From positions 1 to 64,000 of the forward strand of contig NZ_CP076135.1 of NCBI RefSeq assembly GCF_018736105.1: DNA of 64,000 bases, read 5' to 3'. Positions 1 to 64,000 of this stretch are shown here, piece by piece. The DNA comes from Bradyrhizobium sediminis. GTDB lineage: Bacteria > Pseudomonadota > Alphaproteobacteria > Rhizobiales > Xanthobacteraceae. A program made the position numbers and the translations under genes. The first letter of the stretch is position 1. Every line of letters starts with the position of its first letter. The notes beneath the pieces were generated by a model that was not told the DNA's origin, ran no database searches, and was given only the letters and a program-made list of their open reading frames with translations.

Positions 1-1434
1 ATGACAAATACGGAACAAGATCGCTGGTCACGCGTGAAGGGTCGGCTGCGCTCGAGCGTGGGAGAAGACGTCTACACAAGCTGGTTTGCGCGCATGGACC
101 TGGAAGGCGTGCAGGATGAAAGCGTCCGGCTTTCGGTGCCGACGCGGTTTCTCAAGAGCTGGATCCAGGCCCATTACGCCGAACGCGTTCTCACCTGCTG
201 GCAGGCCGAGATGCCGGAGGTGCACCGGATCGATCTCACCGTGCGCACCGCGATGCGCTGCGTGGCGCCCGTCAAGGAGGCCGCTTCCGCCCCGCTCGAC
301 GCGCGCCGTTCCGAGCGGTCCGACGGCCGTCCCGCGCCCGAATTGCGCGCCACCGCGACCGCGCCGGTATCAGCCAGCCATGACGCCCTCGGCGGCTCGC
401 CGCTCGATCCACGCCTGACCTTCGGAAGCTTTGTCGTCGGCCGCTCCAACACGCTGGCGCATGCGGCGGCGCGTCAGGTTGCGGAGGGACGGCGCGGCGA
501 CAGCGTGATGTTCAACCCGCTCTACATCCATGCCGGCGTCGGGCTCGGCAAGACCCATCTGCTGCAGGCGGTGACATGGGCCGGCAATTCCGGCAGCGAG
601 CGCAAGGTGCTCTATCTCACCGCTGAGAAGTTCATGTACGGCTTCGTCGCGGCGCTGAAAACGCAGACTGCGCTGGCATTCAAGGAAGCCCTGCGCGGCA
701 TCGACGTGCTGGTGATCGACGATCTGCAGTTCCTGCAGGGCAAATCGACCCAGGCCGAATTCTGTCACACCCTGAACGCGCTGATCGATGCCGGCCGCCA
801 GGTCGTGATCGCGGCGGACCGTCCGCCGTCGGATCTCGAGAGCCTCGACGACCGCGTGCGCTCGCGCCTGGCCGGCGGTCTCGTCGTCGAGATGGGCTCG
901 CTCGGCGAGGAACTGCGGCTCGGAATCCTCAAATCGCGCGTCGCCGCCGCCCGCGCGCATCATGCGAGCTTCGACGTGCCGGCGCCGGTGCTGGACTATC
1001 TCGCGCGCACCATTACCCATAACGGCCGCGACCTCGAGGGCGCCATCAACCGCCTGCTGGCACACAGCAAGCTCAACGCCCAGCCGGTGACCCTGGAAAT
1101 GGCCGAGCGCGAGGTGCGCGACCTGATCCGGCCGCAGGAGCCCAAGCGCATCAAGATCGAGGACATCCAGCGGGTAGTGGCCCGGCAATACAATGTCAGC
1201 CGCTCCGACCTGTTGTCTTCGCGGCGTACCGCGAATGTGGTCCGCCCGCGCCAGGTCGCGATGTATCTGGCGAAAACCCTGACGCTGCGCTCGCTGCCCG
1301 AAATCGGCCGCCGCTTCGGCGGACGCGACCACACCACGGTGCTGCATGCCGTTCGCAAGATCGAGGCCCTGGTCGCCAAGGACGTGTCGCTCTCCGAAGA
1401 GGTGGAATCGCTGAAGCGTCAATTGCAGGAGTAG
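1..1434 (+). CDS. dnaA: Chromosomal replication initiator DnaA
   Basis: DnaA is the AAA+ ATPase that binds DnaA boxes at oriC, opens the duplex and loads the replicative helicase. The 477-residue protein has the usual order: N-terminal domain I (about 1-85), a low-complexity linker (about 90-135), the AAA+ core with Walker A (GVGLGKTH, about 179-186) and Walker B (VLVIDDLQF, with D240/D241), and the C-terminal DNA-binding domain with the DnaA signature RDHTT near 442-446. The ATG is the first base of the window, so promoter and ribosome-binding site lie outside it. It is followed by dnaN in the usual order. Identification is secure. Confidence 0.98.
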
Positions 1435-1769
1435 AATTTTCTCCGTTCCGTGACGGAGGCGCTTCCTACCGTCGTCCCGGCACGCCGGGACCCTGCGCCG
1501 CGGCCGGGTCTTTGCAGCAACGGTCGTCGACGGCTTCTGCACCACAACAAGCGCCGGTGGCTTATCGGCCCCGGCGCGCGGATTTCCCGGCAAAACGTGG
1601 GGAACGGCCCCGCCTTTCTCTTGCGCTCAAGGGCCATCCGCGCCACCTTGCGGTCCCCCCGCGGGTTTGGTCAAATCCAGCTCCGATCAGGCTTTTCGGG
1701 TTTCAAATGCCGCGGCGCGCCTTTTGGGCCGCCCGGCTTTTCCATCTTAGGGATCAGGCGGGTATTGCA
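1435..1769. other. dnaA-dnaN intergenic region with one palindromic element
   Basis: This 335-base gap has no convincing gene. A small hairpin (CTCCGT/ACGGAG) lies at 1441-1458 just after dnaA and lacks a T-run. A palindrome of the GTCGTCCCGGC / GCCGGGACCC type lies at 1471-1493 and belongs to the same family as elements near 17.4 and 57.8 kb. Open frames crossing the gap read straight into dnaN and have no family resemblance before its start at 1770. Confidence 0.6.
1471..1493. repeat. Single REP-like palindrome (CCCGGC/GCCGGG family)
   Basis: A short palindrome with GTCGTCCCGGC on the left and GCCGGGACCC on the right. The same core occurs at 17364-17392, 17470-17500, 57777-57806 and 57870-57916. 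Here it is a single unpaired copy just downstream of dnaA. Confidence 0.7.
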
Positions 1770-2888
1770 ATGAAGGTTACCGTCGAGCGCGCGCAACTCC
1801 TGAAATCGCTGGGCCACGTCCATCGCGTGGTCGAGCGCCGCAACACCATTCCGATCCTGGGCAACGTGCTGGTCCGCGCCGAAAGCGGGCGGCTGTCGCT
1901 GAAGGCCACCGACCTCGACCTCGAAGTCACCGAGACGCTTCCGGCAGAAACCGCGACCGGCGGCTCCACCACGGTGCCGGCGCACATGTTCTACGACATC
2001 GTGCGCAAACTGCCCGACGGCGCCCAGATCGTGCTGGAAGGCGACGGCGACCGCTCGATGCTGGCGATCCGCGCCGGCCGCTCGCGCTTCACGCTGCAGA
2101 CCCTGCCCGAAAACGATTTTCCGGATCTCGCCGCCGGCGAGATGACGCATTCGTTCACGCTGGCCGCCGCCGACGTGAAGCGGCTGATCGACCGCACGCA
2201 GTTTGCGATCTCGACCGAGGAGACCCGCTACTATCTCAATGGCATCTATCTGCACACCGCCGGCAGCGCCAAGGCCGCGACCTTGCGCGCGGTCGCGACC
2301 GACGGGCATCGGCTGGCGCAGATCGATCTGCCGCTGCCCAAGGGGGCGGACGGCATGCCCGGGGTGATCATACCGCGCAAGACCGTGGGCGAAGTGCAGC
2401 GGCTGATCGAGGACAACGAGGCCGAGGTCGGGATCGAACTGTCGCCGGGCAAGATCCGCTTCACCATCGGCAATGTGGTGCTGACCTCGAAACTGATCGA
2501 CGGCACCTTTCCGGACTACGGCCGCGTCATTCCGCAGAACAACGACAAGGAGCTGATCGTCGACAAGAAGGATTTCGAAGCCGCGGTTGATCGCGTCTCG
2601 ACGATTTCGAGCGAGCGCGGCCGCGCGGTGAAACTGGCGCTGTCCGCGGGCAAGCTGGTGCTGTCGGTGACCAATCCGGATTCCGGAAGTGCGACCGAAG
2701 AGCTCGAGGTCGAATACGCCTCCGACGCGCTCGATATCGGTTTCAATTCGCGCTATCTGCTGGATATCGCCGCCCAGATCGAGGGCGAGGTCGCGGTGCT
2801 GAAACTGGCCGATCCCGGTTCGCCGACGCTGGTGCAGGACAAGGATTCCAAGGGCGCGCTCTACGTGCTGATGCCGATGCGGGTGTAG
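1770..2888 (+). CDS. dnaN: DNA polymerase III beta subunit (sliding clamp)
   Basis: DnaN forms the dimeric ring that tethers DNA polymerase III to the template. From the ATG at 1770 the product is 372 residues, the normal size, and begins MKVTVERAQLLKSLGHVHRV, a typical beta-clamp start; upstream in-frame sequence has no family character. It contains the three repeated clamp domains and ends with the usual LMPMRV C-terminal tail. Order after dnaA is canonical, but recF is separated from it by the repeat-flanked DUF559 gene. Confidence 0.98.
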   Translation: MKVTVERAQLLKSLGHVHRVVERRNTIPILGNVLVRAESGRLSLKATDLDLEVTETLPAETATGGSTTVPAHMFYDIVRKLPDGAQIVLEGDGDRSMLAIRAGRSRFTLQTLPENDFPDLAAGEMTHSFTLAAADVKRLIDRTQFAISTEETRYYLNGIYLHTAGSAKAATLRAVATDGHRLAQIDLPLPKGADGMPGVIIPRKTVGEVQRLIEDNEAEVGIELSPGKIRFTIGNVVLTSKLIDGTFPDYGRVIPQNNDKELIVDKKDFEAAVDRVSTISSERGRAVKLALSAGKLVLSVTNPDSGSATEELEVEYASDALDIGFNSRYLLDIAAQIEGEVAVLKLADPGSPTLVQDKDSKGALYVLMPMRV

Positions 2889-2914
2889 GAAATTTCTGAC
2901 AAACCGCATCTGAA

Positions 2915-2977
2915 TCTTCCCTCTCCCCTTGTGGGAGAGGGTGGCGCCTCACGGAGTGAGGCGACGGGTGAGGGGTT
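2915..2977. repeat. 63-bp inverted repeat, left copy, two tandem hairpins
   Basis: Left arm of a 63-bp inverted repeat; the partner is at 3346-3408 and I count 62 of 63 matching positions (one G/A difference in a hairpin loop). Each copy holds two hairpins in tandem: CCCTCTCCC/GGGAGAGGG and GCCTCAC/GTGAGGC. Its inner edge (GAGGGG at 2970-2975) lies directly before the GTG at 2979 and could act as ribosome-binding site for the enclosed gene. Confidence 0.93.
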
Positions 2978-2978
2978 C

Positions 2979-3344
2979 GTGCCGCAGACACCACACCACC
3001 GACCGACCGCCAAGCGTATCCGCAATTTCGCAAGGAAGATGCGCCGCGAACCCACCGACGCGGAAGCGGCTATGTGGCGATTGCTCCGGGATCGCCGGTT
3101 TCAGTTCGTCAAATTTCGCCGGCAAGCCCCCTTTCAGAGCTTTATTCTCGACTTCGTGTGCTTCGAAAAGAGAATCGTCATCGAGATTGACGGCGGGCAG
3201 CACGCCGACTCCGAGCGTGACACGACGAGAGAAGCCGTCCTGATGACCGAAGGTTTCAGAATCGCGCGCTACTGGAATAACGACGTGCTGCAGCGACCGT
3301 CATCAGTATTGGAGGATATTCTCGCGAAGCTCGCCGAGCTGTAA
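2979..3344 (+). CDS. DUF559 (Vsr/PD-(D/E)XK-like) endonuclease domain protein, repeat-flanked
   Basis: A 121-residue DUF559 protein, a family related to very-short-patch-repair endonucleases and annotated as endonuclease-domain protein; its biological role is not established. The nuclease-like core is visible as FILDFVC (Asp about 58), then VIEIDGGQH (Glu 69, Asp 71, Gln 74, His 75), followed by the WNNDVL segment typical of the family. The GTG at 2979 is preferred; an in-frame GTG at 2931 would place coding sequence inside the left repeat. The frame fills positions 2979-3344 of a 368-base interval between two near-identical inverted repeats. A hand count over 3061-3300 gives 137 G+C of 240 (57%), lower than a sampled line of recF (41 of 60). 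It interrupts the usual dnaN-recF adjacency, which suggests insertion. Function in the cell is unknown. Confidence 0.85.
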   Translation: MPQTPHHRPTAKRIRNFARKMRREPTDAEAAMWRLLRDRRFQFVKFRRQAPFQSFILDFVCFEKRIVIEIDGGQHADSERDTTREAVLMTEGFRIARYWNNDVLQRPSSVLEDILAKLAEL

Positions 3345-3345
3345 G

Positions 3346-3408
3346 AACCCCTCACCCGTCGCCTCACTTCGTGAGGCGCCACCCTCTCCCACAAGGGGAG
3401 AGGGAAGA
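3346..3408. repeat. 63-bp inverted repeat, right copy
   Basis: Reverse complement of 2915-2977 with one mismatch. It starts one base after the TAA stop of the DUF559 gene and ends 20 bases before the recF ATG, so it probably occupies the original recF leader. Its two hairpins could end DUF559 transcripts, but there is no T-run. No target-site duplication is evident outside the two arms. Confidence 0.93.
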
Positions 3409-3428
3409 GAGACCGACATTTTTCATCC

Positions 3429-4568
3429 ATGACCGCCTCCCGCATCCGCCGCCTCAGCCTGACGCATTTCCGCAACTATCGCGCGGCGAGCCTTGAGACG
3501 CGCGGCGACATGGTGGTGCTGGTCGGTCCCAACGGCGCCGGCAAGACCAACTGCATCGAGGCGATCTCGTTTCTGTCACCCGGCCGCGGCCTGCGCCGCG
3601 CCACGCTCGACGATGTCGCCGATATCCAGGGCGACGGCTCCTGGGCGGTGTCTGCCGAGGTCGAGGGCGCGCTCGGGCTGGCGACGCTCGGCACCGGCAT
3701 CGACCCGCCCGGCAGCGAGGGTGCGGCCACCAGCCGGCGCTGCCGGATCGACCGCGAGCCGGTCGGCTCGGCCACCGCCTTCGGCGACCATCTGCGCATG
3801 GTGTGGCTGACGCCCTCGATGGACGGACTGTTTCTCGGGGCAGCTTCGGAACGGCGGCGGTTCTTCGACCGCCTCGTGCTGGCGATCGACTCCGAGCATT
3901 CGAGCCGGGTATCGGCGCTCGACCGTTCCTTGCGCTCGCGCAACCGGCTCTTGGAAGTGCGCAATTACGACGACCACTGGTGCGACGCGATCGAGCGCGA
4001 AACCGCGGAACTCGCCGTCGCGGTGGCGGCGATGCGCGGCCAGACCGTGACGCGGCTGGCGGCGATGCTGCGCGCCCGCGGCGAGGCCTCCGCGTTCCCG
4101 TCCGCGCAGATCATGCTCGACGGCTGGATGGAAAACGCGCTGGTCAGCGAGCCCGCGACCTCGGTGGAAGACCGCTACCGCGAGATCCTGCGCGCCAGCC
4201 GCGCCCGTGACGCCGCCGCCGGCCGCACCCTCGACGGACCGCACCTCACCGATCTGCAGGTGATCTACGCGCCGAAGAGCATGCCGGCGCGCGACGCCTC
4301 GACCGGCGAGCAGAAGGCGCTGCTGATCGGGCTGGTGCTGGCGCATGCCAGTCTGGTCGCCGAGATGACCGGCATCACGCCGCTGTTGCTGCTCGACGAG
4401 GTCGTGGCGCATCTCGATCCCGGCCGCCGCAAGTCGCTGTTCGACGAACTGGCGAAACTCGGCGCGCAGGTCTGGATGACCGGCGCCGACCCCGCGGCCT
4501 TCGCCGACATCGGTCCGTCCGGCGAGATTTTCGACGTCGATTCCGGCCGGATCGCGCGCCGGGCCTGA
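3429..4568 (+). CDS. recF: DNA replication/repair protein RecF
   Basis: RecF is the SMC-like ATPase that works with RecO and RecR to load RecA at gapped DNA. The 379-residue product has Walker A (GPNGAGKT, about 33-40), the ABC-type signature (STGEQKALL, from about 291) and Walker B (LLLLDEVVAHLD, about 318-329). The length fits the family. The ATG at 3429 follows the right repeat of the DUF559 unit by 20 bases and has only a weak Shine-Dalgarno sequence. It lies between dnaN and gyrB as in many bacteria. Confidence 0.97.
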   Translation: MTASRIRRLSLTHFRNYRAASLETRGDMVVLVGPNGAGKTNCIEAISFLSPGRGLRRATLDDVADIQGDGSWAVSAEVEGALGLATLGTGIDPPGSEGAATSRRCRIDREPVGSATAFGDHLRMVWLTPSMDGLFLGAASERRRFFDRLVLAIDSEHSSRVSALDRSLRSRNRLLEVRNYDDHWCDAIERETAELAVAVAAMRGQTVTRLAAMLRARGEASAFPSAQIMLDGWMENALVSEPATSVEDRYREILRASRARDAAAGRTLDGPHLTDLQVIYAPKSMPARDASTGEQKALLIGLVLAHASLVAEMTGITPLLLLDEVVAHLDPGRRKSLFDELAKLGAQVWMTGADPAAFADIGPSGEIFDVDSGRIARRA

Positions 4569-4767
4569 CGATGCAGGCGGCCATCCCGCCGGCTCGACGG
4601 CCAGAAAAATCCCGGGATTCGGGACCGGGAATCGCCTTTCGAATCGCGCTTTTGCCGACGCCCGGAATCAACGTTCGGACGCCTTGAAAAACCCTCAAAA
4701 AATCCCATTTATTCAACAGCTTGCTGATAGAGACTTTGCGCTAGGCGCAGTGCGCCTTTCATGGCAC

Positions 4768-8582
<3,815 letters not shown>

Positions 8583-8641
8583 TCAAAACATTGGGACCGC
8601 GCCGCCACGCTTTCGTCCAGCGGGAATGCTAATGTCGCGCT

Positions 8642-10063
8642 ATGACATCCCTCGATGAAATCCGGCGAGCGCCGGTCGCCACGGCAGCTTCCGGCCATCA
8701 CCTCGCCGTCGAACTGACCGAGACGCTGAAGCTGGCGGTTCCGATCGCGCTGACGCAGCTCGGGCAGATCGCGATGATGACGACCGATCTGGCCCTGATC
8801 GGACGCCTCGGCGACGAGGCGGTGGCCGCCGCGGCGCTGGCAAGTTCGGTGTTCTTCATCACCTTCACCTTCGGCATGGGGCTGGTGTCCGCGGTGGCAC
8901 CGTTGGCCGCGCAGGCGTTCGGCGCCCGCAATCCGCGGATGGTGCGGCGATCGCTTCGCGTCGGGCTTTGGGCGGCGCTGCTGATTTCCCTGCCGTTGAT
9001 GGCCCTGCCGCTCTACGGCGAGCAGATCCTGTTGACCCTGGGTCAGGCGCCGGCGACCGCGCGGCGCGCGCAGGAATATCTGCTGGGCCTCGCCTGGGGC
9101 ATTGCGCCGGCGCTGTGGTTCCTGGCGATCCGCGGCTTCATGGGCGCGGTCAACCGTCCGGAGCCGGGACTGTGGATCACGCTGGCGGCGATCCCCGCCA
9201 ATGCCGTGCTGGTCTATCTCCTGATCCATGGCGAATGGGGACTGCCGCGGCTGGGATTGTTCGGCGCCGGGCTTGCCACCACGATGATCAGTTTCGGCAT
9301 GTTTCTGGCCGGCCTCTGGTTCGCGCATGGCCGCCGGCCGTTCAGGAAATATCACGTGCTGGGCCGGATCTGGCGCGTCGACTGGCTGCTGATGCGGCAG
9401 CTGGTCGTGATCGGCGCGCCGATCTCGATCGCGTTCCTGCTGGAGTATGGCCTGTTCGCCGCCGCGGCGCTGCTGATGGGCCTGATCAGCACCACCGCGC
9501 TGGCGGCGCATCAGATCGCGCTGCAGGTCACCGCCATCCTGTTCATGGTGCCGTTCGGCATCGGAATAGCGGCGACCGTGCGGGTCGGGCATGCCGTCGG
9601 CCGCGGCGACGCGCCGGCGGTCAAGCGGGCGGGCCTGGTCGCGACCACGCTCGGCATCGTCCTGGTATCCAGCCTGACGCTGGCCGTGATCCTCGCCCGG
9701 TTCGCGATCGCGCGATTCTTTCTCGGCGAGGGGACGGAAAGCGGGGGTGTCGTGATCGAGCTCACCGCTGTTCTGCTGATGGTCGGCGCGACATTCTTCG
9801 TCGCCGACGGCATCCAGACCGTCGCGGCGGGCGCGCTGCGCGGCATGAACGACACGCGGATCCCGCTGTTGTTTGCCGCGATCAGCTACTGGCTGATCGG
9901 ATTCAGCGCCGCCTACGGGCTCGCCTTCTGGACCGGGCTCGGCGCGGTCGGCGTCTGGATCGGGCTGTCCTGCGGCACCGCGCTCTATGCCCTGCTTCTG
10001 GTCTTGCGTTTCCGGCGGCTTGCGGGGCATCTGGAACGCGCAAGAATGGTTGCCGTGAATTGA
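8642..10063 (+). CDS. MATE-family multidrug/cation efflux protein (NorM-like)
   Basis: A 473-residue inner-membrane protein of the MATE family, which exports organic cations and drugs in exchange for H+ or Na+. About twelve hydrophobic segments are seen in two similar halves, for example VPIALTQLGQIAMMTTDLAL near the N-terminus and LVVIGAPISIAFLLEYGLF at the start of the second half. The TTDLALIGRLG and AGALRGMNDTRIPL stretches are characteristic. The start at 8642 is the first ATG in frame with N-terminal homology. Substrate is unknown. The following DUF2867 gene starts 21 bases later and may be co-transcribed. Confidence 0.92.
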   Translation: MTSLDEIRRAPVATAASGHHLAVELTETLKLAVPIALTQLGQIAMMTTDLALIGRLGDEAVAAAALASSVFFITFTFGMGLVSAVAPLAAQAFGARNPRMVRRSLRVGLWAALLISLPLMALPLYGEQILLTLGQAPATARRAQEYLLGLAWGIAPALWFLAIRGFMGAVNRPEPGLWITLAAIPANAVLVYLLIHGEWGLPRLGLFGAGLATTMISFGMFLAGLWFAHGRRPFRKYHVLGRIWRVDWLLMRQLVVIGAPISIAFLLEYGLFAAAALLMGLISTTALAAHQIALQVTAILFMVPFGIGIAATVRVGHAVGRGDAPAVKRAGLVATTLGIVLVSSLTLAVILARFAIARFFLGEGTESGGVVIELTAVLLMVGATFFVADGIQTVAAGALRGMNDTRIPLLFAAISYWLIGFSAAYGLAFWTGLGAVGVWIGLSCGTALYALLLVLRFRRLAGHLERARMVAVN

Positions 10064-10084
10064 AGCGAACCGCAGAGGCTGGAC

Positions 10085-10558
10085 ATGAAAGTCCGCGAGG
10101 TCGATCCCGACGTTGATCCCGGCGCGTTGCTGCCGGGCGCGCAGTTCGTCGATGCCTACCGCATTGCGGTTGAGGATGCCGCGCTCGACGCGCGGCAAGC
10201 GGCGGAAAGAATGCTGGGGCGCGGGCCGCGCTGGATCGACGCCCTGCTGAGCCTGCGCAATCTCATCGTGGCGCCGTTCGGCCTGAAAACCTCGGCGCCG
10301 AACCAGAGCCGCACCGCCGACATCATCGGGCTGTTTCCGGTCGTGAGCCAGACGCCGGATCGCCTGGTTGCGGGCTTCGACGACAAGCACCTGGATTTCC
10401 GCGTCGTGGTCGATGTCGCAGGCTCCGGCGCCAGCCGGAATGTCACCGCGACCACTCTGGTGCTGACGCACAACCTGCTCGGCCGGGTCTATCTCGCGAC
10501 CGTCCTGCCGTTTCACCGGCTCGTCGTCCGCGCCATGCTGCGGCAGGTTGCAGTCTGA
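10085..10558 (+). CDS. DUF2867 domain-containing protein
   Basis: A 157-residue protein with the look of DUF2867, a family of unknown function also found as the C-terminal part of some NAD-binding SDR-type proteins. The sequence is soluble, with no signal peptide. The core includes the WIDALLSLRNLIVAPFGL stretch and the closing FHRLVVRAMLRQ helix, both seen in the family. It starts at an ATG 21 bases after the MATE gene and is probably its operon partner. I can offer no function. Confidence 0.75.
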   Translation: MKVREVDPDVDPGALLPGAQFVDAYRIAVEDAALDARQAAERMLGRGPRWIDALLSLRNLIVAPFGLKTSAPNQSRTADIIGLFPVVSQTPDRLVAGFDDKHLDFRVVVDVAGSGASRNVTATTLVLTHNLLGRVYLATVLPFHRLVVRAMLRQVAV

Positions 10559-10636
10559 GCCCGGCACATCGGCGGACCGGCGTGGACGCATTGCGCGGCG
10601 CGTGCTTTGTTCCCGCCCGAAGTCTTTTGTCTTGAT

Positions 10637-10680
10637 GCGTTTTCTTCACGCGAACCGGTATCCACTTCGCTCGAAAACGC
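10637..10680. repeat. 44-bp palindromic repeat, family A, inverted orientation
   Basis: A 44-base imperfect palindrome with GCGTTTTC and GAAAACGC ends and the core ACCGGTATCCACTTCGC. Reverse-complemented, it matches 29967-30010 at 43 of 44 positions. It lies in the 142-base gap before the isomerase gene. Diverged relatives are near 26785-26826 and 56958-56996. Confidence 0.9.
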
Positions 10681-10700
10681 CCACGCTGACCGGGTTTGCC

Positions 10701-11354
10701 GTGACATTATCAGTCGATCTGTTCTTTTCGTTTCGCAGTCCCTACAGCTACCTCGCGCTGCCGAAGACGCGGAAGATGGTCGCCGATTACGACGTCACGG
10801 TGAACCTGCGCCCGGTCTATCCGCTGGCGGTGCGCGTTCCCGGCTTCTTCAAGCGCGCCAATCCGCAATTCGCCCGTTACGTGGTGCTGGATTCCAGCCG
10901 CGTCGCCAGGCACGAGAACATCCCGTTCCGCTTTCCCCGCCCCGACCCGATCGTGCAGGACATGGCGACGCTCGATGTCGCCGAGAACCAGCCCTACATC
11001 CACCGCCTGACGCGACTCGGCGCCGCGGCGCAACTCGAGGGCCGCTCGCTCGAATTCACCGATGCGATCAGCCGGGTACTGTGGGACGGCACGGTCAGCG
11101 GGTGGAACGAGGGCGATCACCTCGCCCGGGCCGCAGGCGCCGCGGGCTTCGACCTGGCCGCGATGGAGGCAGCTGTTACGGCCGATCCCGACCGCTTCGA
11201 GCAGGTGATATCGGGCAATGAACAGGCCCACGCCGCCTCCGGCCACTGGGGCGTGCCGACTTTCGCGTTCGAGAACGAGCCGTTCTTCGGACAGGACCGC
11301 ATCGACCTCCTGATCTGGCGCATGGAAAGCAAGGGTCTGACCCGCCGCAGCTGA
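10701..11354 (+). CDS. 2-hydroxychromene-2-carboxylate isomerase-like (DsbA/GST-kappa fold)
   Basis: A 217-residue protein of the GST-kappa / HCCA isomerase family, glutathione-dependent enzymes known from aromatic degradation. The N-terminal LFFSFRSPYSYLAL holds the conserved Ser-Pro-Tyr region, and the C-terminal WGVPTFAFENEPFFGQDRI is the cis-Pro loop and end typical of the family. The frame is open upstream through a palindromic repeat; the GTG at 10701 is chosen because it gives the canonical MTLSVDLFFS start. The actual substrate is unknown. The next gene (MmgE/PrpD) is 74 bases away. Confidence 0.85.
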   Translation: MTLSVDLFFSFRSPYSYLALPKTRKMVADYDVTVNLRPVYPLAVRVPGFFKRANPQFARYVVLDSSRVARHENIPFRFPRPDPIVQDMATLDVAENQPYIHRLTRLGAAAQLEGRSLEFTDAISRVLWDGTVSGWNEGDHLARAAGAAGFDLAAMEAAVTADPDRFEQVISGNEQAHAASGHWGVPTFAFENEPFFGQDRIDLLIWRMESKGLTRRS

Positions 11355-11428
11355 TGTTGACGGCACGCCACGGCAGCCGTACCAAAAGTCCGGATACAGG
11401 AACGCGCAAGAACAAACGAGGCAACGCC

Positions 11429-12799
11429 ATGGCCCATGAAACCGCGACGCTGGCCGCTTATGTCGCCAACCTGAAATTCGCCGATATCCCGCAGGAAGTG
11501 CTGGCGCGCGCCAAGGTGCTGACGCTGGATTTCCTCGGCAGCGCCATCCGGGCGCGGCGCGACGCGGAATCGACGCCTTCGCTGCTGAAAATGCTCGAGG
11601 CGCTGGCGCTCGACGGCAAGGGCGAATCCACCGTGTTCGGAGATGCCAAGACCTGGACGCCGGCAGTGGCGGCGCTGCTCAACGGCGCGCTCGGCCATTC
11701 GCTCGACTTCGACGACACCCATGCGGATTCCTCGCTGCATCCGAGCGCGCCGGTGGTACCGGCCGCGTTCGCGGTCGGCGAACTCGTCGGCGCTTCCGGT
11801 CGCGACGTGCTCACCGCCATCGTCGCCGGCTATGAGGTGTGCTGCCGGCTCGGCAACGCGCTCGATCCGACCTCGCATTACGCGCGCGGCTTTCACCCCA
11901 CGGCGACGGCCGGTACCTACGGCGCCGCTGCGGCGGCGGCAAAACTGTTTGGATTGTCGAAGGAGCAAATCATCTCCGCATTCGGCGTTTCCGGCAGCCA
12001 GGCGGCCGGCTCGCTGCAATTCCTGGTCAACGGCGCCTGGAACAAGCGCTATCAGGTCGGCGCCGCCGCGATGAACGGCGTGATCGCGGCCACGCTGGCG
12101 CGCAACGATTTCGTCGGCTCCTCCGAATCGGTCGAAGGCAAGCATGGCCTGTTGGTCGGCTACAGCGACAACCCGCATCCCGAAAAGGCGGTCGCCGACC
12201 TCGGCAAGATCTACGAGACCATGAAGATCGGCGTAAAACCCTATCCGAGCTGCCGCTATACCCACGCAGCCCTTGATGCGCTGATCGCGATGCGCAGGGA
12301 GCACAACCTGACGCCGGACCAGATCAAGCGCGTCGAGATCGGGCTGCACCGCAACGGCATCACGCTGACCGGCGACGCCGCCACCAAGCGGCATCCGACC
12401 TCGATCGTCGGCGGACAGTTCTCGATGTTCTTCACCGGCGCGGTCGCGCTCGACCAGGGCCGCTTCGGCTGGGACGATTACGAACGGCTCGGCGACAAGG
12501 CGGTGGGTGCGCTGGCCGACAAGTTCGACGTGGTGCAGGACGATCGCCTTGAGGTCGGCCGCAGCCACCCGTTCGGCGCCCGCGTCTCGATCACCACCGA
12601 CGACGGCGTGCACGAACGGCTCTATGCCGACCCCTCCGGCGAGCCGAATTCGTTCCCGGATGCGCAGGCGATGCAGCAGAAGTTTCTCACCCTCGCCCGC
12701 CCGGTGCTGAACGGCCGCGCCGACCAGCTTGCGGATGCGATCCTGTCGCTGGAACGATTCGATCGCGTCGAGAAAGCCACGCAGCTCGGCCGGCAATAG
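11429..12799 (+). CDS. MmgE/PrpD family protein
   Basis: A 456-residue member of the MmgE/PrpD family, which includes 2-methylcitrate dehydratase and iminodisuccinate epimerase; many members have no known substrate. Family marks are the HSLDFDDTHADSSLHPSAPV segment (about residues 90-110), the GFHPTATAGTYGAAAAAAKL stretch and the KPYPSCRYTHAALDAL motif. The ATG at 11429 is chosen because homology begins right after it. No other propionate genes are near, so 2-methylcitrate dehydration is not supported by context. It ends 6 bases from the convergent GNAT gene. Confidence 0.88.
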   Translation: MAHETATLAAYVANLKFADIPQEVLARAKVLTLDFLGSAIRARRDAESTPSLLKMLEALALDGKGESTVFGDAKTWTPAVAALLNGALGHSLDFDDTHADSSLHPSAPVVPAAFAVGELVGASGRDVLTAIVAGYEVCCRLGNALDPTSHYARGFHPTATAGTYGAAAAAAKLFGLSKEQIISAFGVSGSQAAGSLQFLVNGAWNKRYQVGAAAMNGVIAATLARNDFVGSSESVEGKHGLLVGYSDNPHPEKAVADLGKIYETMKIGVKPYPSCRYTHAALDALIAMRREHNLTPDQIKRVEIGLHRNGITLTGDAATKRHPTSIVGGQFSMFFTGAVALDQGRFGWDDYERLGDKAVGALADKFDVVQDDRLEVGRSHPFGARVSITTDDGVHERLYADPSGEPNSFPDAQAMQQKFLTLARPVLNGRADQLADAILSLERFDRVEKATQLGRQ

Positions 12800-12805
12800 C
12801 GCTGG

Positions 12806-13372
12806 TCAACCCGCCCACGTCTCGCGCCGGGTGACCCATACATCCGCAAGATGGCCGAACAGTTCGATCTCGCGCTCCGGCGCCGCGCCGAGCCGTTTGG
12901 CCACGCCCTGCGACGCGACGTTCTCGCGGTCGATGCAGTGGATGATCCGGTCGAGTTCGAATGTCGCGAACGCCCAGTCGATCGAGGCCCGCGCCGCTTC
13001 GGCGGCATAGCCCTTGCCGCGAAATTCGCTGGCGATGCCCCAGCCGACTTCAAAGCCCGGCCAGGCCGGCGGAAACCACGGCCCGACCCGTCCGGCGAAT
13101 CTGCCTGAGGATTTTTCCTCGACCGCGAACATGCCGGCGCCGTGCAACGTCCAGTGCCCGGCCATCACGACAGTGTGACGCCAGCCGGTCATTTCATCCA
13201 GCACCGGCTTGCCATCGACGGTGATGAACCGCGCGGTAGGGGGATCGGCCAGCATTGCCGTGTAGGGCGCGATATCGGCGCTGCGCCATTGCCGCAGTAT
13301 CAGCCGCGGCGTTTCAATGACGGGGCCGTTGGGTGGGGCGAGCGTAACGCCGGGTTTCAGCGGAGAGAGCAT
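12806..13372 (-). CDS. GNAT family N-acetyltransferase (RimJ/RimL-like)
   Basis: A 188-residue GNAT acetyltransferase that would transfer acetyl from acetyl-CoA to an amine, possibly a protein N-terminus. The beginning VIETPRLILRQW and the acetyl-CoA loop EFRGKGYAAEAARA, then FELDRIIHCIDREN and SQGVAKRLGA, are typical of the RimJ/RimL branch. The ATG at 13372 has GGGGG about eight bases upstream; an ATG at 13390 would add six residues. It is convergent with the MmgE/PrpD gene and divergent from pirin. Substrate unknown. Confidence 0.88.
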   Translation of the reverse strand: MLSPLKPGVTLAPPNGPVIETPRLILRQWRSADIAPYTAMLADPPTARFITVDGKPVLDEMTGWRHTVVMAGHWTLHGAGMFAVEEKSSGRFAGRVGPWFPPAWPGFEVGWGIASEFRGKGYAAEAARASIDWAFATFELDRIIHCIDRENVASQGVAKRLGAAPEREIELFGHLADVWVTRRETWAG

Positions 13373-13532
13373 CGGTTTTCCCCCAAACATCTCATCGTTG
13401 GCTCGTCGCCGCGAAGCCCTTGTGAGATGCTTACCCCTGCGATTGCGGAGAACGCAAGCGACGAAGCCATCCCGCACTTGGACGACGCCGGAGATTTCCT
13501 GCTATGATCGCCACAAAGATCACGGAGTTCCC

Positions 13533-14450
13533 ATGAGCTGGCTCCCCTCCAACGATCCCGTGCTCGGCGATCCCCTGTCCTGCGACGCGCTCGAGCTTGT
13601 CATCGTGCCGCGTACCCGCGACCTCGGCGACGGATTCGAGGTGCGCCGCGCGCTGCCGCACGGCGGGCGCCAGATGGTCGGGCCCTTCATCTTCTTCGAT
13701 CATTTCGGACCGGTGCAGTTCATGTCCGGCAAGGGCATGGACGTTCGCCCGCATCCGCATATCGGGCTCGCTACCGTCACCTATCTGTTCGACGGCTCGA
13801 TCATGCACCGCGACAGCGAGGGCAACATCCAGGAAATCCAGCCGGGCGCGATGAACCTGATGACGGCCGGCCGCGGCATCGCCCATTCCGAGCGGACGCC
13901 GGACGTGCAGCGCGCCAGCGGCCAGAAAATGCTGGGCCTGCAGAGCTGGATCGCCTTGCCGGCAGCATCCGAGGAGATCGCGCCGTCGTTCCAGCATTAC
14001 GCGGCTACGGACCTGCCCACGGTCATCGATCGCGGCTTCACCGCGCGCATTATCGCAGGCACCGCGTTCGGCGCAACATCGCCGGTCGGCATGGTGTCGC
14101 CGTGGTTCTATACCGAGGTAACCGCAGGACAGGACACGACCCTGCCGCTCGATCCCGACCACGAGGAACGCGCGATCTACCTCGTCGACGGTGAGATCGA
14201 AATCGCCGGCGATCGCTATCAGGGACCACGGCTGCTGATCTTCCGGCCCGGCGACCGCATCGCGGTCAAGACCGTCGGGCCGACCCGGATGATGTTCCTC
14301 GGCGGCGATGCGCTGGAAGGGCCGCGCCATATCTGGTGGAATTTCGTCTCCTCCTCCAGGGAACGGATCGAACAGGCCAAACAGGACTGGAAAACCGGGC
14401 GTTTCGCCCACGTTCCCGACGAACACGAGTTCATTCCGCTGCCGGAGTGA
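13533..14450 (+). CDS. Pirin family protein
   Basis: A 305-residue bicupin of the pirin family. Some bacterial members have quercetin dioxygenase activity, others act as regulators. The metal-binding set is present: H74 and H76 in RPHPHIG, H118 and E120 in AHSERTPD. The C-terminal cupin (about 190-290) includes the [17 protein letters not shown] segment. The start is the ATG at 13533, which fits the family length; longer in-frame sequence upstream has no pirin character. The gene precedes purC by 65 bases without a clear functional tie. Confidence 0.9.
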
Positions 14451-14515
14451 GCTATCCCCTATGCTCGCTTCTCCCGCGCGCCGCGCGGGATCGTTCTGCA
14501 TTCGAAAGTAACCCG

Positions 14516-15433
14516 ATGACCACCATGCTCGCCAGCGACCTGCCCCTTCCCCGGATCGGGCGCGGCAAGGTCCGCGATATCTACGCCGTCGGCGACGACC
14601 GCGTGCTGCTGCTGACCACCGACCGCATCAGCGCATTCGATGTCGTCATGGCCGAGACCATCCCGATGAAGGGCGCGGTGCTGACGCAGATCAGCGCCTG
14701 GTGGTTCGACCAGCTCGAAGGCGTGGTGCATCATCACATGATCAGCGCCGATGCCGACACCATCATGTCCGAGGTGCCGGCGCTGCAGGGCCATCGCGCC
14801 TCGCTCGCCGGCCGCGCGATGCTGTGCAAGCGCACCAAGGTGTTTCCGATCGAATGCGTGGTCCGCGGCTATCTCTCCGGCTCGGCCTGGAAGGAATACG
14901 CAGCCCAGGGCACGCTGGCGGGCGAGAAGCTGCCGCCGGGCCTCTTGGAAAGCGCCAAACTGGAGCCTGCGATCTTCAGCCCGGCGACCAAGGCCGAAAC
15001 CGGCCACGACGAGAACATCACGATCGCGCGGATGCGCGAGGTGCTCGGCGACGAGGTGGCCTACGAGCTGGAGAGCATGAGCCGCGCCGTCTACACGCTC
15101 GGCGAAAAAATCGCCCGCGAGCAGGGCATCATCATTGCCGACACCAAGTTCGAATTCGGACGCGACAAGAACGGCCACATCATCCTGATCGACGAGGTGA
15201 TGACTCCCGACAGTTCGCGGTTCTGGGCAGCCGATGCCTACAGGCCCGGCCAGCCGCAGCCGAGCTTCGACAAGCAGCCGTTGCGCGATTATCTCGACGC
15301 CGAGCGCCGCGCCGGCCGCTGGAACGGCGACGCCCCGCCGCCGCCGCTGCCGGCCAGCGTGGTGGACGCCACCAGCAAGCGCTATCTCGAAGCCTATCGC
15401 AGGATTACCGGAAGCGATCTCAGGATTGCTTAA
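14516..15433 (+). CDS. purC: Phosphoribosylaminoimidazole-succinocarboxamide synthase (long form)
   Basis: SAICAR synthetase joins CAIR and aspartate with ATP in purine synthesis. The 305-residue product has GKVRDIY near the N-terminus, the [11 protein letters not shown] motif, [14 protein letters not shown] and the [13 protein letters not shown] and DTKFEFG segments. At about 305 residues it is of the long, Ade1-like type rather than the short bacterial type of about 240-255 residues. No other pur gene is in the window, so this may be a stand-alone or second copy. The ATG at 14516 is chosen because the family homology starts there. Confidence 0.93.
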
Positions 15434-15486
15434 GTCGGACCTCTGATGCCAAGCTCCCCGGCATAAAAACGACAGGGGAGCGCCGC

Positions 15487-16290
15487 ATGACCGAGACCGA
15501 CACAGTTCTGATCGAACGCGATGGACCGGTGACCATCGTCTCCATCGACCGCCCGCATTGCCGCAACGCCGTCGACGGCGCGACCGCGCGCAAGCTGTTC
15601 GACGCGTTCCGGGCCTTCGACGCCGATGCCGAGGCGTCGGTCGCGGTGTTCACCGGCACCGGCGGCCATTTCTGCGCCGGCGCCGACCTCAAGGCGGTGG
15701 CTTCTGGCGATCCCAACAAGAAGCGCGAGATCGGCGGCCACGATTCGATCGCGCCGATGGGACCAAGCCGGCTGCGGCTGTCGAAACCGGTGATCGCGGC
15801 AGTCGAAGGCTATGCAGTGGCCGGCGGCATGGAACTGGCGCTGTGGGCCGACATGCGCGTGGTCGCCGAGGACGCCACCTTCGGCATCTTCTGCCGCCGC
15901 TTCGGCGTGCCCTTGATCGATCTCGGCACCATCCGGCTGCCGCGACTGATCGGGCATTCGCAGGCGATCGATCTCATCCTGACCGGACGTCCCGTCGGCG
16001 GCCCGGAGGCGCTGCGCATGGGGCTCGCCAACCGCTTGGTGCCCAGGGGCGAGACCCGCGCTCAGGCGATCGCGCTGGCAAAACAGATCGCGGCCTTCCC
16101 GCAAACCTGTATGCGCGCCGACCGGTTGTCGGCGCTGCGGCAGTGGGACCTTGAAGAGGAAGACGCCATCGCCAACGAAATGCGCGGCGGGCTTGAAGTC
16201 ATTGCGTCAGGCGAGACATTGTCCGGCGCAGCGCGCTTTGCGTCGGGCATAGGACGTCACGGCGCGTTCGGTGGAGGTGGCAGGAAGTGA
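15487..16290 (+). CDS. Enoyl-CoA hydratase/isomerase (crotonase) family protein
   Basis: A 267-residue crotonase-fold protein, likely acting on a CoA thioester. It shows the oxyanion-hole segments GTGGHFCAGADLKAV (about 57-71) and AVAGGMELALWADMRV (about 112-127), and the RLPRLIGHSQAIDLILTG region. The ATG at 15487 is supported by length. It overlaps the next gene by four bases (GTGA), so the two were probably co-translated before the neighbour was broken. The exact reaction cannot be read from sequence. Confidence 0.88.
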   Translation: MTETDTVLIERDGPVTIVSIDRPHCRNAVDGATARKLFDAFRAFDADAEASVAVFTGTGGHFCAGADLKAVASGDPNKKREIGGHDSIAPMGPSRLRLSKPVIAAVEGYAVAGGMELALWADMRVVAEDATFGIFCRRFGVPLIDLGTIRLPRLIGHSQAIDLILTGRPVGGPEALRMGLANRLVPRGETRAQAIALAKQIAAFPQTCMRADRLSALRQWDLEEEDAIANEMRGGLEVIASGETLSGAARFASGIGRHGAFGGGGRK

Positions 16291-17333
16291 CGATGCTGCA
16301 ACCTCTCTCCAACGACGTGCAAACTTTCGTCACCCGCGATTTCCGCCTGCAAAGCGGCATCGTCATGCCGACCGTTACCATCGCCTACCGGACGCTGGGG
16401 GTCCTTGCGCCCGACCGCGGCAACGCGGTGCTGGTCACCCATGGCAACACCAGCGGTCCGCAGATGATCGATCCCCTGGGATCGACCGGCGAGGGAAGCT
16501 GGAACGAGATCGTCAGCCCCGGCAAGGCGGTCGACACCAACCGCTTCTTTGCGATCTGTCCGAACATGCTGGGGTCGTCCTACGGATCGACCAATGCGGC
16601 GAGCATCGATCCCGCAACCGGCAAACCCTACGGGCCGCGGTTTCCCGATATCACCGTGAGCGACATCGTCGCCACCCAGCGCGCGCTGCTCGATCATCTC
16701 GGCATCGGAAGCCTGGTTGCGATCGTCGGCCCGTCCTATGGCGGCTTCCAGGCCTTCCAGTGGGCGGTGAACTATCCCGGCATGATGAAGGGGATTGCCG
16801 CCATCGTCACCTCGCCCGTGGTGCCGCGCGAGCGGTCGGAAGGAAATGTGGCGCGCCTGCTCGCCACGCTGTCGCAGGATCCGAACTGGAACGGCGGCGA
16901 CTATTACGATCGCGGCGGCGTGCTGGAGACCATGACCCAGATCCGGATCGCCACGCTGAAAAACTAAGGCATCGAGACCCGCCTGCGCGATACGATGTCC
17001 GATCCGCAAGCGATCGAGGCGGCGATCCGCGACGAGTCGGCGCAATGGGCGCGAGGGTTCGATGCCAATTCGCTGATCATCCTGGCGAAGGCGCTGAGGG
17101 GTTTTGATGTGACCGCGCAATTCGGCAGCATCAGGTCGAAGGTGCTTTACGTGTTGTCCCGCACCGACAAACTGTTTCCGCCGGAACTCGCGCCCGGCGT
17201 GATGCAGGCGCTCAAGGCCGCCGGCGTCGATGCCGATTATTTCCTGCTCGACAGCGAATACGGCCATTCGGCATCCGGCCTCGACGCGCACAAATGGGCG
17301 CCGCGGCTGCGGGAGTTTATGGACGGGCTGTGA
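16287..17333 (+). pseudogene. Alpha/beta-hydrolase of the homoserine O-acetyltransferase (MetX-like) family, broken by an in-frame stop
   Basis: The frame from the GTG at 16287 (or ATG at 16293, with AGGAAG just upstream) encodes a MetX-like alpha/beta hydrolase. The nucleophile motif is GPSYGGFQ; the Asp of the triad is probably in RTDKLFPPE and the His in YGHSASG. A TAA at 16965-16967 cuts the frame after residue 226, ahead of the Asp and His, and the same frame then continues without interruption to 17333 with family sequence. One base change from a Tyr codon would explain it. Without read-through the product lacks two triad residues. A sequencing error is the main alternative. Confidence 0.85.
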
Positions 17334-17363
17334 CATCGCTTGAATAGAGCAAACTTCACCCGC

Positions 17364-17500
17364 CGTCGTCCCGGCGAACGCCGGGACCCATACGCCGTGC
17401 CGTTGACGGTTACGGGAAGTGCAAGCGGCCTTGTTGAAGCCCCCCGCTCCTGCAATAGACGACCGGGATTATGGGCCCCGGCGTTCGCCGGGGCGACGGC
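17364..17500. repeat. Inverted pair of REP-like palindromes (family CCCGGC/GCCGGG)
   Basis: Two palindromes, 17364-17392 and 17470-17500, face each other across 77 bases between the broken hydrolase and the convergent dehydrogenase gene. Each has a CCCGGCG/CGCCGGG-like stem and a CCCATA or TATGGG tail. The pair resembles a BIME, that is, paired REP units, and may act as a bidirectional 3' end. Confidence 0.85.
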
Positions 17501-17503
17501 AGG

Positions 17504-18997
17504 TTAAATCCCCGCCATCATCACGTATTTGATCTCGACATATTCTTCGATGCCGTGATGCGAGCCTTCGCGCCCCAGGCCCGATTCCTTGACGCCGCCG
17601 AACGGGGCGACCTCGGTGGTGATCAGGCCGGTGTTGACGCCGACCATGCCGGACTCCAGCGCTTCGGCGACCCGCCAGACCCTGCCGAGATCGCGCGAAT
17701 AGAAATACGACGCCAGACCGAACGGCGAGTTGTTGCACATCGCGATCACGTCGGCTTCGTCCTTGAACCGGAACACCGGCGCCATGGGGCCGAAGGTTTC
17801 TTCCTGCGCCACCAGCGCGTCGGGTGCGACATTCGCCAGCACCGTCGGCTCGAAGAAAGTGCCGCCGAGCGCATGGCGCTTGCCGCCGATGACGATCTTT
17901 GCGCCGCCCTTGACCGCATTGGCGATGTGCCTCTCGACCTTGTCGATCGCTTCCATGTTGATCAGCGGTCCCTGCGTCACGCCTTGCTCGGTGCCGTCGC
18001 CGACCTTCATCGCGGCGACCTTCTTCGACAGCTTCTCGACGAACTGGTCGTAGATGCCGTCCTGGGCATAGAGGCGATTGGCGCAGACGCAGGTCTGGCC
18101 CATGTTGCGGTATTTCGAGACCATGGCGCCTTCGACGGCGGCGTCGATATCGGCGTCGTCGAACACCACGAACGGCGCGTTGCCGCCGAGCTCGAGCCCC
18201 AGCTTCTTGACCCCGACTGAAGCCTGCCGGTACAGGATTTTCCCAACCTCGGTCGAACCGGTGAAGCCGACGAAGCGCACCGCGGGATGTTCGCACAAGA
18301 CCTTGCCGATCGGCGGCGCGTCGCCGGTGATGATGTTGAACACGCCCTTGGGCACGCCGGCCTTCTCGGCCAGCGCTGCGAGCGCCAATGCGCTGAGCGG
18401 CGTTTCGTTGGCGGGCTTGAGCACCACGGTGCAGCCGGCGGCCAGCGCCGGCGATACCTTGCGGGTGATCATCGAAGACGGGAAATTCCACGGCGTGATT
18501 GCGCCGCAGACGCCGATCGGCTGCTTGATCGCCAAGAGCCGCGCATCCGGCCGCTGCGCCGGAATGGTTTCGCCATAGACGCGACGGGCCTCCTCGGCGA
18601 AAAATTCAACATAGGCGCCGCCGATATCGACCTCGCCGAGCGCTTCGGCGAGCGGCTTGCCCTGCTCGGAGGTCAGGATCAGCGCCAGGTCCTCGCGGTT
18701 GGCGATGATCAGCTCGAACCATTTGCGCAGGATATTGGAGCGCTGCTTGGCGGTGAATTTCGCCCAGGCCGGAAATGCGCGCTGGGCGGCTTCGACCGTG
18801 TGCGCAGCATCCGCGGCGGTCATCTGCGGCACTTTCGCAAGGGCTGCGCCGGTGGCCGGGTTGTTGACGGGATGGACCGGCGTGCCGACCCAGGCGCCGT
18901 CGATATAGCAGTGCTCGCGCAGCAGCGACGGGTCCTTCAGGCGGTCGCGCAGCGATGGGGCGGAGGCTTGCGGTGTACGTGCGGCAGCGGTCGTCAT
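17504..18997 (-). CDS. gabD: NAD(P)-dependent succinate-semialdehyde dehydrogenase
   Basis: This aldehyde dehydrogenase most likely oxidises succinate semialdehyde to succinate, the last step of GABA breakdown. The 497-residue product has the cofactor segment TPWNFPSSMITRK, the catalytic glutamate motif LELGGNAPFVVFDDAD and the nucleophile C303 in GQTCVCANR, which is the SSADH version of the motif. The C-terminal PFGGVKESGLGREGSHHGIE is also SSADH-like. The ATG at 18997 follows GGGGAGTGAC, a good ribosome-binding site. No GABA transaminase is adjacent. Related semialdehydes such as glutarate semialdehyde are possible substrates. Confidence 0.9.
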   Translation of the reverse strand: MTTAAARTPQASAPSLRDRLKDPSLLREHCYIDGAWVGTPVHPVNNPATGAALAKVPQMTAADAAHTVEAAQRAFPAWAKFTAKQRSNILRKWFELIIANREDLALILTSEQGKPLAEALGEVDIGGAYVEFFAEEARRVYGETIPAQRPDARLLAIKQPIGVCGAITPWNFPSSMITRKVSPALAAGCTVVLKPANETPLSALALAALAEKAGVPKGVFNIITGDAPPIGKVLCEHPAVRFVGFTGSTEVGKILYRQASVGVKKLGLELGGNAPFVVFDDADIDAAVEGAMVSKYRNMGQTCVCANRLYAQDGIYDQFVEKLSKKVAAMKVGDGTEQGVTQGPLINMEAIDKVERHIANAVKGGAKIVIGGKRHALGGTFFEPTVLANVAPDALVAQEETFGPMAPVFRFKDEADVIAMCNNSPFGLASYFYSRDLGRVWRVAEALESGMVGVNTGLITTEVAPFGGVKESGLGREGSHHGIEEYVEIKYVMMAGI

Positions 18998-19129
18998 GGC
19001 GTCACTCCCCGGATTTTCTGGATTGGATTGGAGTATAGGCCGAAACCAGCCATAATGCATCGGCCGCCAAACGGCGGCCGTCTCGACGAAATTCGAGGTT
19101 TGCAGATTTCTCGGCTGACCGCGTCCGAC

Positions 19130-19450
19130 TCAGGCCGCGCCGCTCATATAGGTTTCGCGGCGGCCGATCATGCGCTCCGCGGCGGCCTTGGCGGCGGCCT
19201 TGGAAGACGTCGCGCAGGTACGGTATTCGAGCTCGGTCGTGATTTCGGGCTCGCGTCGTCCGAACCAGGACTTGGACCCGACCGGCAGCAGCGCCAATGC
19301 CTGCGCCACATTGTCGACCGCGCCGAACGAGTGCAGCGCACCGGTGCCGGCAATGCGAACTTCATAGATGCCCGGGGTGATCGGCGCTTCGATGTTGTCG
19401 CCGCGCCCGGCCCGGGGATACCGCTTCCATTCGCTCCAGGTCGAGATCAT
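19130..19450 (-). CDS. Conserved hypothetical protein
   Basis: A 106-residue protein I do not recognise by name. It is soluble, with GIYEVRIAGTGALHSFG in the first half, suggesting a small beta-rich domain, and an alanine-rich C-terminal helix (SSKAAAKAAAERMIG). The ATG at 19450 follows GGGGGGAC and is preferred to a TTG at 19471. It is divergent from the serine hydrolase and lies upstream of the dehydrogenase on the same strand, 132 bases away. Confidence 0.65.
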   Translation of the reverse strand: MISTWSEWKRYPRAGRGDNIEAPITPGIYEVRIAGTGALHSFGAVDNVAQALALLPVGSKSWFGRREPEITTELEYRTCATSSKAAAKAAAERMIGRRETYMSGAA

Positions 19451-19777
19451 CTTCGTCCCCCCGCAACCCAAAAAGTCACTACCATTTGCACTAAAACTTG
19501 CCGTCCGGCGGCGTCAAATTCTGCCGCATTTCAAACGCTTTACTGCCAAAAATGGTTCCCCGGCGCGGGATCGATTTGCGAACATATCGCGGATATCCGG
19601 GGCGGTCATGGGAATTGCAATCCATCCACCGCAAAATCTGACCGGGTGTTGCACTTCGGTCGCGCTGTCATGTGCGCATCCCGCCGGCAGCCACCAGCGC
19701 GGGCGGCCCTCGCTTGCAGGAGGCAGCCCCGAGGTGGAAGATCGGCGACGTCAAAAAAATCAGGATGGGAGAAGCAC
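19451..19777. other. Divergent intergenic region
   Basis: A 327-base gap between divergent genes. I see no gene. A perfect small palindrome ATATC-GCG-GATAT lies in the middle (about 19580-19592) and might be an operator. The ribosome-binding site for the serine hydrolase (GGGAGAAG) ends the region. No convincing promoter pair could be chosen. Confidence 0.5.
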
Positions 19778-20965
19778 ATGCATGGCCGGGCACAAATCGA
19801 TCACATCCTGCGCCGGGCCAGCGACGCCAGGGAGATTCCCGGCGTCGTTGCCATGGCCGCAAACAGCAAGGAGGTCATCTACCAGGGCGCGTTCGGCCAG
19901 CGCGACCTGTCCAGGGACATCGCGATGAGCCTCGACAGCGTGTTCTGGATCGCCTCGATGACCAAGGCGATCACCGCAGCCGCGGCGATGCAGCTGGTCG
20001 AGCAAGGCAAGCTCTCGCTCGACGCGCCGATCGGCAAGGTACTGCCGGATCTGGCGTCGCCCCAGGTGCTGGAAGGGTTCGGCGCCGACGGCATGCCCAG
20101 ACTGCGCGCGGCGAAAAATCCGATTTCACTGCGTCAGCTCCTGACCCACACCGCGGGCTTCAGCTATCCGATGTGGAATGGCGACATGCTGCAATATCTG
20201 GAGAAGACGGCAACGCCGTCCGCCCGAACCGGCCTGAATGCCTCGCTGAGAGTTCCGCTCATGACCGACCCCGGTACGCGCTGGGAATATGGCATCAACA
20301 TCGATTGGGCCGGCAAAGCCGTGGAGGCCGCCAGCGGCCAGCGGCTCGACGCTTACCTGCGCGATCATCTGTTTGCCCCGCTCGGCATGACCGACACCGC
20401 GTTCAAGATCGGCGATGCGCAACGTCAGCGCCTGGTCGGCGTGCATGCCCGGGGCGCGGATGGATCGCTGACGACGATTCCGTTCGAGGTCGAACAGAAT
20501 CCGGAATTTCACGCCGGTGGCGGCGGGCTTTATGCCACCGCGGCCGATTACATCAAATTCACCCAGATGATCCTCAACAAGGGCCGCGGCAACGGCAATC
20601 AGGTGCTCAAACCCGAAACGATCGCGGCGATGGGGGAGAACCACATCGGCGAACTCAACATGACCGGATTGACGTCTTACATGGCCCCGCTGACCAACGA
20701 CGTCGATTTCTTCCCGGATATCGTGAAGAAATGGGGCCTCAGCTTCCTGATCAACACCGCCAGGACGCCGGAGGGCCGCAGCCCCGGCAGCCTCGCCTGG
20801 GCCGGCCTCGCCAACACCTATTACTGGATCGATCCGTCGCGCGACATCACCGGCGTGATCCTGATGCAGGTATTGCCGTTCGCCGACGGAAAATGCCTGG
20901 AAGCGTTTGCGGGCTTCGAGCGCGGCGTCTATGCCGGGCTCGAAGCCGCGCAGAAGGCGGCATAG
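19778..20965 (+). CDS. Beta-lactamase-fold serine hydrolase (class C / EstB-like)
   Basis: A 395-residue protein of the beta-lactamase-related serine hydrolase family; members are esterases, D-aminopeptidases or amide hydrolases rather than drug-resistance enzymes. The nucleophile motif is S60-M-T-K63 in [11 protein letters not shown]171 in WEYGIN takes the place of the second-motif Tyr, and the third-motif region reads GLANTYYW rather than the classical KTG. No signal peptide is seen, so it is likely cytoplasmic. The ATG at 19778 follows GGGAGAAG. It is followed after 46 bases by an acyl-CoA ligase and may share its transcript. Confidence 0.88.
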
Positions 20966-21011
20966 CGTTTTGACTTTGCCGGCGCGTCGCTCGACGCATG
21001 GAGGGACGAAC

Positions 21012-22706
21012 ATGTCAGATCTGGCGGATAGCTATGTTTGCGGCGTCGCCGATGCGCCGCTGCTCGGCGAGACCATCGGACACAGCCTGGACAAGGCCGT
21101 CCGGCGCTGGGCGGATCGTGAGGCGCTGGTTTCGCCGAGCCATGACGTCAGGTGGACGTGGCGGGAACTGGCGCAGCGCGTCGATGCGCTGGCGGCGGGC
21201 TTTGTCGCGCTCGGCCTCGAGCGCGGCGCACGGATCGGCGTCTGGTCGCTGAACCGGCCGGAATGGACGCTGACGCAATTTGCCGCCGCCAAGGCCGGGC
21301 TCATTCTGGTCACCATCAATCCCGCCTACCGTCTCAGCGAACTCGAATTCGCCCTGGCCAAGGTAGGCTGCGCCGCGATCGTCACGGCGACCGCGTTCAA
21401 GACCTCTGACTACATGGGGATGCTGAACACGCTGATGCCCGAACTGGCAACGGCCCAGCCGGGCGAATTGCATGCGGCGCGGCTGCCGCAACTGCGCATG
21501 GTGATCCAGGTCGGCGGCCCGGCATGTCCAGGCACGATTCCATTCGAACAGGTTGCGGGCATGGGCGGCGCGCGTCACCGCGAGGCGCTCGCAACCCTGG
21601 CCAAGACCCTGCAGTTCGACGATGCCGTCAACATCCAGTTCACCAGCGGCACCACCGGATCGCCGAAGGGCGTCACGCTGACGCATCACAACATCCTCAA
21701 CAACGGCTATTTCGTCGGCCGCGCGATGCGCCTCACGGAAGCCGACCGCATCTGCATTCCGGTGCCGCTCTATCACTGCTTCGGCATGGTGATGGGCAAC
21801 CTCGCCTCGGTCACCTCGGGCGCCGCCATGGTCTATCCCGGCGAAGGCTTCGATCCGCTGGTGACGCTGCAGACCATCGAGCGGGAAAGATGCACGACGC
21901 TCTACGGCGTCCCCACCATGTTCATCGCCGAACTCGACCATCCCGACTTCGCCAAGTTCGATCTGTCATCGCTGCGCACCGGCATCATGGCCGGCGCGCC
22001 CTGCCCGATCGAGGTGATGCGGCGGGTCAACGAGCAGATGAACATGCGCGAGGTGACCATCGCCTACGGCATGACCGAAACCAGCCCGGTCAGTTTCCAG
22101 AGCGCCACCGACGATCCGCTGGAACGCCGGGTCTCCACCGTCGGGCGGATCCATCCGCATGTCGAGGTCAAGGTCGTCGATCAGGAGGGGCGCGTCGTGC
22201 CGCGCGGCGAACGCGGCGAACTCTGCACCCGCGGCTACAGCGTGATGCTGGGCTATTGGGACGAGCCGGAAAAAACCGCCGACGTGCTCGACGCCTCGGG
22301 CTGGATGCACACCGGCGACATCGCGATCATCGACGCGGAGGGTTACTGCAACATCGTCGGCCGCATCAAGGACATGGTGATCCGCGGCGGCGAAAACCTC
22401 TACCCGCGCGAGATCGAGGAGTTCCTCTATCGCCATCCCAAGATCCAGGACGTCCAGATCTTCGGCGTCGCCGACGATCGCTACGGCGAGGAGCTTTGCG
22501 CCTGGATCAGGGTGCGGTCCGGCGAGGCGCTGACCGCCGACGAGGTCCGCGCCTTCTGCCAGGGCCAGATCGCCCACAACAAGATCCCGCGCTACGTCGA
22601 ATTCGTCGACGAATTTCCGATGACCGTGACCGGCAAGATCCAGAAATTCCTGATGCGCGACGCGGTCGAGGCGAAGCTCGGGTTGAAGGCGGCGAAGACG
22701 GCGTAA
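21012..22706 (+). CDS. AMP-binding acyl-CoA synthetase (fatty-acid/organic-acid CoA ligase)
   Basis: A 564-residue ANL-superfamily ligase that activates a carboxylic acid through an acyl-AMP to a CoA thioester. The P-loop [18 protein letters not shown] starts near 210, followed by [19 protein letters not shown], the hinge region [18 protein letters not shown] and the catalytic lysine K542 in TVTGKIQKF. Layout matches FadD-like medium/long-chain enzymes. The ATG at 21012 has GAGGGACG upstream. The chain length of the substrate cannot be told from sequence. Confidence 0.92.
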
Positions 22707-22913
22707 GGGGCGTTGCGCTACGCGCACGATGGGTAACGATCCGGTATCCCGGACGCGGCGCAGCGCCCGCCGCGGGGCCTCGGCAAAAAAGCGAAAACAA
22801 CCCCATGCATAGTAAGATTTGGGGTTCGCGATACCTACCCTGATACCATCTTGCGGTTACTTTAGGCGTGGGAGGCAAAGCCACCGGGTCGCGCAAATGC
22901 ATGAGGGTTCTTA

Positions 22914-23915
22914 TTACACCGGCAGCCCGTTCTGCTGCGCCAATTCCCTGAGCGAGGCCTGCGGCCGGGCGCCGATGTGCTGGATGATCTCGGCGGCGGC
23001 GAGCGCGCCGAGCCGGCCGGCGGCCTCAAAGCCGGCGTTCCGCGCCAGGCCGAACAGGAATCCGGCGGCGAACAGGTCGCCGGCGCCTGTGGTGTCGACC
23101 ATGCGGTCGATCGGGAATGCCGGCACTGCCACGACGCCGTCCTTCGAGGCCACCACGCAGCCTTTCTCGCTGCGGGTGACGATTCCGAGTTTGGTGTCGC
23201 TGCGCAGCTGCGTCAGCGCGGTGTCGAAATCCGAGGTCTGGTACAGCGAGTGCAGTTCGGCCTCGTTGGCGAAAATCAGGTCGACGGTGCCCTTGCGCAT
23301 CAGATCGAGAAATTCGTCGCGGTAGCGATCGACGCAGAACGAATCCGACAGCGTCAGCGCGACCTGGCGGCCGGCGTCGTGGGCGATGGTCGAGGCCTTG
23401 ACGAAGGCTTCCTTGGCGTTCTTCGGATCCCAGAGATAGCCTTCGAGGTAGATGACACCGGATGCGGCGATCTCTGCGGCGTCGATATCATCAGGCGTCA
23501 GTTCCTGCGCGGCGCCGAGATAGGTGTTCATGGTGCGCTCGCCGTCCGGCGTCACCAGGATATAGGAGCAGCCGGTGGCCGGGCCGTCGGCCGCAGGCAT
23601 GGTCTCGAACGCCACCCCGGCGGCGCGGATGTCGTGGGTATAAAGACGGCCGATCTGGTCGTCCTTGACCTTGCCGACATAGGCCGCCCGGGCGCCGAGA
23701 TTGGCGAGGCCGACAATGGTGTTGGCCGCCGAGCCGCCGGACATTTCGGTGGCCGGACCCATATCGCGGTAGATCGATGCGGCGCGGGCCTCGTCGATCA
23801 GCGCCATGCCGCCCTTGGTCATGCCGTGCGCGGCCAAAAAACCCTCGTCGGTCTGCACCAGGATGTCGAAAATCGCATTGCCGATCCCGAGCACGTCGTA
23901 TTTCGCTGAAGTCAT
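22914..23915 (-). CDS. PfkB-family carbohydrate kinase, probable adenosine kinase
   Basis: A 333-residue ribokinase-family (PfkB) enzyme resembling bacterial adenosine kinases, which make AMP from adenosine. Seen are the N-terminal GIGNAIFDILVQ, the SGGSAANTIVGLANLGA substrate loop and the DTTGAGDLFAAGFL anion-hole motif with the probable catalytic base D280. The ATG at 23915 fits the family. It is divergent from murJ. Other nucleoside or sugar substrates are possible. Confidence 0.88.
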   Translation of the reverse strand: MTSAKYDVLGIGNAIFDILVQTDEGFLAAHGMTKGGMALIDEARAASIYRDMGPATEMSGGSAANTIVGLANLGARAAYVGKVKDDQIGRLYTHDIRAAGVAFETMPAADGPATGCSYILVTPDGERTMNTYLGAAQELTPDDIDAAEIAASGVIYLEGYLWDPKNAKEAFVKASTIAHDAGRQVALTLSDSFCVDRYRDEFLDLMRKGTVDLIFANEAELHSLYQTSDFDTALTQLRSDTKLGIVTRSEKGCVVASKDGVVAVPAFPIDRMVDTTGAGDLFAAGFLFGLARNAGFEAAGRLGALAAAEIIQHIGARPQASLRELAQQNGLPV

Positions 23916-24040
23916 CGATCAGTCCTGTTGCGGCAATTGCGATTGCTTGCGGAAATCCCGCGCAAATCGGCGTTGAAAAGGTGCTGCGGCCTATCACGTT
24001 AGCCCCTGCGCCAGCAAGCGACGCTGCTATACAGGCCCTC

Positions 24041-25600
24041 ATGATCCGCTCCTTCCTCACGGTATCCTCGGGAACGCTGGCCTCGCGGCTGCTCGGATTC
24101 GCGCGCGATTCGATGATTGCGGCGCTGCTCGGCGCCGGTCCCGTTGCGGACGCCTTCCTGGTGGCGTTCCAGGGGGTCAATGTCATCAGGCGGCTGCTGA
24201 CCGAGGGGGCATTGAACGCGGCATTGGTGCCGGCCTGGCTGCGCGTCCGCGAGGCCGAGGGCGCGAAAGCGGCCGCCGCCTTCGCAGGCCGCGTGCTCGG
24301 CACCGTCAGCGCTGCATTGGTGGCGGCGACGGCGCTGATCGGCCTGTCGATGCCGCTGGTCATGACCGCGCTGGCGCCGGGCTTTACCGGAACCGCGACG
24401 CTGCAACTCGCCGTCGATGACGCCCGCCTGATGCTGCCGTATCTGGCCTTCGCGGGGCCTGTCACGGTCATGATGGCGCTGATGAACGCGCAAGGCCGCT
24501 TCGCGCTGATGGCGTTTTCGCCGCTACTCTTCAACATCGCGCTGATCGCGATCATGGCGGCGCTGCTCGGCTGGCGGCAGCATGCCGTCGATGCCGCGCT
24601 GATCGTGGCCGCCACGGTCGGCATCGCCGGGCTACTGCAATTGATGATCCTGCTGCTGCGCCGTGGCGGCGGCGTCGCAACGCCGCTGCGGATCGCGTTC
24701 GACCCGCAGATGCGCGGGTTTCTCGGCAAGGCGATCCCCGGCATGATCGCCAGCGCCTCGCCGCAATTGCTGGTGGTCGCCGGCGCGGTGGTCGCGTCGT
24801 CGTCTCCGTCTTCGGTGTCGTGGCTCTATTTCGCCAACCGCCTGATCGAGCTGCCGCTCGGGCTTGTCGGCGTCGCCATGGGCACCGTGCTGATCCCCGA
24901 GCTGACGCGCAACGTGCAAGGGGAGAAAAGCAGCGCCATCGCGCACGCCGAATCGCGCGGGCTCGAACTATCGGTCGGGCTGGCGTTGCCGGCGATGCTG
25001 GGATTGATCGCACTCGGCGAACCGATCGTGCGGATGCTGTTCCAGCACGGCGCATTCACACCAGCCGACACCGCTTCTACCGCGCAGGCGCTGATGTGGC
25101 TGGCGCTCGGCCTGCCGGCGCAGGTGCTGGTGAAGGCGCTGTCGCCGGCGTTCTTCGCGCGCGGGGATACGCTTTCGCCGCTCTTCGCAGCGCTCAAGGG
25201 GATGGCGGTCGCGATCGTGCTGGCCGTGGTGCTCGGCCGGATATTCGGCGCCGGCGGCATCGCGGCCAGCATCGCGCTGGGGGCCTGGAGCAGCGCGTTC
25301 AGCCTGATCCGGCGCGGGGCCGCAACATTCGGGTTCTCGATCGACGCCGAAGCGCGCCGGCGGCTGCCGCGCATCGTGGCGGCGGCTTTTGCGATGGGCG
25401 GGCTGTTGTGGCTGACGGCGGCGCAGGCGTTGCCGCTGGCCGCGAACGCGCATGGCCTCGCGCAGGCCGCTCTCCTGGGCGTGCTGATCTCGGCCGGAGT
25501 AGCGATTTACGGCCTGTTTCTGGCCCTGTTCGGCGTCACCAGCTGGGCCGAAGCAGTGACCGCGATCCGGCAAACCAAGGCTCCCGGCTTGCGCGACTGA
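24041..25600 (+). CDS. murJ: Lipid II flippase MurJ (MviN)
   Basis: MurJ flips lipid II across the inner membrane for peptidoglycan synthesis. The 519-residue product is a polytopic membrane protein with about fourteen hydrophobic segments. The N-terminal region [24 protein letters not shown] and the following [19 protein letters not shown] correspond to the MurJ start and the conserved Arg-rich loop. The ATG at 24041 is the natural start; open sequence upstream is not family-like. trpS follows after 80 bases. Confidence 0.95.
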
Positions 25601-25680
25601 GGCCCGCATGGCAAACGACGGCGCGTCGCGCCTATTGGCAAACGACGGCGCGAAACAGGGATACCGGCGGGAAGCTGACA

Positions 25681-26754
25681 ATGGCGATGGTTGAACGGGT
25701 ATTTTCGGGCGTCCAGCCGACGGGGAATCTGCATCTCGGCAATTACCTCGGCGCGATCGTCAATTTCGTGAAGCTGCAGGAAACCCACAACTGCCTGTAT
25801 TGCGTCGTCGATCTGCACGCCATCACGCAGCCGGTGGCAGTGTGGGGCGGCCCGGCCGAGCTTGCGCGCAACACCCGCGAAGTAACCGCAGCCTTCATCG
25901 CCTCCGGGATCGACCCGAACAAGCACATCGTCTTCAACCAGAGTCAGGTCTACGAACACGCGGAACTGGCCTGGATCTTCAATTGCGTGGCGCGGGTCGG
26001 CTGGCTCAACCGCATGACCCAGTTCAAGGACAAGGCCGGCAAGGATCGCGAGAACGCCTCGGTCGGCCTCTACGACTACCCGGTGCTGATGGCGGCCGAC
26101 ATCCTGGTGTACCGCGCCACCCACGTGCCGGTCGGCGAGGACCAGAAGCAGCACCTCGAACTGTCGCGCGACATCGCGCAGAAATTCAACAATGACTTCG
26201 GCGAATCGATCCGCCGCCATGGGTTCAACGACGGCCTGTTCTTTCCGCCGCCGGAACCGCTGATCACCGGCCCGGCGACGCGGGTGATGAGCCTGCGCGA
26301 CGGCACCAAGAAGATGTCGAAATCCGATTCGTCCGACAATTCGCGGATCAATCTCACCGACGACGCCGACACCATCGCGCAGAAGATCCGCAAGGCGAAG
26401 ACCGATCCGGAGCCGTTGCCGTCGGAGGAAAAAGGCCTCGAGGCGCGTCCCGAAGCCGACAATCTGGTCGGTATCTATGCCGCGCTTTCCGGCCGCACCA
26501 AGTCCGAGGTGCTCCGCGAATTCGGCGGCGGGCAGTTCTCGAGCTTCAAGAATTCGCTGGTGGAACTCTGCGTATCCAGGCTGTCGCCGATCGCCTCCGA
26601 GATGAAGCGGCTGGTGGCGGACCCCGGCCATGTCGATTCGATCCTGGTCGACGGCGCAGACCGCGCCCGCGCCATCGCCGCCGAAACCATGCAGGCGACC
26701 AAAGACATCGTCGGTTTCGTCAGCCGGCGCTCGGTTTCCACGCCGTTGCCCTAA
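25681..26754 (+). CDS. trpS: Tryptophanyl-tRNA synthetase
   Basis: TrpRS charges tRNA-Trp. The 357-residue class I synthetase has its HIGH-type motif as [10 protein letters not shown] (13-22) and the KMSKS loop at 211-215. The tryptophan-site segment [13 protein letters not shown] is present. The ATG at 25681 is chosen from family length; an ATG two codons later is an equal possibility. Confidence 0.97.
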
Positions 26755-26784
26755 TTGACGCAGCGCACTCTGTATTTGCGCGTA

Positions 26785-26826
26785 TTCTGATCGCAAAACC
26801 GGTATCCACTTTTGCGGAATACGCGC
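26785..26826. repeat. Diverged palindromic repeat of family A
   Basis: The core AAAACCGGTATCCACTTTTGCGGA with nearby GCGTATTC and GAATACGC ends resembles the family A repeat at 10637-10680 but is diverged. It lies between trpS and the universal stress protein gene. Confidence 0.6.
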
Positions 26827-26898
26827 TCCTGCGGCGGCTTGTGGAGCATGGCTGCGCCGTGGCAGCATACACCGGTTTGGCGCAGCATCGGGACATGC

Positions 26899-27393
26899 AT
26901 GACCACCCAGCGACGAAGCTACGAAACGGGTCACAAGCCGAAATGTCTGGTTATCGTTGACGACACCGCGGAATGGGACCGCGCGGTCTACTATGCCAGC
27001 CGCTGGGCAATACGCGTCGGCGGCGGCGTGGTGATGCTGCGCGTGATCGAGACCGAGGACCAGAACCAGCAATGGCTGGGGGTTGCCGACATCATGCGCG
27101 CCGAGGCCCAGGACGACGCCAATGCCGCGCTCGATCGCGCCGCCGGACGCGCCAATGGCATCGCCGCGATCACGCCCGAGCGCGTGATCCGCGAGGGCGA
27201 CCCGACCGACCAGATCCTCGACGTGATCGACAAGGACGTCGATATCTCGATGCTGGTGCTGGCCGCCAATCCCGGCCCGGAAGGCCCCGGCCCGATCATC
27301 ACCACCATGGCCAAGACGGTCGGCTCGTTCCCGATTCCCGTCGTGATCGTGCCCGGCGACCTCAGCGACGCTGACATCGACGGGCTTTCGTAG
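26899..27393 (+). CDS. Universal stress protein (UspA family)
   Basis: A 164-residue protein with one Usp domain (about residues 18-150), a Rossmann-like alpha/beta fold. It has the N-terminal CLVIVDDTAEWDRAVYYASR strand-helix and the late MLVLAANPG and FPIPVVIVPGD segments; the ATP-binding G-x2-G-x9-G motif is present only loosely around GPEGPGP. The ATG at 26899 gives the start with best family fit. It is often found upstream of nfuA in related genomes (from memory). The role is probably stress survival. Confidence 0.85.
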   Translation: MTTQRRSYETGHKPKCLVIVDDTAEWDRAVYYASRWAIRVGGGVVMLRVIETEDQNQQWLGVADIMRAEAQDDANAALDRAAGRANGIAAITPERVIREGDPTDQILDVIDKDVDISMLVLAANPGPEGPGPIITTMAKTVGSFPIPVVIVPGDLSDADIDGLS

Positions 27394-27526
27394 CCCCCCG
27401 GGGGGCCCTAGACCCCTGATGCGGCTGCGGAACTGCTGCCTTGCGCCCCTTGACCGTGCGTTTGCGGTGGCCATCTGCTAAGGAAGCTTACGCGCCGGCC
27501 TTGAACCGGCGACGCCGGAGAAAACC

Positions 27527-28096
27527 ATGTTCATTCAGACCGAAGCCACGCCGAATCCCGCCACCCTGAAATTCATTCCCGGCCGCATTGTGCTCGACGG
27601 CGGCACCATGGAATTCACCAACCGCGAGGCCGCCGCGCGCTCGCCGCTGGCCGAGAGGCTGTTCGGCGTCCCCGGCGTCACCAGCGTGTTCTACGGCTCC
27701 GACTTCGTCACCGTGACCAAGGCCGACGGCGACTGGCAGCACCTCAAGCCGGCGATCCTCGGCGCCATCATGGAGCACTACATGTCCGGCGCGCCGCTGC
27801 TGGCCGACGGCAGTGCAGGGAGCGACGAGGCCGCCGACGAGGAGGACGAGTTCTTCAACGAGGCCGACGCCGAGACGGTTGCGACCATCAAGGACCTGAT
27901 CGAGACCCGGGTGCGCCCGGCGGTCGCCAATGACGGCGGCGACATCACCTTCCGCGGCTTCAGGGACGGCATCGTCTATCTCAACATGAAGGGCGCTTGC
28001 GCGGGCTGCCCGTCATCCACCGCGACGCTGCAGCACGGCATCCAGAACCTCCTGAAGCATTTCGTGCCCGACGTGGTCGAAGTGCGGCCGATGTGA
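27527..28096 (+). CDS. nfuA: Fe-S cluster scaffold/carrier NfuA
   Basis: NfuA carries 4Fe-4S clusters to target proteins. The 189-residue product has the Nfu N-terminal domain (about 1-88, MFIQTEATPNPATLKFIPG) and the NifU C-terminal domain (about 115-185) with the cluster-binding C158-x2-C161 in GACAGCPSS. An acidic linker (about 98-112) joins them. The ATG at 27527 matches the conserved family start. It lies upstream of tsaB. Confidence 0.95.
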   Translation: MFIQTEATPNPATLKFIPGRIVLDGGTMEFTNREAAARSPLAERLFGVPGVTSVFYGSDFVTVTKADGDWQHLKPAILGAIMEHYMSGAPLLADGSAGSDEAADEEDEFFNEADAETVATIKDLIETRVRPAVANDGGDITFRGFRDGIVYLNMKGACAGCPSSTATLQHGIQNLLKHFVPDVVEVRPM

Positions 28097-28105
28097 TTGG
28101 AAGAA

Positions 28106-28180
28106 GCGAATGGCGAGTGGCGAATGGCGAGTAACGATTGGCTGTGAACTTCTATTCGCTACTCGCCACTCGCCATTCGC
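28106..28180. repeat. Palindromic intergenic element between nfuA and tsaB
   Basis: GCGAATGGCGAGTGGCGA at 28106-28123 pairs with its reverse complement ending at 28180, with internal GGCGAGT repeats, so the region can fold into a long imperfect hairpin. It ends ten bases before the tsaB ATG and may influence its translation. Similar GAATGGCGAGT elements are common in Bradyrhizobium genomes as I remember them. Confidence 0.75.
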
Positions 28181-28189
28181 CCGCTTCCC

Positions 28190-28888
28190 ATGCTGATCCT
28201 CGCCATCGACACCGCACTGGACGCCTGCGCCGCCGGCGTGCTGGACACCGACGCCGGCCGGCTGATCGCGCAGGAATCGCAGGCGATGAAGCGCGGCCAT
28301 GCCGAAGCCCTGATGCCGCTGATCGGGCGCGTCATGACGGCGTCCGGCATCGGCTTTGCAGCGCTCGACCGGATCGCGGCGACCACCGGTCCCGGCAGCT
28401 TTACCGGCTTGCGGGTCGGGCTGTCGGCGGCGCGCGGCATTGCGCTCGCCGCCAACAAGCCGGTGGTCGGACTGACCACGCTGACCGCCTATGCCGCGCC
28501 CGTGGTGGCCCAGAACGGCGAGCATCCGGTGATCTCGGCGATCGATGCGCGGCACGACCATGTGTATTTTCAGGTCGTGAGCGGCGACGGCGGCTCGCTG
28601 ATCCGGCCGCAGGTCGCCCCGATCGAGGAGGCGCTCAACGCGGCGCGATTCGGCGCGCCGCATCTGGTCGGCAATGCCGCCAGAATCCTCGCCGATCGCT
28701 GGCCGGCGGATGCGCCGCCGCCTTTCCGGGTCGATGCGCAACCGGCGCCTGATATCGCCTGGGTGGCGTGGCTGGCGGCCGCCGTCAGTCCGGACACCGC
28801 ACCGGCGCGGCCCTATTACCTGCGCGCGCCCGACGCCAGGCCTTCGCCCAACCCGCTGCAGCGAGCCTCGCAGCCGCCGGCGTCATGA
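28190..28888 (+). CDS. tsaB: tRNA threonylcarbamoyladenosine biosynthesis protein TsaB
   Basis: TsaB is the partner of TsaD in making t6A37 in ANN-decoding tRNAs. The 232-residue ASKHA-fold protein begins LILAIDTALDACAAGVLD and contains the TTGPGSFTGLRVGLSAARG motif (about 64-82) typical of TsaB. The ATG at 28190 fits. Its stop overlaps the rimI start (ATGA), and tsaB-rimI is a known pairing, so the two are translationally coupled. Confidence 0.94.
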   Translation: MLILAIDTALDACAAGVLDTDAGRLIAQESQAMKRGHAEALMPLIGRVMTASGIGFAALDRIAATTGPGSFTGLRVGLSAARGIALAANKPVVGLTTLTAYAAPVVAQNGEHPVISAIDARHDHVYFQVVSGDGGSLIRPQVAPIEEALNAARFGAPHLVGNAARILADRWPADAPPPFRVDAQPAPDIAWVAWLAAAVSPDTAPARPYYLRAPDARPSPNPLQRASQPPAS

Positions 28889-29382
28889 TGGGTCAAATGA
28901 GCTCCTGGCTGTCCGATTGGTGGAGCGGCGGCGCCGCGATGGTCGAACCCGCGACCCAGCGCGACGCGGCCCGTCTGGCGCAATTGCACGGCGCTTCGTT
29001 TCACCGCGGCTGGGGCGAAGGCGAATTCGAGACGATGCTGACCGAGCGCAACACGCTGGTGCATCGCCTGAGACTCGGTCGCAAGATCATCGGCTTCGCG
29101 GTATCGCGCCTGGCGGCGGACGAGGCCGAAATCCTGTCGATCGCCGTTGCCGCCGATCATCGCGGCCGCGGCCTGTCCCGGAACCTGCTGCTGACCCATC
29201 TCGGCCATCTCGCCGGCCGCGGCGTGCGCACGGTATTCCTCGAAGTCGAGGAAAATAATCAGCCGGCGCGGCGGCTCTACGAACGGGCCGGATTTGCCGT
29301 CGTGGGACGCCGGGAACGCTATTACCGGGAGGCCGACGGGCAACAATTGAACGCCCTTCTGATGCGCCGCGACTTGTCGTAA
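28885..29382 (+). CDS. rimI: Ribosomal protein S18-alanine N-acetyltransferase RimI
   Basis: RimI is a GNAT enzyme that acetylates the N-terminus of ribosomal protein S18. The 165-residue product shows the acetyl-CoA loop as DHRGRGLSRNLLL and the family segment VFLEVEENNQPARRLYERAGF with GRRERYYR. The ATG at 28885 overlaps the tsaB stop; a second ATG follows directly at 28888. Position after tsaB supports RimI over other GNATs. Confidence 0.9.
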   Translation: MMGQMSSWLSDWWSGGAAMVEPATQRDAARLAQLHGASFHRGWGEGEFETMLTERNTLVHRLRLGRKIIGFAVSRLAADEAEILSIAVAADHRGRGLSRNLLLTHLGHLAGRGVRTVFLEVEENNQPARRLYERAGFAVVGRRERYYREADGQQLNALLMRRDLS

Positions 29383-29510
29383 CCCGCGCGGAGTGGCAGA
29401 AGGGGCACATAAAGGGCGCATGATCTGATTGCCACCCGCTTGCCCCCTCGGGGCAGGTCCTGGGGCATGCTTATGGCGAATCATGCGGCTTTGCCGAAGG
29501 CAGGCTAGTC

Positions 29511-29960
29511 ATGACCGCACTGAAACCCACCTCTGTACTCAAGGCCACCGGTATCGAAGCCCGCTGCGCCGCCACCGGAATGCGCATGACCGAACAGCGC
29601 CGCGTCATCGCGCGCGTGCTGGCGGAGGCTGCCGATCATCCCGACGTCGAGGAACTGTACCGCCGCTGTGTCGCCGTCGACGACAAGATCTCGATCTCGA
29701 CGGTGTATCGCACCGTCAAGCTGTTCGAGGACGCCGGCATCATCGAGCGTCACGATTTCCGCGAGGGCCGCGCCCGCTACGAGCAGATGCGCGACAGCCA
29801 TCACGACCACCTGATCAATCTGCGCGACGGCAAGGTGATCGAATTCACCTCCGAGGAAATCGAGAAGCTGCAGGCCGAAATCGCCCGCAAGCTCGGCTAC
29901 AAGCTGGTCGATCACCGCCTCGAACTATATTGCGTCCCGCTGGACGACGGGAAATCCTGA
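29511..29960 (+). CDS. fur: Ferric uptake regulator family protein (Fur/Mur)
   Basis: A 149-residue Fur-family repressor. The winged-helix DNA-binding part (about 20-90) includes RMTEQRRVIARVL and ISISTVYRTVKLFEDAGIIERH; the metal-binding half has DSHHDHLINL. In rhizobia the protein at this spot is often a manganese-responsive Mur or an iron-responsive Fur, and sequence alone does not decide. It is distinct from the second Fur-family gene, irr, at 57280. The ATG at 29511 is the family start. Confidence 0.92.
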   Translation: MTALKPTSVLKATGIEARCAATGMRMTEQRRVIARVLAEAADHPDVEELYRRCVAVDDKISISTVYRTVKLFEDAGIIERHDFREGRARYEQMRDSHHDHLINLRDGKVIEFTSEEIEKLQAEIARKLGYKLVDHRLELYCVPLDDGKS

Positions 29961-29966
29961 GCCATA

Positions 29967-30010
29967 GCGTTTTCAAGCGAAGTGGATACCGGTTCGCGTG
30001 AAGAAAACGC
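29967..30010. repeat. 44-bp palindromic repeat, family A, containing a start codon
   Basis: Reverse complement of 10637-10680 with one difference in 44 bases. It begins six bases after the fur stop and includes the GTG start (29998) and first four codons of the HAD hydrolase gene. The repeat therefore supplies the translation start of its neighbour. Confidence 0.9.
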
Positions 30011-30690
30011 GTCACGACAAAGACCCGTTCGATCTCGTCATCTTCGACTGCGACGGCGTGCTGGTCGACAGCGAAGTCATTTCCTGCCGCGCCCACGCGG
30101 AAACCCTGACGCGCCACGGCTACCCGATCACGGCCGATCAGGTGCTGAATCGCTTTCTCGGCGTGTCGGATCGCGAAGCGCGGCAGACGATCGAGAGCGA
30201 GATCGGCCGCAAGCTCCCCGGCGATTTCGAGGCTGAGGTCAAGGCGGCCACTCTGCAATCCTATGCGCATGAGCTGCGGGCGATTCCCGATGTCGGCGAC
30301 GCGATCGACGCCATCGGCTTGCCCAAATGCGTGGCATCGAGCGGCACGCCGGAAAAAATCCGCCACGGCCTCACCTGCGCCGGACTCTACGAGCGGCTCG
30401 CGCCGCATATTTTCTCGGCCGGCCAGGTCAAGCGCGGCAAGCCGGCGCCGGACCTGTTTCTGTTCGCGGCCGAGCAGATGCGGACGCCGCCGGCGCGATG
30501 CCTGGTGATCGAGGACAGCCTTCCCGGTATCGCCGGCGCGGTCGCCGCCGGGATGACCGTGCTGGGTTTTCACGGCGGCAGCCATTGCCGGCCCGGTTAC
30601 GGTGAAACGCTGCGCGCGGCTGGGGCCGTCACGACCTTTGACGATATGCGGCAATTGCCGGGGCTAATCGGGCGGATTGGGACAATTTAG
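29998..30690 (+). CDS. HAD-family hydrolase (phosphoglycolate phosphatase / beta-phosphoglucomutase type)
   Basis: A 230-residue HAD subfamily IA protein, probably a sugar-phosphate phosphatase or mutase. Motif I is FDLVIFDCDGVLVDSE (nucleophile Asp near 14, acid-base Asp two later), motif II is the Ser in CVASSGTPEK, the motif III Lys is in KRGKPAPDLF, and motif IV is VIEDSLPGIAGAVAAGM. The only start codon that leaves motif I intact is the GTG at 29998, which lies inside a palindromic repeat. Substrate unknown. Confidence 0.88.
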   Translation: MKKTRHDKDPFDLVIFDCDGVLVDSEVISCRAHAETLTRHGYPITADQVLNRFLGVSDREARQTIESEIGRKLPGDFEAEVKAATLQSYAHELRAIPDVGDAIDAIGLPKCVASSGTPEKIRHGLTCAGLYERLAPHIFSAGQVKRGKPAPDLFLFAAEQMRTPPARCLVIEDSLPGIAGAVAAGMTVLGFHGGSHCRPGYGETLRAAGAVTTFDDMRQLPGLIGRIGTI

Positions 30691-30692
30691 AA

Positions 30693-30798
30693 CCCGTCAT
30701 CCCGGGGCGGCTCGCGGAGCCGAACCTCAGATGTGCCATTGCACATCGGGGAATCTCGAGATTCCGGGTTCGATGCTGACGCGTCGCCCCGGAATGGC
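30693..30798. repeat. Palindromic intergenic element between the HAD gene and miaB
   Basis: Outer arms GTCATCCCGGGGCG and CGCCCCGGAATG enclose two smaller perfect hairpins, GATGTGC-CATT-GCACATC (30730-30747) and GAATC-TCGA-GATTC (30751-30764). I recognise this as a Bradyrhizobium-type repeat from memory. It fills most of the 192-base gap. Confidence 0.75.
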
Positions 30799-30882
30799 GG
30801 CAAAAGCTGGATTTCCAGCGCTTTAGCCTATATCTGAGCCTTGCGCCGCACTGGCGCCACCTCAGCACATCAGTCAGGTTCC

Positions 30883-32292
30883 ATGGGTCCGCCGCGCAAG
30901 CTGCATATCAAGTCATACGGTTGTCAGATGAACGTCTACGATGCGCAACGCATGGTGGATACGCTGGCGCCGGAAGGCTTTGTCGAGACCGCTGACGTGG
31001 ATGACGCCGACCTGGTGATTCTCAACACCTGCCACATCCGCGAAAAGGCCTCCGAGAAGGTCTACTCCGAGCTCGGACGGCTGCGCGTCGTCAAGGATGA
31101 AGCCGCGCGCAATGGCCGGCAGATGAGCATCGCGGTGGCCGGCTGCGTCGCGCAGGCGGAAGGCGACGAGATCATTCGCCGCGCGCCTGCCGTCGATGTC
31201 GTGGTCGGCCCGCAGAGCTATCATCATCTGCCGCAATTGCTGGCGCGGGCGAAGAGCCACGGCCGCGCGCTGGAAACCGAATTCCCGGTCGAGGACAAGT
31301 TCGGCTTTCTGCCGCCGCCGAAGCCCGATGCGATCCGCGCACGCGGCATCTCCGCCTTCGTCACGGTGCAGGAAGGCTGCGACAAGTTCTGCACGTTCTG
31401 CGTCGTGCCCTATACGCGCGGCACGGAAGTCTCGCGCCCCGTGGCAAAAATCGTCGATGACGTGCTCAGACTCGCCGACAACGGCGTGCGCGAAATCACT
31501 TTGATCGGCCAGAACGTCAATGCCTATCACGGCGAGGGGCCTGGGGGGCGGACCTGGCCGCTCGGCGCGCTGCTGCGTCGCCTCGCCGAGATCCCGGGCA
31601 TCGCGCGCCTGCGCTACTCCACCAGCCATCCCCGCGACGTCGACGACACCCTGATCGCGGCGCATCGCGATCTGCCCGGGCTGATGCCGTTCGTGCACCT
31701 GCCGGTCCAGTCCGGCTCCGACCGGATTCTGGCGGCCATGAACCGCAAGCACACCGCCGACGATTACCGGGCTGTCATCGACCGGTTCCGCGCCGTCCGG
31801 CAAGATATTGCATTTTCATCGGATTTTATCGTGGGTTTCCCCACCGAGACCGAGGAAGATTTTTCGGCGACCCTCGCGCTGGTCCGGCAAATCGGATACG
31901 CTGGCGCTTATTCGTTCAAATATTCGCCGCGGCCCGGAACGCCGGCGGCGGACATGCGGGAGACGGTGTCAGCGGCAGAAATGGACGAGCGATTGGTGCG
32001 GCTACAGGAATTGATCGACAGCCAGCAATCGGCCTTCAATGCGGCTGCGATTGGCAACACCGTCGATGTGCTGTTCGAACGCGCCGCCCGCAACCCCGGC
32101 CAGATCGTCGGCCGTACCGCCTATCTGCAGCCGGCGCATGTGATGGCGTCCCCCGACATCATCGGACAGGTGCTGCCGGTGACCATCGCCAGCCTCGAGC
32201 GCTACAGCCTGCTCGGCGAGCTCGCTGCTTCTGCTCGAACGGCCGATTCTTCTCAACCGACCGATTCTTCTCAAACTACCATGGGAGCCTGA
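30883..32292 (+). CDS. miaB: tRNA-2-methylthio-N6-dimethylallyladenosine synthase MiaB
   Basis: MiaB adds the methylthio group to i6A37 in tRNA using radical SAM chemistry and two 4Fe-4S clusters. In the 469-residue product the N-terminal cluster cysteines are C14, C50 and C88; the radical-SAM cysteines are C166-x3-C170-x2-C173 in [11 protein letters not shown]-terminal TRAM domain follows. The ATG at 30883 puts [19 protein letters not shown] near the N-terminus as in relatives; a TTG 14 codons upstream is less likely. phoH follows after four bases. Confidence 0.96.
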
Positions 32293-32296
32293 ACCC

Positions 32297-33352
32297 TTGC
32301 CAAAAAGCGCATCGGATTCGCCTTCACTCGCTCCCAGCCGCAAATTTGACCGCGACATGCAAATCCCGCCCGAGACGCAAGTCGTCATCGATTTCGACGA
32401 CAACCGCGCGGCCTCCGCCCTGGTCGGGCCCTACGGACAGAACCTGGCGCTGGTCGAGCGGCGGCTCGGCGTCGTGGTCGATTCGCGCGGCAATCACATC
32501 ACCATCGCCGGATCGCGCGATGGCTGCGACGCCGCGCGGCGCGTGCTGGAGACGCTGTATGCGCAGGCCACCCAAGGCCACGATCTGGCGCAGGGCGACG
32601 TCGAGGGCGCGATCCGCGCCGTGATCGCGCAGGGTTCGCTGTTCGAATTCGACGCCAAGACGGCAAAATCGGCGTTCGAGACCATCAACCTGCGCAAGCG
32701 TCCGGTGCGGGCGCGCACCGCCGCCCAGGATTCCTATATCCGCGCGCTCAAGCGCCACGAACTGGTGTTCGGCATCGGCCCCGCCGGCACCGGCAAGACC
32801 TGGCTCGCGGTGGCGCACGCCGCGCAATTGTTCGAGCGCAAGGAAGTCGATCGCATCATCCTGTCGCGGCCCGCGGTCGAGGCCGGCGAGCGGCTCGGCT
32901 TTCTGCCCGGCGACCTCCGGGAGAAGGTCGATCCCTACCTGCGGCCGATCTACGACGCGCTGTACGACCTGATGGATGCGCGGATCGTCGAACGCGCGCT
33001 GCAGGCCGGCGAAATCGAGATCGCGCCCCTCGCCTTCATGCGCGGCCGCACCCTGACCAACGCCGCCATCATCCTCGACGAAGCCCAGAACACCACCTCG
33101 ATGCAGATGAAGATGTTCCTGACGCGGCTCGGCGAAAACAGCCGCATGATCATCACCGGCGATCCCTCCCAGGTCGATCTGCCGAACGGCCAGACCTCGG
33201 GACTTGCGGAAGCCGTGAGACTGCTCGACGGTGTCGAGGGCATCGCGCAGGTGAAGTTCACCGCCGAAGACGTGATCCGCCACGAACTGGTGGCGCGGAT
33301 CGTCGCCGCCTACGAAGGATTGCCGCAGCGGCCGGCAGCCAGCAAGCAGTGA
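32297..33352 (+). CDS. phoH: PhoH family protein (PhoH-like ATPase)
   Basis: A 351-residue PhoH-like ATPase, thought to act in RNA metabolism with YbeY. Walker A is [11 protein letters not shown] (about 161-171) and Walker B is [15 protein letters not shown]-like N-terminal region precedes the ATPase. The start is uncertain: TTG at 32297 follows the miaB stop closely, and an ATG at 32357 would remove 20 residues of low conservation. The stop shares a base with the ybeY start, in the common miaB-phoH-ybeY-corC-lnt order. Confidence 0.93.
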
Positions 33353-33945
33353 TGCGAGAATTGACCGCCGATCGCGCGCCGGAAGCCAATCCCGGCCGCA
33401 ACAGAAATTCCGGACCGATGCCGCCGATTGCACTGCCCATGACCGAGGTTCTCGTCGTCGCCGATTGCTGGCAGGCCGAGCCCGACGCCGAAGCCGTCGT
33501 CCATCGCGCCATCGCGGCGGCGGCCGAGACCGTCGATGCCGATACCGGCGACGCCGAACTCGCGGTCATGCTGACCGACGATGCCGGCATCCGCACGCTG
33601 AACAGCAACTGGCGCGGCATCGACAAGCCGACCAACGTGCTGTCGTTTCCGGCGCTGCAGCCGACCGGCGCAGGCGGCCCCGACGATGCGCCGCGCATGC
33701 TCGGCGACATCGCCATCGCCTACGAGACGACGCGCAAGGAGGCCGACGACGAACAAAAGCCGTTCGATCATCACCTCAGCCATCTGGCGGTCCATGGCTT
33801 TCTGCATCTGATCGGCTACGATCACGAGAAAGACGACGATGCCGAAGCCATGGAGACGCTGGAGCAGCGGATCCTGGCGCAACTCGGCATTCCCAATCCG
33901 TATGCGGATCGCGATCCCGATGCGGACCGGGAGCGGATGGACTGA
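33352..33945 (+). CDS. ybeY: Endoribonuclease YbeY (rRNA maturation factor)
   Basis: YbeY is a zinc endoribonuclease needed for 16S rRNA 3'-end processing and 70S quality control. The 197-residue protein has the zinc motif H148-x3-H152-x5-H158 in HGFLHLIGYDH. The ATG at 33352 overlaps the phoH stop by one base. About 35 residues at the N-terminus are extra compared with the E. coli protein, common in alphaproteobacteria. Confidence 0.95.
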   Translation: MRELTADRAPEANPGRNRNSGPMPPIALPMTEVLVVADCWQAEPDAEAVVHRAIAAAAETVDADTGDAELAVMLTDDAGIRTLNSNWRGIDKPTNVLSFPALQPTGAGGPDDAPRMLGDIAIAYETTRKEADDEQKPFDHHLSHLAVHGFLHLIGYDHEKDDDAEAMETLEQRILAQLGIPNPYADRDPDADRERMD

Positions 33946-33946
33946 G

Positions 33947-35077
33947 ATGCCGGACTCCGAACCGACCCAGGACAACACCAGGGACAATCCGCGCGACACG
34001 CGCAACCTGCCGGCGGTGGTGCAGGACGGCGAGGTGCTGCGTCCCGTTGCCGACAACTGGCTGATGCGGGCGATCCGCACGCTGTTCGGCTGGAAGCCGG
34101 GATCGGTCCGCGACGACCTGCAGGTCGTGCTCGATGCCTCCACCCCGGACGAGGTGGGGTTTTCCGCCATCGAGCGCACCATGCTGCGCAACATCCTCGG
34201 CCTGCACGAGCGGCGCATCGCCGACGTGATGGTTCCTCGCGCCGACATCGTCGCGGTCAAGCGCGACATTCCGCTCGGCGAATTGATGGGCCTGTTCGAA
34301 AGCGCGGCGCATTCGCGGCTGGTGGTCTACAACGAAACCCTCGACGACCCCGAGGGCATCGTTCACATCCGCGACCTCCTGGCGTACATGACCGCGAAAG
34401 CGCGGGTGCCCGACACCAGCAAGGCCAAGCGCAAGAAGCCGCCGCCGGCGGGGCTCGACCTGCGCGCGATCGATCTTGCGATGCCGCTGGCGGACGCGGG
34501 TATCATCCGCAAATTGCTGTTCGTGCCGCCGTCGATGCGGGCGATCGATCTGTTGGCGCAGATGCAGGCTTCGCGCATTCACCTGGCGCTGGTGGTGGAC
34601 GAATATGGCGGAACCGACGGACTGGTCTCGATCGAGGATATCGTCGAGCAGATCGTCGGCGAGATCGACGACGAGCATGACAGCGACGAGCCGCCGGCCA
34701 TCGTGCGGCAGGCGGACAATTCCTTCATCGCGGATGCGCGCGCCAGCCTCGACGATGTCCGCACCGTGATCGGCGAGGAATTCGTCACCGGCGAGGCCGG
34801 CGAGGAGGTCGAAACGCTCGGCGGCTATCTGGTGACCCATGTCGGCCGCCTGCCGGTGCGCGGCGAGGTGATTTCCGGCCCCGGCAATTTCGAAATCGAG
34901 GTGCTCGACGCCGATCCGAGGCGCGTCAAGCGGCTGCGCATCGCCACCCGCAAGGAACGTCCCGCGGCGCGCGCTACGCGCGAAAGCCGCCGCCGCGACG
35001 CGACGCCGGAGGCCGGTTCACCGCAGGCCAACGACAATACGAACCCGACATCCGGCGACGGAGCCGGCTCGCAGTGA
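33947..35077 (+). CDS. CorC/HlyC-type CBS-domain protein
   Basis: A 376-residue protein with a CBS pair (about 90-225, including DVMVPRADIVAVKRD and LALVVDEYGGTDGLVS) and a CorC_HlyC transporter-associated domain (about 240-325). No membrane segments are seen. Relatives are linked to Mg2+/Co2+ efflux or named hemolysin C, with weak functional proof. The C-terminal 45 residues are charged and disordered. The ATG at 33947 is one base after the ybeY stop, and the end overlaps lnt by four bases. Confidence 0.9.
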   Translation: MPDSEPTQDNTRDNPRDTRNLPAVVQDGEVLRPVADNWLMRAIRTLFGWKPGSVRDDLQVVLDASTPDEVGFSAIERTMLRNILGLHERRIADVMVPRADIVAVKRDIPLGELMGLFESAAHSRLVVYNETLDDPEGIVHIRDLLAYMTAKARVPDTSKAKRKKPPPAGLDLRAIDLAMPLADAGIIRKLLFVPPSMRAIDLLAQMQASRIHLALVVDEYGGTDGLVSIEDIVEQIVGEIDDEHDSDEPPAIVRQADNSFIADARASLDDVRTVIGEEFVTGEAGEEVETLGGYLVTHVGRLPVRGEVISGPGNFEIEVLDADPRRVKRLRIATRKERPAARATRESRRRDATPEAGSPQANDNTNPTSGDGAGSQ

Positions 35078-36687
35078 AGCCAACAGACAAACTCCGCGCC
35101 GCCGGTCTTGCGATCATCCTGTCATGGGGCTGGAAGCGCGCCGCCATTGCGCTGGTCGCGGGCACATTGTCGGCCCTGGCGATGGCGCCGTTCAATGCCT
35201 GGCCGGTGCTGTTCGTGACTTTTCCGGCCATGGTCTGGCTGATCGATGGCGCGGGCGCCGGACGCTGGCGCGGCGTGCCGGCGGCGGCCATGGCCGGCTG
35301 GTGGTTCGGCCTCGGCTATTTCGTGCCGGGCCTGTACTGGATCGGCTACGCGTTCCTGGTCGATGCCTCCACCTTCGCCTGGCTGCTGCCCTTCGCCGTC
35401 CTCGGCCTGCCCGCTTACCTGGCGCTGTTCACCGCGCTGGGCTTCGCACTGGCGCGGCTGATCTGGACCGCCGACGCTTCGCGCGTGATCGCGCTCGCGG
35501 CAAGCCTGACGGCGAGCGAATGGCTGCGCGGCCATGCGCTGTCCGGCTTTCCGTGGAATGCGTTCGGCTATGCGCTGACCGAGCCCTTGGCGCTGGCGCA
35601 GACGGCCTCGCTGATCGGACTGTGGGGCCTGACGTTCCTGAGCGTGGCGATCTTCGCAAGCCCCGCCGTTCTGATCGATGGAGCTTCGGCCGGCCGGCGG
35701 CCGTGGATCGCGCCCGCGCTGGCATTGTTGCTGCTGGTCGCGATGGGAATTTTCGGCATCGCGCGCTTGTCGCTGCAGCCGACCGCCATGGTCGCCAAGG
35801 TGAAGCTGCGGATCATGCAGCCCAACCTGCAGCAGGACGTCAAATTCAATTACGGCGCCAAGGCGGAGGTGATGCAGAAATACCTGACGCTCTCCGACCG
35901 CGCCTCGGGGCCGCAATCCACCGGCGTGCGCGACGCCAGCATCCTGATCTGGCCGGAATCGGCGTTTCCGTTTTTCCTGACCCGCGAAGCCGATGCGATG
36001 GCGCAGATCGCCGAGCTCCTGCCCAAGGGCACGATCCTGATCACCGGTTCGGTGCGGGCGCCCGATTTGCCGCCCGGCGTCAGGATCACGCGGGCCTATA
36101 ATTCGATCTACACCATCGATCACGACGGCAGCGTGCTGTCGGTCTACGACAAGCTGCATCTGGTGCCGTTCGGCGAATATCTGCCGTTCCAGGACTGGAT
36201 GGAAAGGCTCGGCTTCGTACAGCTCACCAGGGTTCAGGGCGGGTTCATTGCGGGCACGCGACGCCGTCCGATGGAGATACCGAACGCGCCGCGCATGCTA
36301 CCCCTGATTTGCTATGAAGCGATATTTCCCGGAGATGTTGCGTCGCGCGAGGACCGACCCGGCTGGATGATCAACCTGACCAATGACGGCTGGTTCGGAA
36401 TCTCGACCGGCCCCTATCAGCACCTGCAACAGGCTCGCATTCGCGCGATCGAACAGGGCTTGCCGATGGTGCGTGCGGCAAACACCGGGATCTCGGCCGT
36501 CATCGATCCCTCGGGGCGGATCGTCGCGCGGCTCGGTCTCGGCGTCGAGGGCGTGCTGGATTCCGCCCTGCCCGCCGCCATTGCGCCGACGATTTACGCA
36601 CGCATCGGCGATATTCCCGCCGCGATCCTGGTCGCTGCCGGCTTGCTTGTGGTGCTTCGGCGGCGCGTCGCCAGGCGAGCGTCCTGA
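35074..36687 (+). CDS. lnt: Apolipoprotein N-acyltransferase
   Basis: Lnt adds the third acyl chain to lipoproteins at the periplasmic face of the inner membrane. The 537-residue product has about six N-terminal membrane helices and a nitrilase-fold domain with the triad E295 (WPESAFPFF), K360 (YDKLHLVPFGEY) and C413 (LICYEAIFP). A last hydrophobic segment is near the C-terminus. The GTG at 35074 overlaps the preceding stop codon, indicating translational coupling. Confidence 0.95.
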   Translation: MKPTDKLRAAGLAIILSWGWKRAAIALVAGTLSALAMAPFNAWPVLFVTFPAMVWLIDGAGAGRWRGVPAAAMAGWWFGLGYFVPGLYWIGYAFLVDASTFAWLLPFAVLGLPAYLALFTALGFALARLIWTADASRVIALAASLTASEWLRGHALSGFPWNAFGYALTEPLALAQTASLIGLWGLTFLSVAIFASPAVLIDGASAGRRPWIAPALALLLLVAMGIFGIARLSLQPTAMVAKVKLRIMQPNLQQDVKFNYGAKAEVMQKYLTLSDRASGPQSTGVRDASILIWPESAFPFFLTREADAMAQIAELLPKGTILITGSVRAPDLPPGVRITRAYNSIYTIDHDGSVLSVYDKLHLVPFGEYLPFQDWMERLGFVQLTRVQGGFIAGTRRRPMEIPNAPRMLPLICYEAIFPGDVASREDRPGWMINLTNDGWFGISTGPYQHLQQARIRAIEQGLPMVRAANTGISAVIDPSGRIVARLGLGVEGVLDSALPAAIAPTIYARIGDIPAAILVAAGLLVVLRRRVARRAS

Positions 36688-36932
36688 CGCCTGCATAACT
36701 TTGGTCGATTCGATTGCCGGCAAACTGGTCAGGCGCTCAGAAATCCACAGTTGACAGATCGACTATGCCATTCGCATTCTGCGCCCGCCAATCGAGCCCG
36801 GACCCGGTCAGTTCAACGCTCAAATTGTCTGCATTCGCGCCGACGCATCTCGAGCAGGATTTGACGGTACCGGCGCCTGAGGCTTAGTTCGCTTGCCTCA
36901 TCCTGCAGGCGCAATCCCAAGGAGTGTTGGAC

Positions 36933-37349
36933 ATGTCGACCAAAGCGCCCAACCCTGTTGACAAATATGTCGGCAGTCGTGTGCGCATGCGCCGTATCAT
37001 GCTCGGCATGAGCCAGGAAAAGCTCGGCGAAGCATTGGGCCTGACGTTCCAGCAGGTTCAGAAATACGAGAAGGGCACCAACCGGGTCGGGGCCAGCCGC
37101 ATTCAGCAGATCTCCGAAATTCTTCAGGTGCCGGTGTCGTTCCTGTTCGAGGGAGGCCCGAGCGGTATCGCGAGCGCCGGAGGCTTCGGCGAGGGCACCT
37201 CGCCGGCCTACATTTCCGATTTCCTGGCGACCTCGGAAGGCTTGGCGCTGACCCGTGCGTTCACGCGGATCACCGATGCCAAGCTTCGGCGCAGCATCGT
37301 CGAACTGGTCGAACAGATCGCCACGCGCGAAGCACCCGACAAGCGTTGA
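36933..37349 (+). CDS. XRE-family helix-turn-helix transcriptional regulator
   Basis: A 138-residue protein with one Cro/CI-type HTH (about residues 12-66): RVRMRRIMLGMSQEKLGEAL followed by TFQQVQKYEKGTNRVGASRI. A glycine-rich linker and a helical C-terminal region follow. The ATG at 36933 has GGAG eight bases upstream (36921-36924); a TTG at 36924 overlaps that site. This type sits between lnt and metK in many Rhizobiales as I recall. Target genes are unknown. Confidence 0.88.
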   Translation: MSTKAPNPVDKYVGSRVRMRRIMLGMSQEKLGEALGLTFQQVQKYEKGTNRVGASRIQQISEILQVPVSFLFEGGPSGIASAGGFGEGTSPAYISDFLATSEGLALTRAFTRITDAKLRRSIVELVEQIATREAPDKR

Positions 37350-37435
37350 ACCCTGATTGGCCGATACCGTTGCGGGCGAAAACGCGCTAGCGTTCGCCGG
37401 GCCATTTTCATTGATCCCACCTTGTGACGAGCGCC

Positions 37436-38566
37436 ATGCTGACGACAGCCAATCCCTTCGATTCGAAAACCATCCTCGACGGCATCCGCCGCTGGGTTGA
37501 AATCGAGACGCCGACGGAAGCGCCCGAACAGGTGAACAGGCTCGCGACCCTGGTCGCCGAGGGCTATCGCGACTTGCCCGCCACCATCGAGCGCATCGCC
37601 GGACATTCCGGCTGCGGCGATCATGTCGTGGCGCGCTCGTCATGGGGCCAGGACGCGCCGGGAATCCTGGTGCTGAGCCATCTCGACACGGTCCATCCGA
37701 TGGGATTCATCGAACGCCTGCCGTTCAGGATCGAGGGCGACAGCGCCTTCGGTCCCGGCATCTACGACATGAAGGGCGGCGCCTATCTGGCCTATCACGC
37801 GTTCAGGCAGATTGCCGTGAGTGGCGAGCGTTCGCCGCTCGGCGTGACCCAGCTCTATGTTTCCGACGAAGAGATCGGCAGCCCGACCTCGCGCGCGCTG
37901 ATCGAGGCCGAGGGACGCAAGGCAAAATACGTGCTGGTGACCGAGCCTGCCCGCGACGGCGGCAAGATCGTCACCGGGCGCAAGGGCGTCGGGCGCTTCG
38001 ATGTCTTCGTCAAGGGCGTCCCGGCCCATGCCGGCACACGCCCCGAGGACGGCCGCAGCGCGATCCGCGAACTCGCCAATGTCATTCAGACGCTGGAAGC
38101 CATGAACGACCTGAAGCGCGGCGTGACCGTCAATGTCGGCGTCATCCGAGGCGGCACCAGGCCCAACGTCGTTGCGGAAGAGGCCTATGCCGAGGTCGAC
38201 CTGCGCGTTCCCAGCATGGCGGATGCCGACGATCTCGTTGCCAAGATCCTCAACCTGAGATCGCGGACCGAAGGGGTGAGCGTCAAGGTGTCAGGCGAAC
38301 TGAATCGTCCGCCCTACGAGAAGGGCAATGCCGGCGCCGCGCTCTACGAACATGCCAAGGCGCTCGCCGCGGAAATCGGCTTCGACCTGGTCGATACCTT
38401 CACCGGCGGCGGCTCCGACGGCAACTTCACCGCGCCCAATACCGCGACGCTCGACGGCCTCGGCGTCGATGGCCAGGGCGCGCATACCCACTTTGAGCAG
38501 ATGTACATTTCATCGATCGAACCGCGAACCCGGTTGCTGCATCGGCTGTACCAGACGCTGCGATGA
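37436..38566 (+). CDS. M20 family metallopeptidase (glutamate carboxypeptidase-like)
   Basis: A 376-residue zinc peptidase of the M20 family, similar in layout to carboxypeptidase G2. Visible metal and catalytic residues: H-x-D in LSHLDTVHP, Asp in GPGIYDMKGG, Glu-Glu in VSDEEIGS, Asp or Glu in VTEPARDG, and a late GGGSDGN and GAHTHFEQ. The dimerisation domain lies at about 180-290. The start may be ATG 37436 or GTG 37424; neither has a strong ribosome-binding site. The gene stands where I would expect metK and overlaps trmB by four bases. Confidence 0.88.
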   Translation: MLTTANPFDSKTILDGIRRWVEIETPTEAPEQVNRLATLVAEGYRDLPATIERIAGHSGCGDHVVARSSWGQDAPGILVLSHLDTVHPMGFIERLPFRIEGDSAFGPGIYDMKGGAYLAYHAFRQIAVSGERSPLGVTQLYVSDEEIGSPTSRALIEAEGRKAKYVLVTEPARDGGKIVTGRKGVGRFDVFVKGVPAHAGTRPEDGRSAIRELANVIQTLEAMNDLKRGVTVNVGVIRGGTRPNVVAEEAYAEVDLRVPSMADADDLVAKILNLRSRTEGVSVKVSGELNRPPYEKGNAGAALYEHAKALAAEIGFDLVDTFTGGGSDGNFTAPNTATLDGLGVDGQGAHTHFEQMYISSIEPRTRLLHRLYQTLR

Positions 38567-39309
38567 GTATCGCCCCCCGCGATCCGGCCGACCACGATCC
38601 GTCGCCCGGCGATGGCGCCGACGCCCATTCGCCCCGATCGTTTTTCGGACGGCGCAAGGGTCACAAGCTCCGCATCCATCAGGCCGATCTGATCGAGCAC
38701 TTGCTGCCGCGCCTTGCGCTCGACATCGCCGGTCCGGGCCCGCTCAGCCTCGCCGGGCTGTTCGATCCGCCGGCCGACGAGGTCAGGCTCGAAATCGGTT
38801 TCGGCGGCGGCGAGCATCTGATTGCGGAAGCCCGCGCCTTTCCGGATACCGGCTTCATCGGCTGCGAGCCCTACGTCAACGGCATGGCGAAGATCCTGAC
38901 CCAGATCGAGGCGCATGATATCGGCAACATCCGGCTGTTCGCCGGCGACGCCGCCGAACTGGTGGCCTGGGCGCCACCGCGCTCGCTCGATCGAATCGAC
39001 CTGATCCATCCCGATCCCTGGCCGAAGCGGCGGCACTGGAAGCGGCGCTTCGTGCAGGACGCAACCGTCGCCGCCATGGCGCGCGTGCTGAAGCCGGGCG
39101 GCGAATTCCGATTCGTCAGCGATATTGCGGATTACTGCGCCTGGACGCTGGCACACCTTGCGCGCTCGACCGATTTCGTCTGGACCGCGGAGAAGGCTTC
39201 CGACTGGCGGCTGCCGTGGCCCGGCTACACCATGACGCGCTACGGCGTTAAGGCCGAGCGCGAAGGCCGCCAGGCGGCGTATTTGCGGTTTCGAAAGACC
39301 TCATCCTGA
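38563..39309 (+). CDS. trmB: tRNA (guanine-N7-)-methyltransferase
   Basis: TrmB makes m7G46 in tRNA from S-adenosylmethionine. The 248-residue product has the SAM-binding LEIGFGGGEHLIAEA motif and the family-specific IDLIHPDPWPKRRHWKRRFVQ region. An N-terminal extension of about 30 residues is charged. The ATG overlaps the M20 peptidase stop. The stop codon (39307-39309) lies inside the beginning of an intergenic repeat. Confidence 0.95.
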   Translation: MSIAPRDPADHDPSPGDGADAHSPRSFFGRRKGHKLRIHQADLIEHLLPRLALDIAGPGPLSLAGLFDPPADEVRLEIGFGGGEHLIAEARAFPDTGFIGCEPYVNGMAKILTQIEAHDIGNIRLFAGDAAELVAWAPPRSLDRIDLIHPDPWPKRRHWKRRFVQDATVAAMARVLKPGGEFRFVSDIADYCAWTLAHLARSTDFVWTAEKASDWRLPWPGYTMTRYGVKAEREGRQAAYLRFRKTSS

Positions 39310-39438
39310 GGAGCGGCGGCGGAGTTTATCATCGGGCCGCGCTTCGCGCGGACCCGTTGGCCGCGTCTCGAAGGATGAGGAGGCATCGAGGCTCTCATGG
39401 TTCGAGAAGGCGCAAGAGCGCCTCCTCACCATGAGGAA
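39299..39438. repeat. Composite palindromic repeat downstream of trmB
   Basis: A first unit (39299-39380) has CCTCATCCTGAGGAG and GAAGGATGAGG ends. A second (39391-39438) has CTCATGGTTCGAGA and CACCATGAGG ends with a GGCGCAAGAGCGCC-like core. I recognise both from Bradyrhizobium genomes by memory. The unit covers the last codons and stop of trmB and lies between convergent genes. Confidence 0.8.
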
Positions 39439-39468
39439 GTCACATGCGATCCGACTCGAGAATCGTCG

Positions 39469-40317
39469 CTACTGCTTCGCCGCTTCGGCCATCCGCGCCT
39501 TGCGGACATCGGTCGCTTCCCACACCATGCGCTTGCCGCGCTCGCGGCCCAGAAGCTCGATCGGGTCGTGATTGTCGATGTGTCCGAACTGCCCCTTGTA
39601 GACGCTGTAGCCGCACAGTTCCTGCAGGCGCCGCGGAAACCGCCGCGCGGTCTCATGGGGAATGCCGAGCTGCAGGTTTTCCTGCTGCCGCATCCAGCCC
39701 CAGCAATAGGCGCAGGAAAACGCAAAGCGCCTGCCATCGCTGGTGTTGGCGCCGCCGCCGTGCCAGAGCGCGCTGTCGAACAGCATCACGCTGCCGGCCG
39801 GCATGGTCGCGGTGACGGCGTCGTAATCCTTGCCGTATTCCGGCGAGGATGCGTATTTGTGGCTGCCCGGCAGGATCCGCGTGGCGCCGTTGTTGCTGGT
39901 AAAGTCCGACAGCGCCCAGATCGCATTGAGCGTGATCGGGATGTGCGGCCGCGGCAGCGGAATCAACTGCGTGTCCTCGTGGATCGGCTGCGCCTCCTGG
40001 CCGGGACCGAGTACCAGCGAGCAGAACGACGACAGCAGACATTCCCTGTCGAGCACCCGCTCGACCACCGGCAGCACATTCTCGTGCAGCGGCACTTCCC
40101 AGAAGATGTCGTCATAGGTCAGCAGATTATTGATGCGGACGGTCTTGAATCCCTCGAACGACGTCTTGGCGGGGCCGAGATTGTGCTCCCGCTCGATGCG
40201 CTCCAGCGCCTGCTTCAACCCCTCGACCAGCGAGGGAGCGGCGGCGCCCTCGATCACGGTATATCCGTCGTCGCGGATCCTGTCGGCATGCAATTGAACG
40301 TCGGCTTCATCAAGCAT
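39469..40317 (-). CDS. Phytanoyl-CoA dioxygenase (PhyH) family protein
   Basis: A 282-residue Fe(II)/2-oxoglutarate-dependent oxygenase. The iron triad is H113-x-D115 in PIHEDTQ and H186 in WHGGGANTS, with R197 likely binding 2-oxoglutarate. The middle segment NGATRILPGSHKY is typical of PhyH proteins. Substrates of bacterial members vary widely and none is indicated here. The ATG at 40317 gives a start that matches relatives. The DUF2336 gene is upstream on the same strand, 100 bases away. Confidence 0.9.
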   Translation of the reverse strand: MLDEADVQLHADRIRDDGYTVIEGAAAPSLVEGLKQALERIEREHNLGPAKTSFEGFKTVRINNLLTYDDIFWEVPLHENVLPVVERVLDRECLLSSFCSLVLGPGQEAQPIHEDTQLIPLPRPHIPITLNAIWALSDFTSNNGATRILPGSHKYASSPEYGKDYDAVTATMPAGSVMLFDSALWHGGGANTSDGRRFAFSCAYCWGWMRQQENLQLGIPHETARRFPRRLQELCGYSVYKGQFGHIDNHDPIELLGRERGKRMVWEATDVRKARMAEAAKQ

Positions 40318-40417
40318 CTCGTTTTCTCCCGATGGCGCTGTGCCGCGCCTGAAACGGCAGCATAGCGTGCCCGTTCGAGAGAGGGAAAGTGCTTCGCCCC
40401 GGAATGACGGTTGCGTT

Positions 40418-41500
40418 TCAGGCCGATTGGCGGGTCTGCCAGAACCTCACCACCCCTTCGGCGGTCGACGGCATCAGCCGCGCGAAATTCACGCGCGCCC
40501 CCTCGATGTCCGCCGGCGAGGCTACCCGGTTCTTGCCCAGCCGAAGCAGGATCAACGCGCGCACGGTGGCCCATTCAAGACCGATGGTCTTGCCGACGAT
40601 CAGGATCGGATCGTAACGGTCGCCCGAAATCAGGCGGTCGAGGGTCGCGATCTTCACCGCCGCCATCGCCGACAATGCAGCAACCGATTCCTCGTATTTG
40701 TGGTCCTTGGCAAAGCCGAGCAGCGCGGTTTCGTTCAGCTCGCCGGCGCCATGCAGCGCGAGGATCGTACGCTGCGCCGGCGCGAAGTCGCGGCGGCTCT
40801 CGACCCGTTCGGTCATGCCGGAGATATCGCTCATCGCCTGCTTGATTTCGGCCCGGCGGTCGGGCCTCGCCACTTCGAGCAGGCGGCGGCGGATCACGTC
40901 GATCGACCCTGCCAGCAGATCCTTCAACTGCGGCCCCGAAAGGTCGGCGCGCTGGCCGACCGCGAGCGTCAGCACCGCGTCCTGGCCGGCGCGCCTGATC
41001 AGGCTGGAATATCCGTCATGCGAAAACAGCGCCCCGGCATTGCCGGCGGCGCGCCTGACGACATCGCGATCGCCGCGCTGCACGATGACATCGGTGAGAT
41101 CGGGCGAAAGCATCCGCCGCTCCGACATCGCCAGCAGGTGACCCTGGCCCTTGATGCGTGCGATTTCGACCAGCGCCGGCTCGTCGATGACCGGCGACCG
41201 GCGCAACAGCGGGCCCGCGATCGAGATCTCGTCGTCGCGCGCGAGTTGTCCGACCAGCCCGCGCGGCGCATTGGCGAGGATCGACAGCCGTTCGGCCAGA
41301 TCGGCACGCACGGCGAGCCCGGTATGCGGAACGAGACCGGTGAGGACGCCATCGAACAGCTCGACGTGGTCGGGCCGGAATTTCGCCGCCCCCTCCAGGA
41401 ACAGATCCGCGATCCGCCGCGCGGCGTCGGCGCGGCGTTTGGGATCGCCATGTCTGACGATCTCATCAAGCCCGGGGATCAGCGATGTGGCGGCGTTCAT
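40418..41500 (-). CDS. DUF2336 domain-containing protein
   Basis: A 360-residue alpha-helical protein belonging to DUF2336, a family found mainly in alphaproteobacteria. The repeated helices (VRADLAERLSILANAP, ISIAGPLLRRSPVIDEPALVEIA, ARDDEI) resemble HEAT-like repeats. No signal peptide, membrane segment or catalytic motif is visible. The ATG at 41500 is chosen over a GTG at 41512. Function is unknown. Confidence 0.85.
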   Translation of the reverse strand: MNAATSLIPGLDEIVRHGDPKRRADAARRIADLFLEGAAKFRPDHVELFDGVLTGLVPHTGLAVRADLAERLSILANAPRGLVGQLARDDEISIAGPLLRRSPVIDEPALVEIARIKGQGHLLAMSERRMLSPDLTDVIVQRGDRDVVRRAAGNAGALFSHDGYSSLIRRAGQDAVLTLAVGQRADLSGPQLKDLLAGSIDVIRRRLLEVARPDRRAEIKQAMSDISGMTERVESRRDFAPAQRTILALHGAGELNETALLGFAKDHKYEESVAALSAMAAVKIATLDRLISGDRYDPILIVGKTIGLEWATVRALILLRLGKNRVASPADIEGARVNFARLMPSTAEGVVRFWQTRQSA

Positions 41501-41631
41501 CGAAAAATGCACTCAAAACCCGCCGGATTGGCGGGTTTTCCGGAACGTAGGTGGGGTTCGTGAAGGAAGGGTTAGATTCCGACCCCGGACGAAAACGGGC
41601 TGGAATCGCTGGCTTCCCGGCCTCGCGGGCC

Positions 41632-41660
41632 TTGCCGGATCGTGGAAAAACCGCTATATC
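41632..41660 (+). promoter_or_regulatory. Sigma-70-type promoter for the rimP-nusA-infB operon
   Basis: A -35 TTGCCG (41632-41637) and a -10 TATATC (41655-41660) are separated by 17 bases. The expected transcription start is near 41667, about 175 bases before rimP. It is one of the best promoter matches in the window and faces the operon. Confidence 0.75.
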
Positions 41661-41671
41661 AGCCGCAACTT

Positions 41672-41737
41672 ATGGTTCTCATACGATCGCGTATTGAGAG
41701 TGGGCCCCTTCCGGACCCGCTCTTTTTTATTACCTGA
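41672..41737 (+). CDS. Short upstream ORF (21 residues) in the rimP leader
   Basis: An ATG about five bases after the predicted transcription start opens a 21-codon frame that ends at TGA 41735-41737. It has no Shine-Dalgarno site, so it would be translated as a near-leaderless message. Its codons run through a hairpin and a terminator (41698-41728). The peptide begins MVLIRSRIESG. A regulatory role is inference; it may not be translated. Confidence 0.45.
   Translation: MVLIRSRIESGPLPDPLFFIT
41698..41728 (+). terminator. Intrinsic terminator / attenuator upstream of rimP
   Basis: GAGTGGG (41698-41704) pairs with CCCGCTC (41716-41722), followed directly by six T (41723-41728). An earlier small hairpin ATACG-ATCG-CGTAT is at 41681-41694. 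A stop here would give a leader RNA of about 60 bases, so the site looks like an attenuator for the operon. I recall a computational RNA family called rimP-leader from Rhizobiales; a match was not tested. Confidence 0.75.
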
Positions 41738-41841
41738 ATGGGCCTGACGCGGATGCCGGCGCGGGCTCCCCTCGGGTAGCACCGCCGGACCGCTTGAAGC
41801 CCGGCTAACTCACTGCAAGTACACAGATTTTGACCCTTGAC

Positions 41842-42603
41842 ATGACCGATCCGACTGCTGGTTCCGTGGATGCCGATCTGCTTGCCGAGCCGCGCCTCGT
41901 GGTCGAGCCGGGTGCGGCGGCGCGGGTGTCGGCGGTGGCCGGCCCGGTGCTGCAGGGGATGGGCTACCGGCTGGTTCGGATCAAGATCTCGGGGGAATCC
42001 GGCTGCACCGTCCAGATCATGGCGGAACGGCCCGACGGAACCATGCTGATCGAGGATTGCGAGGCGATTTCGCGGGCGCTGTCCCCGGTGCTGGATGTCG
42101 CCGACCCGATCGACCGGGCCTACCGGCTGGAGATTTCGTCGCCCGGCATCGACCGGCCGCTGGTGCGCCGCTCCGACTTCGAGCGCTATGCCGGCCATCT
42201 CGTCAAGATCGAGATGGCGGTCGCGCATGCCGGCCGCAAGCGGTTTCGCGGTACGCTCGAGGGCGTAGAGGGCGATGCGGTGCGGCTACATCGCGATGAC
42301 ATACGCGCGGACGAAGATGCCGAGGTCCTGCTGGTCATGGAAGACATCGCCGACGCGCGGCTGGTGCTGACCGACGAACTGATCGCGGAATCGATGCGGC
42401 GCGGCAAGGCCGCGGAACGCGAGCTCAAGCAGAATCTTGGGCTGGCGCCACCGCCGCCGCCGCACGCGAAGAAGAGCGACCCTGCGAAAAGCAACAAGCC
42501 GAAGCCGAAATTAAAGAAGCCCGTTCCGAAGAATACCAAGAAACACCGCCTCGCCGCGCAAGGATTGCCCGGCGGCGAAATCGATCCCACTGAAGGAGAC
42601 TGA
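41842..42603 (+). CDS. rimP: Ribosome maturation factor RimP
   Basis: RimP binds the 30S subunit during late assembly. The 253-residue product has the RimP N-terminal domain (about 20-95, with [20 protein letters not shown] and PGIDRPL) and the SH3-like C-terminal domain (about 100-175). A lysine- and proline-rich tail from about 190 to 240 is an extension seen in Bradyrhizobium relatives. The ATG at 41842 is preferred to a TTG four codons earlier. nusA follows after three bases. Confidence 0.95.
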
Positions 42604-42606
42604 GCC

Positions 42607-44220
42607 ATGGCAGCTGTCAGCGCCAACAAACTTGAACTGCTGCAGATCGCAGACGCGGTTGCGCGCGAAAAATCGATCGACCGCGGAATCGTGATCGCGG
42701 CCATGGAAGACGCCATCGCCAAGGCGGCGCGGGCCCGCTACGGCTCCGAGACCGACGTTCACGCCGAAATCAATCCCAAGACCGGGCAACTGCAGCTGAC
42801 CCGCCACATGCTGGTGGTCGAGCAGGTCGAGAATTCCGCCAACCAGACGTCGCTGGTCGACGCGCAGCGCGCCAATCCGGGCGCCCAGATCGGCGACACC
42901 ATCGCCGACACCCTGCCGCCGCTGGAATATGGCCGCATCGCCGCGCAATCCGCCAAGCAGGTGATCGTGCAGAAGGTGCGCGAGGCCGAGCGCGACCGGC
43001 AATATCAGGAATTCAAGGACCGCATCGGCGACATCGTCAACGGCATCGTCAAGCGCGTCGAATATGGCAGTGTGATCGTCGATCTCGGCCGCGGCGAAGC
43101 CATCATCCGCCGCGACGAAATGCTGCCGCGCGAGGTGTTCCGCAACGGCGACCGCGTCCGCGCCTATATTTTCGACGTCCGCCGCGAGACCCGCGGACCG
43201 CAGATCTTCCTGTCCCGCACCCATCCGCAGTTCATGGCGAAGCTGTTCGCGCAGGAAGTGCCCGAGATCTATGACGGCATCGTCGAGATCAAGGCGGTGG
43301 CCCGCGATCCCGGCTCGCGCGCGAAAATCGGGGTGATTTCGCGGGATTCCTCGGTCGATCCGGTCGGCGCCTGCGTCGGCATGCGCGGCTCGCGCGTGCA
43401 GGCCGTGGTCAATGAACTGCAGGGCGAAAAGATCGACATCATCCCGTGGTCGCCCGACATCGCGACCTTCGTCGTCAACGCGCTGGCGCCCGCCGAAGTC
43501 GCCAAGGTCGTGATCGACGAGGACCGCGAGCGGATCGAGGTCGTGGTGCCCGACACCAACAACCAGCTGTCGCTGGCGATCGGCCGGCGCGGACAGAACG
43601 TGCGTCTCGCCTCCCAGCTGACCGGCTGGGACATCGACATCCTGACCGAACAGGAAGAATCCGAGCGCCGCCAGGCCGATTTCGAGAACTCCACGCGAGT
43701 CTTCATGGAAGCGCTGAACGTCGACGAAGTGGTCGGCCAATTGCTGGCGTCCGAAGGCTTCACCTCGGTGGAGGAACTGGCGCTGGTCGACGTCAAGGAA
43801 CTGGCCGGCATCGAGGGCTTCGACGACGAAACCGCCAACGAGCTGCAGAGCCGAGCCCGCGAATATCTGGAACAGCTCGAAGGCGAGCTCGAAAACAAAC
43901 GTAAGGAACTTGGTGTGGAAGACGCTCTGAAGACGGTGCCCGGCGTGACATCGAAGATGCTGGTGAAGTTCGGCGAGAACGACATCAAGACCGTCGAGGA
44001 CCTCGCCGGTTGCGCCACCGACGATCTGGTGGGCTGGACCGAGCGCAAGGAAGGCGGCGAGCCGACCAAGCATCCCGGCATTCTCGACGCCAACGAAATC
44101 TCGCGCGACGATGCGGAGAACATGATCATGCAGGCGCGCGTCATCGCCGGCTGGATCACCGAGGCCGATCTCGCCAAGAAGGCCGACGAGACCGAAGCCG
44201 CCGCAGACCAGCCGGTATAA
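42607..44220 (+). CDS. nusA: Transcription termination/antitermination protein NusA
   Basis: NusA binds RNA polymerase and nascent RNA and modulates pausing, termination and antitermination. The 537-residue product has the N-terminal domain (about 1-130), an S1 domain (about 138-200), KH1/KH2 (about 205-345, with VGACVGMRGSRVQAVVNEL and LAIGRRGQNVRLASQL) and two C-terminal helix-hairpin-helix-type acidic repeats (about 370-500). The gene begins three bases after rimP, as is usual. Confidence 0.97.
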   Translation: MAAVSANKLELLQIADAVAREKSIDRGIVIAAMEDAIAKAARARYGSETDVHAEINPKTGQLQLTRHMLVVEQVENSANQTSLVDAQRANPGAQIGDTIADTLPPLEYGRIAAQSAKQVIVQKVREAERDRQYQEFKDRIGDIVNGIVKRVEYGSVIVDLGRGEAIIRRDEMLPREVFRNGDRVRAYIFDVRRETRGPQIFLSRTHPQFMAKLFAQEVPEIYDGIVEIKAVARDPGSRAKIGVISRDSSVDPVGACVGMRGSRVQAVVNELQGEKIDIIPWSPDIATFVVNALAPAEVAKVVIDEDRERIEVVVPDTNNQLSLAIGRRGQNVRLASQLTGWDIDILTEQEESERRQADFENSTRVFMEALNVDEVVGQLLASEGFTSVEELALVDVKELAGIEGFDDETANELQSRAREYLEQLEGELENKRKELGVEDALKTVPGVTSKMLVKFGENDIKTVEDLAGCATDDLVGWTERKEGGEPTKHPGILDANEISRDDAENMIMQARVIAGWITEADLAKKADETEAAADQPV

Positions 44221-44237
44221 GGAGAGATGTCGCTCGC

Positions 44238-44963
44238 ATGCTTGCTGTCGCTGACCCCGATCTCGACGACGGACCGCGGACCAACAGGTCCGCGACGACG
44301 CGGATGTGCGCGGTCAGCCGCGAGGTGCGGCCGATCGACGAACTGATCCGGTTCGTCGTCTCCCCCGAGGGCTGGGTGGTCCCGGACCTGAAGCGCAAGC
44401 TCCCCGGCCGGGGGCTTTGGGTCTCGGCTTCGCGTCAGACGGTTGCGGAAGCCGTCCGGCGTAACCAGTTCAGCAAGGGCTTCAAGCGCGACGTCCGCGT
44501 TGCCCCGGCGCTCGCGGCCGATACCGAGGCCCTGCTGGTGCGCGGCGTGATCGAAGCGCTCGCCATGGCCGCCAAGGCCGGCCAGGTCGTTTCCGGCTTC
44601 GGCAAGGTCGAGGACGCCCTCAAATCGCGGCAGGCCCGGGATTCGGTCAAGGCCCTGATCCATGCTTCGGACGGCGCGGCGGACGGAATCCGCAAATTGG
44701 ACGCCGTCGCCAGGCAAAATGCCGGGATTAACGATGAATCGCACGAATTCCCGGTGGTCGCGGCGCTGACCTCCGAACAATTGGATTTGGCACTGGGCCG
44801 GTCAAATGTGATACATGCTGCGCTGCTCGCGGGCCCGGCGAGCAACACGTTCCTGTCGCGCAGCCAGACCCTGGTCCGATACCGGATGGCTGATGACGAC
44901 AAGACAGCCGGCTATGCGGCCAAGAATTCGCCGAAACAGACCGTGCGGACACGCACGACTTAA
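44238..44963 (+). CDS. YlxR/DUF448 RNA-binding protein
   Basis: A 241-residue protein with an N-terminal YlxR (DUF448) domain, TRMCAVSREVRPIDELIRFVV, and a following L7Ae/L30e-like domain (about 95-185) as in alphaproteobacterial versions where the two are fused. YlxR is found between nusA and infB in most bacteria and binds RNA; its role is not settled. The C-terminal 30 residues are basic. The ATG at 44238 fits; infB follows after 19 bases. Confidence 0.9.
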   Translation: MLAVADPDLDDGPRTNRSATTRMCAVSREVRPIDELIRFVVSPEGWVVPDLKRKLPGRGLWVSASRQTVAEAVRRNQFSKGFKRDVRVAPALAADTEALLVRGVIEALAMAAKAGQVVSGFGKVEDALKSRQARDSVKALIHASDGAADGIRKLDAVARQNAGINDESHEFPVVAALTSEQLDLALGRSNVIHAALLAGPASNTFLSRSQTLVRYRMADDDKTAGYAAKNSPKQTVRTRTT

Positions 44964-44982
44964 ACAAGATTAGGACTGCTGA

Positions 44983-47586
44983 ATGGTTGATACGAAAACG
45001 CCTGGCGACAAGACACTGAGTGTCCCGACCAAGACCTTGACGCTCAAGCCGCGCGTCGAGACGGGCACCGTGCGCCAGAGCTTCAGCCATGGCCGGACCA
45101 AACAGGTGGTGGTCGAGAAGCGCGGCAAGCGCCGGGTCGGCGGTGAAGCGACCGAAGCGCCGCATGCGCCGGAGCCGGCCGCTGCCAAGGCGGCGCCCGC
45201 CAAGCCCGCGCCGCTCGCCCGTCCCGCCGCCCCGCCGGCTCCGCCGCGCGGCGGTGGCGTGGTGCTGCGCACCCTGACCGAGGACGAGCGTTCCGCGCGC
45301 GCCAGCGCGCTGGCCGACGCCAAAGTCCGCGACATGGAAGAGCGGCGGCTGGCGGAAGAGGAAGCCAAGCGCCGCAACAGCAAGGAAGGCATCGAGCAGG
45401 CCGAGCGCGAAGCCGCCGAGGCCCGCCGCAAGGCCGAGGAAGAGCGTCACCGCCAGGAAGAAGAAGCCAAGCGCAAGGCCGAACTCGAGGCCAAGCGCCG
45501 CTTTGGCGAAGCCGAGGCCAAGACCGCGGCTGCCGCGGCCAAGACCGCTGCGGTGCCTCCCGCACGCGCCCCCGGTGTCGCCGCCGACGCCACCGACGAG
45601 GATGAAGGTCCGCGCCAGATCCGTCGCGGTCCCGGCGGCGCCGTCCGCCCCGCCGCTGCGCCCAAGACCACCGCCAAGCCGGCGCCGCAGAAGCAGCGCG
45701 GCCGCCTGACGCTGGTCACCGCACTCACTGCCGATGACGTGCGCGAGCGTTCGATCGCCTCGTTCCGCCGCCGCACCCAGCGCCTGAAGGGCCATGCCTC
45801 GAACGAGCCGAAGGAAAAGCTGGTCCGCGAAGTGGTCATTCCGGAAGCCATCAACATCCAGGAACTCGCCAACCGCATGTCCGAACGCGCGGTCGACGTG
45901 ATCCGGCTTCTGATGAAGCAGGGCGCGATGCACAAGATCACCGACGTGATCGACGCCGACACCGCGCAACTGATCGCCGAGGAACTCGGCCACACCGTCA
46001 AGCGCGTGGCCGCCTCCGACGTCGAGGAAGGCCTGTTCGACATCGTCGACGATTCGACCGACACCGAGCCGCGTTCGCCTGTGGTGACCGTGATGGGCCA
46101 CGTCGACCACGGCAAGACCTCGCTGCTCGACGCGCTTCGTCACGCCAATGTGGTTTCGGGCGAAGCCGGCGGCATCACCCAGCATATCGGCGCCTACCAG
46201 GTGACCTCGCCGGAAAGCGGCAAGAAGATCACCTTCATCGACACCCCGGGCCACGCCGCCTTCACCGCGATGCGCGCGCGCGGCGCCAAGGTCACCGATA
46301 TCGTGGTGCTGGTGGTCGCAGCCGACGACGGCGTCATGCCGCAGACCGTAGAGGCGATCAATCACGCCAAGGCGGCCAAGGTTCCGATGATCGTGGCGAT
46401 CAACAAGATCGACAAGCCCGACGCCAAGCCGGAACGGGTCCGCACCGAGCTGCTGCAGTACGAGGTTCAGGTCGAATCGCTCGGCGGCGAAGTCGTCGAT
46501 GTCGAGGTCTCCGCCAAGAACAAGACCAACCTCGACAAGCTCCTGGAAATGATCGCGCTGCAGGCCGAATTGCTCGACCTCAAGACCAATGCCGCGCGTC
46601 CCGCCGAAGGCACCGTGATCGAAGCCAAGCTCGACCGCGGCCGCGGTCCGGTCGCGACCGTGCTGGTGCAGCGCGGAACCCTGCGCGTGGGCGACATCAT
46701 CGTCGCCGGCGCCGAGATGGGCCGCGTCCGCGCGCTGATCAACGACCAGGGCGAAACCGTCGAGGAGGCGGGTCCGTCGGTGCCGGTCGAAGTATTGGGC
46801 TTCAACGGGCCGCCGGAAGCGGGCGACCGCCTCGCCGTCGTCGAGAACGAAGCCCGCGCCCGCCAGATCACGAGCTACCGCGCGCATCAGAAGCGCGAAA
46901 ACGCGGCTGCCTCGATTTCCGGCATGCGCGGCTCGCTTGAACAGATGATGTCGCAGCTCAAGACTTCGGGCCGCAAGGATTTTCCGCTCATCATCAAGGC
47001 CGACGTGCAGGGCTCGCTGGAAGCGATTCTCGGCTCGCTGGAGAAGCTCGGCACCGAGGAAGTCGCCGCCCGCATCCTGCATGCCGGCGTCGGCGGCATC
47101 TCGGAATCCGACGTGACGCTGGCGGAAGGCTTCAATGCCGCCATCATCGGCTTCAGCGTTCGCGCCAACAAGGAAGCGGCCGCCGCCGCCAAGCGCAACG
47201 GCATCGAAATCCGCTACTACAACATCATCTACGACCTCGTGGATGACGTGAAGAAGGCGATGTCCGGCCTGCTGGCGCCGACGCTGCGCGAAACCATGCT
47301 CGGCAACGCCCAGATCCTGGAAGTGTTCAACATCTCCAAGGTCGGCAAGGTCGCAGGTTGCCGCGTCACCGACGGCACCGTGGAACGCGGCGCCAATGTC
47401 CGCCTGATTCGCGACAACGTCGTCGTGCATGAAGGCAAGCTGTCGACCTTGAAACGCTTCAAGGACGAAGTGAAGGAAGTGCAGTCCGGCCAGGAATGCG
47501 GCATGGCATTCGAGAACTACGGCGACATGCGTGTCGGCGACGTTATCGAATGTTACCGCGTGGAAACCATCCAGCGCAGCCTGTAA
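44983..47586 (+). CDS. infB: Translation initiation factor IF-2
   Basis: IF-2 is the GTPase that brings initiator tRNA to the 30S subunit and promotes subunit joining. The 867-residue product has a long N-terminal region rich in Lys, Glu and Ala (about 50-240), the IF2_N domain (about 285-340), the G domain with G1 GHVDHGKTS (from about 371), G3 DTPGH and G4 NKID, and the C-terminal domains II-IV. The ATG at 44983 is used; shorter IF-2 forms from internal starts are known in other bacteria but not obvious here. Confidence 0.97.
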
Positions 47587-47636
47587 GTCTGAACCTTACG
47601 GCTTCGTCAGAAGGATCATGAAGTAGTTCGACGTCC

Positions 47637-47685
47637 TGCCCGGCCAAAAGTGCGAAGCGCGTCTTCGCACCGGATGTGCCGGGCA
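47637..47685 (+). repeat. Palindromic stem-loop in the infB-rbfA gap
   Basis: TGCCCGG (47637-47643) pairs with CCGGGCA (47679-47685), and within it GTGCGAAG (47650-47657) pairs with CTTCGCAC (47663-47670). The two nested stems look like a repeat element of the Bradyrhizobium type. No T-run follows, so termination is unlikely. Confidence 0.7.
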
Positions 47686-47723
47686 TCCACGTCTTCAGGA
47701 ATTCAGCCGCAATAAGGACGTCA

Positions 47724-47746
47724 ATGGCCGGGACAATCCCGGCCAT
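47724..47746 (+). promoter_or_regulatory. Perfect 10-bp hairpin upstream of rbfA
   Basis: ATGGCCGGGA (47724-47733), loop CAA, TCCCGGCCAT (47737-47746) form a perfect stem ending 25 bases before the rbfA ATG. It is GC-rich enough to fold stably in the mRNA. It could affect processing or translation of rbfA; no T-run follows. Confidence 0.6.
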
Positions 47747-47771
47747 GGCGAATCGTTTTCGAGAGACCGCA

Positions 47772-48194
47772 ATGCCTCGCCAACACCAGAAGAAAAGCTC
47801 CGCCTCCGGCGGCTCGCAGCGTCAGTTGCGCGTCGGCGAGGTGGTGCGTCACGCCGTCGCGGACATTCTTTCGCAGGGCAGCGTGCATGATCCGGACCTC
47901 GAGGGCCACATCGTCACCGTGCCCGAGGTGCGGATGTCGCCGGACCTCAAGCTCGCGACCGTCTATGTGATGCCGCTCGGCGGACGCGACACCGCCGTCG
48001 TGGTTGCGGCGCTGGAGCGCAACAAGAAGTTCCTGCGCGGCGAGATCGCGCACCGCGTTAACTTAAAATTTGCGCCTGATCTTCGCTTCCGCGTTGACGA
48101 ACGATTCGACGAAGCGGAACGAATAGAGAAATTACTGCGAACACCTGCGGTGCAAAGAGACCTCGCAGCCGATTCGCAAGATACGGAAGAGTGA
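47772..48194 (+). CDS. rbfA: Ribosome-binding factor A
   Basis: RbfA is a KH-fold protein that helps mature the 16S rRNA 5' end and is needed in the cold. The 140-residue product contains [16 protein letters not shown], the [19 protein letters not shown] strand region and [19 protein letters not shown], all typical. The ATG at 47772 is preferred over longer in-frame sequence through the repeat-rich leader. truB follows after four bases. Confidence 0.95.
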
Positions 48195-48198
48195 ACTG

Positions 48199-49296
48199 AT
48201 GATCGAGACCACCGCCAACAGCGTTATCGAGCCGCCGGCCGGCGATTCGAACGCTACGGAAAAAAATATTTCTCCGGCTCCGCAGCGCGACGAGAATCGC
48301 CCGCGCTCGGGCAAGCAGCCGCGCCAGAACAACCAGCCCCGGCGCGACAAGCGCGACGTCCACGGCTGGGTGGTGCTCGACAAGCCGATCGGCATGACCT
48401 CGACGCAAGCCGTCGCGGTGGTGAAGCGGCTGTTCCAGGCCAAGCGGGCCGGCCACGCCGGCACGCTCGATCCGCTCGCCTCCGGCGGCCTGCCGATCGC
48501 GCTCGGGGAAGCCACCAAGACGGTTCCGTTCGTGATGGACGGCCGCAAGCGCTATCGCTTTACCGTCGCCTGGGGCGAGGAACGCGACACCGACGATACC
48601 GAGGGCCGGGTGACCCGGACCAGCGATCTCAGGCCCTCCGTCGAGGCGATTCAGGACCTGCTGCCGCAGTTTACCGGCCTGATCGAGCAGATCCCGCCGC
48701 AATACTCCGCCATCAAGGTCCAGGGCGAGCGCGCCTATGACCTCGCCCGCGACGGCGAGACCGTCGAACTGAAGCCGCGGCCGGTCGAGATTCACCATTT
48801 AACCCTTGTAGAACAACCGGATAGCAGCCATTCGGTATTCGAGGCCGAATGCGGCAAGGGAACCTATGTGCGGGCGCTGGCCCGCGATATCGGAAGAATT
48901 TTGGGCTGTTACGGCCATATCTGCGCGCTGCGGCGGACCCTGGTCGGTCCGTTCGGCGAGAAAGACATGATTCCGCTGGAACAGTTGGAGGCTTTGTGCG
49001 ATAGAGCCGCGTCTGGCGAGGGCAGCCTCGCCGACGCGCTTTTGCCCGTTGAGACCGCGCTGGACGACATCCCGGCACTGGCCGTCACACGGGCTGATGC
49101 GGCAAGGCTCCACAGGGGCCAGGCCGTTTTGTTGCGCGGACGGGATGCGCCCAATTGTAGCGGCACAGTCTATGTCACGGTGGCAGGCCGGCTTCTGGCC
49201 CTCGCCGAAATTGGCAATGGCGAACTCATCCCCAAGCGCGTGTTCAACCTGACCGGACTGACTGCCAGTCCGGCTCGCAGCAATGAGAGAGTTTGA
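48199..49296 (+). CDS. truB: tRNA pseudouridine(55) synthase TruB
   Basis: TruB converts U55 in the T-loop of tRNAs to pseudouridine. The 365-residue product has a variable N-terminal stretch of about 50 residues, then [17 protein letters not shown], the catalytic Asp motif [17 protein letters not shown], the [19 protein letters not shown] segment and the [13 protein letters not shown] segment. The ATG at 48199 gives the whole family length. rpsO follows closely. Confidence 0.95.
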
Positions 49297-49298
49297 CG

Positions 49299-49568
49299 AT
49301 GTCGATTACCGCCGAACGCAAAGCGGAAGTCATCAAGACGAATGCCAACAAGGCCGGCGACACCGGCTCGCCCGAGGTTCAGGTCGCGATCCTGTCGGAA
49401 CGCATCAATAACCTCACCGGGCACTTCAAGACCCACGTGAAGGACAACCATTCGCGGCGCGGCCTCCTGAAGCTCGTGTCGACGCGCCGTTCGCTTCTCG
49501 ATTACATCAAGAAGAAGGACGAGGCGCGTTACAAGGCGCTGCTCGAAAAGCACAACATTCGCCGCTGA
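49299..49568 (+). CDS. rpsO: 30S ribosomal protein S15
   Basis: S15 binds the central domain of 16S rRNA early in 30S assembly. The 89-residue product has the standard length and the family sequence [20 protein letters not shown] and [20 protein letters not shown]. The ATG at 49299 is chosen because it gives the conserved MSITAERK start. It lies between truB and pnp, the common order. Confidence 0.97.
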
Positions 49569-49577
49569 GTACAGTTC

Positions 49578-49601
49578 ACGCGCGCATCTCGCGCGCGTTT
49601 T
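49578..49601 (+). terminator. Hairpin with short T-run after rpsO
   Basis: ACGCGCGC (49578-49585), loop ATCTC, GCGCGCGT (49591-49598), followed by T to 49601. The stem is strong but the T-run is only four bases, so it may act as a partial terminator between rpsO and pnp. Confidence 0.55.
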
Positions 49602-49785
49602 CGCATGGTCCGGAAAAGCATCGTTCCGGTTTTCCGATCAGATCATGTGCCTAAGCGCGCGGACCTTGAAATGTCCGCGCGGCGTGTCCAGCCGCAATCC
49701 GGCAGCTGGGCGATAACGGGTAAGACGCCCGTACCATCGGAAGGATGGACGCCATTCGAAACATGAAGACCATGGCAGGATCGCC

Positions 49786-49823
49786 GGGCGCTGGGACCGC
49801 GAAGCTTTCGCGATCAGCGTCCC
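49786..49823 (+). promoter_or_regulatory. Long stem-loop in the pnp leader
   Basis: GGG and GCTG on the left pair with CAGC and CCC on the right, around a perfect CGCGAA-GCT-TTCGCG hairpin (49798-49812). The structure lies about 68 bases before the pnp ATG. In E. coli the pnp leader hairpin is cut by RNase III and PNPase then represses its own translation; a like role here is inference. Confidence 0.5.
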
Positions 49824-49890
49824 GCAATCTTGCGCATGGTCTTTTCGTTTCGGCGTCCGTGCTTTCGTGAAACCATGAAAGACGAATAAG

Positions 49891-52035
49891 ATGTTCAATA
49901 TTCATTCAGTCGAAATCGACTGGGGTGGCCGTCCCCTCAGGCTGGAAACCGGCAAGATCGCCCGTCAGGCCGACGGCGCCGTCGTCGCCACCTATGGCGA
50001 GACCGTCGTGCTCGCCACCGTCGTCGCGGCGAAGACGGCCCGCGAGGGCGTCGACTTCCTGCCGCTGACCGTCGATTACATCGAGAAGACCTACGCCGCG
50101 GGCCGCATTCCCGGCGGCTATTTCAAGCGCGAGGGCCGGCCGACCGAGAAGGAGACGCTGGTCTCCCGCCTGATCGATCGCCCGATCCGTCCGCTGTTCG
50201 TCGACGGCTGGCGCAACGAGACCCAGGTCATCGTCACCGTGCTGTCGCATGACATGGAGAACGATCCCGACATTCTGGCGCTGGTTGCCGCCTCCGCGGC
50301 ACTGACCATTTCCGGCGCGCCGTTCAAGGGTCCGATCGGCGCCGCCCGGGTCGGCTTCATCAACGACGAATACGTGCTCAACCCGACGCTCGACGAAATG
50401 GTCGAAACCCAGCTCGACCTCGTGGTCGCCGGCACCGCCGACGCCGTGCTGATGGTGGAATCGGAAGCCAAGGAACTCAATGAAGACATCATGCTCGGCG
50501 CCGTGATGTTCGGACACCGGCATTTCCAGCCGGTGGTCAACGCGATCATCGAGCTCGCCGAGAAGGCCGCCAAGGAGCCGCGCGAAGTCAAGATCGTCGA
50601 CGAGAGCGTGCTGGAGAAGGAAATCCTGGGGCTGATCGAAACCGATCTGCGCGCCGCCTACGCCATTCCGGTCAAGCAGGATCGCTACGCCGCGGTCGGC
50701 AAGGCCAAGGAAAAGGTCATGGCCTATTACTTCCCGGAAGGCCAGGAGCCGAAATACGACAAGCTGCGTATCGCCGGCGTCTTCAAGGAGCTCGAGGCCA
50801 AGATCGTGCGCTGGAACATCCTCGACACCGGCAAGCGCATCGACGGCCGCGATTCCAAGACCGTGCGCCAGATCATTGCCGAAGTCGGCGTGCTGCCCCG
50901 CGCCCATGGTTCGGCGCTGTTCACCCGCGGCGAAACCCAGGCGATGGTGGTGACCACGCTCGGCACCGGCGAGGACGAGCAGTACATCGACTCGCTGTCG
51001 GGGACCTACAAGGAACAGTTCCTGCTGCACTACAACTTCCCTCCCTACTCGGTCGGTGAAACCGGGCGCATGGGCGGCACCAAGCGGCGTGAAATCGGCC
51101 ACGGCAAGCTGGCCTGGCGCGCGATCCATCCCGTCCTGCCGCCGCATCACGAGTTCCCCTACACCGTGCGCGTGGTCTCCGAGATCACCGAGTCGAACGG
51201 ATCGTCTTCGATGGCGTCGGTCTGCGGCGCCTCGCTGTCGCTGATGGATGCCGGCGTTCCGCTGAAGCGGCCGACGGCGGGCATCGCCATGGGCCTCATT
51301 CTGGAAGGCTCGCGCTTTGCCGTGCTGTCCGACATCCTCGGCGACGAGGATCATCTCGGCGACATGGACTTCAAGGTGGCCGGCACCGAGGCGGGCATCA
51401 CCTCGCTGCAGATGGACATCAAGATCGCCGGCATCACCGAGGAGATCATGAAGGTCGCGCTCGGCCAGGCCCGGGACGGACGCATCCACATCCTCGGCGA
51501 AATGTCGAAGGCCCTGACCGCTGCGCGCGCCGAACTCGGCGAGTACGCGCCGCGCATCGAGACCTTCAAGATCCCGACCGATAAGATCCGCGAAGTGATC
51601 GGCACCGGCGGCAAGGTGATCCGCGAGATCGTCGAGAAGACCGGCGCCAAGGTCAACATCGACGACGACGGCACCGTGAAGGTCGCTTCCGCCGACGGCG
51701 AATCGATCAAGGCCGCAATCAAGTGGATCAAGTCGATCGCCTCCGACCCGGAGATCGGCCAGATCTATGACGGTACCGTGGTCAAGGTGATGGAGTTCGG
51801 CGCGTTCGTGAACTTCTTCGGCGCCAAGGACGGCCTCGTCCACATCAGCCAGCTCGCGGCCAGCCGCGTCCAGAAGACCTCCGACGTCGTCAAGGAAGGC
51901 GACAAGGTCAAGGTCAAGCTGCTCGGCTTCGACGACCGCGGCAAGACGCGGCTGTCGATGAAGGCGGTCGACCAGGCGACCGGCGAGGACCTCGAGGCCA
52001 AGCAGAAAGCCGAGGGCGTCAGCGCCGCCGAGTAG
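49891..52035 (+). CDS. pnp: Polyribonucleotide nucleotidyltransferase (PNPase)
   Basis: PNPase degrades RNA from the 3' end by phosphorolysis and is part of degradosome-like complexes. The 714-residue protein has two RNase PH domains (about 1-215 and 310-540, the second with [20 protein letters not shown] and [14 protein letters not shown]), then a KH domain (about 553-615, [11 protein letters not shown]) and an S1 domain (about 620-690, [19 protein letters not shown]). The ATG at 49891 is the conserved start. A strong terminator follows. Confidence 0.97.
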
Positions 52036-52061
52036 GATCGGATCATCCATTGCCAATAACG

Positions 52062-52089
52062 AAAGGGCGGCTTTTCAGCCGCCCTTTTT
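52062..52089 (+). terminator. Rho-independent terminator after pnp
   Basis: AAAGGGCGGCT (52062-52072), loop TTTC, AGCCGCCCTTT (52077-52087) and further T. A perfect 11-bp stem with T-run, 26 bases after the pnp stop. It probably ends the rimP-to-pnp operon. Confidence 0.9.
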
Positions 52090-52252
52090 GTTTGCCGCGA
52101 GATGCGGCGATGCGCGCATACGCCGCAGCGCCCCGGCCGAAAAAAATGAAACCAGGACCGGTTTGAATTCGCATTTAAGTTTCGGGCCGGTGCCGCTACG
52201 ATCCATCCGAATCGAGCGATGCAGGGCTCGTCTCACGCCAGGGAGGGTTTTC

Positions 52253-52987
52253 ATGCCGTCATTATCGCGCCGTCGTTTCTTCAGTGCTGCCGCGGGCGCC
52301 GCCGCCGTCGCGGCCATGCCGCGCCTCGTATTCGCGCAAGCCGCAGCACCCGCCGCGGCCGGACCATTCGCGGTTCCGCCGCTCGGCTATGCCTTCAATG
52401 CGTTCGAACCCCACATCGACGCCAGGACCATGGAAATCCACCATGACCGGCATCATGCCGCCTATGTCGGCAACCTCAACAATCTCGCCAAGGCCAATCC
52501 GCAGCTCGGCACCCGCGCCATTACCGACGTGCTCGGCAACCTGAACGCCCTGAACGACGACATCAAATTCGCGGTGCGCAACAATCTCGGCGGCCACGCC
52601 AACCACACCATGTTCTGGGAGATCATGGGACCGAACGGCGGCAAGCCGGAGGGCGAGGTGCTGGCCGCGATCGACAAGGACCTCGGCGGCCTGGAAAAAT
52701 TCCAGAACGACTTCAACGCCGCGGGCGGGCGCCAGTTCGGCTCAGGCTGGGTGTTCGTGACCGTCACCAAGGACGGCAAGCTCGCGATCGAGACCCGTCC
52801 GAACCAGGACAGCCCGATCATGGACGGCCGGCGCGTCCTGATGGGCAACGATGTCTGGGAGCACGCCTATTATCTCAACTACCAGAACCGCCGCGCCGAT
52901 TACCTCAAGGCGTGGTGGAACACGGTGAACTGGAGCAAGATCGCCGAGCGTTACGCCGCCGCGAAGGCCGGCACGCTGGGAGTGTGA
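52253..52987 (+). CDS. Superoxide dismutase (Fe/Mn family) with Tat signal peptide
   Basis: This enzyme converts superoxide to H2O2 and O2. The 244-residue precursor begins with a twin-arginine signal (SRRRFFSAAAGAAAVAA, cleavage perhaps after VFAQA near 30), so the mature enzyme should be exported folded and with its metal. The ligands are H63, H118, D200 and H204 (GGHANHTMFW and DVWEHAYYL). Gly114 in GGHANH and Gln185 in NQDSP are marks of Mn-type enzymes, although Fe or mixed use is possible. The ATG at 52253 follows GGGAGGG. Confidence 0.92.
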   Translation: MPSLSRRRFFSAAAGAAAVAAMPRLVFAQAAAPAAAGPFAVPPLGYAFNAFEPHIDARTMEIHHDRHHAAYVGNLNNLAKANPQLGTRAITDVLGNLNALNDDIKFAVRNNLGGHANHTMFWEIMGPNGGKPEGEVLAAIDKDLGGLEKFQNDFNAAGGRQFGSGWVFVTVTKDGKLAIETRPNQDSPIMDGRRVLMGNDVWEHAYYLNYQNRRADYLKAWWNTVNWSKIAERYAAAKAGTLGV

Positions 52988-53034
52988 GTGCCGCCTTCCT
53001 GAATGCGCGGGGGCGCTTCTCCGCCGCAATGACT

Positions 53035-53073
53035 GTCATCGCCCACGAAAGCGGGCGATCCAGTATTCCAGAG
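53035..53073. repeat. REP-like palindrome, family D
   Basis: GTCATCGCCC and GGGCGATCCAGTATTCCAGAG around an ACGAAAGC loop region. A sister copy is at 54984-55022 with the identical tail ATCCAGTATTCCAGAG. It lies 20 bases before the acetyltransferase ATG. Confidence 0.8.
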
Positions 53074-53092
53074 CCGTAGCAGTCCAATCGAA

Positions 53093-53557
53093 ATGCCGAC
53101 GCCCATCATCCGACCCGCTCGCCCCGACGAATATGACGAGATCGGTCGCGTGTGGATGAACAGCTGGGTCTCGACCGGGCTCGCGGAAGCCAGCAATTTT
53201 CTGCTGGCGCAATTGCGCGCGCGCATCCCGATGGAAATCGAGAAGGGCTGGAGCCTGTTCGTCGCCGACGATGACGGTCATCTTGCGGCCATGCTGGCGC
53301 TGCATCTGCCCGACAGGTATCTCGACCAGCTGTTCGTGGCGCCGGAATATCAGGGCCGGAATCTCGGACGGAGACTGCTCGCATTCACGCGCCAGCATCT
53401 GCCGGATGAAATCTGGCTGCGCTGCGTGCGCGAAAATGAAAAGGCGTGGCGCTGGTATGAGCGCGAGGGTTTCGTGTTCGAAAAGGAAGCGGTCGAACCG
53501 ATGACCGGCTTCATGATGAAGTATTACCGATGGAAGAAAGAGGAAAACGCCAGGTGA
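53093..53557 (+). CDS. GNAT family N-acetyltransferase
   Basis: A 154-residue GNAT acetyltransferase of unknown substrate. It has PIIRPARPDEYDEIGRVW at the start, the acetyl-CoA loop APEYQGRNLGRRLLAF (about 83-98) and the closing ENEKAWRWYEREGFV. The ATG at 53093 is used. It overlaps the GST gene by four bases, so the two are probably one transcription unit. Confidence 0.88.
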   Translation: MPTPIIRPARPDEYDEIGRVWMNSWVSTGLAEASNFLLAQLRARIPMEIEKGWSLFVADDDGHLAAMLALHLPDRYLDQLFVAPEYQGRNLGRRLLAFTRQHLPDEIWLRCVRENEKAWRWYEREGFVFEKEAVEPMTGFMMKYYRWKKEENAR

Positions 53558-54150
53558 TAAAACTCTATTGGTCGCCGCGCTCGCGTTCGTTTTCCGGGAT
53601 ATGGCTGCTGGAGGAAAGCGGGCTGCCGTATCAGCGGGTGCTGACCGACATCACGACCGGCGCGCAGAAGTCGCCCGAATTCCTTGCCATCAACCCGATG
53701 GGCAAGGTGCCGGCGCTGCAGGACGGTGAGGCCGCGCTCGGGGAAGCCGCGGCGATCTGCGCCTATGTCGCCGACCGCTATCCGGAGACCGGGCTGGCCC
53801 CCGGCCCGGCCGATCCGCTGCGTGCGAAATACCTGCAATGGCTGTTCTTTTCGCCTGCTTGCATCGAGCCGGCGCTGATCCAGATCTTCACCAAGATCGA
53901 GGTGCCGACCAGCACCGCCGCGTGGGGAAGCGCCGCGCAGGTCTTCGACGTGCTCGATGCCGCGCTCGCCAAGGGCCCCTGGATCCTCGGCGAAACCTTC
54001 TCGGCCGCGGATATCATGATCGGCTCGGGGCTGAATTTCGCGGTGCGGCTGTTCAAGATGGTGCCGTCGCGGCCGTCGTTCGACGCCTATATCGCCCGGT
54101 GCGTGGAGCGCCCGGCGTTCCAGCGGGCCGAGAAGCTCGCGGCGGGGTGA
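53554..54150 (+). CDS. Glutathione S-transferase family protein
   Basis: A 198-residue GST with the thioredoxin-like N-terminal half (IKLYWSPRSRSFSGIWLLEES; NPMGKVPALQDGEAALGEAAAI holds the cis-Pro and the glutathione-binding Glu-Ala pair) and an all-helical C-terminal half. The GTG at 53554 overlaps the preceding stop and gives a canonical start; an ATG at 53530 would add eight residues. The partner substrate is unknown. It ends 5 bases from the convergent fabI. Confidence 0.88.
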   Translation: MIKLYWSPRSRSFSGIWLLEESGLPYQRVLTDITTGAQKSPEFLAINPMGKVPALQDGEAALGEAAAICAYVADRYPETGLAPGPADPLRAKYLQWLFFSPACIEPALIQIFTKIEVPTSTAAWGSAAQVFDVLDAALAKGPWILGETFSAADIMIGSGLNFAVRLFKMVPSRPSFDAYIARCVERPAFQRAEKLAAG

Positions 54151-54155
54151 CGGCG

Positions 54156-54956
54156 CTACTCCGCCTTCAATTCGTCCGGCCGCGGCATCAGGACGATGTT
54201 GTAGCCGGAATCGACGTAATGAATTTCGCCGGTGACGCCGCCGGACAGATCCGACAACAAATAGAGCGCCGAGCCGCCGAGCTCATCCAGCGTCACGCCG
54301 CGGCCGAGCGGCGAATGCTTTTGCATGAAGCCGAACATCGCGCGCGCCTCGCCGATGCCGGAGCCGGCGAGCGTGCGGATCGGACCGGCGGAAATCGCGT
54401 TGACGCGGATGCCGCGTGCGCCGAAATCGAAAGCGAGATAGCGCACGGAGGATTCCAGCGCGGCTTTCGCCACGCCCATCACGTTGTAGTTCGGCATTGC
54501 CCGCATCGAGGCCCCGAAGGTCAGCGTGATCATGCTGCCGCCGGATTCCGGCATCAGCTCGGCGGCGCGCCTGGCAATCTCGGTGAATGAAAAGCAGGAG
54601 ATCAGCATGGTACGCGAAAAATTCTCGCGGCTGGTGTCGGCGTAGCGGCCCTTCAGCTCATTCTTGTCCGAGAAGCCGATGGCGTGAACCAGGAAATCCA
54701 GCCGTCCCCATTTCGCCCGCAGCGCCTCGAACACCGAATCGACGCTGGCAATGTCCTCGACATCGCAAGGCAGCACGGTGTCGACGCCAAGCGACTGCGC
54801 CAGCGGCTTGACGCGCTTGGCTTGCGCCTCGCCCTGAAAAGTGAAGGCAAGCTCGGCGCCCTGCGCCGCCACCGCCTTGGCAATGCCCCAGGCAATCGAA
54901 TGATCATTGGCGACGCCCATGATCAGCCCGCGCTTGCCCTTCATCAGGTCCTGCAT
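54156..54956 (-). CDS. fabI: Enoyl-[acyl-carrier-protein] reductase (NADH)
   Basis: FabI reduces the trans-2 double bond of acyl-ACP in the last step of each fatty-acid elongation round. The 266-residue SDR protein has GKRGLIMGVANDHSIAWGIAKA at the cofactor site and the YNVMGVAK catalytic Tyr-x6-Lys. The C-terminal GEIHYVDSGYNIVLMP is typical. This isoform is usually triclosan-sensitive. It follows fabB on the same strand. Confidence 0.96.
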   Translation of the reverse strand: MQDLMKGKRGLIMGVANDHSIAWGIAKAVAAQGAELAFTFQGEAQAKRVKPLAQSLGVDTVLPCDVEDIASVDSVFEALRAKWGRLDFLVHAIGFSDKNELKGRYADTSRENFSRTMLISCFSFTEIARRAAELMPESGGSMITLTFGASMRAMPNYNVMGVAKAALESSVRYLAFDFGARGIRVNAISAGPIRTLAGSGIGEARAMFGFMQKHSPLGRGVTLDELGGSALYLLSDLSGGVTGEIHYVDSGYNIVLMPRPDELKAE

Positions 54957-54983
54957 CGTTTAGTGCTCCACTCACCCTCAACC

Positions 54984-55084
54984 GTCATCACCCGCGAATG
55001 CGGGTGATCCAGTATTCCAGAGGCGTCAGCAGTTGAATTGAGAGGCTGCGGCGTACTGGATGCCCCGCCTGCGCGGGGCATGAC
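54984..55084. repeat. Inverted pair of REP-like palindromes, family D
   Basis: Unit one (54984-55022) has ATCACCCGC/GCGGGTGAT and the tail CCAGTATTCCAGAG; unit two (55054-55084) faces it with TACTGGATGCCCCGC and GCGGGGCATGAC. Both start with the same outward GTCAT or end with ATGAC. The pair fills the fabB-fabI gap and could set relative mRNA levels of the two genes. Confidence 0.8.
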
Positions 55085-55088
55085 AAGA

Positions 55089-56312
55089 TTACGCATCCAT
55101 CCGCTTGAACACCAGCGTGGCGTTGGTGCCGCCGAAGCCGAAGGAATTCGACAGCACGGTGCCGAGCCTGGCATTGTCGATGCGCTTGCGCACGATCGGC
55201 ATGTCGGCGAACACGGGATCGAGCTCGGTGATGTTGGCGCTTTCGCAGATGAAGCCGTTTTGCATCATCAAGAGCGAATAGATCGCCTCCTGCACGCCGG
55301 TGGCGCCGAGCGAATGTCCGGTCAGCGCCTTGGTCGCCGAAATCGGCGGGCACTTGTCGCCGGTGCCGAACACCTTGCGGATCGCCTCGATCTCCGGCGG
55401 ATCGCCCGCCGGCGTCGAGGTCGCGTGCGGGTTGATGTAGTCGATCCTGGTGTCGACGGTCGCCATCGCCATTCTCATGCAGCGCTCGGCGCCCTCGCCC
55501 GACGGCGCCACCATGTCGTAACCGTCCGAGGTGGCGCCATAGCCGACGATTTCGCCGTAGATTTTCGCGCCGCGCGCCTTGGCATGCTCGAGTTCCTCGA
55601 GCACGACCACGCCGGCGCCGCCGGCGATAACAAAACCGTCGCGGCTGACGTCATAGGGGCGCGAGGCGGTCGCGGGCGTATCGTTGTATTTCGACGACAT
55701 CGCGCCCATCGCGTCGAACAGCACCGACAGCGACCAGTCGAGTTCCTCGCAGCCGCCGGCGAAGATAATGTCCTGCTTGCCGATCTGGATGGTTTCGTAG
55801 GCGTTACCGATGCAATGGTTCGACGTCGCGCAGGCCGATGAGATCGAATAGTTGACGCCCTTGATCTTGAACCAGGTGGCGAGCGTTGCCGACGCCGTCG
55901 ACGACATCGCTTTCGGCACCGCGAACGGCCCGACCCGCTTCGGTCCCTTGGTGCGGGTGATGTCGGCGGCCTCCACGATGGTGCGCGCCGACGGTCCGCC
56001 GGAGCCCATGATGATGCCGGTGCGAATGTTGGAAACTTCGGTGGGCTCGAGGCCGGAATCCTGGATCGCCTGCTCCATCGCGATGTGATTCCACGCCGCC
56101 CCCTCGCCGAGGAAGCGCATCGCGCGGCGATCGATGACGCCGGCCGGATCGAGCGTGGGGGCGCCCTGCACCTGGGAGCGGAAGCCGAGCTCGGCATATT
56201 TATCCGCGCGCGTGATTCCGGACTTCGCCTCGTGGAGGCTCGCAAGTACTTCCTGGGTGTTGTTTCCGATGGACGAGACGATGCCCATCCCCGTGATGAC
56301 AACCCGCCTCAT
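55089..56312 (-). CDS. fabB: 3-oxoacyl-[acyl-carrier-protein] synthase I
   Basis: FabB condenses malonyl-ACP with acyl-ACP, and is the synthase needed to elongate the unsaturated intermediates made by FabA. The 407-residue thiolase-fold protein has the nucleophile C161 in [12 protein letters not shown] and the two active-site histidines in [12 protein letters not shown] and [12 protein letters not shown]. The ATG at 56312 matches the E. coli start. It is the middle gene of fabA-fabB-fabI. Confidence 0.95.
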
Positions 56313-56323
56313 GATCGCCTCGC

Positions 56324-56351
56324 CTTGTCGTTACGTTCTTGTCGTTACGTT
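56324..56351. repeat. 14-bp perfect tandem repeat between fabA and fabB
   Basis: CTTGTCGTTACGTT occurs twice in a row (56324-56337 and 56338-56351), immediately upstream of the fabB start on the minus strand. It covers the region where the fabB ribosome-binding site would be expected and looks like a recent local duplication. Confidence 0.85.
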
Positions 56352-56400
56352 CTTTTGTGATGGCCGGCGTCAAAACCGAACGCCGTCCGATTCGCCGGAC

Positions 56401-56928
56401 CTACGCTCCCGGCAGTGCGGCACCCTGCTTCAAGAGTCCCACCCTCAAATCCTTGGCGCGATAGATAATCTCGCCATCAGCCGAAAGCCAGCCGTCGGCG
56501 ATGCCCAGCCAGAGCTTTAGGCGCATCACGCGCTTGATGTCGACGTTGTACACAATCTTGCGGACGTTCGGCATCACCTGCCCGGAAAATTTCAACTCGC
56601 TGAGGCCCAGTGCCCGGCCTCGCCCCTCGCCGCCGGTCCAGCCGAGATAAAAGCCGACCATCTGCCAGAGAGCGTCTAGGCCCAGGCACCCCGGCATGAC
56701 CGGGTCGTTCTTGAAATGGCAGGCAAAAAACCAGAGATCCGGGTTCACGTCGAGCTCGGCCCGAACGATGCCCTTGCCGTATTCCCCGCCGGTTTCGGAG
56801 ATTTCGGTGATGCGATCGAACATCAGCATTGGCGGCAGCGGCAATTGGGCGTTGCCGGGGCCGAACATTTCGCCGCGGCCACATGCCAGCAGATCCTCGT
56901 ATTCATAACTGCCCCGTCGATCCAGCAT
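56401..56928 (-). CDS. fabA: 3-hydroxydecanoyl-ACP dehydratase/isomerase
   Basis: FabA dehydrates 3-hydroxydecanoyl-ACP and isomerises the product to the cis-3 form, the branch point to unsaturated fatty acids. The 175-residue hot-dog-fold protein has the catalytic H71 in [14 protein letters not shown] and D85 in [11 protein letters not shown]. Length and start match E. coli FabA. It is the first gene of fabA-fabB-fabI and is divergent from irr. Confidence 0.96.
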
Positions 56929-57279
56929 GCTGCCGAGCCTCTCTCAAAATCCCGATGGAGCGTTTCGAGCGAAATGGACCCGTTTCGCGTATAAAGAGCG
57001 CCAATTTTCGCAAATTGGCGCGAATACCGCAGGTCAGGACGGTCCTGCGGCAACCGGCGCTCGCTTTTGCCGGATTGCAAAGCCAAGTCCGCGCGCTCTC
57101 TATCATAGGCCCCGCTGGCGGCAAAGCGCCACGGCGAGGCAAATCGCCGGATCCCGCCTCCGGTTCCCACCCTTGAGTCTTAAGGCGGTTCTAGTTGCGA
57201 AATACTTGCATCTGAGGGATTTCCTTCTATATTCAATGACAACAGTACTGAGACAGCGAGTGCGGTGCCTGACGTGGAA
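56929..57279. promoter_or_regulatory. fabA-irr divergent control region with several palindromes
   Basis: A 351-base region. From left to right: GCGAAATGGACCCGTTTCGC (56970-56989), a diverged family-A-like palindrome; a perfect inverted repeat GCGCCAATTT-TCGC-AAATTGGCGC (56998-57021); CCGCAGG/CCTGCGG (57028-57034 and 57044-57050); and the irr promoter (57206-57233). On the minus strand a TTTATACGC -10-like box lies next to the perfect repeat, so the repeat may be an operator of the fabA promoter. Confidence 0.6.
57191..57233 (+). promoter_or_regulatory. irr promoter with possible Fur-binding hexamers
   Basis: A -35 TTGCAT (57206-57211) and a -10 TATATT (57228-57233) are spaced by 16 bases. 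Two hexamers, TGCGAA (57196-57201) and TGCATC (57207-57212), overlap or flank the -35. I recall that Fur of B. japonicum binds direct TGCATC-like hexamers in the irr promoter, so iron control by Fur is plausible. Confidence 0.6.
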
Positions 57280-57774
57280 ATGAGCCTCGACGCTTCGATT
57301 ATGAATAATGATGACGCCGTCAGTCCCGCGGCCCGCAATGCCGGCCACCAGCCGGCGCTGACCGGCTGCCCCTGGCACGACGTCAATGAAATGCTGCAGG
57401 CCGCCGGCCTCCGCCCGACCCGTCAGCGCATGGCGCTGGGCTGGCTCCTGTTCGGCAAGGGCGCACGCCACCTCACCGCGGAAATGCTCTACGAGGAAGC
57501 CACCCTCGCCAAGGTCCCGGTGTCGCTGGCCACCGTCTACAACACGCTCAATCAACTGACCGATGCCGGCCTGCTCCGCCAGGTCAGCGTCGACGGCACC
57601 AAGACCTATTTCGACACCAACGTGACGGCGCATCACCACTTCTATCTCGAAAACAACCACGAACTGGTCGACATCCCGGATCCGCATCTGGTGCTGCAGA
57701 AGATGCCGGAAGTGCCCGAAGGCTACGAGATCGCCCGGGTCGACATGGTCGTCCGGCTGCGCAAGAAGCGCTAG
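57280..57774 (+). CDS. irr: Iron response regulator Irr with heme regulatory motif
   Basis: Irr is a Fur-family regulator that represses heme and iron-use genes when iron is low and, in Bradyrhizobium, is degraded after binding heme. The 164-residue product from the ATG at 57280 carries the heme regulatory motif C30-P31 in TGCPWHDV, present in Bradyrhizobium Irr and missing in most other rhizobia. The HHH cluster in TAHHHFYLENNHELVD is the second heme site. The winged helix includes VSLATVYNTLNQLTDAGLLR. A GTG at 57265 would add five residues. It is divergent from fabA. Confidence 0.95.
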   Translation: MSLDASIMNNDDAVSPAARNAGHQPALTGCPWHDVNEMLQAAGLRPTRQRMALGWLLFGKGARHLTAEMLYEEATLAKVPVSLATVYNTLNQLTDAGLLRQVSVDGTKTYFDTNVTAHHHFYLENNHELVDIPDPHLVLQKMPEVPEGYEIARVDMVVRLRKKR

Positions 57775-57776
57775 CT

Positions 57777-57916
57777 GTCGTCCCGGCCTCCGAGCCGGGA
57801 CCCATAACCACCGATGTTGATTGTTTGCAGACGGCCTCCCCCGATCGCCTTGACCGATAGGCTCCGGCGTATGGATCCCGGCTCGCGTTCGCTTGCGCTC
57901 ACTTGGCCGGGACGAC
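57777..57916. repeat. Inverted pair of REP-like palindromes (family CCCGGC/GCCGGG)
   Basis: Unit one (57777-57806) has GTCGTCCCGGC, GCCGGGACCCATA; unit two (57870-57916) has TATGGATCCCGGC and GGCCGGGACGAC in the opposite direction. They face each other across about 63 bases between irr and the convergent SH3 gene. Same family as 17364-17500. Confidence 0.85.
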
Positions 57917-57951
57917 GTGGATAGGTTTGCGTGCTCCTCGGCGGCGCAGCG

Positions 57952-58482
57952 TCATTCCACCTTCTCGTCGGCGTAGACGCCCCACAGCCGCTGCTGTTCG
58001 ATCCAGCCGTCAAAGCCGTTGCCGGTGACGCGGCACCAGCCGGCCGCGCACTTCTTGACCTGGGCGACGACGCCGGCCTGCAGGCGGGCGGCAATGGCGG
58101 AGGCCGGATCGGCGCGATCGTAGAGCGGCGCGAGTTCGTCCCTGGTCTTCATGGTGATGACGGCGGTGCGGCGGCCGGACAACAGCGAGTGGTAGACCCA
58201 GCCCTCGGCGCCCTCGGAATCCCGGACCCGGCGCCAGTTCTCGAATTCGGCGGTGATCTCCACCGGCAGGCCCGAGCGGGTGTAGACCCAGGCGACGTCG
58301 TTGTCCTTGGTCGGGCCGGCCCTGACGTTCACATGATCGGATTTGAGGCTCACATAGCGCGGCAACGGCAAGCCGCTGGTCGTAACGGCGGAATCCTTGG
58401 CCGAAAATCCGGTGCTGGCCGACGCGCCGAGCAATACGGCCGCGAGCACCACCACTGAACCAAAACGCCCCAACGCCATCAA
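57952..58482 (-). CDS. Exported SH3-like domain protein
   Basis: A 176-residue protein with an N-terminal signal peptide (hydrophobic stretch VVVLAAVLLGASASTGFSA) and bacterial SH3-like repeats: YVSLKSDHVNVRAGPTKDNDVAWVY (about 43-67) and a second half ending in AGWCRVTGNGFDGWI. Such domains often bind cell wall peptides or metals. It is probably periplasmic. The gene is divergent from the 2-hydroxyacid dehydrogenase. Exact role unknown. Confidence 0.85.
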   Translation of the reverse strand: MMALGRFGSVVVLAAVLLGASASTGFSAKDSAVTTSGLPLPRYVSLKSDHVNVRAGPTKDNDVAWVYTRSGLPVEITAEFENWRRVRDSEGAEGWVYHSLLSGRRTAVITMKTRDELAPLYDRADPASAIAARLQAGVVAQVKKCAAGWCRVTGNGFDGWIEQQRLWGVYADEKVE

Positions 58483-58849
58483 CTCGCCTCCTGCCGCGAA
58501 CCCAACTCAAATTCTTCGAGCTGAAATGCCGGGAATCCCGGCCCCCAAACCCCTGATACCCCGCCGCATCAGCCCCTCCGCCTTTCATTCCCGGCGCCTG
58601 CCGGGGTTCTTGTCTTGGCCCGGCCTTCTGCTAGAGAGGACGGAACGCTTGAGAACCAAGACGAGCCCGAATTTTCCGGAGGGCAAACCAACGGGAAATA
58701 TCGGGGAACCCCAAGGAATTACCGGGACCGCGCGGCAGCCGCAGTGTCGAACAACCGGGTTAATGAGGTCTGAACGGGCAAGCCTTTGACGATCCAAAAG
58801 GTTGACGATCCAAAAGGTTGGCGAGCCAAAGGCCTCATGAGAGCAGGAT
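58483..58849. other. Divergent region with a 16-bp tandem repeat
   Basis: A 367-base gap with no convincing gene. CCGGGAATCCCGG palindromes and a CCCGGCGCCTGCCGGG hairpin occur in the left half. Near the right end is a 16-base unit repeated in tandem (58786-58817) with a third degenerate copy. Confidence 0.55.
58786..58832. repeat. 16-bp tandem repeat upstream of the 2-hydroxyacid dehydrogenase
   Basis: TTGACGATCCAAAAGG occurs twice without gap (58786-58801 and 58802-58817), then a changed 15-base copy TTGGCGAGCCAAAGG (58818-58832). It ends 17 bases before the dehydrogenase start. The TTGAC blocks could also be read as -35 boxes. Confidence 0.85.
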
Positions 58850-59851
58850 ATGTCGGTTAAGAAAAAGCCTCTCGTTGTCGTCACGCGCAAGCTGCCGGAC
58901 TCGATCGAGACCCGGATGCGCGAGCTGTTCGACGCCCGGCTCAATCTCGACGATACGCCGCTGAGTCAGGAGCAGATCGCCGAGGCGGTGCGGACCGCCG
59001 ACGTGCTGGTGCCCACCGTCACCGACGAAATCACCGAAGAGCTTCTCAAGCAGCCCGACTGCAAGCTGCGGCTGATCGCCAATTTCGGCAACGGGGTAGA
59101 CAATATCGATGTCCTTGCGGCGCATGCGCGCGGCATCACGGTGACCAACACGCCGAAGGTTTTGACCGAAGACACCGCCGACATGACCATGGCGCTGATC
59201 CTGGCGGTGCCGCGGCGGCTGGTCGAGGGCGCCTCGATCCTCACCGAGGGCAAGAACTGGCCGGGCTGGTCGCCGACCTGGATGCTCGGCCATCGCATCG
59301 GCGGCAAACGGCTCGGCATCATCGGCATGGGCCGCATCGGCCAGGCCTTGGCGCGCCGGGCGCGCGCCTTCGGCCTGCAGATCCACTATCACAACCGCCG
59401 CCCGGTCGCGCCGGTCATCGCCGACGAATTGGGCGCGACCTATTGGGAAAGCCTCGACCAGATGCTGGCGCGGATGGACATCCTCTCGGTGAACTGTCCG
59501 CACACGCCGGCCACCTTTCATCTCTTGTCAGCGCGGCGACTGAAATTGATCCGCAAGGACGCCTATATCGTCAACACCGCGCGCGGCGAGGTGATCGACG
59601 AAGACACCCTGATCAAATTGATCGAAGCCGGCGATATCGCCGGCGCCGGCCTCGACGTGTTCGAGAACGAGCCCGCGGTCAGTCCGAAACTGGTGCGGCT
59701 GGCCAGGGCCGGCAAGGTGACGCTGCTGCCGCATATGGGCTCGGCGACCATCGAAGGCCGGGTCGAGATGGGCGAAAAGGTGATCATCAACATCCGGACC
59801 TTCCTCGACAATCACAAGCCGCCGGATCGCGTGCTGCCGAGCATGCTGTAA
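58850..59851 (+). CDS. D-2-hydroxyacid dehydrogenase (probable glyoxylate/hydroxypyruvate reductase)
   Basis: A 333-residue NAD(P)-dependent enzyme of the D-isomer 2-hydroxyacid dehydrogenase family, likely interconverting glyoxylate with glycolate or hydroxypyruvate with D-glycerate. The cofactor motif is GIIGMGRIGQALARR; catalytic residues are the Arg in NTARGEVIDE, a Glu about 30 residues later (DVFENEPAV) and the His in LLPHMGSAT. NRR after the second strand suggests NADP preference. The ATG at 58850 follows GAGAGCAGG. Confidence 0.92.
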   Translation: MSVKKKPLVVVTRKLPDSIETRMRELFDARLNLDDTPLSQEQIAEAVRTADVLVPTVTDEITEELLKQPDCKLRLIANFGNGVDNIDVLAAHARGITVTNTPKVLTEDTADMTMALILAVPRRLVEGASILTEGKNWPGWSPTWMLGHRIGGKRLGIIGMGRIGQALARRARAFGLQIHYHNRRPVAPVIADELGATYWESLDQMLARMDILSVNCPHTPATFHLLSARRLKLIRKDAYIVNTARGEVIDEDTLIKLIEAGDIAGAGLDVFENEPAVSPKLVRLARAGKVTLLPHMGSATIEGRVEMGEKVIINIRTFLDNHKPPDRVLPSML

Positions 59852-59898
59852 ATTCACCTCTTCCCGTGTTCGGAGAGGCGAGAACTCCAGTCCAATCG

Positions 59899-60711
59899 TC
59901 AGAGATCGCCGCTCAGATACCCGCTCAAATCGGTAATGACAGGCGCATCGCCGTTGAGCGGGTTGGCCGGGTCGCGCCGGTAACGCAGGGTTTCGAACCG
60001 CATCGCGCGGGCGTCCACCATCAACAGGCGGCCGACCAGTCCCTCGCCGAAGCCGACGATCTCGCGGATCGCCTCCAGCGCCATCATCGATCCCAAGACG
60101 CCTGCGAGCGCGCCCATCACGCCGGCCTCGGCGCAGGCCGGCACCGTGCCCGGCGGCGGCGGTTCGGGAAACAGGCAGCGATAGGTCGGATTGAGCTCGC
60201 CTTCGGCGTTGGTCTCGTGCGCGCGGATCGTGGTCAGCGATCCGTCGAACTGGCCTAGCGCCGCCGTGATCAGCGGCTTGGCGGCGAGGAAACACGCATC
60301 CGACACCAGATAGCGGGTTTCGAAATTGTCGGAACCGTCGAGCACCAGATCGTAGCTGCCGATCAGTTCCATCGCATTGTCGGCGGCCAGCCGGGTGGCG
60401 TGCGCCGCAAACCTGACATGGGGATTGAGCGCGTAGATCTGCCCGGCGGCGCTGTCGACCTTCAGCCTGCCGATGTCAGGCGTGGTGTGGATGATCTGGC
60501 GCTGCAGATTGGACAGCGACACGATGTCGTCGTCGACCGCGCCGAGCGTGCCGACACCGGCCGCGGCGAGGTACATCAACGCGGGCGCGCCGAGACCGCC
60601 GGCCCCGATCACCAGCACGGATGCTTCCTTGAGGGCGGCCTGGCCGGGGCCGCCGACCTCCCGCAGCACGATGTGGCGGGCGTATCGTTCGAGTTCCTCG
60701 GCGCTCAGCAT
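59899..60711 (-). CDS. moeB: MoeB/ThiF-family adenylyltransferase (molybdopterin-synthase adenylyltransferase)
   Basis: A 270-residue E1-like enzyme that adenylates the C-terminal glycine of a ubiquitin-like sulfur carrier such as MoaD. The N-terminal ERYARHIVLREVGG and the ATP-binding VLVIGAGGLGAPALMYLAAA are typical of MoeB, as is TVPACAEAGVMGALAG. The Cys pairs that bind structural zinc in E. coli MoeB are incomplete: TYRC has one Cys, and the C-terminal pair is replaced by DPANPLNGD. ThiF-type function is possible. The ATG at 60711 is chosen over a longer frame that runs through a repeat. Confidence 0.85.
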   Translation of the reverse strand: MLSAEELERYARHIVLREVGGPGQAALKEASVLVIGAGGLGAPALMYLAAAGVGTLGAVDDDIVSLSNLQRQIIHTTPDIGRLKVDSAAGQIYALNPHVRFAAHATRLAADNAMELIGSYDLVLDGSDNFETRYLVSDACFLAAKPLITAALGQFDGSLTTIRAHETNAEGELNPTYRCLFPEPPPPGTVPACAEAGVMGALAGVLGSMMALEAIREIVGFGEGLVGRLLMVDARAMRFETLRYRRDPANPLNGDAPVITDLSGYLSGDL

Positions 60712-60732
60712 ACTCAGGTATTTCCTTCCTTT

Positions 60733-60859
60733 GCCGTCATTGCGAGCCAACGGGTCGGCGCGCAGCGCCGCCCGATGACAGGCTCCGCGAAGCAATCTAT
60801 TGGCGCCATGCTCGGGGACCTGTGGATTGCTTCGTCGCTCCGCTCCTCGCAATGACGGC
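60733..60859. repeat. Inverted-repeat element of the GTCATTGCGAG type
   Basis: GCCGTCATTGCGAG at the left end and CTCGCAATGACGGC at the right end are reverse complements; inside are GCGAAGCAATC and GATTGCTTCGTCGC. This is a very common element in Bradyrhizobium and relatives as I recall. It lies upstream of moeB between divergent genes. Confidence 0.85.
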
Positions 60860-60954
60860 CCTTAATCTACCCCAAATTTGCTGAACCAGCGCATAGCTGT
60901 TGCCGACCAAGCAGATGTGCTTAATTGCGGCTACTTCAATGGACGGGACCTGTC

Positions 60955-62322
60955 ATGAGATCGCTGCTGATGGCAACATTGATGGTCGTGGCGATCGGGC
61001 CCCCCGCAAGTGCGCAGATGACGCCGCCCTCCACCGCTGGCGCCAGGCCGAAACAGGTCACGACCGTGCCGGTCCGGCCCGCGGTGCAGACCCCGGCCGA
61101 TACCGCCAAGGCGATGGCGCAGGCGGAGCGGCTGGCGATCCAGTCCGACCTCGCCTGGGTCGGCGATTACAATGGCGCGATCACGGGCGAAGTCAGCGAG
61201 CGCATGGTCGCCGCCATCAAGGCCTTTCAAAAGGCCCGCGGCGGCAAGCCGACCGGCGTGCTCAATCCGCAGGAGCGCGGTATCCTCGCCGAGACCGCGA
61301 AGCGGCGGCAGGACAATGTCGGCTGGAAGATCGTTACCGAGGCCGGCACCGGCGCGCGGCTCGGGGTGCCCACCAAACTGGTGCCGCAGCAATCCAGTGA
61401 CGCCAACGGCGCCAAATGGACCTCCCCCACCGGCACCGTGCAGATCCAGCTTGCGCGGAGCAAGGTGGCAGGCCCTTCCACCGCAAAGCTCGCCGAGCAG
61501 GAAAAGAAGGAGCCCGCCGGACGCAAGGTGGATTACACCGTGGTCAAGCCGGACTTCTTCGTGCTGTCGGGCATGCAGGGCCTGAAGAAATTCTACGTGC
61601 GCGGAACGTTCAAGGGCGACGAGGTCCGCATCCTCACCATCCTGTACGACCAGGCCGTCGAAGGCACCGTGGAGCCGGTGGTGATCGCGATGTCGAGCGC
61701 GTTCAACCCGTTCCCGGCTGGCGCGCAGATCGCCGGCCCGCCGCTGCGCAAGTCGGTCGAATACGGCACCGGCGTTGTCGTCAGCGGCGACGGCGCTATC
61801 CTCGCCGACCGTCAGGTCACCGACGGCTGTCTTGCGATCGCAATCGCCGGCCACGGCAACGCCGATCGGGTCGCCGTGGACAAGGACCGCGACCTCGCGC
61901 TATTGCGGATCTATGGCGCGCGCGGATTGCAGCCGCTGAGCCTCGCCAATGGCGCGGCGAAATCCGGCGTCGAACTCACCGGCATTGCCGATCCGGAGAA
62001 TCAGGGCGGTGCGGCGGCCGTGAGCAGCGTCAAGGCCTCGATCGCACCGGCCGGCAGCGGCAGCGATCTGGCGCTGTCGCCGGCGCCGGCGCTGGGCTTT
62101 TCGGGTGCCGCGGCGCTCGATACGGAAGGCAAGTTCGCCGGCATCGCGCTGTTCAAACCGGTGGTGGTGGCGGGACCGGCGAATGGCGCGGCTGCGGCGC
62201 AGGCGGCGCTGGTGCCAGCCGATGGTGTGCGCGACTTCCTCAAGACCAACGGCGTCAATGCGGCAGGCGGCTCATCGGACGCCAGGGCGGCGGTGGTGCG
62301 CGTGATCTGCGTAAGGAAGTAG
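60955..62322 (+). CDS. Exported protein with peptidoglycan-binding domain and degenerate S1 (HtrA-like) protease domain
   Basis: A 455-residue protein with a signal peptide (MRSLLMATLMVVAIGPPASA), a peptidoglycan-binding-like domain (about 60-105, DYNGAITGEVSERMVAAIKAF), a middle region of unknown fold, and a trypsin/HtrA-like domain (about 268-450). In that domain GTGVVVSGDGAILADRQVTD aligns with the catalytic-His region of HtrA, but the His is replaced (Q287); D313 (RDLALLRI) and S383 (GFSGAA, normally GNSGG) remain. The protein is probably an inactive relative that binds the cell wall. The ATG at 60955 gives the signal peptide at the N-terminus. Confidence 0.8.
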   Translation: MRSLLMATLMVVAIGPPASAQMTPPSTAGARPKQVTTVPVRPAVQTPADTAKAMAQAERLAIQSDLAWVGDYNGAITGEVSERMVAAIKAFQKARGGKPTGVLNPQERGILAETAKRRQDNVGWKIVTEAGTGARLGVPTKLVPQQSSDANGAKWTSPTGTVQIQLARSKVAGPSTAKLAEQEKKEPAGRKVDYTVVKPDFFVLSGMQGLKKFYVRGTFKGDEVRILTILYDQAVEGTVEPVVIAMSSAFNPFPAGAQIAGPPLRKSVEYGTGVVVSGDGAILADRQVTDGCLAIAIAGHGNADRVAVDKDRDLALLRIYGARGLQPLSLANGAAKSGVELTGIADPENQGGAAAVSSVKASIAPAGSGSDLALSPAPALGFSGAAALDTEGKFAGIALFKPVVVAGPANGAAAAQAALVPADGVRDFLKTNGVNAAGGSSDARAAVVRVICVRK

Positions 62323-62455
62323 GCGTCTCCTCATCCCGAGGCATGCCGCGCATCCGCGGCGTCGTCAGCTTGACGCAGATCAACGACAGCCCGGCTGGGC
62401 GGTTCACAAATTTCCAAAAGGTCATTACTGAAAAAGCAATTTCGCGGGAATGGCG

Positions 62456-62968
62456 ATGAAACGCTTGTTGACGATAGCGATCGTGGCATTCGCCGCCGGC
62501 ATGGCCGCTCCCGGAGCGGCCGTTGCGCAATCCCTGCCGCTGCCGACGCCCCTCGTCGAGGAGGTCATGGTCAAGACCTCGCTGCTGACGTTCAACGACG
62601 CCAACCTCACCGGCAACTATGCCGTGATGTATGCCAAGATGGCCAAGCCGTTTCGCGACAAGTTTACCGCCGACACCCTGAAGCAGGCTTTCAAGGTATT
62701 CGCCGGCAAGCATATCGATATCATTGCGGCCAAGCCGATCGTACCGACCAGTGCGGCGAAATTCGGCGGCAATGGATGGCTGATGCTGCGCGGCTATTTC
62801 GACACCTCGCCGAGCCGTCTCAACTATGAGCTCGACTTTGCCGTTTCGGAAGGCGAGTGGAAGCTGATCGCGATCGACGTCAAGGTCAGGGAGCAATCGA
62901 CCAGCGACGCCGGCGGGATCGGTCTTCTCACCCATGCGGCCAGCGATTTCTCCGCCGCCGGAAAGTAA
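62456..62968 (+). CDS. Exported hypothetical protein
   Basis: A 170-residue protein with a signal peptide (KRLLTIAIVAFAAGMAAPGAAVAQ). The mature part (about 25-170) ends in a strand-rich stretch, LNYELDFAVSEGEWKLIAIDVKV, which recalls DUF4864- or NTF2-like secreted domains; I do not assign it. The ATG at 62456 has GCGGGA just upstream; an ATG two codons earlier is possible. It is 133 bases after the degenerate protease gene and leads a run of three small genes. Confidence 0.7.
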   Translation: MKRLLTIAIVAFAAGMAAPGAAVAQSLPLPTPLVEEVMVKTSLLTFNDANLTGNYAVMYAKMAKPFRDKFTADTLKQAFKVFAGKHIDIIAAKPIVPTSAAKFGGNGWLMLRGYFDTSPSRLNYELDFAVSEGEWKLIAIDVKVREQSTSDAGGIGLLTHAASDFSAAGK

Positions 62969-62977
62969 GGTGCAGCC

Positions 62978-63223
62978 ATGACCGACGCCGTCCAACCGGT
63001 AGCCGCCTGGCGCAAGGTGCTCGCCGCACTTCTCGACTTCGTGATGGTGTTCTTCGGCGGCGGCTACGCCATCGGCTATTTGACCGGCAACGTGACGTCG
63101 GAGGGCTTCAAGCTCGAAGGCCTGCCGGCGCTGGTGCTGTTGACGCTGCTGATCGTCTACTTCGTGGCCGGCAGCAAATATCTGGGCGGCACGATCTGGC
63201 AGCGTATCCTGTACAAGCCCTGA
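62978..63223 (+). CDS. Small membrane protein (RDD-like)
   Basis: An 81-residue protein with two membrane helices (about 15-37 and 49-68) and an RDD-like pattern, WRKVLAALLDFVMVFF in helix one and GTIWQRIL at the end. RDD proteins are small inner-membrane proteins, some linked to ion transport. The ATG at 62978 follows AAGGTG. It lies 9 bases after one small gene and 9 before the next, so the three are probably an operon. Confidence 0.72.
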   Translation: MTDAVQPVAAWRKVLAALLDFVMVFFGGGYAIGYLTGNVTSEGFKLEGLPALVLLTLLIVYFVAGSKYLGGTIWQRILYKP

Positions 63224-63232
63224 GAGCGAACC

Positions 63233-63646
63233 ATGCCTGACTCGCAGCAGGACTTGCTGGCCGGGCTGAAGACCAGGCTCGGTGCACTCGGCCTGTCCGT
63301 CCATGAAGATGCGAAACAGGGCCTGGTCGGCGAAGCGCAACCGATCCGGTCGAAATGGTGGTTCGGCGCCCGCACCGTCACCTACCGGATGTCGTGCCGG
63401 CCGTCGGAAGCGGATCGTACGGTGCAGTTCCGCGAAGCTGTCACCGAATCGAGCTGGGGCCTGCCGCCGCCGACGGTGACCGTCGAGAAAACCAGGGTGA
63501 GCGGCTGGAAGCTGTCCGGCGAACGCAGCGACGTATCGCCGGGAGGCGGCGGCACCATCGACTACGCAAAGGTGCGCGACGCCGTCGAGCAGGCCGTCAC
63601 CGCCGCCGGCTGGACATTCCACCTGCAAGGCGGCCGCCTGCCCTGA
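63233..63646 (+). CDS. Hypothetical protein
   Basis: A 137-residue soluble protein I do not recognise. No signal peptide or membrane helix is visible. It has a positively charged middle (PIRSKWWFGARTVTYRMSCRPSE) and a Gly-rich GERSDVSPGGGGTIDYAKV stretch before a C-terminal helix-strand. It is the last of the run of three small genes. The ATG at 63233 follows GAGAGCG. Confidence 0.65.
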   Translation: MPDSQQDLLAGLKTRLGALGLSVHEDAKQGLVGEAQPIRSKWWFGARTVTYRMSCRPSEADRTVQFREAVTESSWGLPPPTVTVEKTRVSGWKLSGERSDVSPGGGGTIDYAKVRDAVEQAVTAAGWTFHLQGGRLP

Positions 63647-63676
63647 CGGACGGCGCGGCCTGCGATCCAGCGTCGA

Positions 63677-64000
63677 TTACGCCAGGCCAAACCGGATCCC
63701 CGCGCGCGCCAGCCCTCCGGCGAGACCGATCGGCGTGCCGTCGGCGCGCCAGCATGCCGCGCCCGACATCGACCCGTCTTCATGGAACTGGATCGCATTC
63801 ATGCCGCCGGCCACGGTCGGCACCGCCAGCACGTCGTGGCCCATCGACGCCAGCGCCGCGCGAACGCGGTCCGGCACGGCGGCTTCGACCTCCAGCGCAT
63901 TGCCTTCGGTCCAGACCCGCGGCGCCTCGACCGCCTCCTGCAGGCTCATGCCGTGATCGATCAGGTTGAGCAGCGCCTGCATCGCGCTTGGAAAGATCTT
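63677..64000 (-). CDS. Gamma-glutamyltransferase family protein, C-terminal part (runs off the window)
   Basis: The minus-strand frame stays open from the stop at 63677 to the last base. The visible 107 residues, KIFPSAMQALLNLIDHGMSL onward, with EAVEAPRVWTEGN and the GMNAIQFHEDGSMSGAACWRADGTPIG end, are the C-terminal part of the small subunit of gamma-glutamyltransferases. The catalytic Thr and the N-terminal part lie beyond the window, so activity cannot be judged. The CAT at 63980-63982 is an internal Met, not the start. Confidence 0.85.
   Translation of the reverse strand, partial: KIFPSAMQALLNLIDHGMSLQEAVEAPRVWTEGNALEVEAAVPDRVRAALASMGHDVLAVPTVAGGMNAIQFHEDGSMSGAACWRADGTPIGLAGGLARAGIRFGLA

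Follow-up and report, generated by a model that had tools for sequence, protein, structure and literature searches.

We consider it fairly probable, though well short of certain, that the DUF559 gene between dnaN and recF of Bradyrhizobium sediminis codes for a resident nuclease that acts as the partner of a dispersed repeat family, as RAYT proteins do for REP elements. The gene is enclosed by two inverted arms, copies of which are scattered through the genome, and other DUF559 genes from many bacterial families are flanked in the same way. If so, the function-orphaned PIT/triplex repeats, which the arms resemble, gain a likely protein partner, with DUF559/YcjD as the candidate, and the uncharacterized DUF559 nuclease family gains a proposed role.

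The window, by which we mean the whole stretch of 64,000 nucleotides analysed, carries the gene at 2979..3344 on the forward strand (121 amino acids from a GTG at 2979). On its left lies an arm at 2915..2977 (forward strand), and on its right, at 3346..3408 (reverse strand), an arm that repeat comparison and folding identified as an inverted copy of the first. As the preliminary description had it, the arms are 63 bp long with a single mismatch between them, and the interval that separates them is 368 bases; a repeat search lengthened the pair to 2915-2985 and 3338-3408, at 94% complementarity. The two hairpins described for each arm were recovered with DNA folding parameters, with z-scores of -4.5 and -5.2, and 0 of 200 shuffles folded equally well. 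Folding and arm alignment placed hairpin 1 of the left arm at 2919..2941 (CCCTCTCCC, loop, GGGAGAGGG), followed by a second hairpin at 2945..2963 and a G-rich tail, GGGTGAGGGG, at 2966..2975, all on the forward strand. In the right arm, on the reverse strand, the complement of the tail is found at 3348-3357, the second hairpin at 3360-3378, and hairpin 1 at 3382-3404. The assignment of the gene to DUF559 was borne out by a match to PF04480 of 122.1 bits (curated Pfam cut-off 20.6), as was its lower G+C content, which at 57.9% (65.2% for the window) lies among the lowest 1.5% of 366-nt windows. Its place between the two neighbours was confirmed as well; these we take to be dnaN (1770..2888, start approximate) and recF (3429..4568), both on the forward strand, following the preliminary description. 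An Rfam search returned whalefall-1 alone, and this identity, at 18.8 bits against a gathering score of 37, was rejected.

The start codon of the gene is uncertain. The frame upstream of GTG 2979 is open across the left arm, back to a GTG at 2931..2933 (forward strand) in the loop of hairpin 1, and frame and ortholog alignment support this as an alternative start that gives a 137-aa reading. Among 41 ortholog rows, two of which are duplicates, 13 have no ATG, GTG, or TTG at the position of GTG 2979. In 12 of these 13, the hairpin 1 loop supplies an in-frame GTG at codon -16, and the remaining one (L073) has a start at codon -4. Since most orthologs lacking the 2979 start have the loop GTG, the left arm may be partly coding. 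GAGGGG, earlier proposed as the ribosome-binding site, is not secure in that role, because translation could begin at 2931 rather than 2979.

The arm appears to be a form of a repeat that is already known. Its parts follow the order of the PIT/TM intrastrand-triplex motif, with a C-strand, a G-strand, and a third strand (CCCTCTCCC, loop, GGGAGAGGG, loop 2, GGGTGAGGG), and the GGGTGAGGGG tail matches the motif's third strand as published (PMC4666352). The second loop is 1-6 nt long in the published search, whereas in the window arm it spans 2942-2965 and holds a variable hairpin, so that the second hairpin takes the position of loop 2. By this comparison, the arm would be a PIT/TM motif whose second loop has gained an additional hairpin. 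PIT/TM repeats (Hoyne 2000, as cited in PMC4666352) were reported from more than 260 genomes, with 23 copies in that of E. coli MG1655 (Holder 2015, PMC4666352). That paper describes them as intergenic in E. coli, with some inverted pairs, and as linked to genomic instability; it cites earlier work in which the motif was without promoter or terminator activity, found them unconnected with transposons, phages, or plasmids in E. coli, and assigns them no accepted function or protein partner. No word starting with “nuclease”, “DUF”, or “Vsr” is present in the text.

Used as a query against its own 5.45-Mb genome, the arm gave 48 matches at E <= 10. Among the 44 matches of at least 30 bits, 32 form 16 pairs, all of them head-to-head, with starts 71-166 bp apart, hairpins pointing outward, and G-rich tails inward; all 16 doublets are too short inside for a gene of the size found in the DUF559 unit. 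The hairpin pattern was detected in 96 of 98 genomes of the genus, and a reversed control pattern 0 times in each. Across 21 distinct aligned arms, hand-picked from orthologs, the pairs of hairpin 1 are invariant. Hairpin 2 varies with paired changes: 99.7% of all cells pair, and 16 cells are doubly changed, a number reached by 0 of 500 shuffles. Two of the five measures of hairpin 2 (doubly changed pairs, of which there are 2, and pair types) did not exceed the shuffles, and the double changes may represent one event. No Y1_Tnp domain (PF01797, RAYT-type) was detected at E <= 1e-3 in the genome, which contains two further PF04480 matches besides the window gene. One of these, at 4540075-4540317, is a partial match (profile 4-85) in a 108-aa frame that, by reading, has arms of another sequence type around it, a doublet on one side and a lone arm on the opposite side. 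The second match is part of a 402-aa frame (L033, 1392-1460), where no such arms were seen, and adjoins a CGTC-type palindrome.

The association of DUF559 genes with arms holds across many families. From a class sample of 142 genomes, bearing 139 family labels, and a phylum sample of 249, the best match of each top-ranked genome was fetched, and inverted flanks scoring at least 15 were found at 41 of 56 DUF559 loci, as opposed to 7 of 635 control windows drawn at random and 1 of 68 neighbouring ORFs. These counts were taken from the domain ends (an earlier version with badly estimated gene ends gave 20/53); arms were not detected at the other 15 of the 56 loci. A relative of the window protein is present in 97 of 98 genomes of the genus. 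When the flanks of the genus orthologs were scored with other boundaries (40 scored, two unscored), only L052 was low; earlier scoring had given low values at L052 (10.5; L065 is the identical place), L054 (7.0), L068 (12.5), L075 (10.0), and L093 (10.5). Genus paralogs at 42-54% identity, of which 26 were fetched and 25 scored, had inverted flanks of at least 15 in 24 cases, against 1 of 115 neighbouring ORFs. Among named loci of less than 60% identity, 18 of the 23 scored passed the flank test, including those of the planctomycete Paludisphaera, a Peribacteria MAG, a Bacteroidetes MAG, and Entotheonella; the loci of five MAGs (Neomegalonema, an unnamed alphaproteobacterium, TA06, Bacteroidales, and another Bacteroidetes) failed it. 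The usual plan at passing loci is a CCCTCTCCC-type hairpin on the outside and a GGGTGAGGG-type tail on the inside, toward the gene. At one locus (L139), the DUF559 gene has near-identical inverted arms of approximately 100 bp and of another sequence type, perhaps marking a recent unit.

Arm types also follow the protein. In Mantel tests restricted to loci with arms, protein identity correlated with arm similarity within the genus (r 0.78, p 0.0005, for 33/34 loci given) and weakly across families (r 0.21, p 0.001, 41 loci). Mean arm similarity in the genus was 0.74 for proteins of more than 60% identity, and four pairs of DUF559 genes sharing a genome had arm similarities of 0.25, 0.33, 0.53, and 0.61. 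DUF559 subfamilies tend to have their own arm types. At the level of genomes, two or more CCCTCTCCC hairpins were found in 25 of the 37 genomes of the class sample in which DUF559 had a strong match, compared with 2 of the remaining 105 (Fisher 1e-16), and, for genomes of at least 3 Mb, in 20 of 26 against 0 of 30; two exact CCCTCTCCC hairpins were absent in 12 of the 37. Within the genus, the hairpin count was moderately higher in genomes with the ortholog (median 47.5, n=40) than in those without (median 27, n=55; p 0.002), with three genomes containing fragments dropped and phylogeny not corrected for.

A related pattern exists in E. coli K-12, in which ycjD is a DUF559 gene whose product is 45% identical to the window protein over 107 aa. 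Repeat no. 9 of MG1655 in PMC4666352 (1351204-1351239) lies 167 bp past the 3′ end of ycjD; the canonical repeat is present on this side only, and the 5′ side has an unrelated hairpin. The gene and its flanks were covered to at least 80% in 3362 of 5426 E. coli genomes. In 59 evenly spaced chromosomes, compared without correction for phylogeny and with a query taken from a ycjD-positive strain, the median number of repeat matches was 13 (10-20) with ycjD (n=37) and 4 (2-10) without (n=22). Some ycjD-positive strains of an earlier 40-row sample had 8 places, and those of a 93.6%-identity type (H24, H75, H76) had only 8-10. Part of the contrast is explained by phylogroup, because strains of this type overlap the upper range of ycjD-negative ones. 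In two inspected ycjD-negative strains, a TetR gene and RND efflux genes adjoin fabI, and a 2026 paper (PMC12817139) places either eefRABCD or ycjD in this slot. A doublet is present in some strains and absent in others at two E. coli sites, and we claim no target duplication there, because the differences do not stop at the arm edges but overrun them. At fepB-entC (L348 and L349 compared with L344), the stretch that one allele has in addition extends about 40 bp past either arm, with TAA at its boundaries. In 98E11 (L347) and APEC37 (L350), an internal deletion between the GGGAGAGGG copies of the doublet leaves one simple hairpin. In literature searches that reach few subscription journals and little of bioRxiv, none of the papers listed for ycjD had a title about repeats, nor did any for DUF559.

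Among named organisms, Bradyrhizobium has the closest relatives of the window protein, and Afipia, Tardiphaga, and Pseudolabrys have further ones; a DUF559 match was found in 51 of 142 sampled genomes of the class. The gene is under purifying selection: dN/dS could be computed for 21 of 28 ortholog pairs and was 0.05-0.11. A model built from 8 aligned sequences predicts a PD-(D/E)XK-like fold (pLDDT 82, pTM 0.71), which resembles that of Vsr. Best structure matches to the model include 3hrl (NGO0050; E 4e-8), and the homing endonuclease I-Bth0305I (3r3p; E 2e-4) is the second-best solved fold; E. coli Vsr (1vsr) ranks 11th (E 0.02). PADLOC models gave weak matches only, of 13-18 bits and to short parts of long models, and a role as an anti-phage defence protein was rejected, as no whole model was matched.

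The predicted fold raises the alternative of a caretaker: a repair nickase akin to Vsr, resolving the hairpin or triplex structures that the repeats form at replication, with the repeats spreading by other means and the gene's own arms serving as regulatory or target sites. The PD-(D/E)XK fold is common to the window protein and the mismatch nickases Vsr and VsrA, and the instability linked to the triplex motif would suit such a role. A Caulobacter protein that, like the window protein, has a DUF559 domain was named VsrA and tied to an SOS response (PMC12907096). Against this, the window protein scores only 23.3 bits with the Vsr model TIGR00632, far below its cut-off of 97.85, and repair alone would leave both the two-sided arms and the arm types that follow the protein unexplained. 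We regard a pure caretaker as rather unlikely.

The preliminary description took the unit for a minimal mobile element, a view that the history of the locus does not support. Thirty orthologous loci of the genus were fetched, and 29 are beside dnaN and/or recF: both genes are present at 27, recF only at 2 (contig ends), and neither at 1 (L052). The same holds for 44 of 49 named loci of at least 60% identity, some of them from genomes also within the genus set, with both genes at 41, one at 3, and neither at 5, of which one (L297) sits at a contig edge. In Bradyrhizobium aeschynomenes (L065/L272), the ortholog is found at a different site, with its left arm reduced to a remnant. Of the 55 genomes of the genus that lack the ortholog, 30 were searched for the dnaN-recF gap (in L165, dnaN was not in range), and none of the 29 readable gaps without an intact ortholog is a clean empty site. 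They contain GIY-YIG frames, CGTC doublets, solo arm relics, other palindromes, and, in L164, a decayed DUF559 gene. The unit is inherited mostly vertically and seldom moves. Of the observations named earlier as counting against mobility, vertical descent and the lack of a clean junction were both found; an absence of the arms from DUF559 genes elsewhere was not, because other DUF559 genes also have such arms.

Doublets at the same intergenic place were compared in sister species, at sites hand-picked from pattern matches and synteny. Doublets of different families occupy the orthologous place at seven sites in two sister-species pairs (L246/L251, L255/L252, L258/L263, L260/L264, L235/L259, L257/L253, and L264 (2327)/L259), as if repeat families replace one another at shared sites, and the same doublet is kept at four or more (L232/L242, L234/L244, L250/L254, and L230/L248). 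The edges at these sites, in the dnaN-recF gaps, and at the two E. coli sites are replaced or ragged, with no clean insertion junction; neither clean empty sites nor target duplications were found at any of them. This lack of junction evidence for transposition is the weakest point of the partner model.

A second nuclease was found in the same slot. By reading, 12 of the 29 gaps (L161, L162, L166-L168, L170, L177-L179, L181, L185, and L187) hold an intact or decayed GIY-YIG frame flanked by inverted CGTC-type palindromes, and Pfam confirmed PF01541 in both frames tested. In a class sample, 29 GIY-YIG loci were scored, and 16 of them had inverted flanks of at least 15, compared with 3 of 373 windows; 9 of the 16 passing flanks have, by reading, a GTCAT-type head. 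A literature search for GIY-YIG with REP, covering few subscription journals and little of bioRxiv, returned one Moraxella carriage paper only.

Such alternation of nucleases could also arise from a homing-type element, in which the nuclease cuts sites free of the unit, repair copies the unit or doublet in, and rival nuclease families then swap. The rank of I-Bth0305I among the solved folds, the GIY-YIG frames in the dnaN-recF slot, and the orthologous sites occupied by doublets of different families all agree with this. Neither the gaps nor the sister-species sites yielded a conserved target or a clean homing site, and homing in cis would be insufficient alone, because the doublets are too short for a nuclease gene; we consider it unlikely as an explanation of the unit. 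Bacterial genes often have hairpins near their ends, and the arm copies give an uncounted impression of being intergenic, yet it is very improbable that the arms are ordinary terminators or mRNA stabilizers that stand at both ends of a small gene by chance, given their rarity at gene-aligned control ORFs, the co-occurrence of DUF559 and hairpins across genomes, and the reported absence of terminator or promoter activity from the motif.

For the partner nuclease that we favour, anatomy and the RAYT comparison suggest a mechanism. The DUF559 protein would recognize the arm once the strand folds into its hairpin or triplex form, with single-stranded DNA at replication as the probable setting, and would nick at or near the folded arm. 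Head-to-head doublets could then be units copied or maintained in trans by the nuclease, and the gene's own two arms would preserve the match between protein and repeat type and may have a part in expression of the gene as well. More tentatively, we propose as a plausible reading that each superfamily of bacterial palindromic repeats is maintained and dispersed by a small resident nuclease of its own, that such partnerships originated at least three times from unrelated chemistries, and that the families compete for intergenic slots: GTAG REPs with HUH RAYTs (known), PIT/triplex repeats with DUF559 (YcjD), and CGTC REPs with single-domain GIY-YIG proteins. Depending on the Bradyrhizobium genome, the dnaN-recF slot is taken by a DUF559 unit, by a GIY-YIG unit, or by doublets without a gene. 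If true, the upkeep of dispersed repeats by resident nucleases would be a general arrangement, reached with unrelated enzymes. The candidate partners, DUF559/YcjD for PIT and GIY-YIG for CGTC repeats, make both repeat classes testable in laboratory strains, and annotation could mark nuclease and repeats as a single system.

The comparison with RAYTs and REPs, already drawn in the preliminary description, is well supported by the inverted flanks, the genome-wide doublets, the matching of protein and arm, and a gene that is kept in place. As described in PMC2817692 and PMC3116915, RAYT genes likewise lie between two inverted palindromic repeats, their repeats spread as inverted doublets (REPINs), as those of the window arm do, and protein and repeats coevolve, a feature that the Mantel tests bear out here, though weakly across families. 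RAYTs are also single-copy, apparently not self-mobile (PMC3116915), and rarely transferred laterally at the species level, which we list as a shared feature. CGTC-tagged REPs offer a parallel case with another nuclease: like the window arm family, they are abundant palindromes, mainly head-to-head dimers and mostly from Alphaproteobacteria, reported to be unassociated with transposase genes (Di Nocera 2013, PMC3733652), and here such palindromes flank single-domain GIY-YIG genes. The differences from RAYTs are as clear. A RAYT is a Y1 HUH transposase (PF01797), whereas the window protein is a PD-(D/E)XK protein of DUF559 (PF04480), and REPs have a GT(A/G)G head (PMC2817692), which the window arms, 63-bp double hairpins with a G-rich tail, have at neither end. 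By analogy, the DUF559 protein would fill a RAYT-like role as a resident nuclease serving dispersed repeats with unrelated chemistry, rather than acting as a hopping element.
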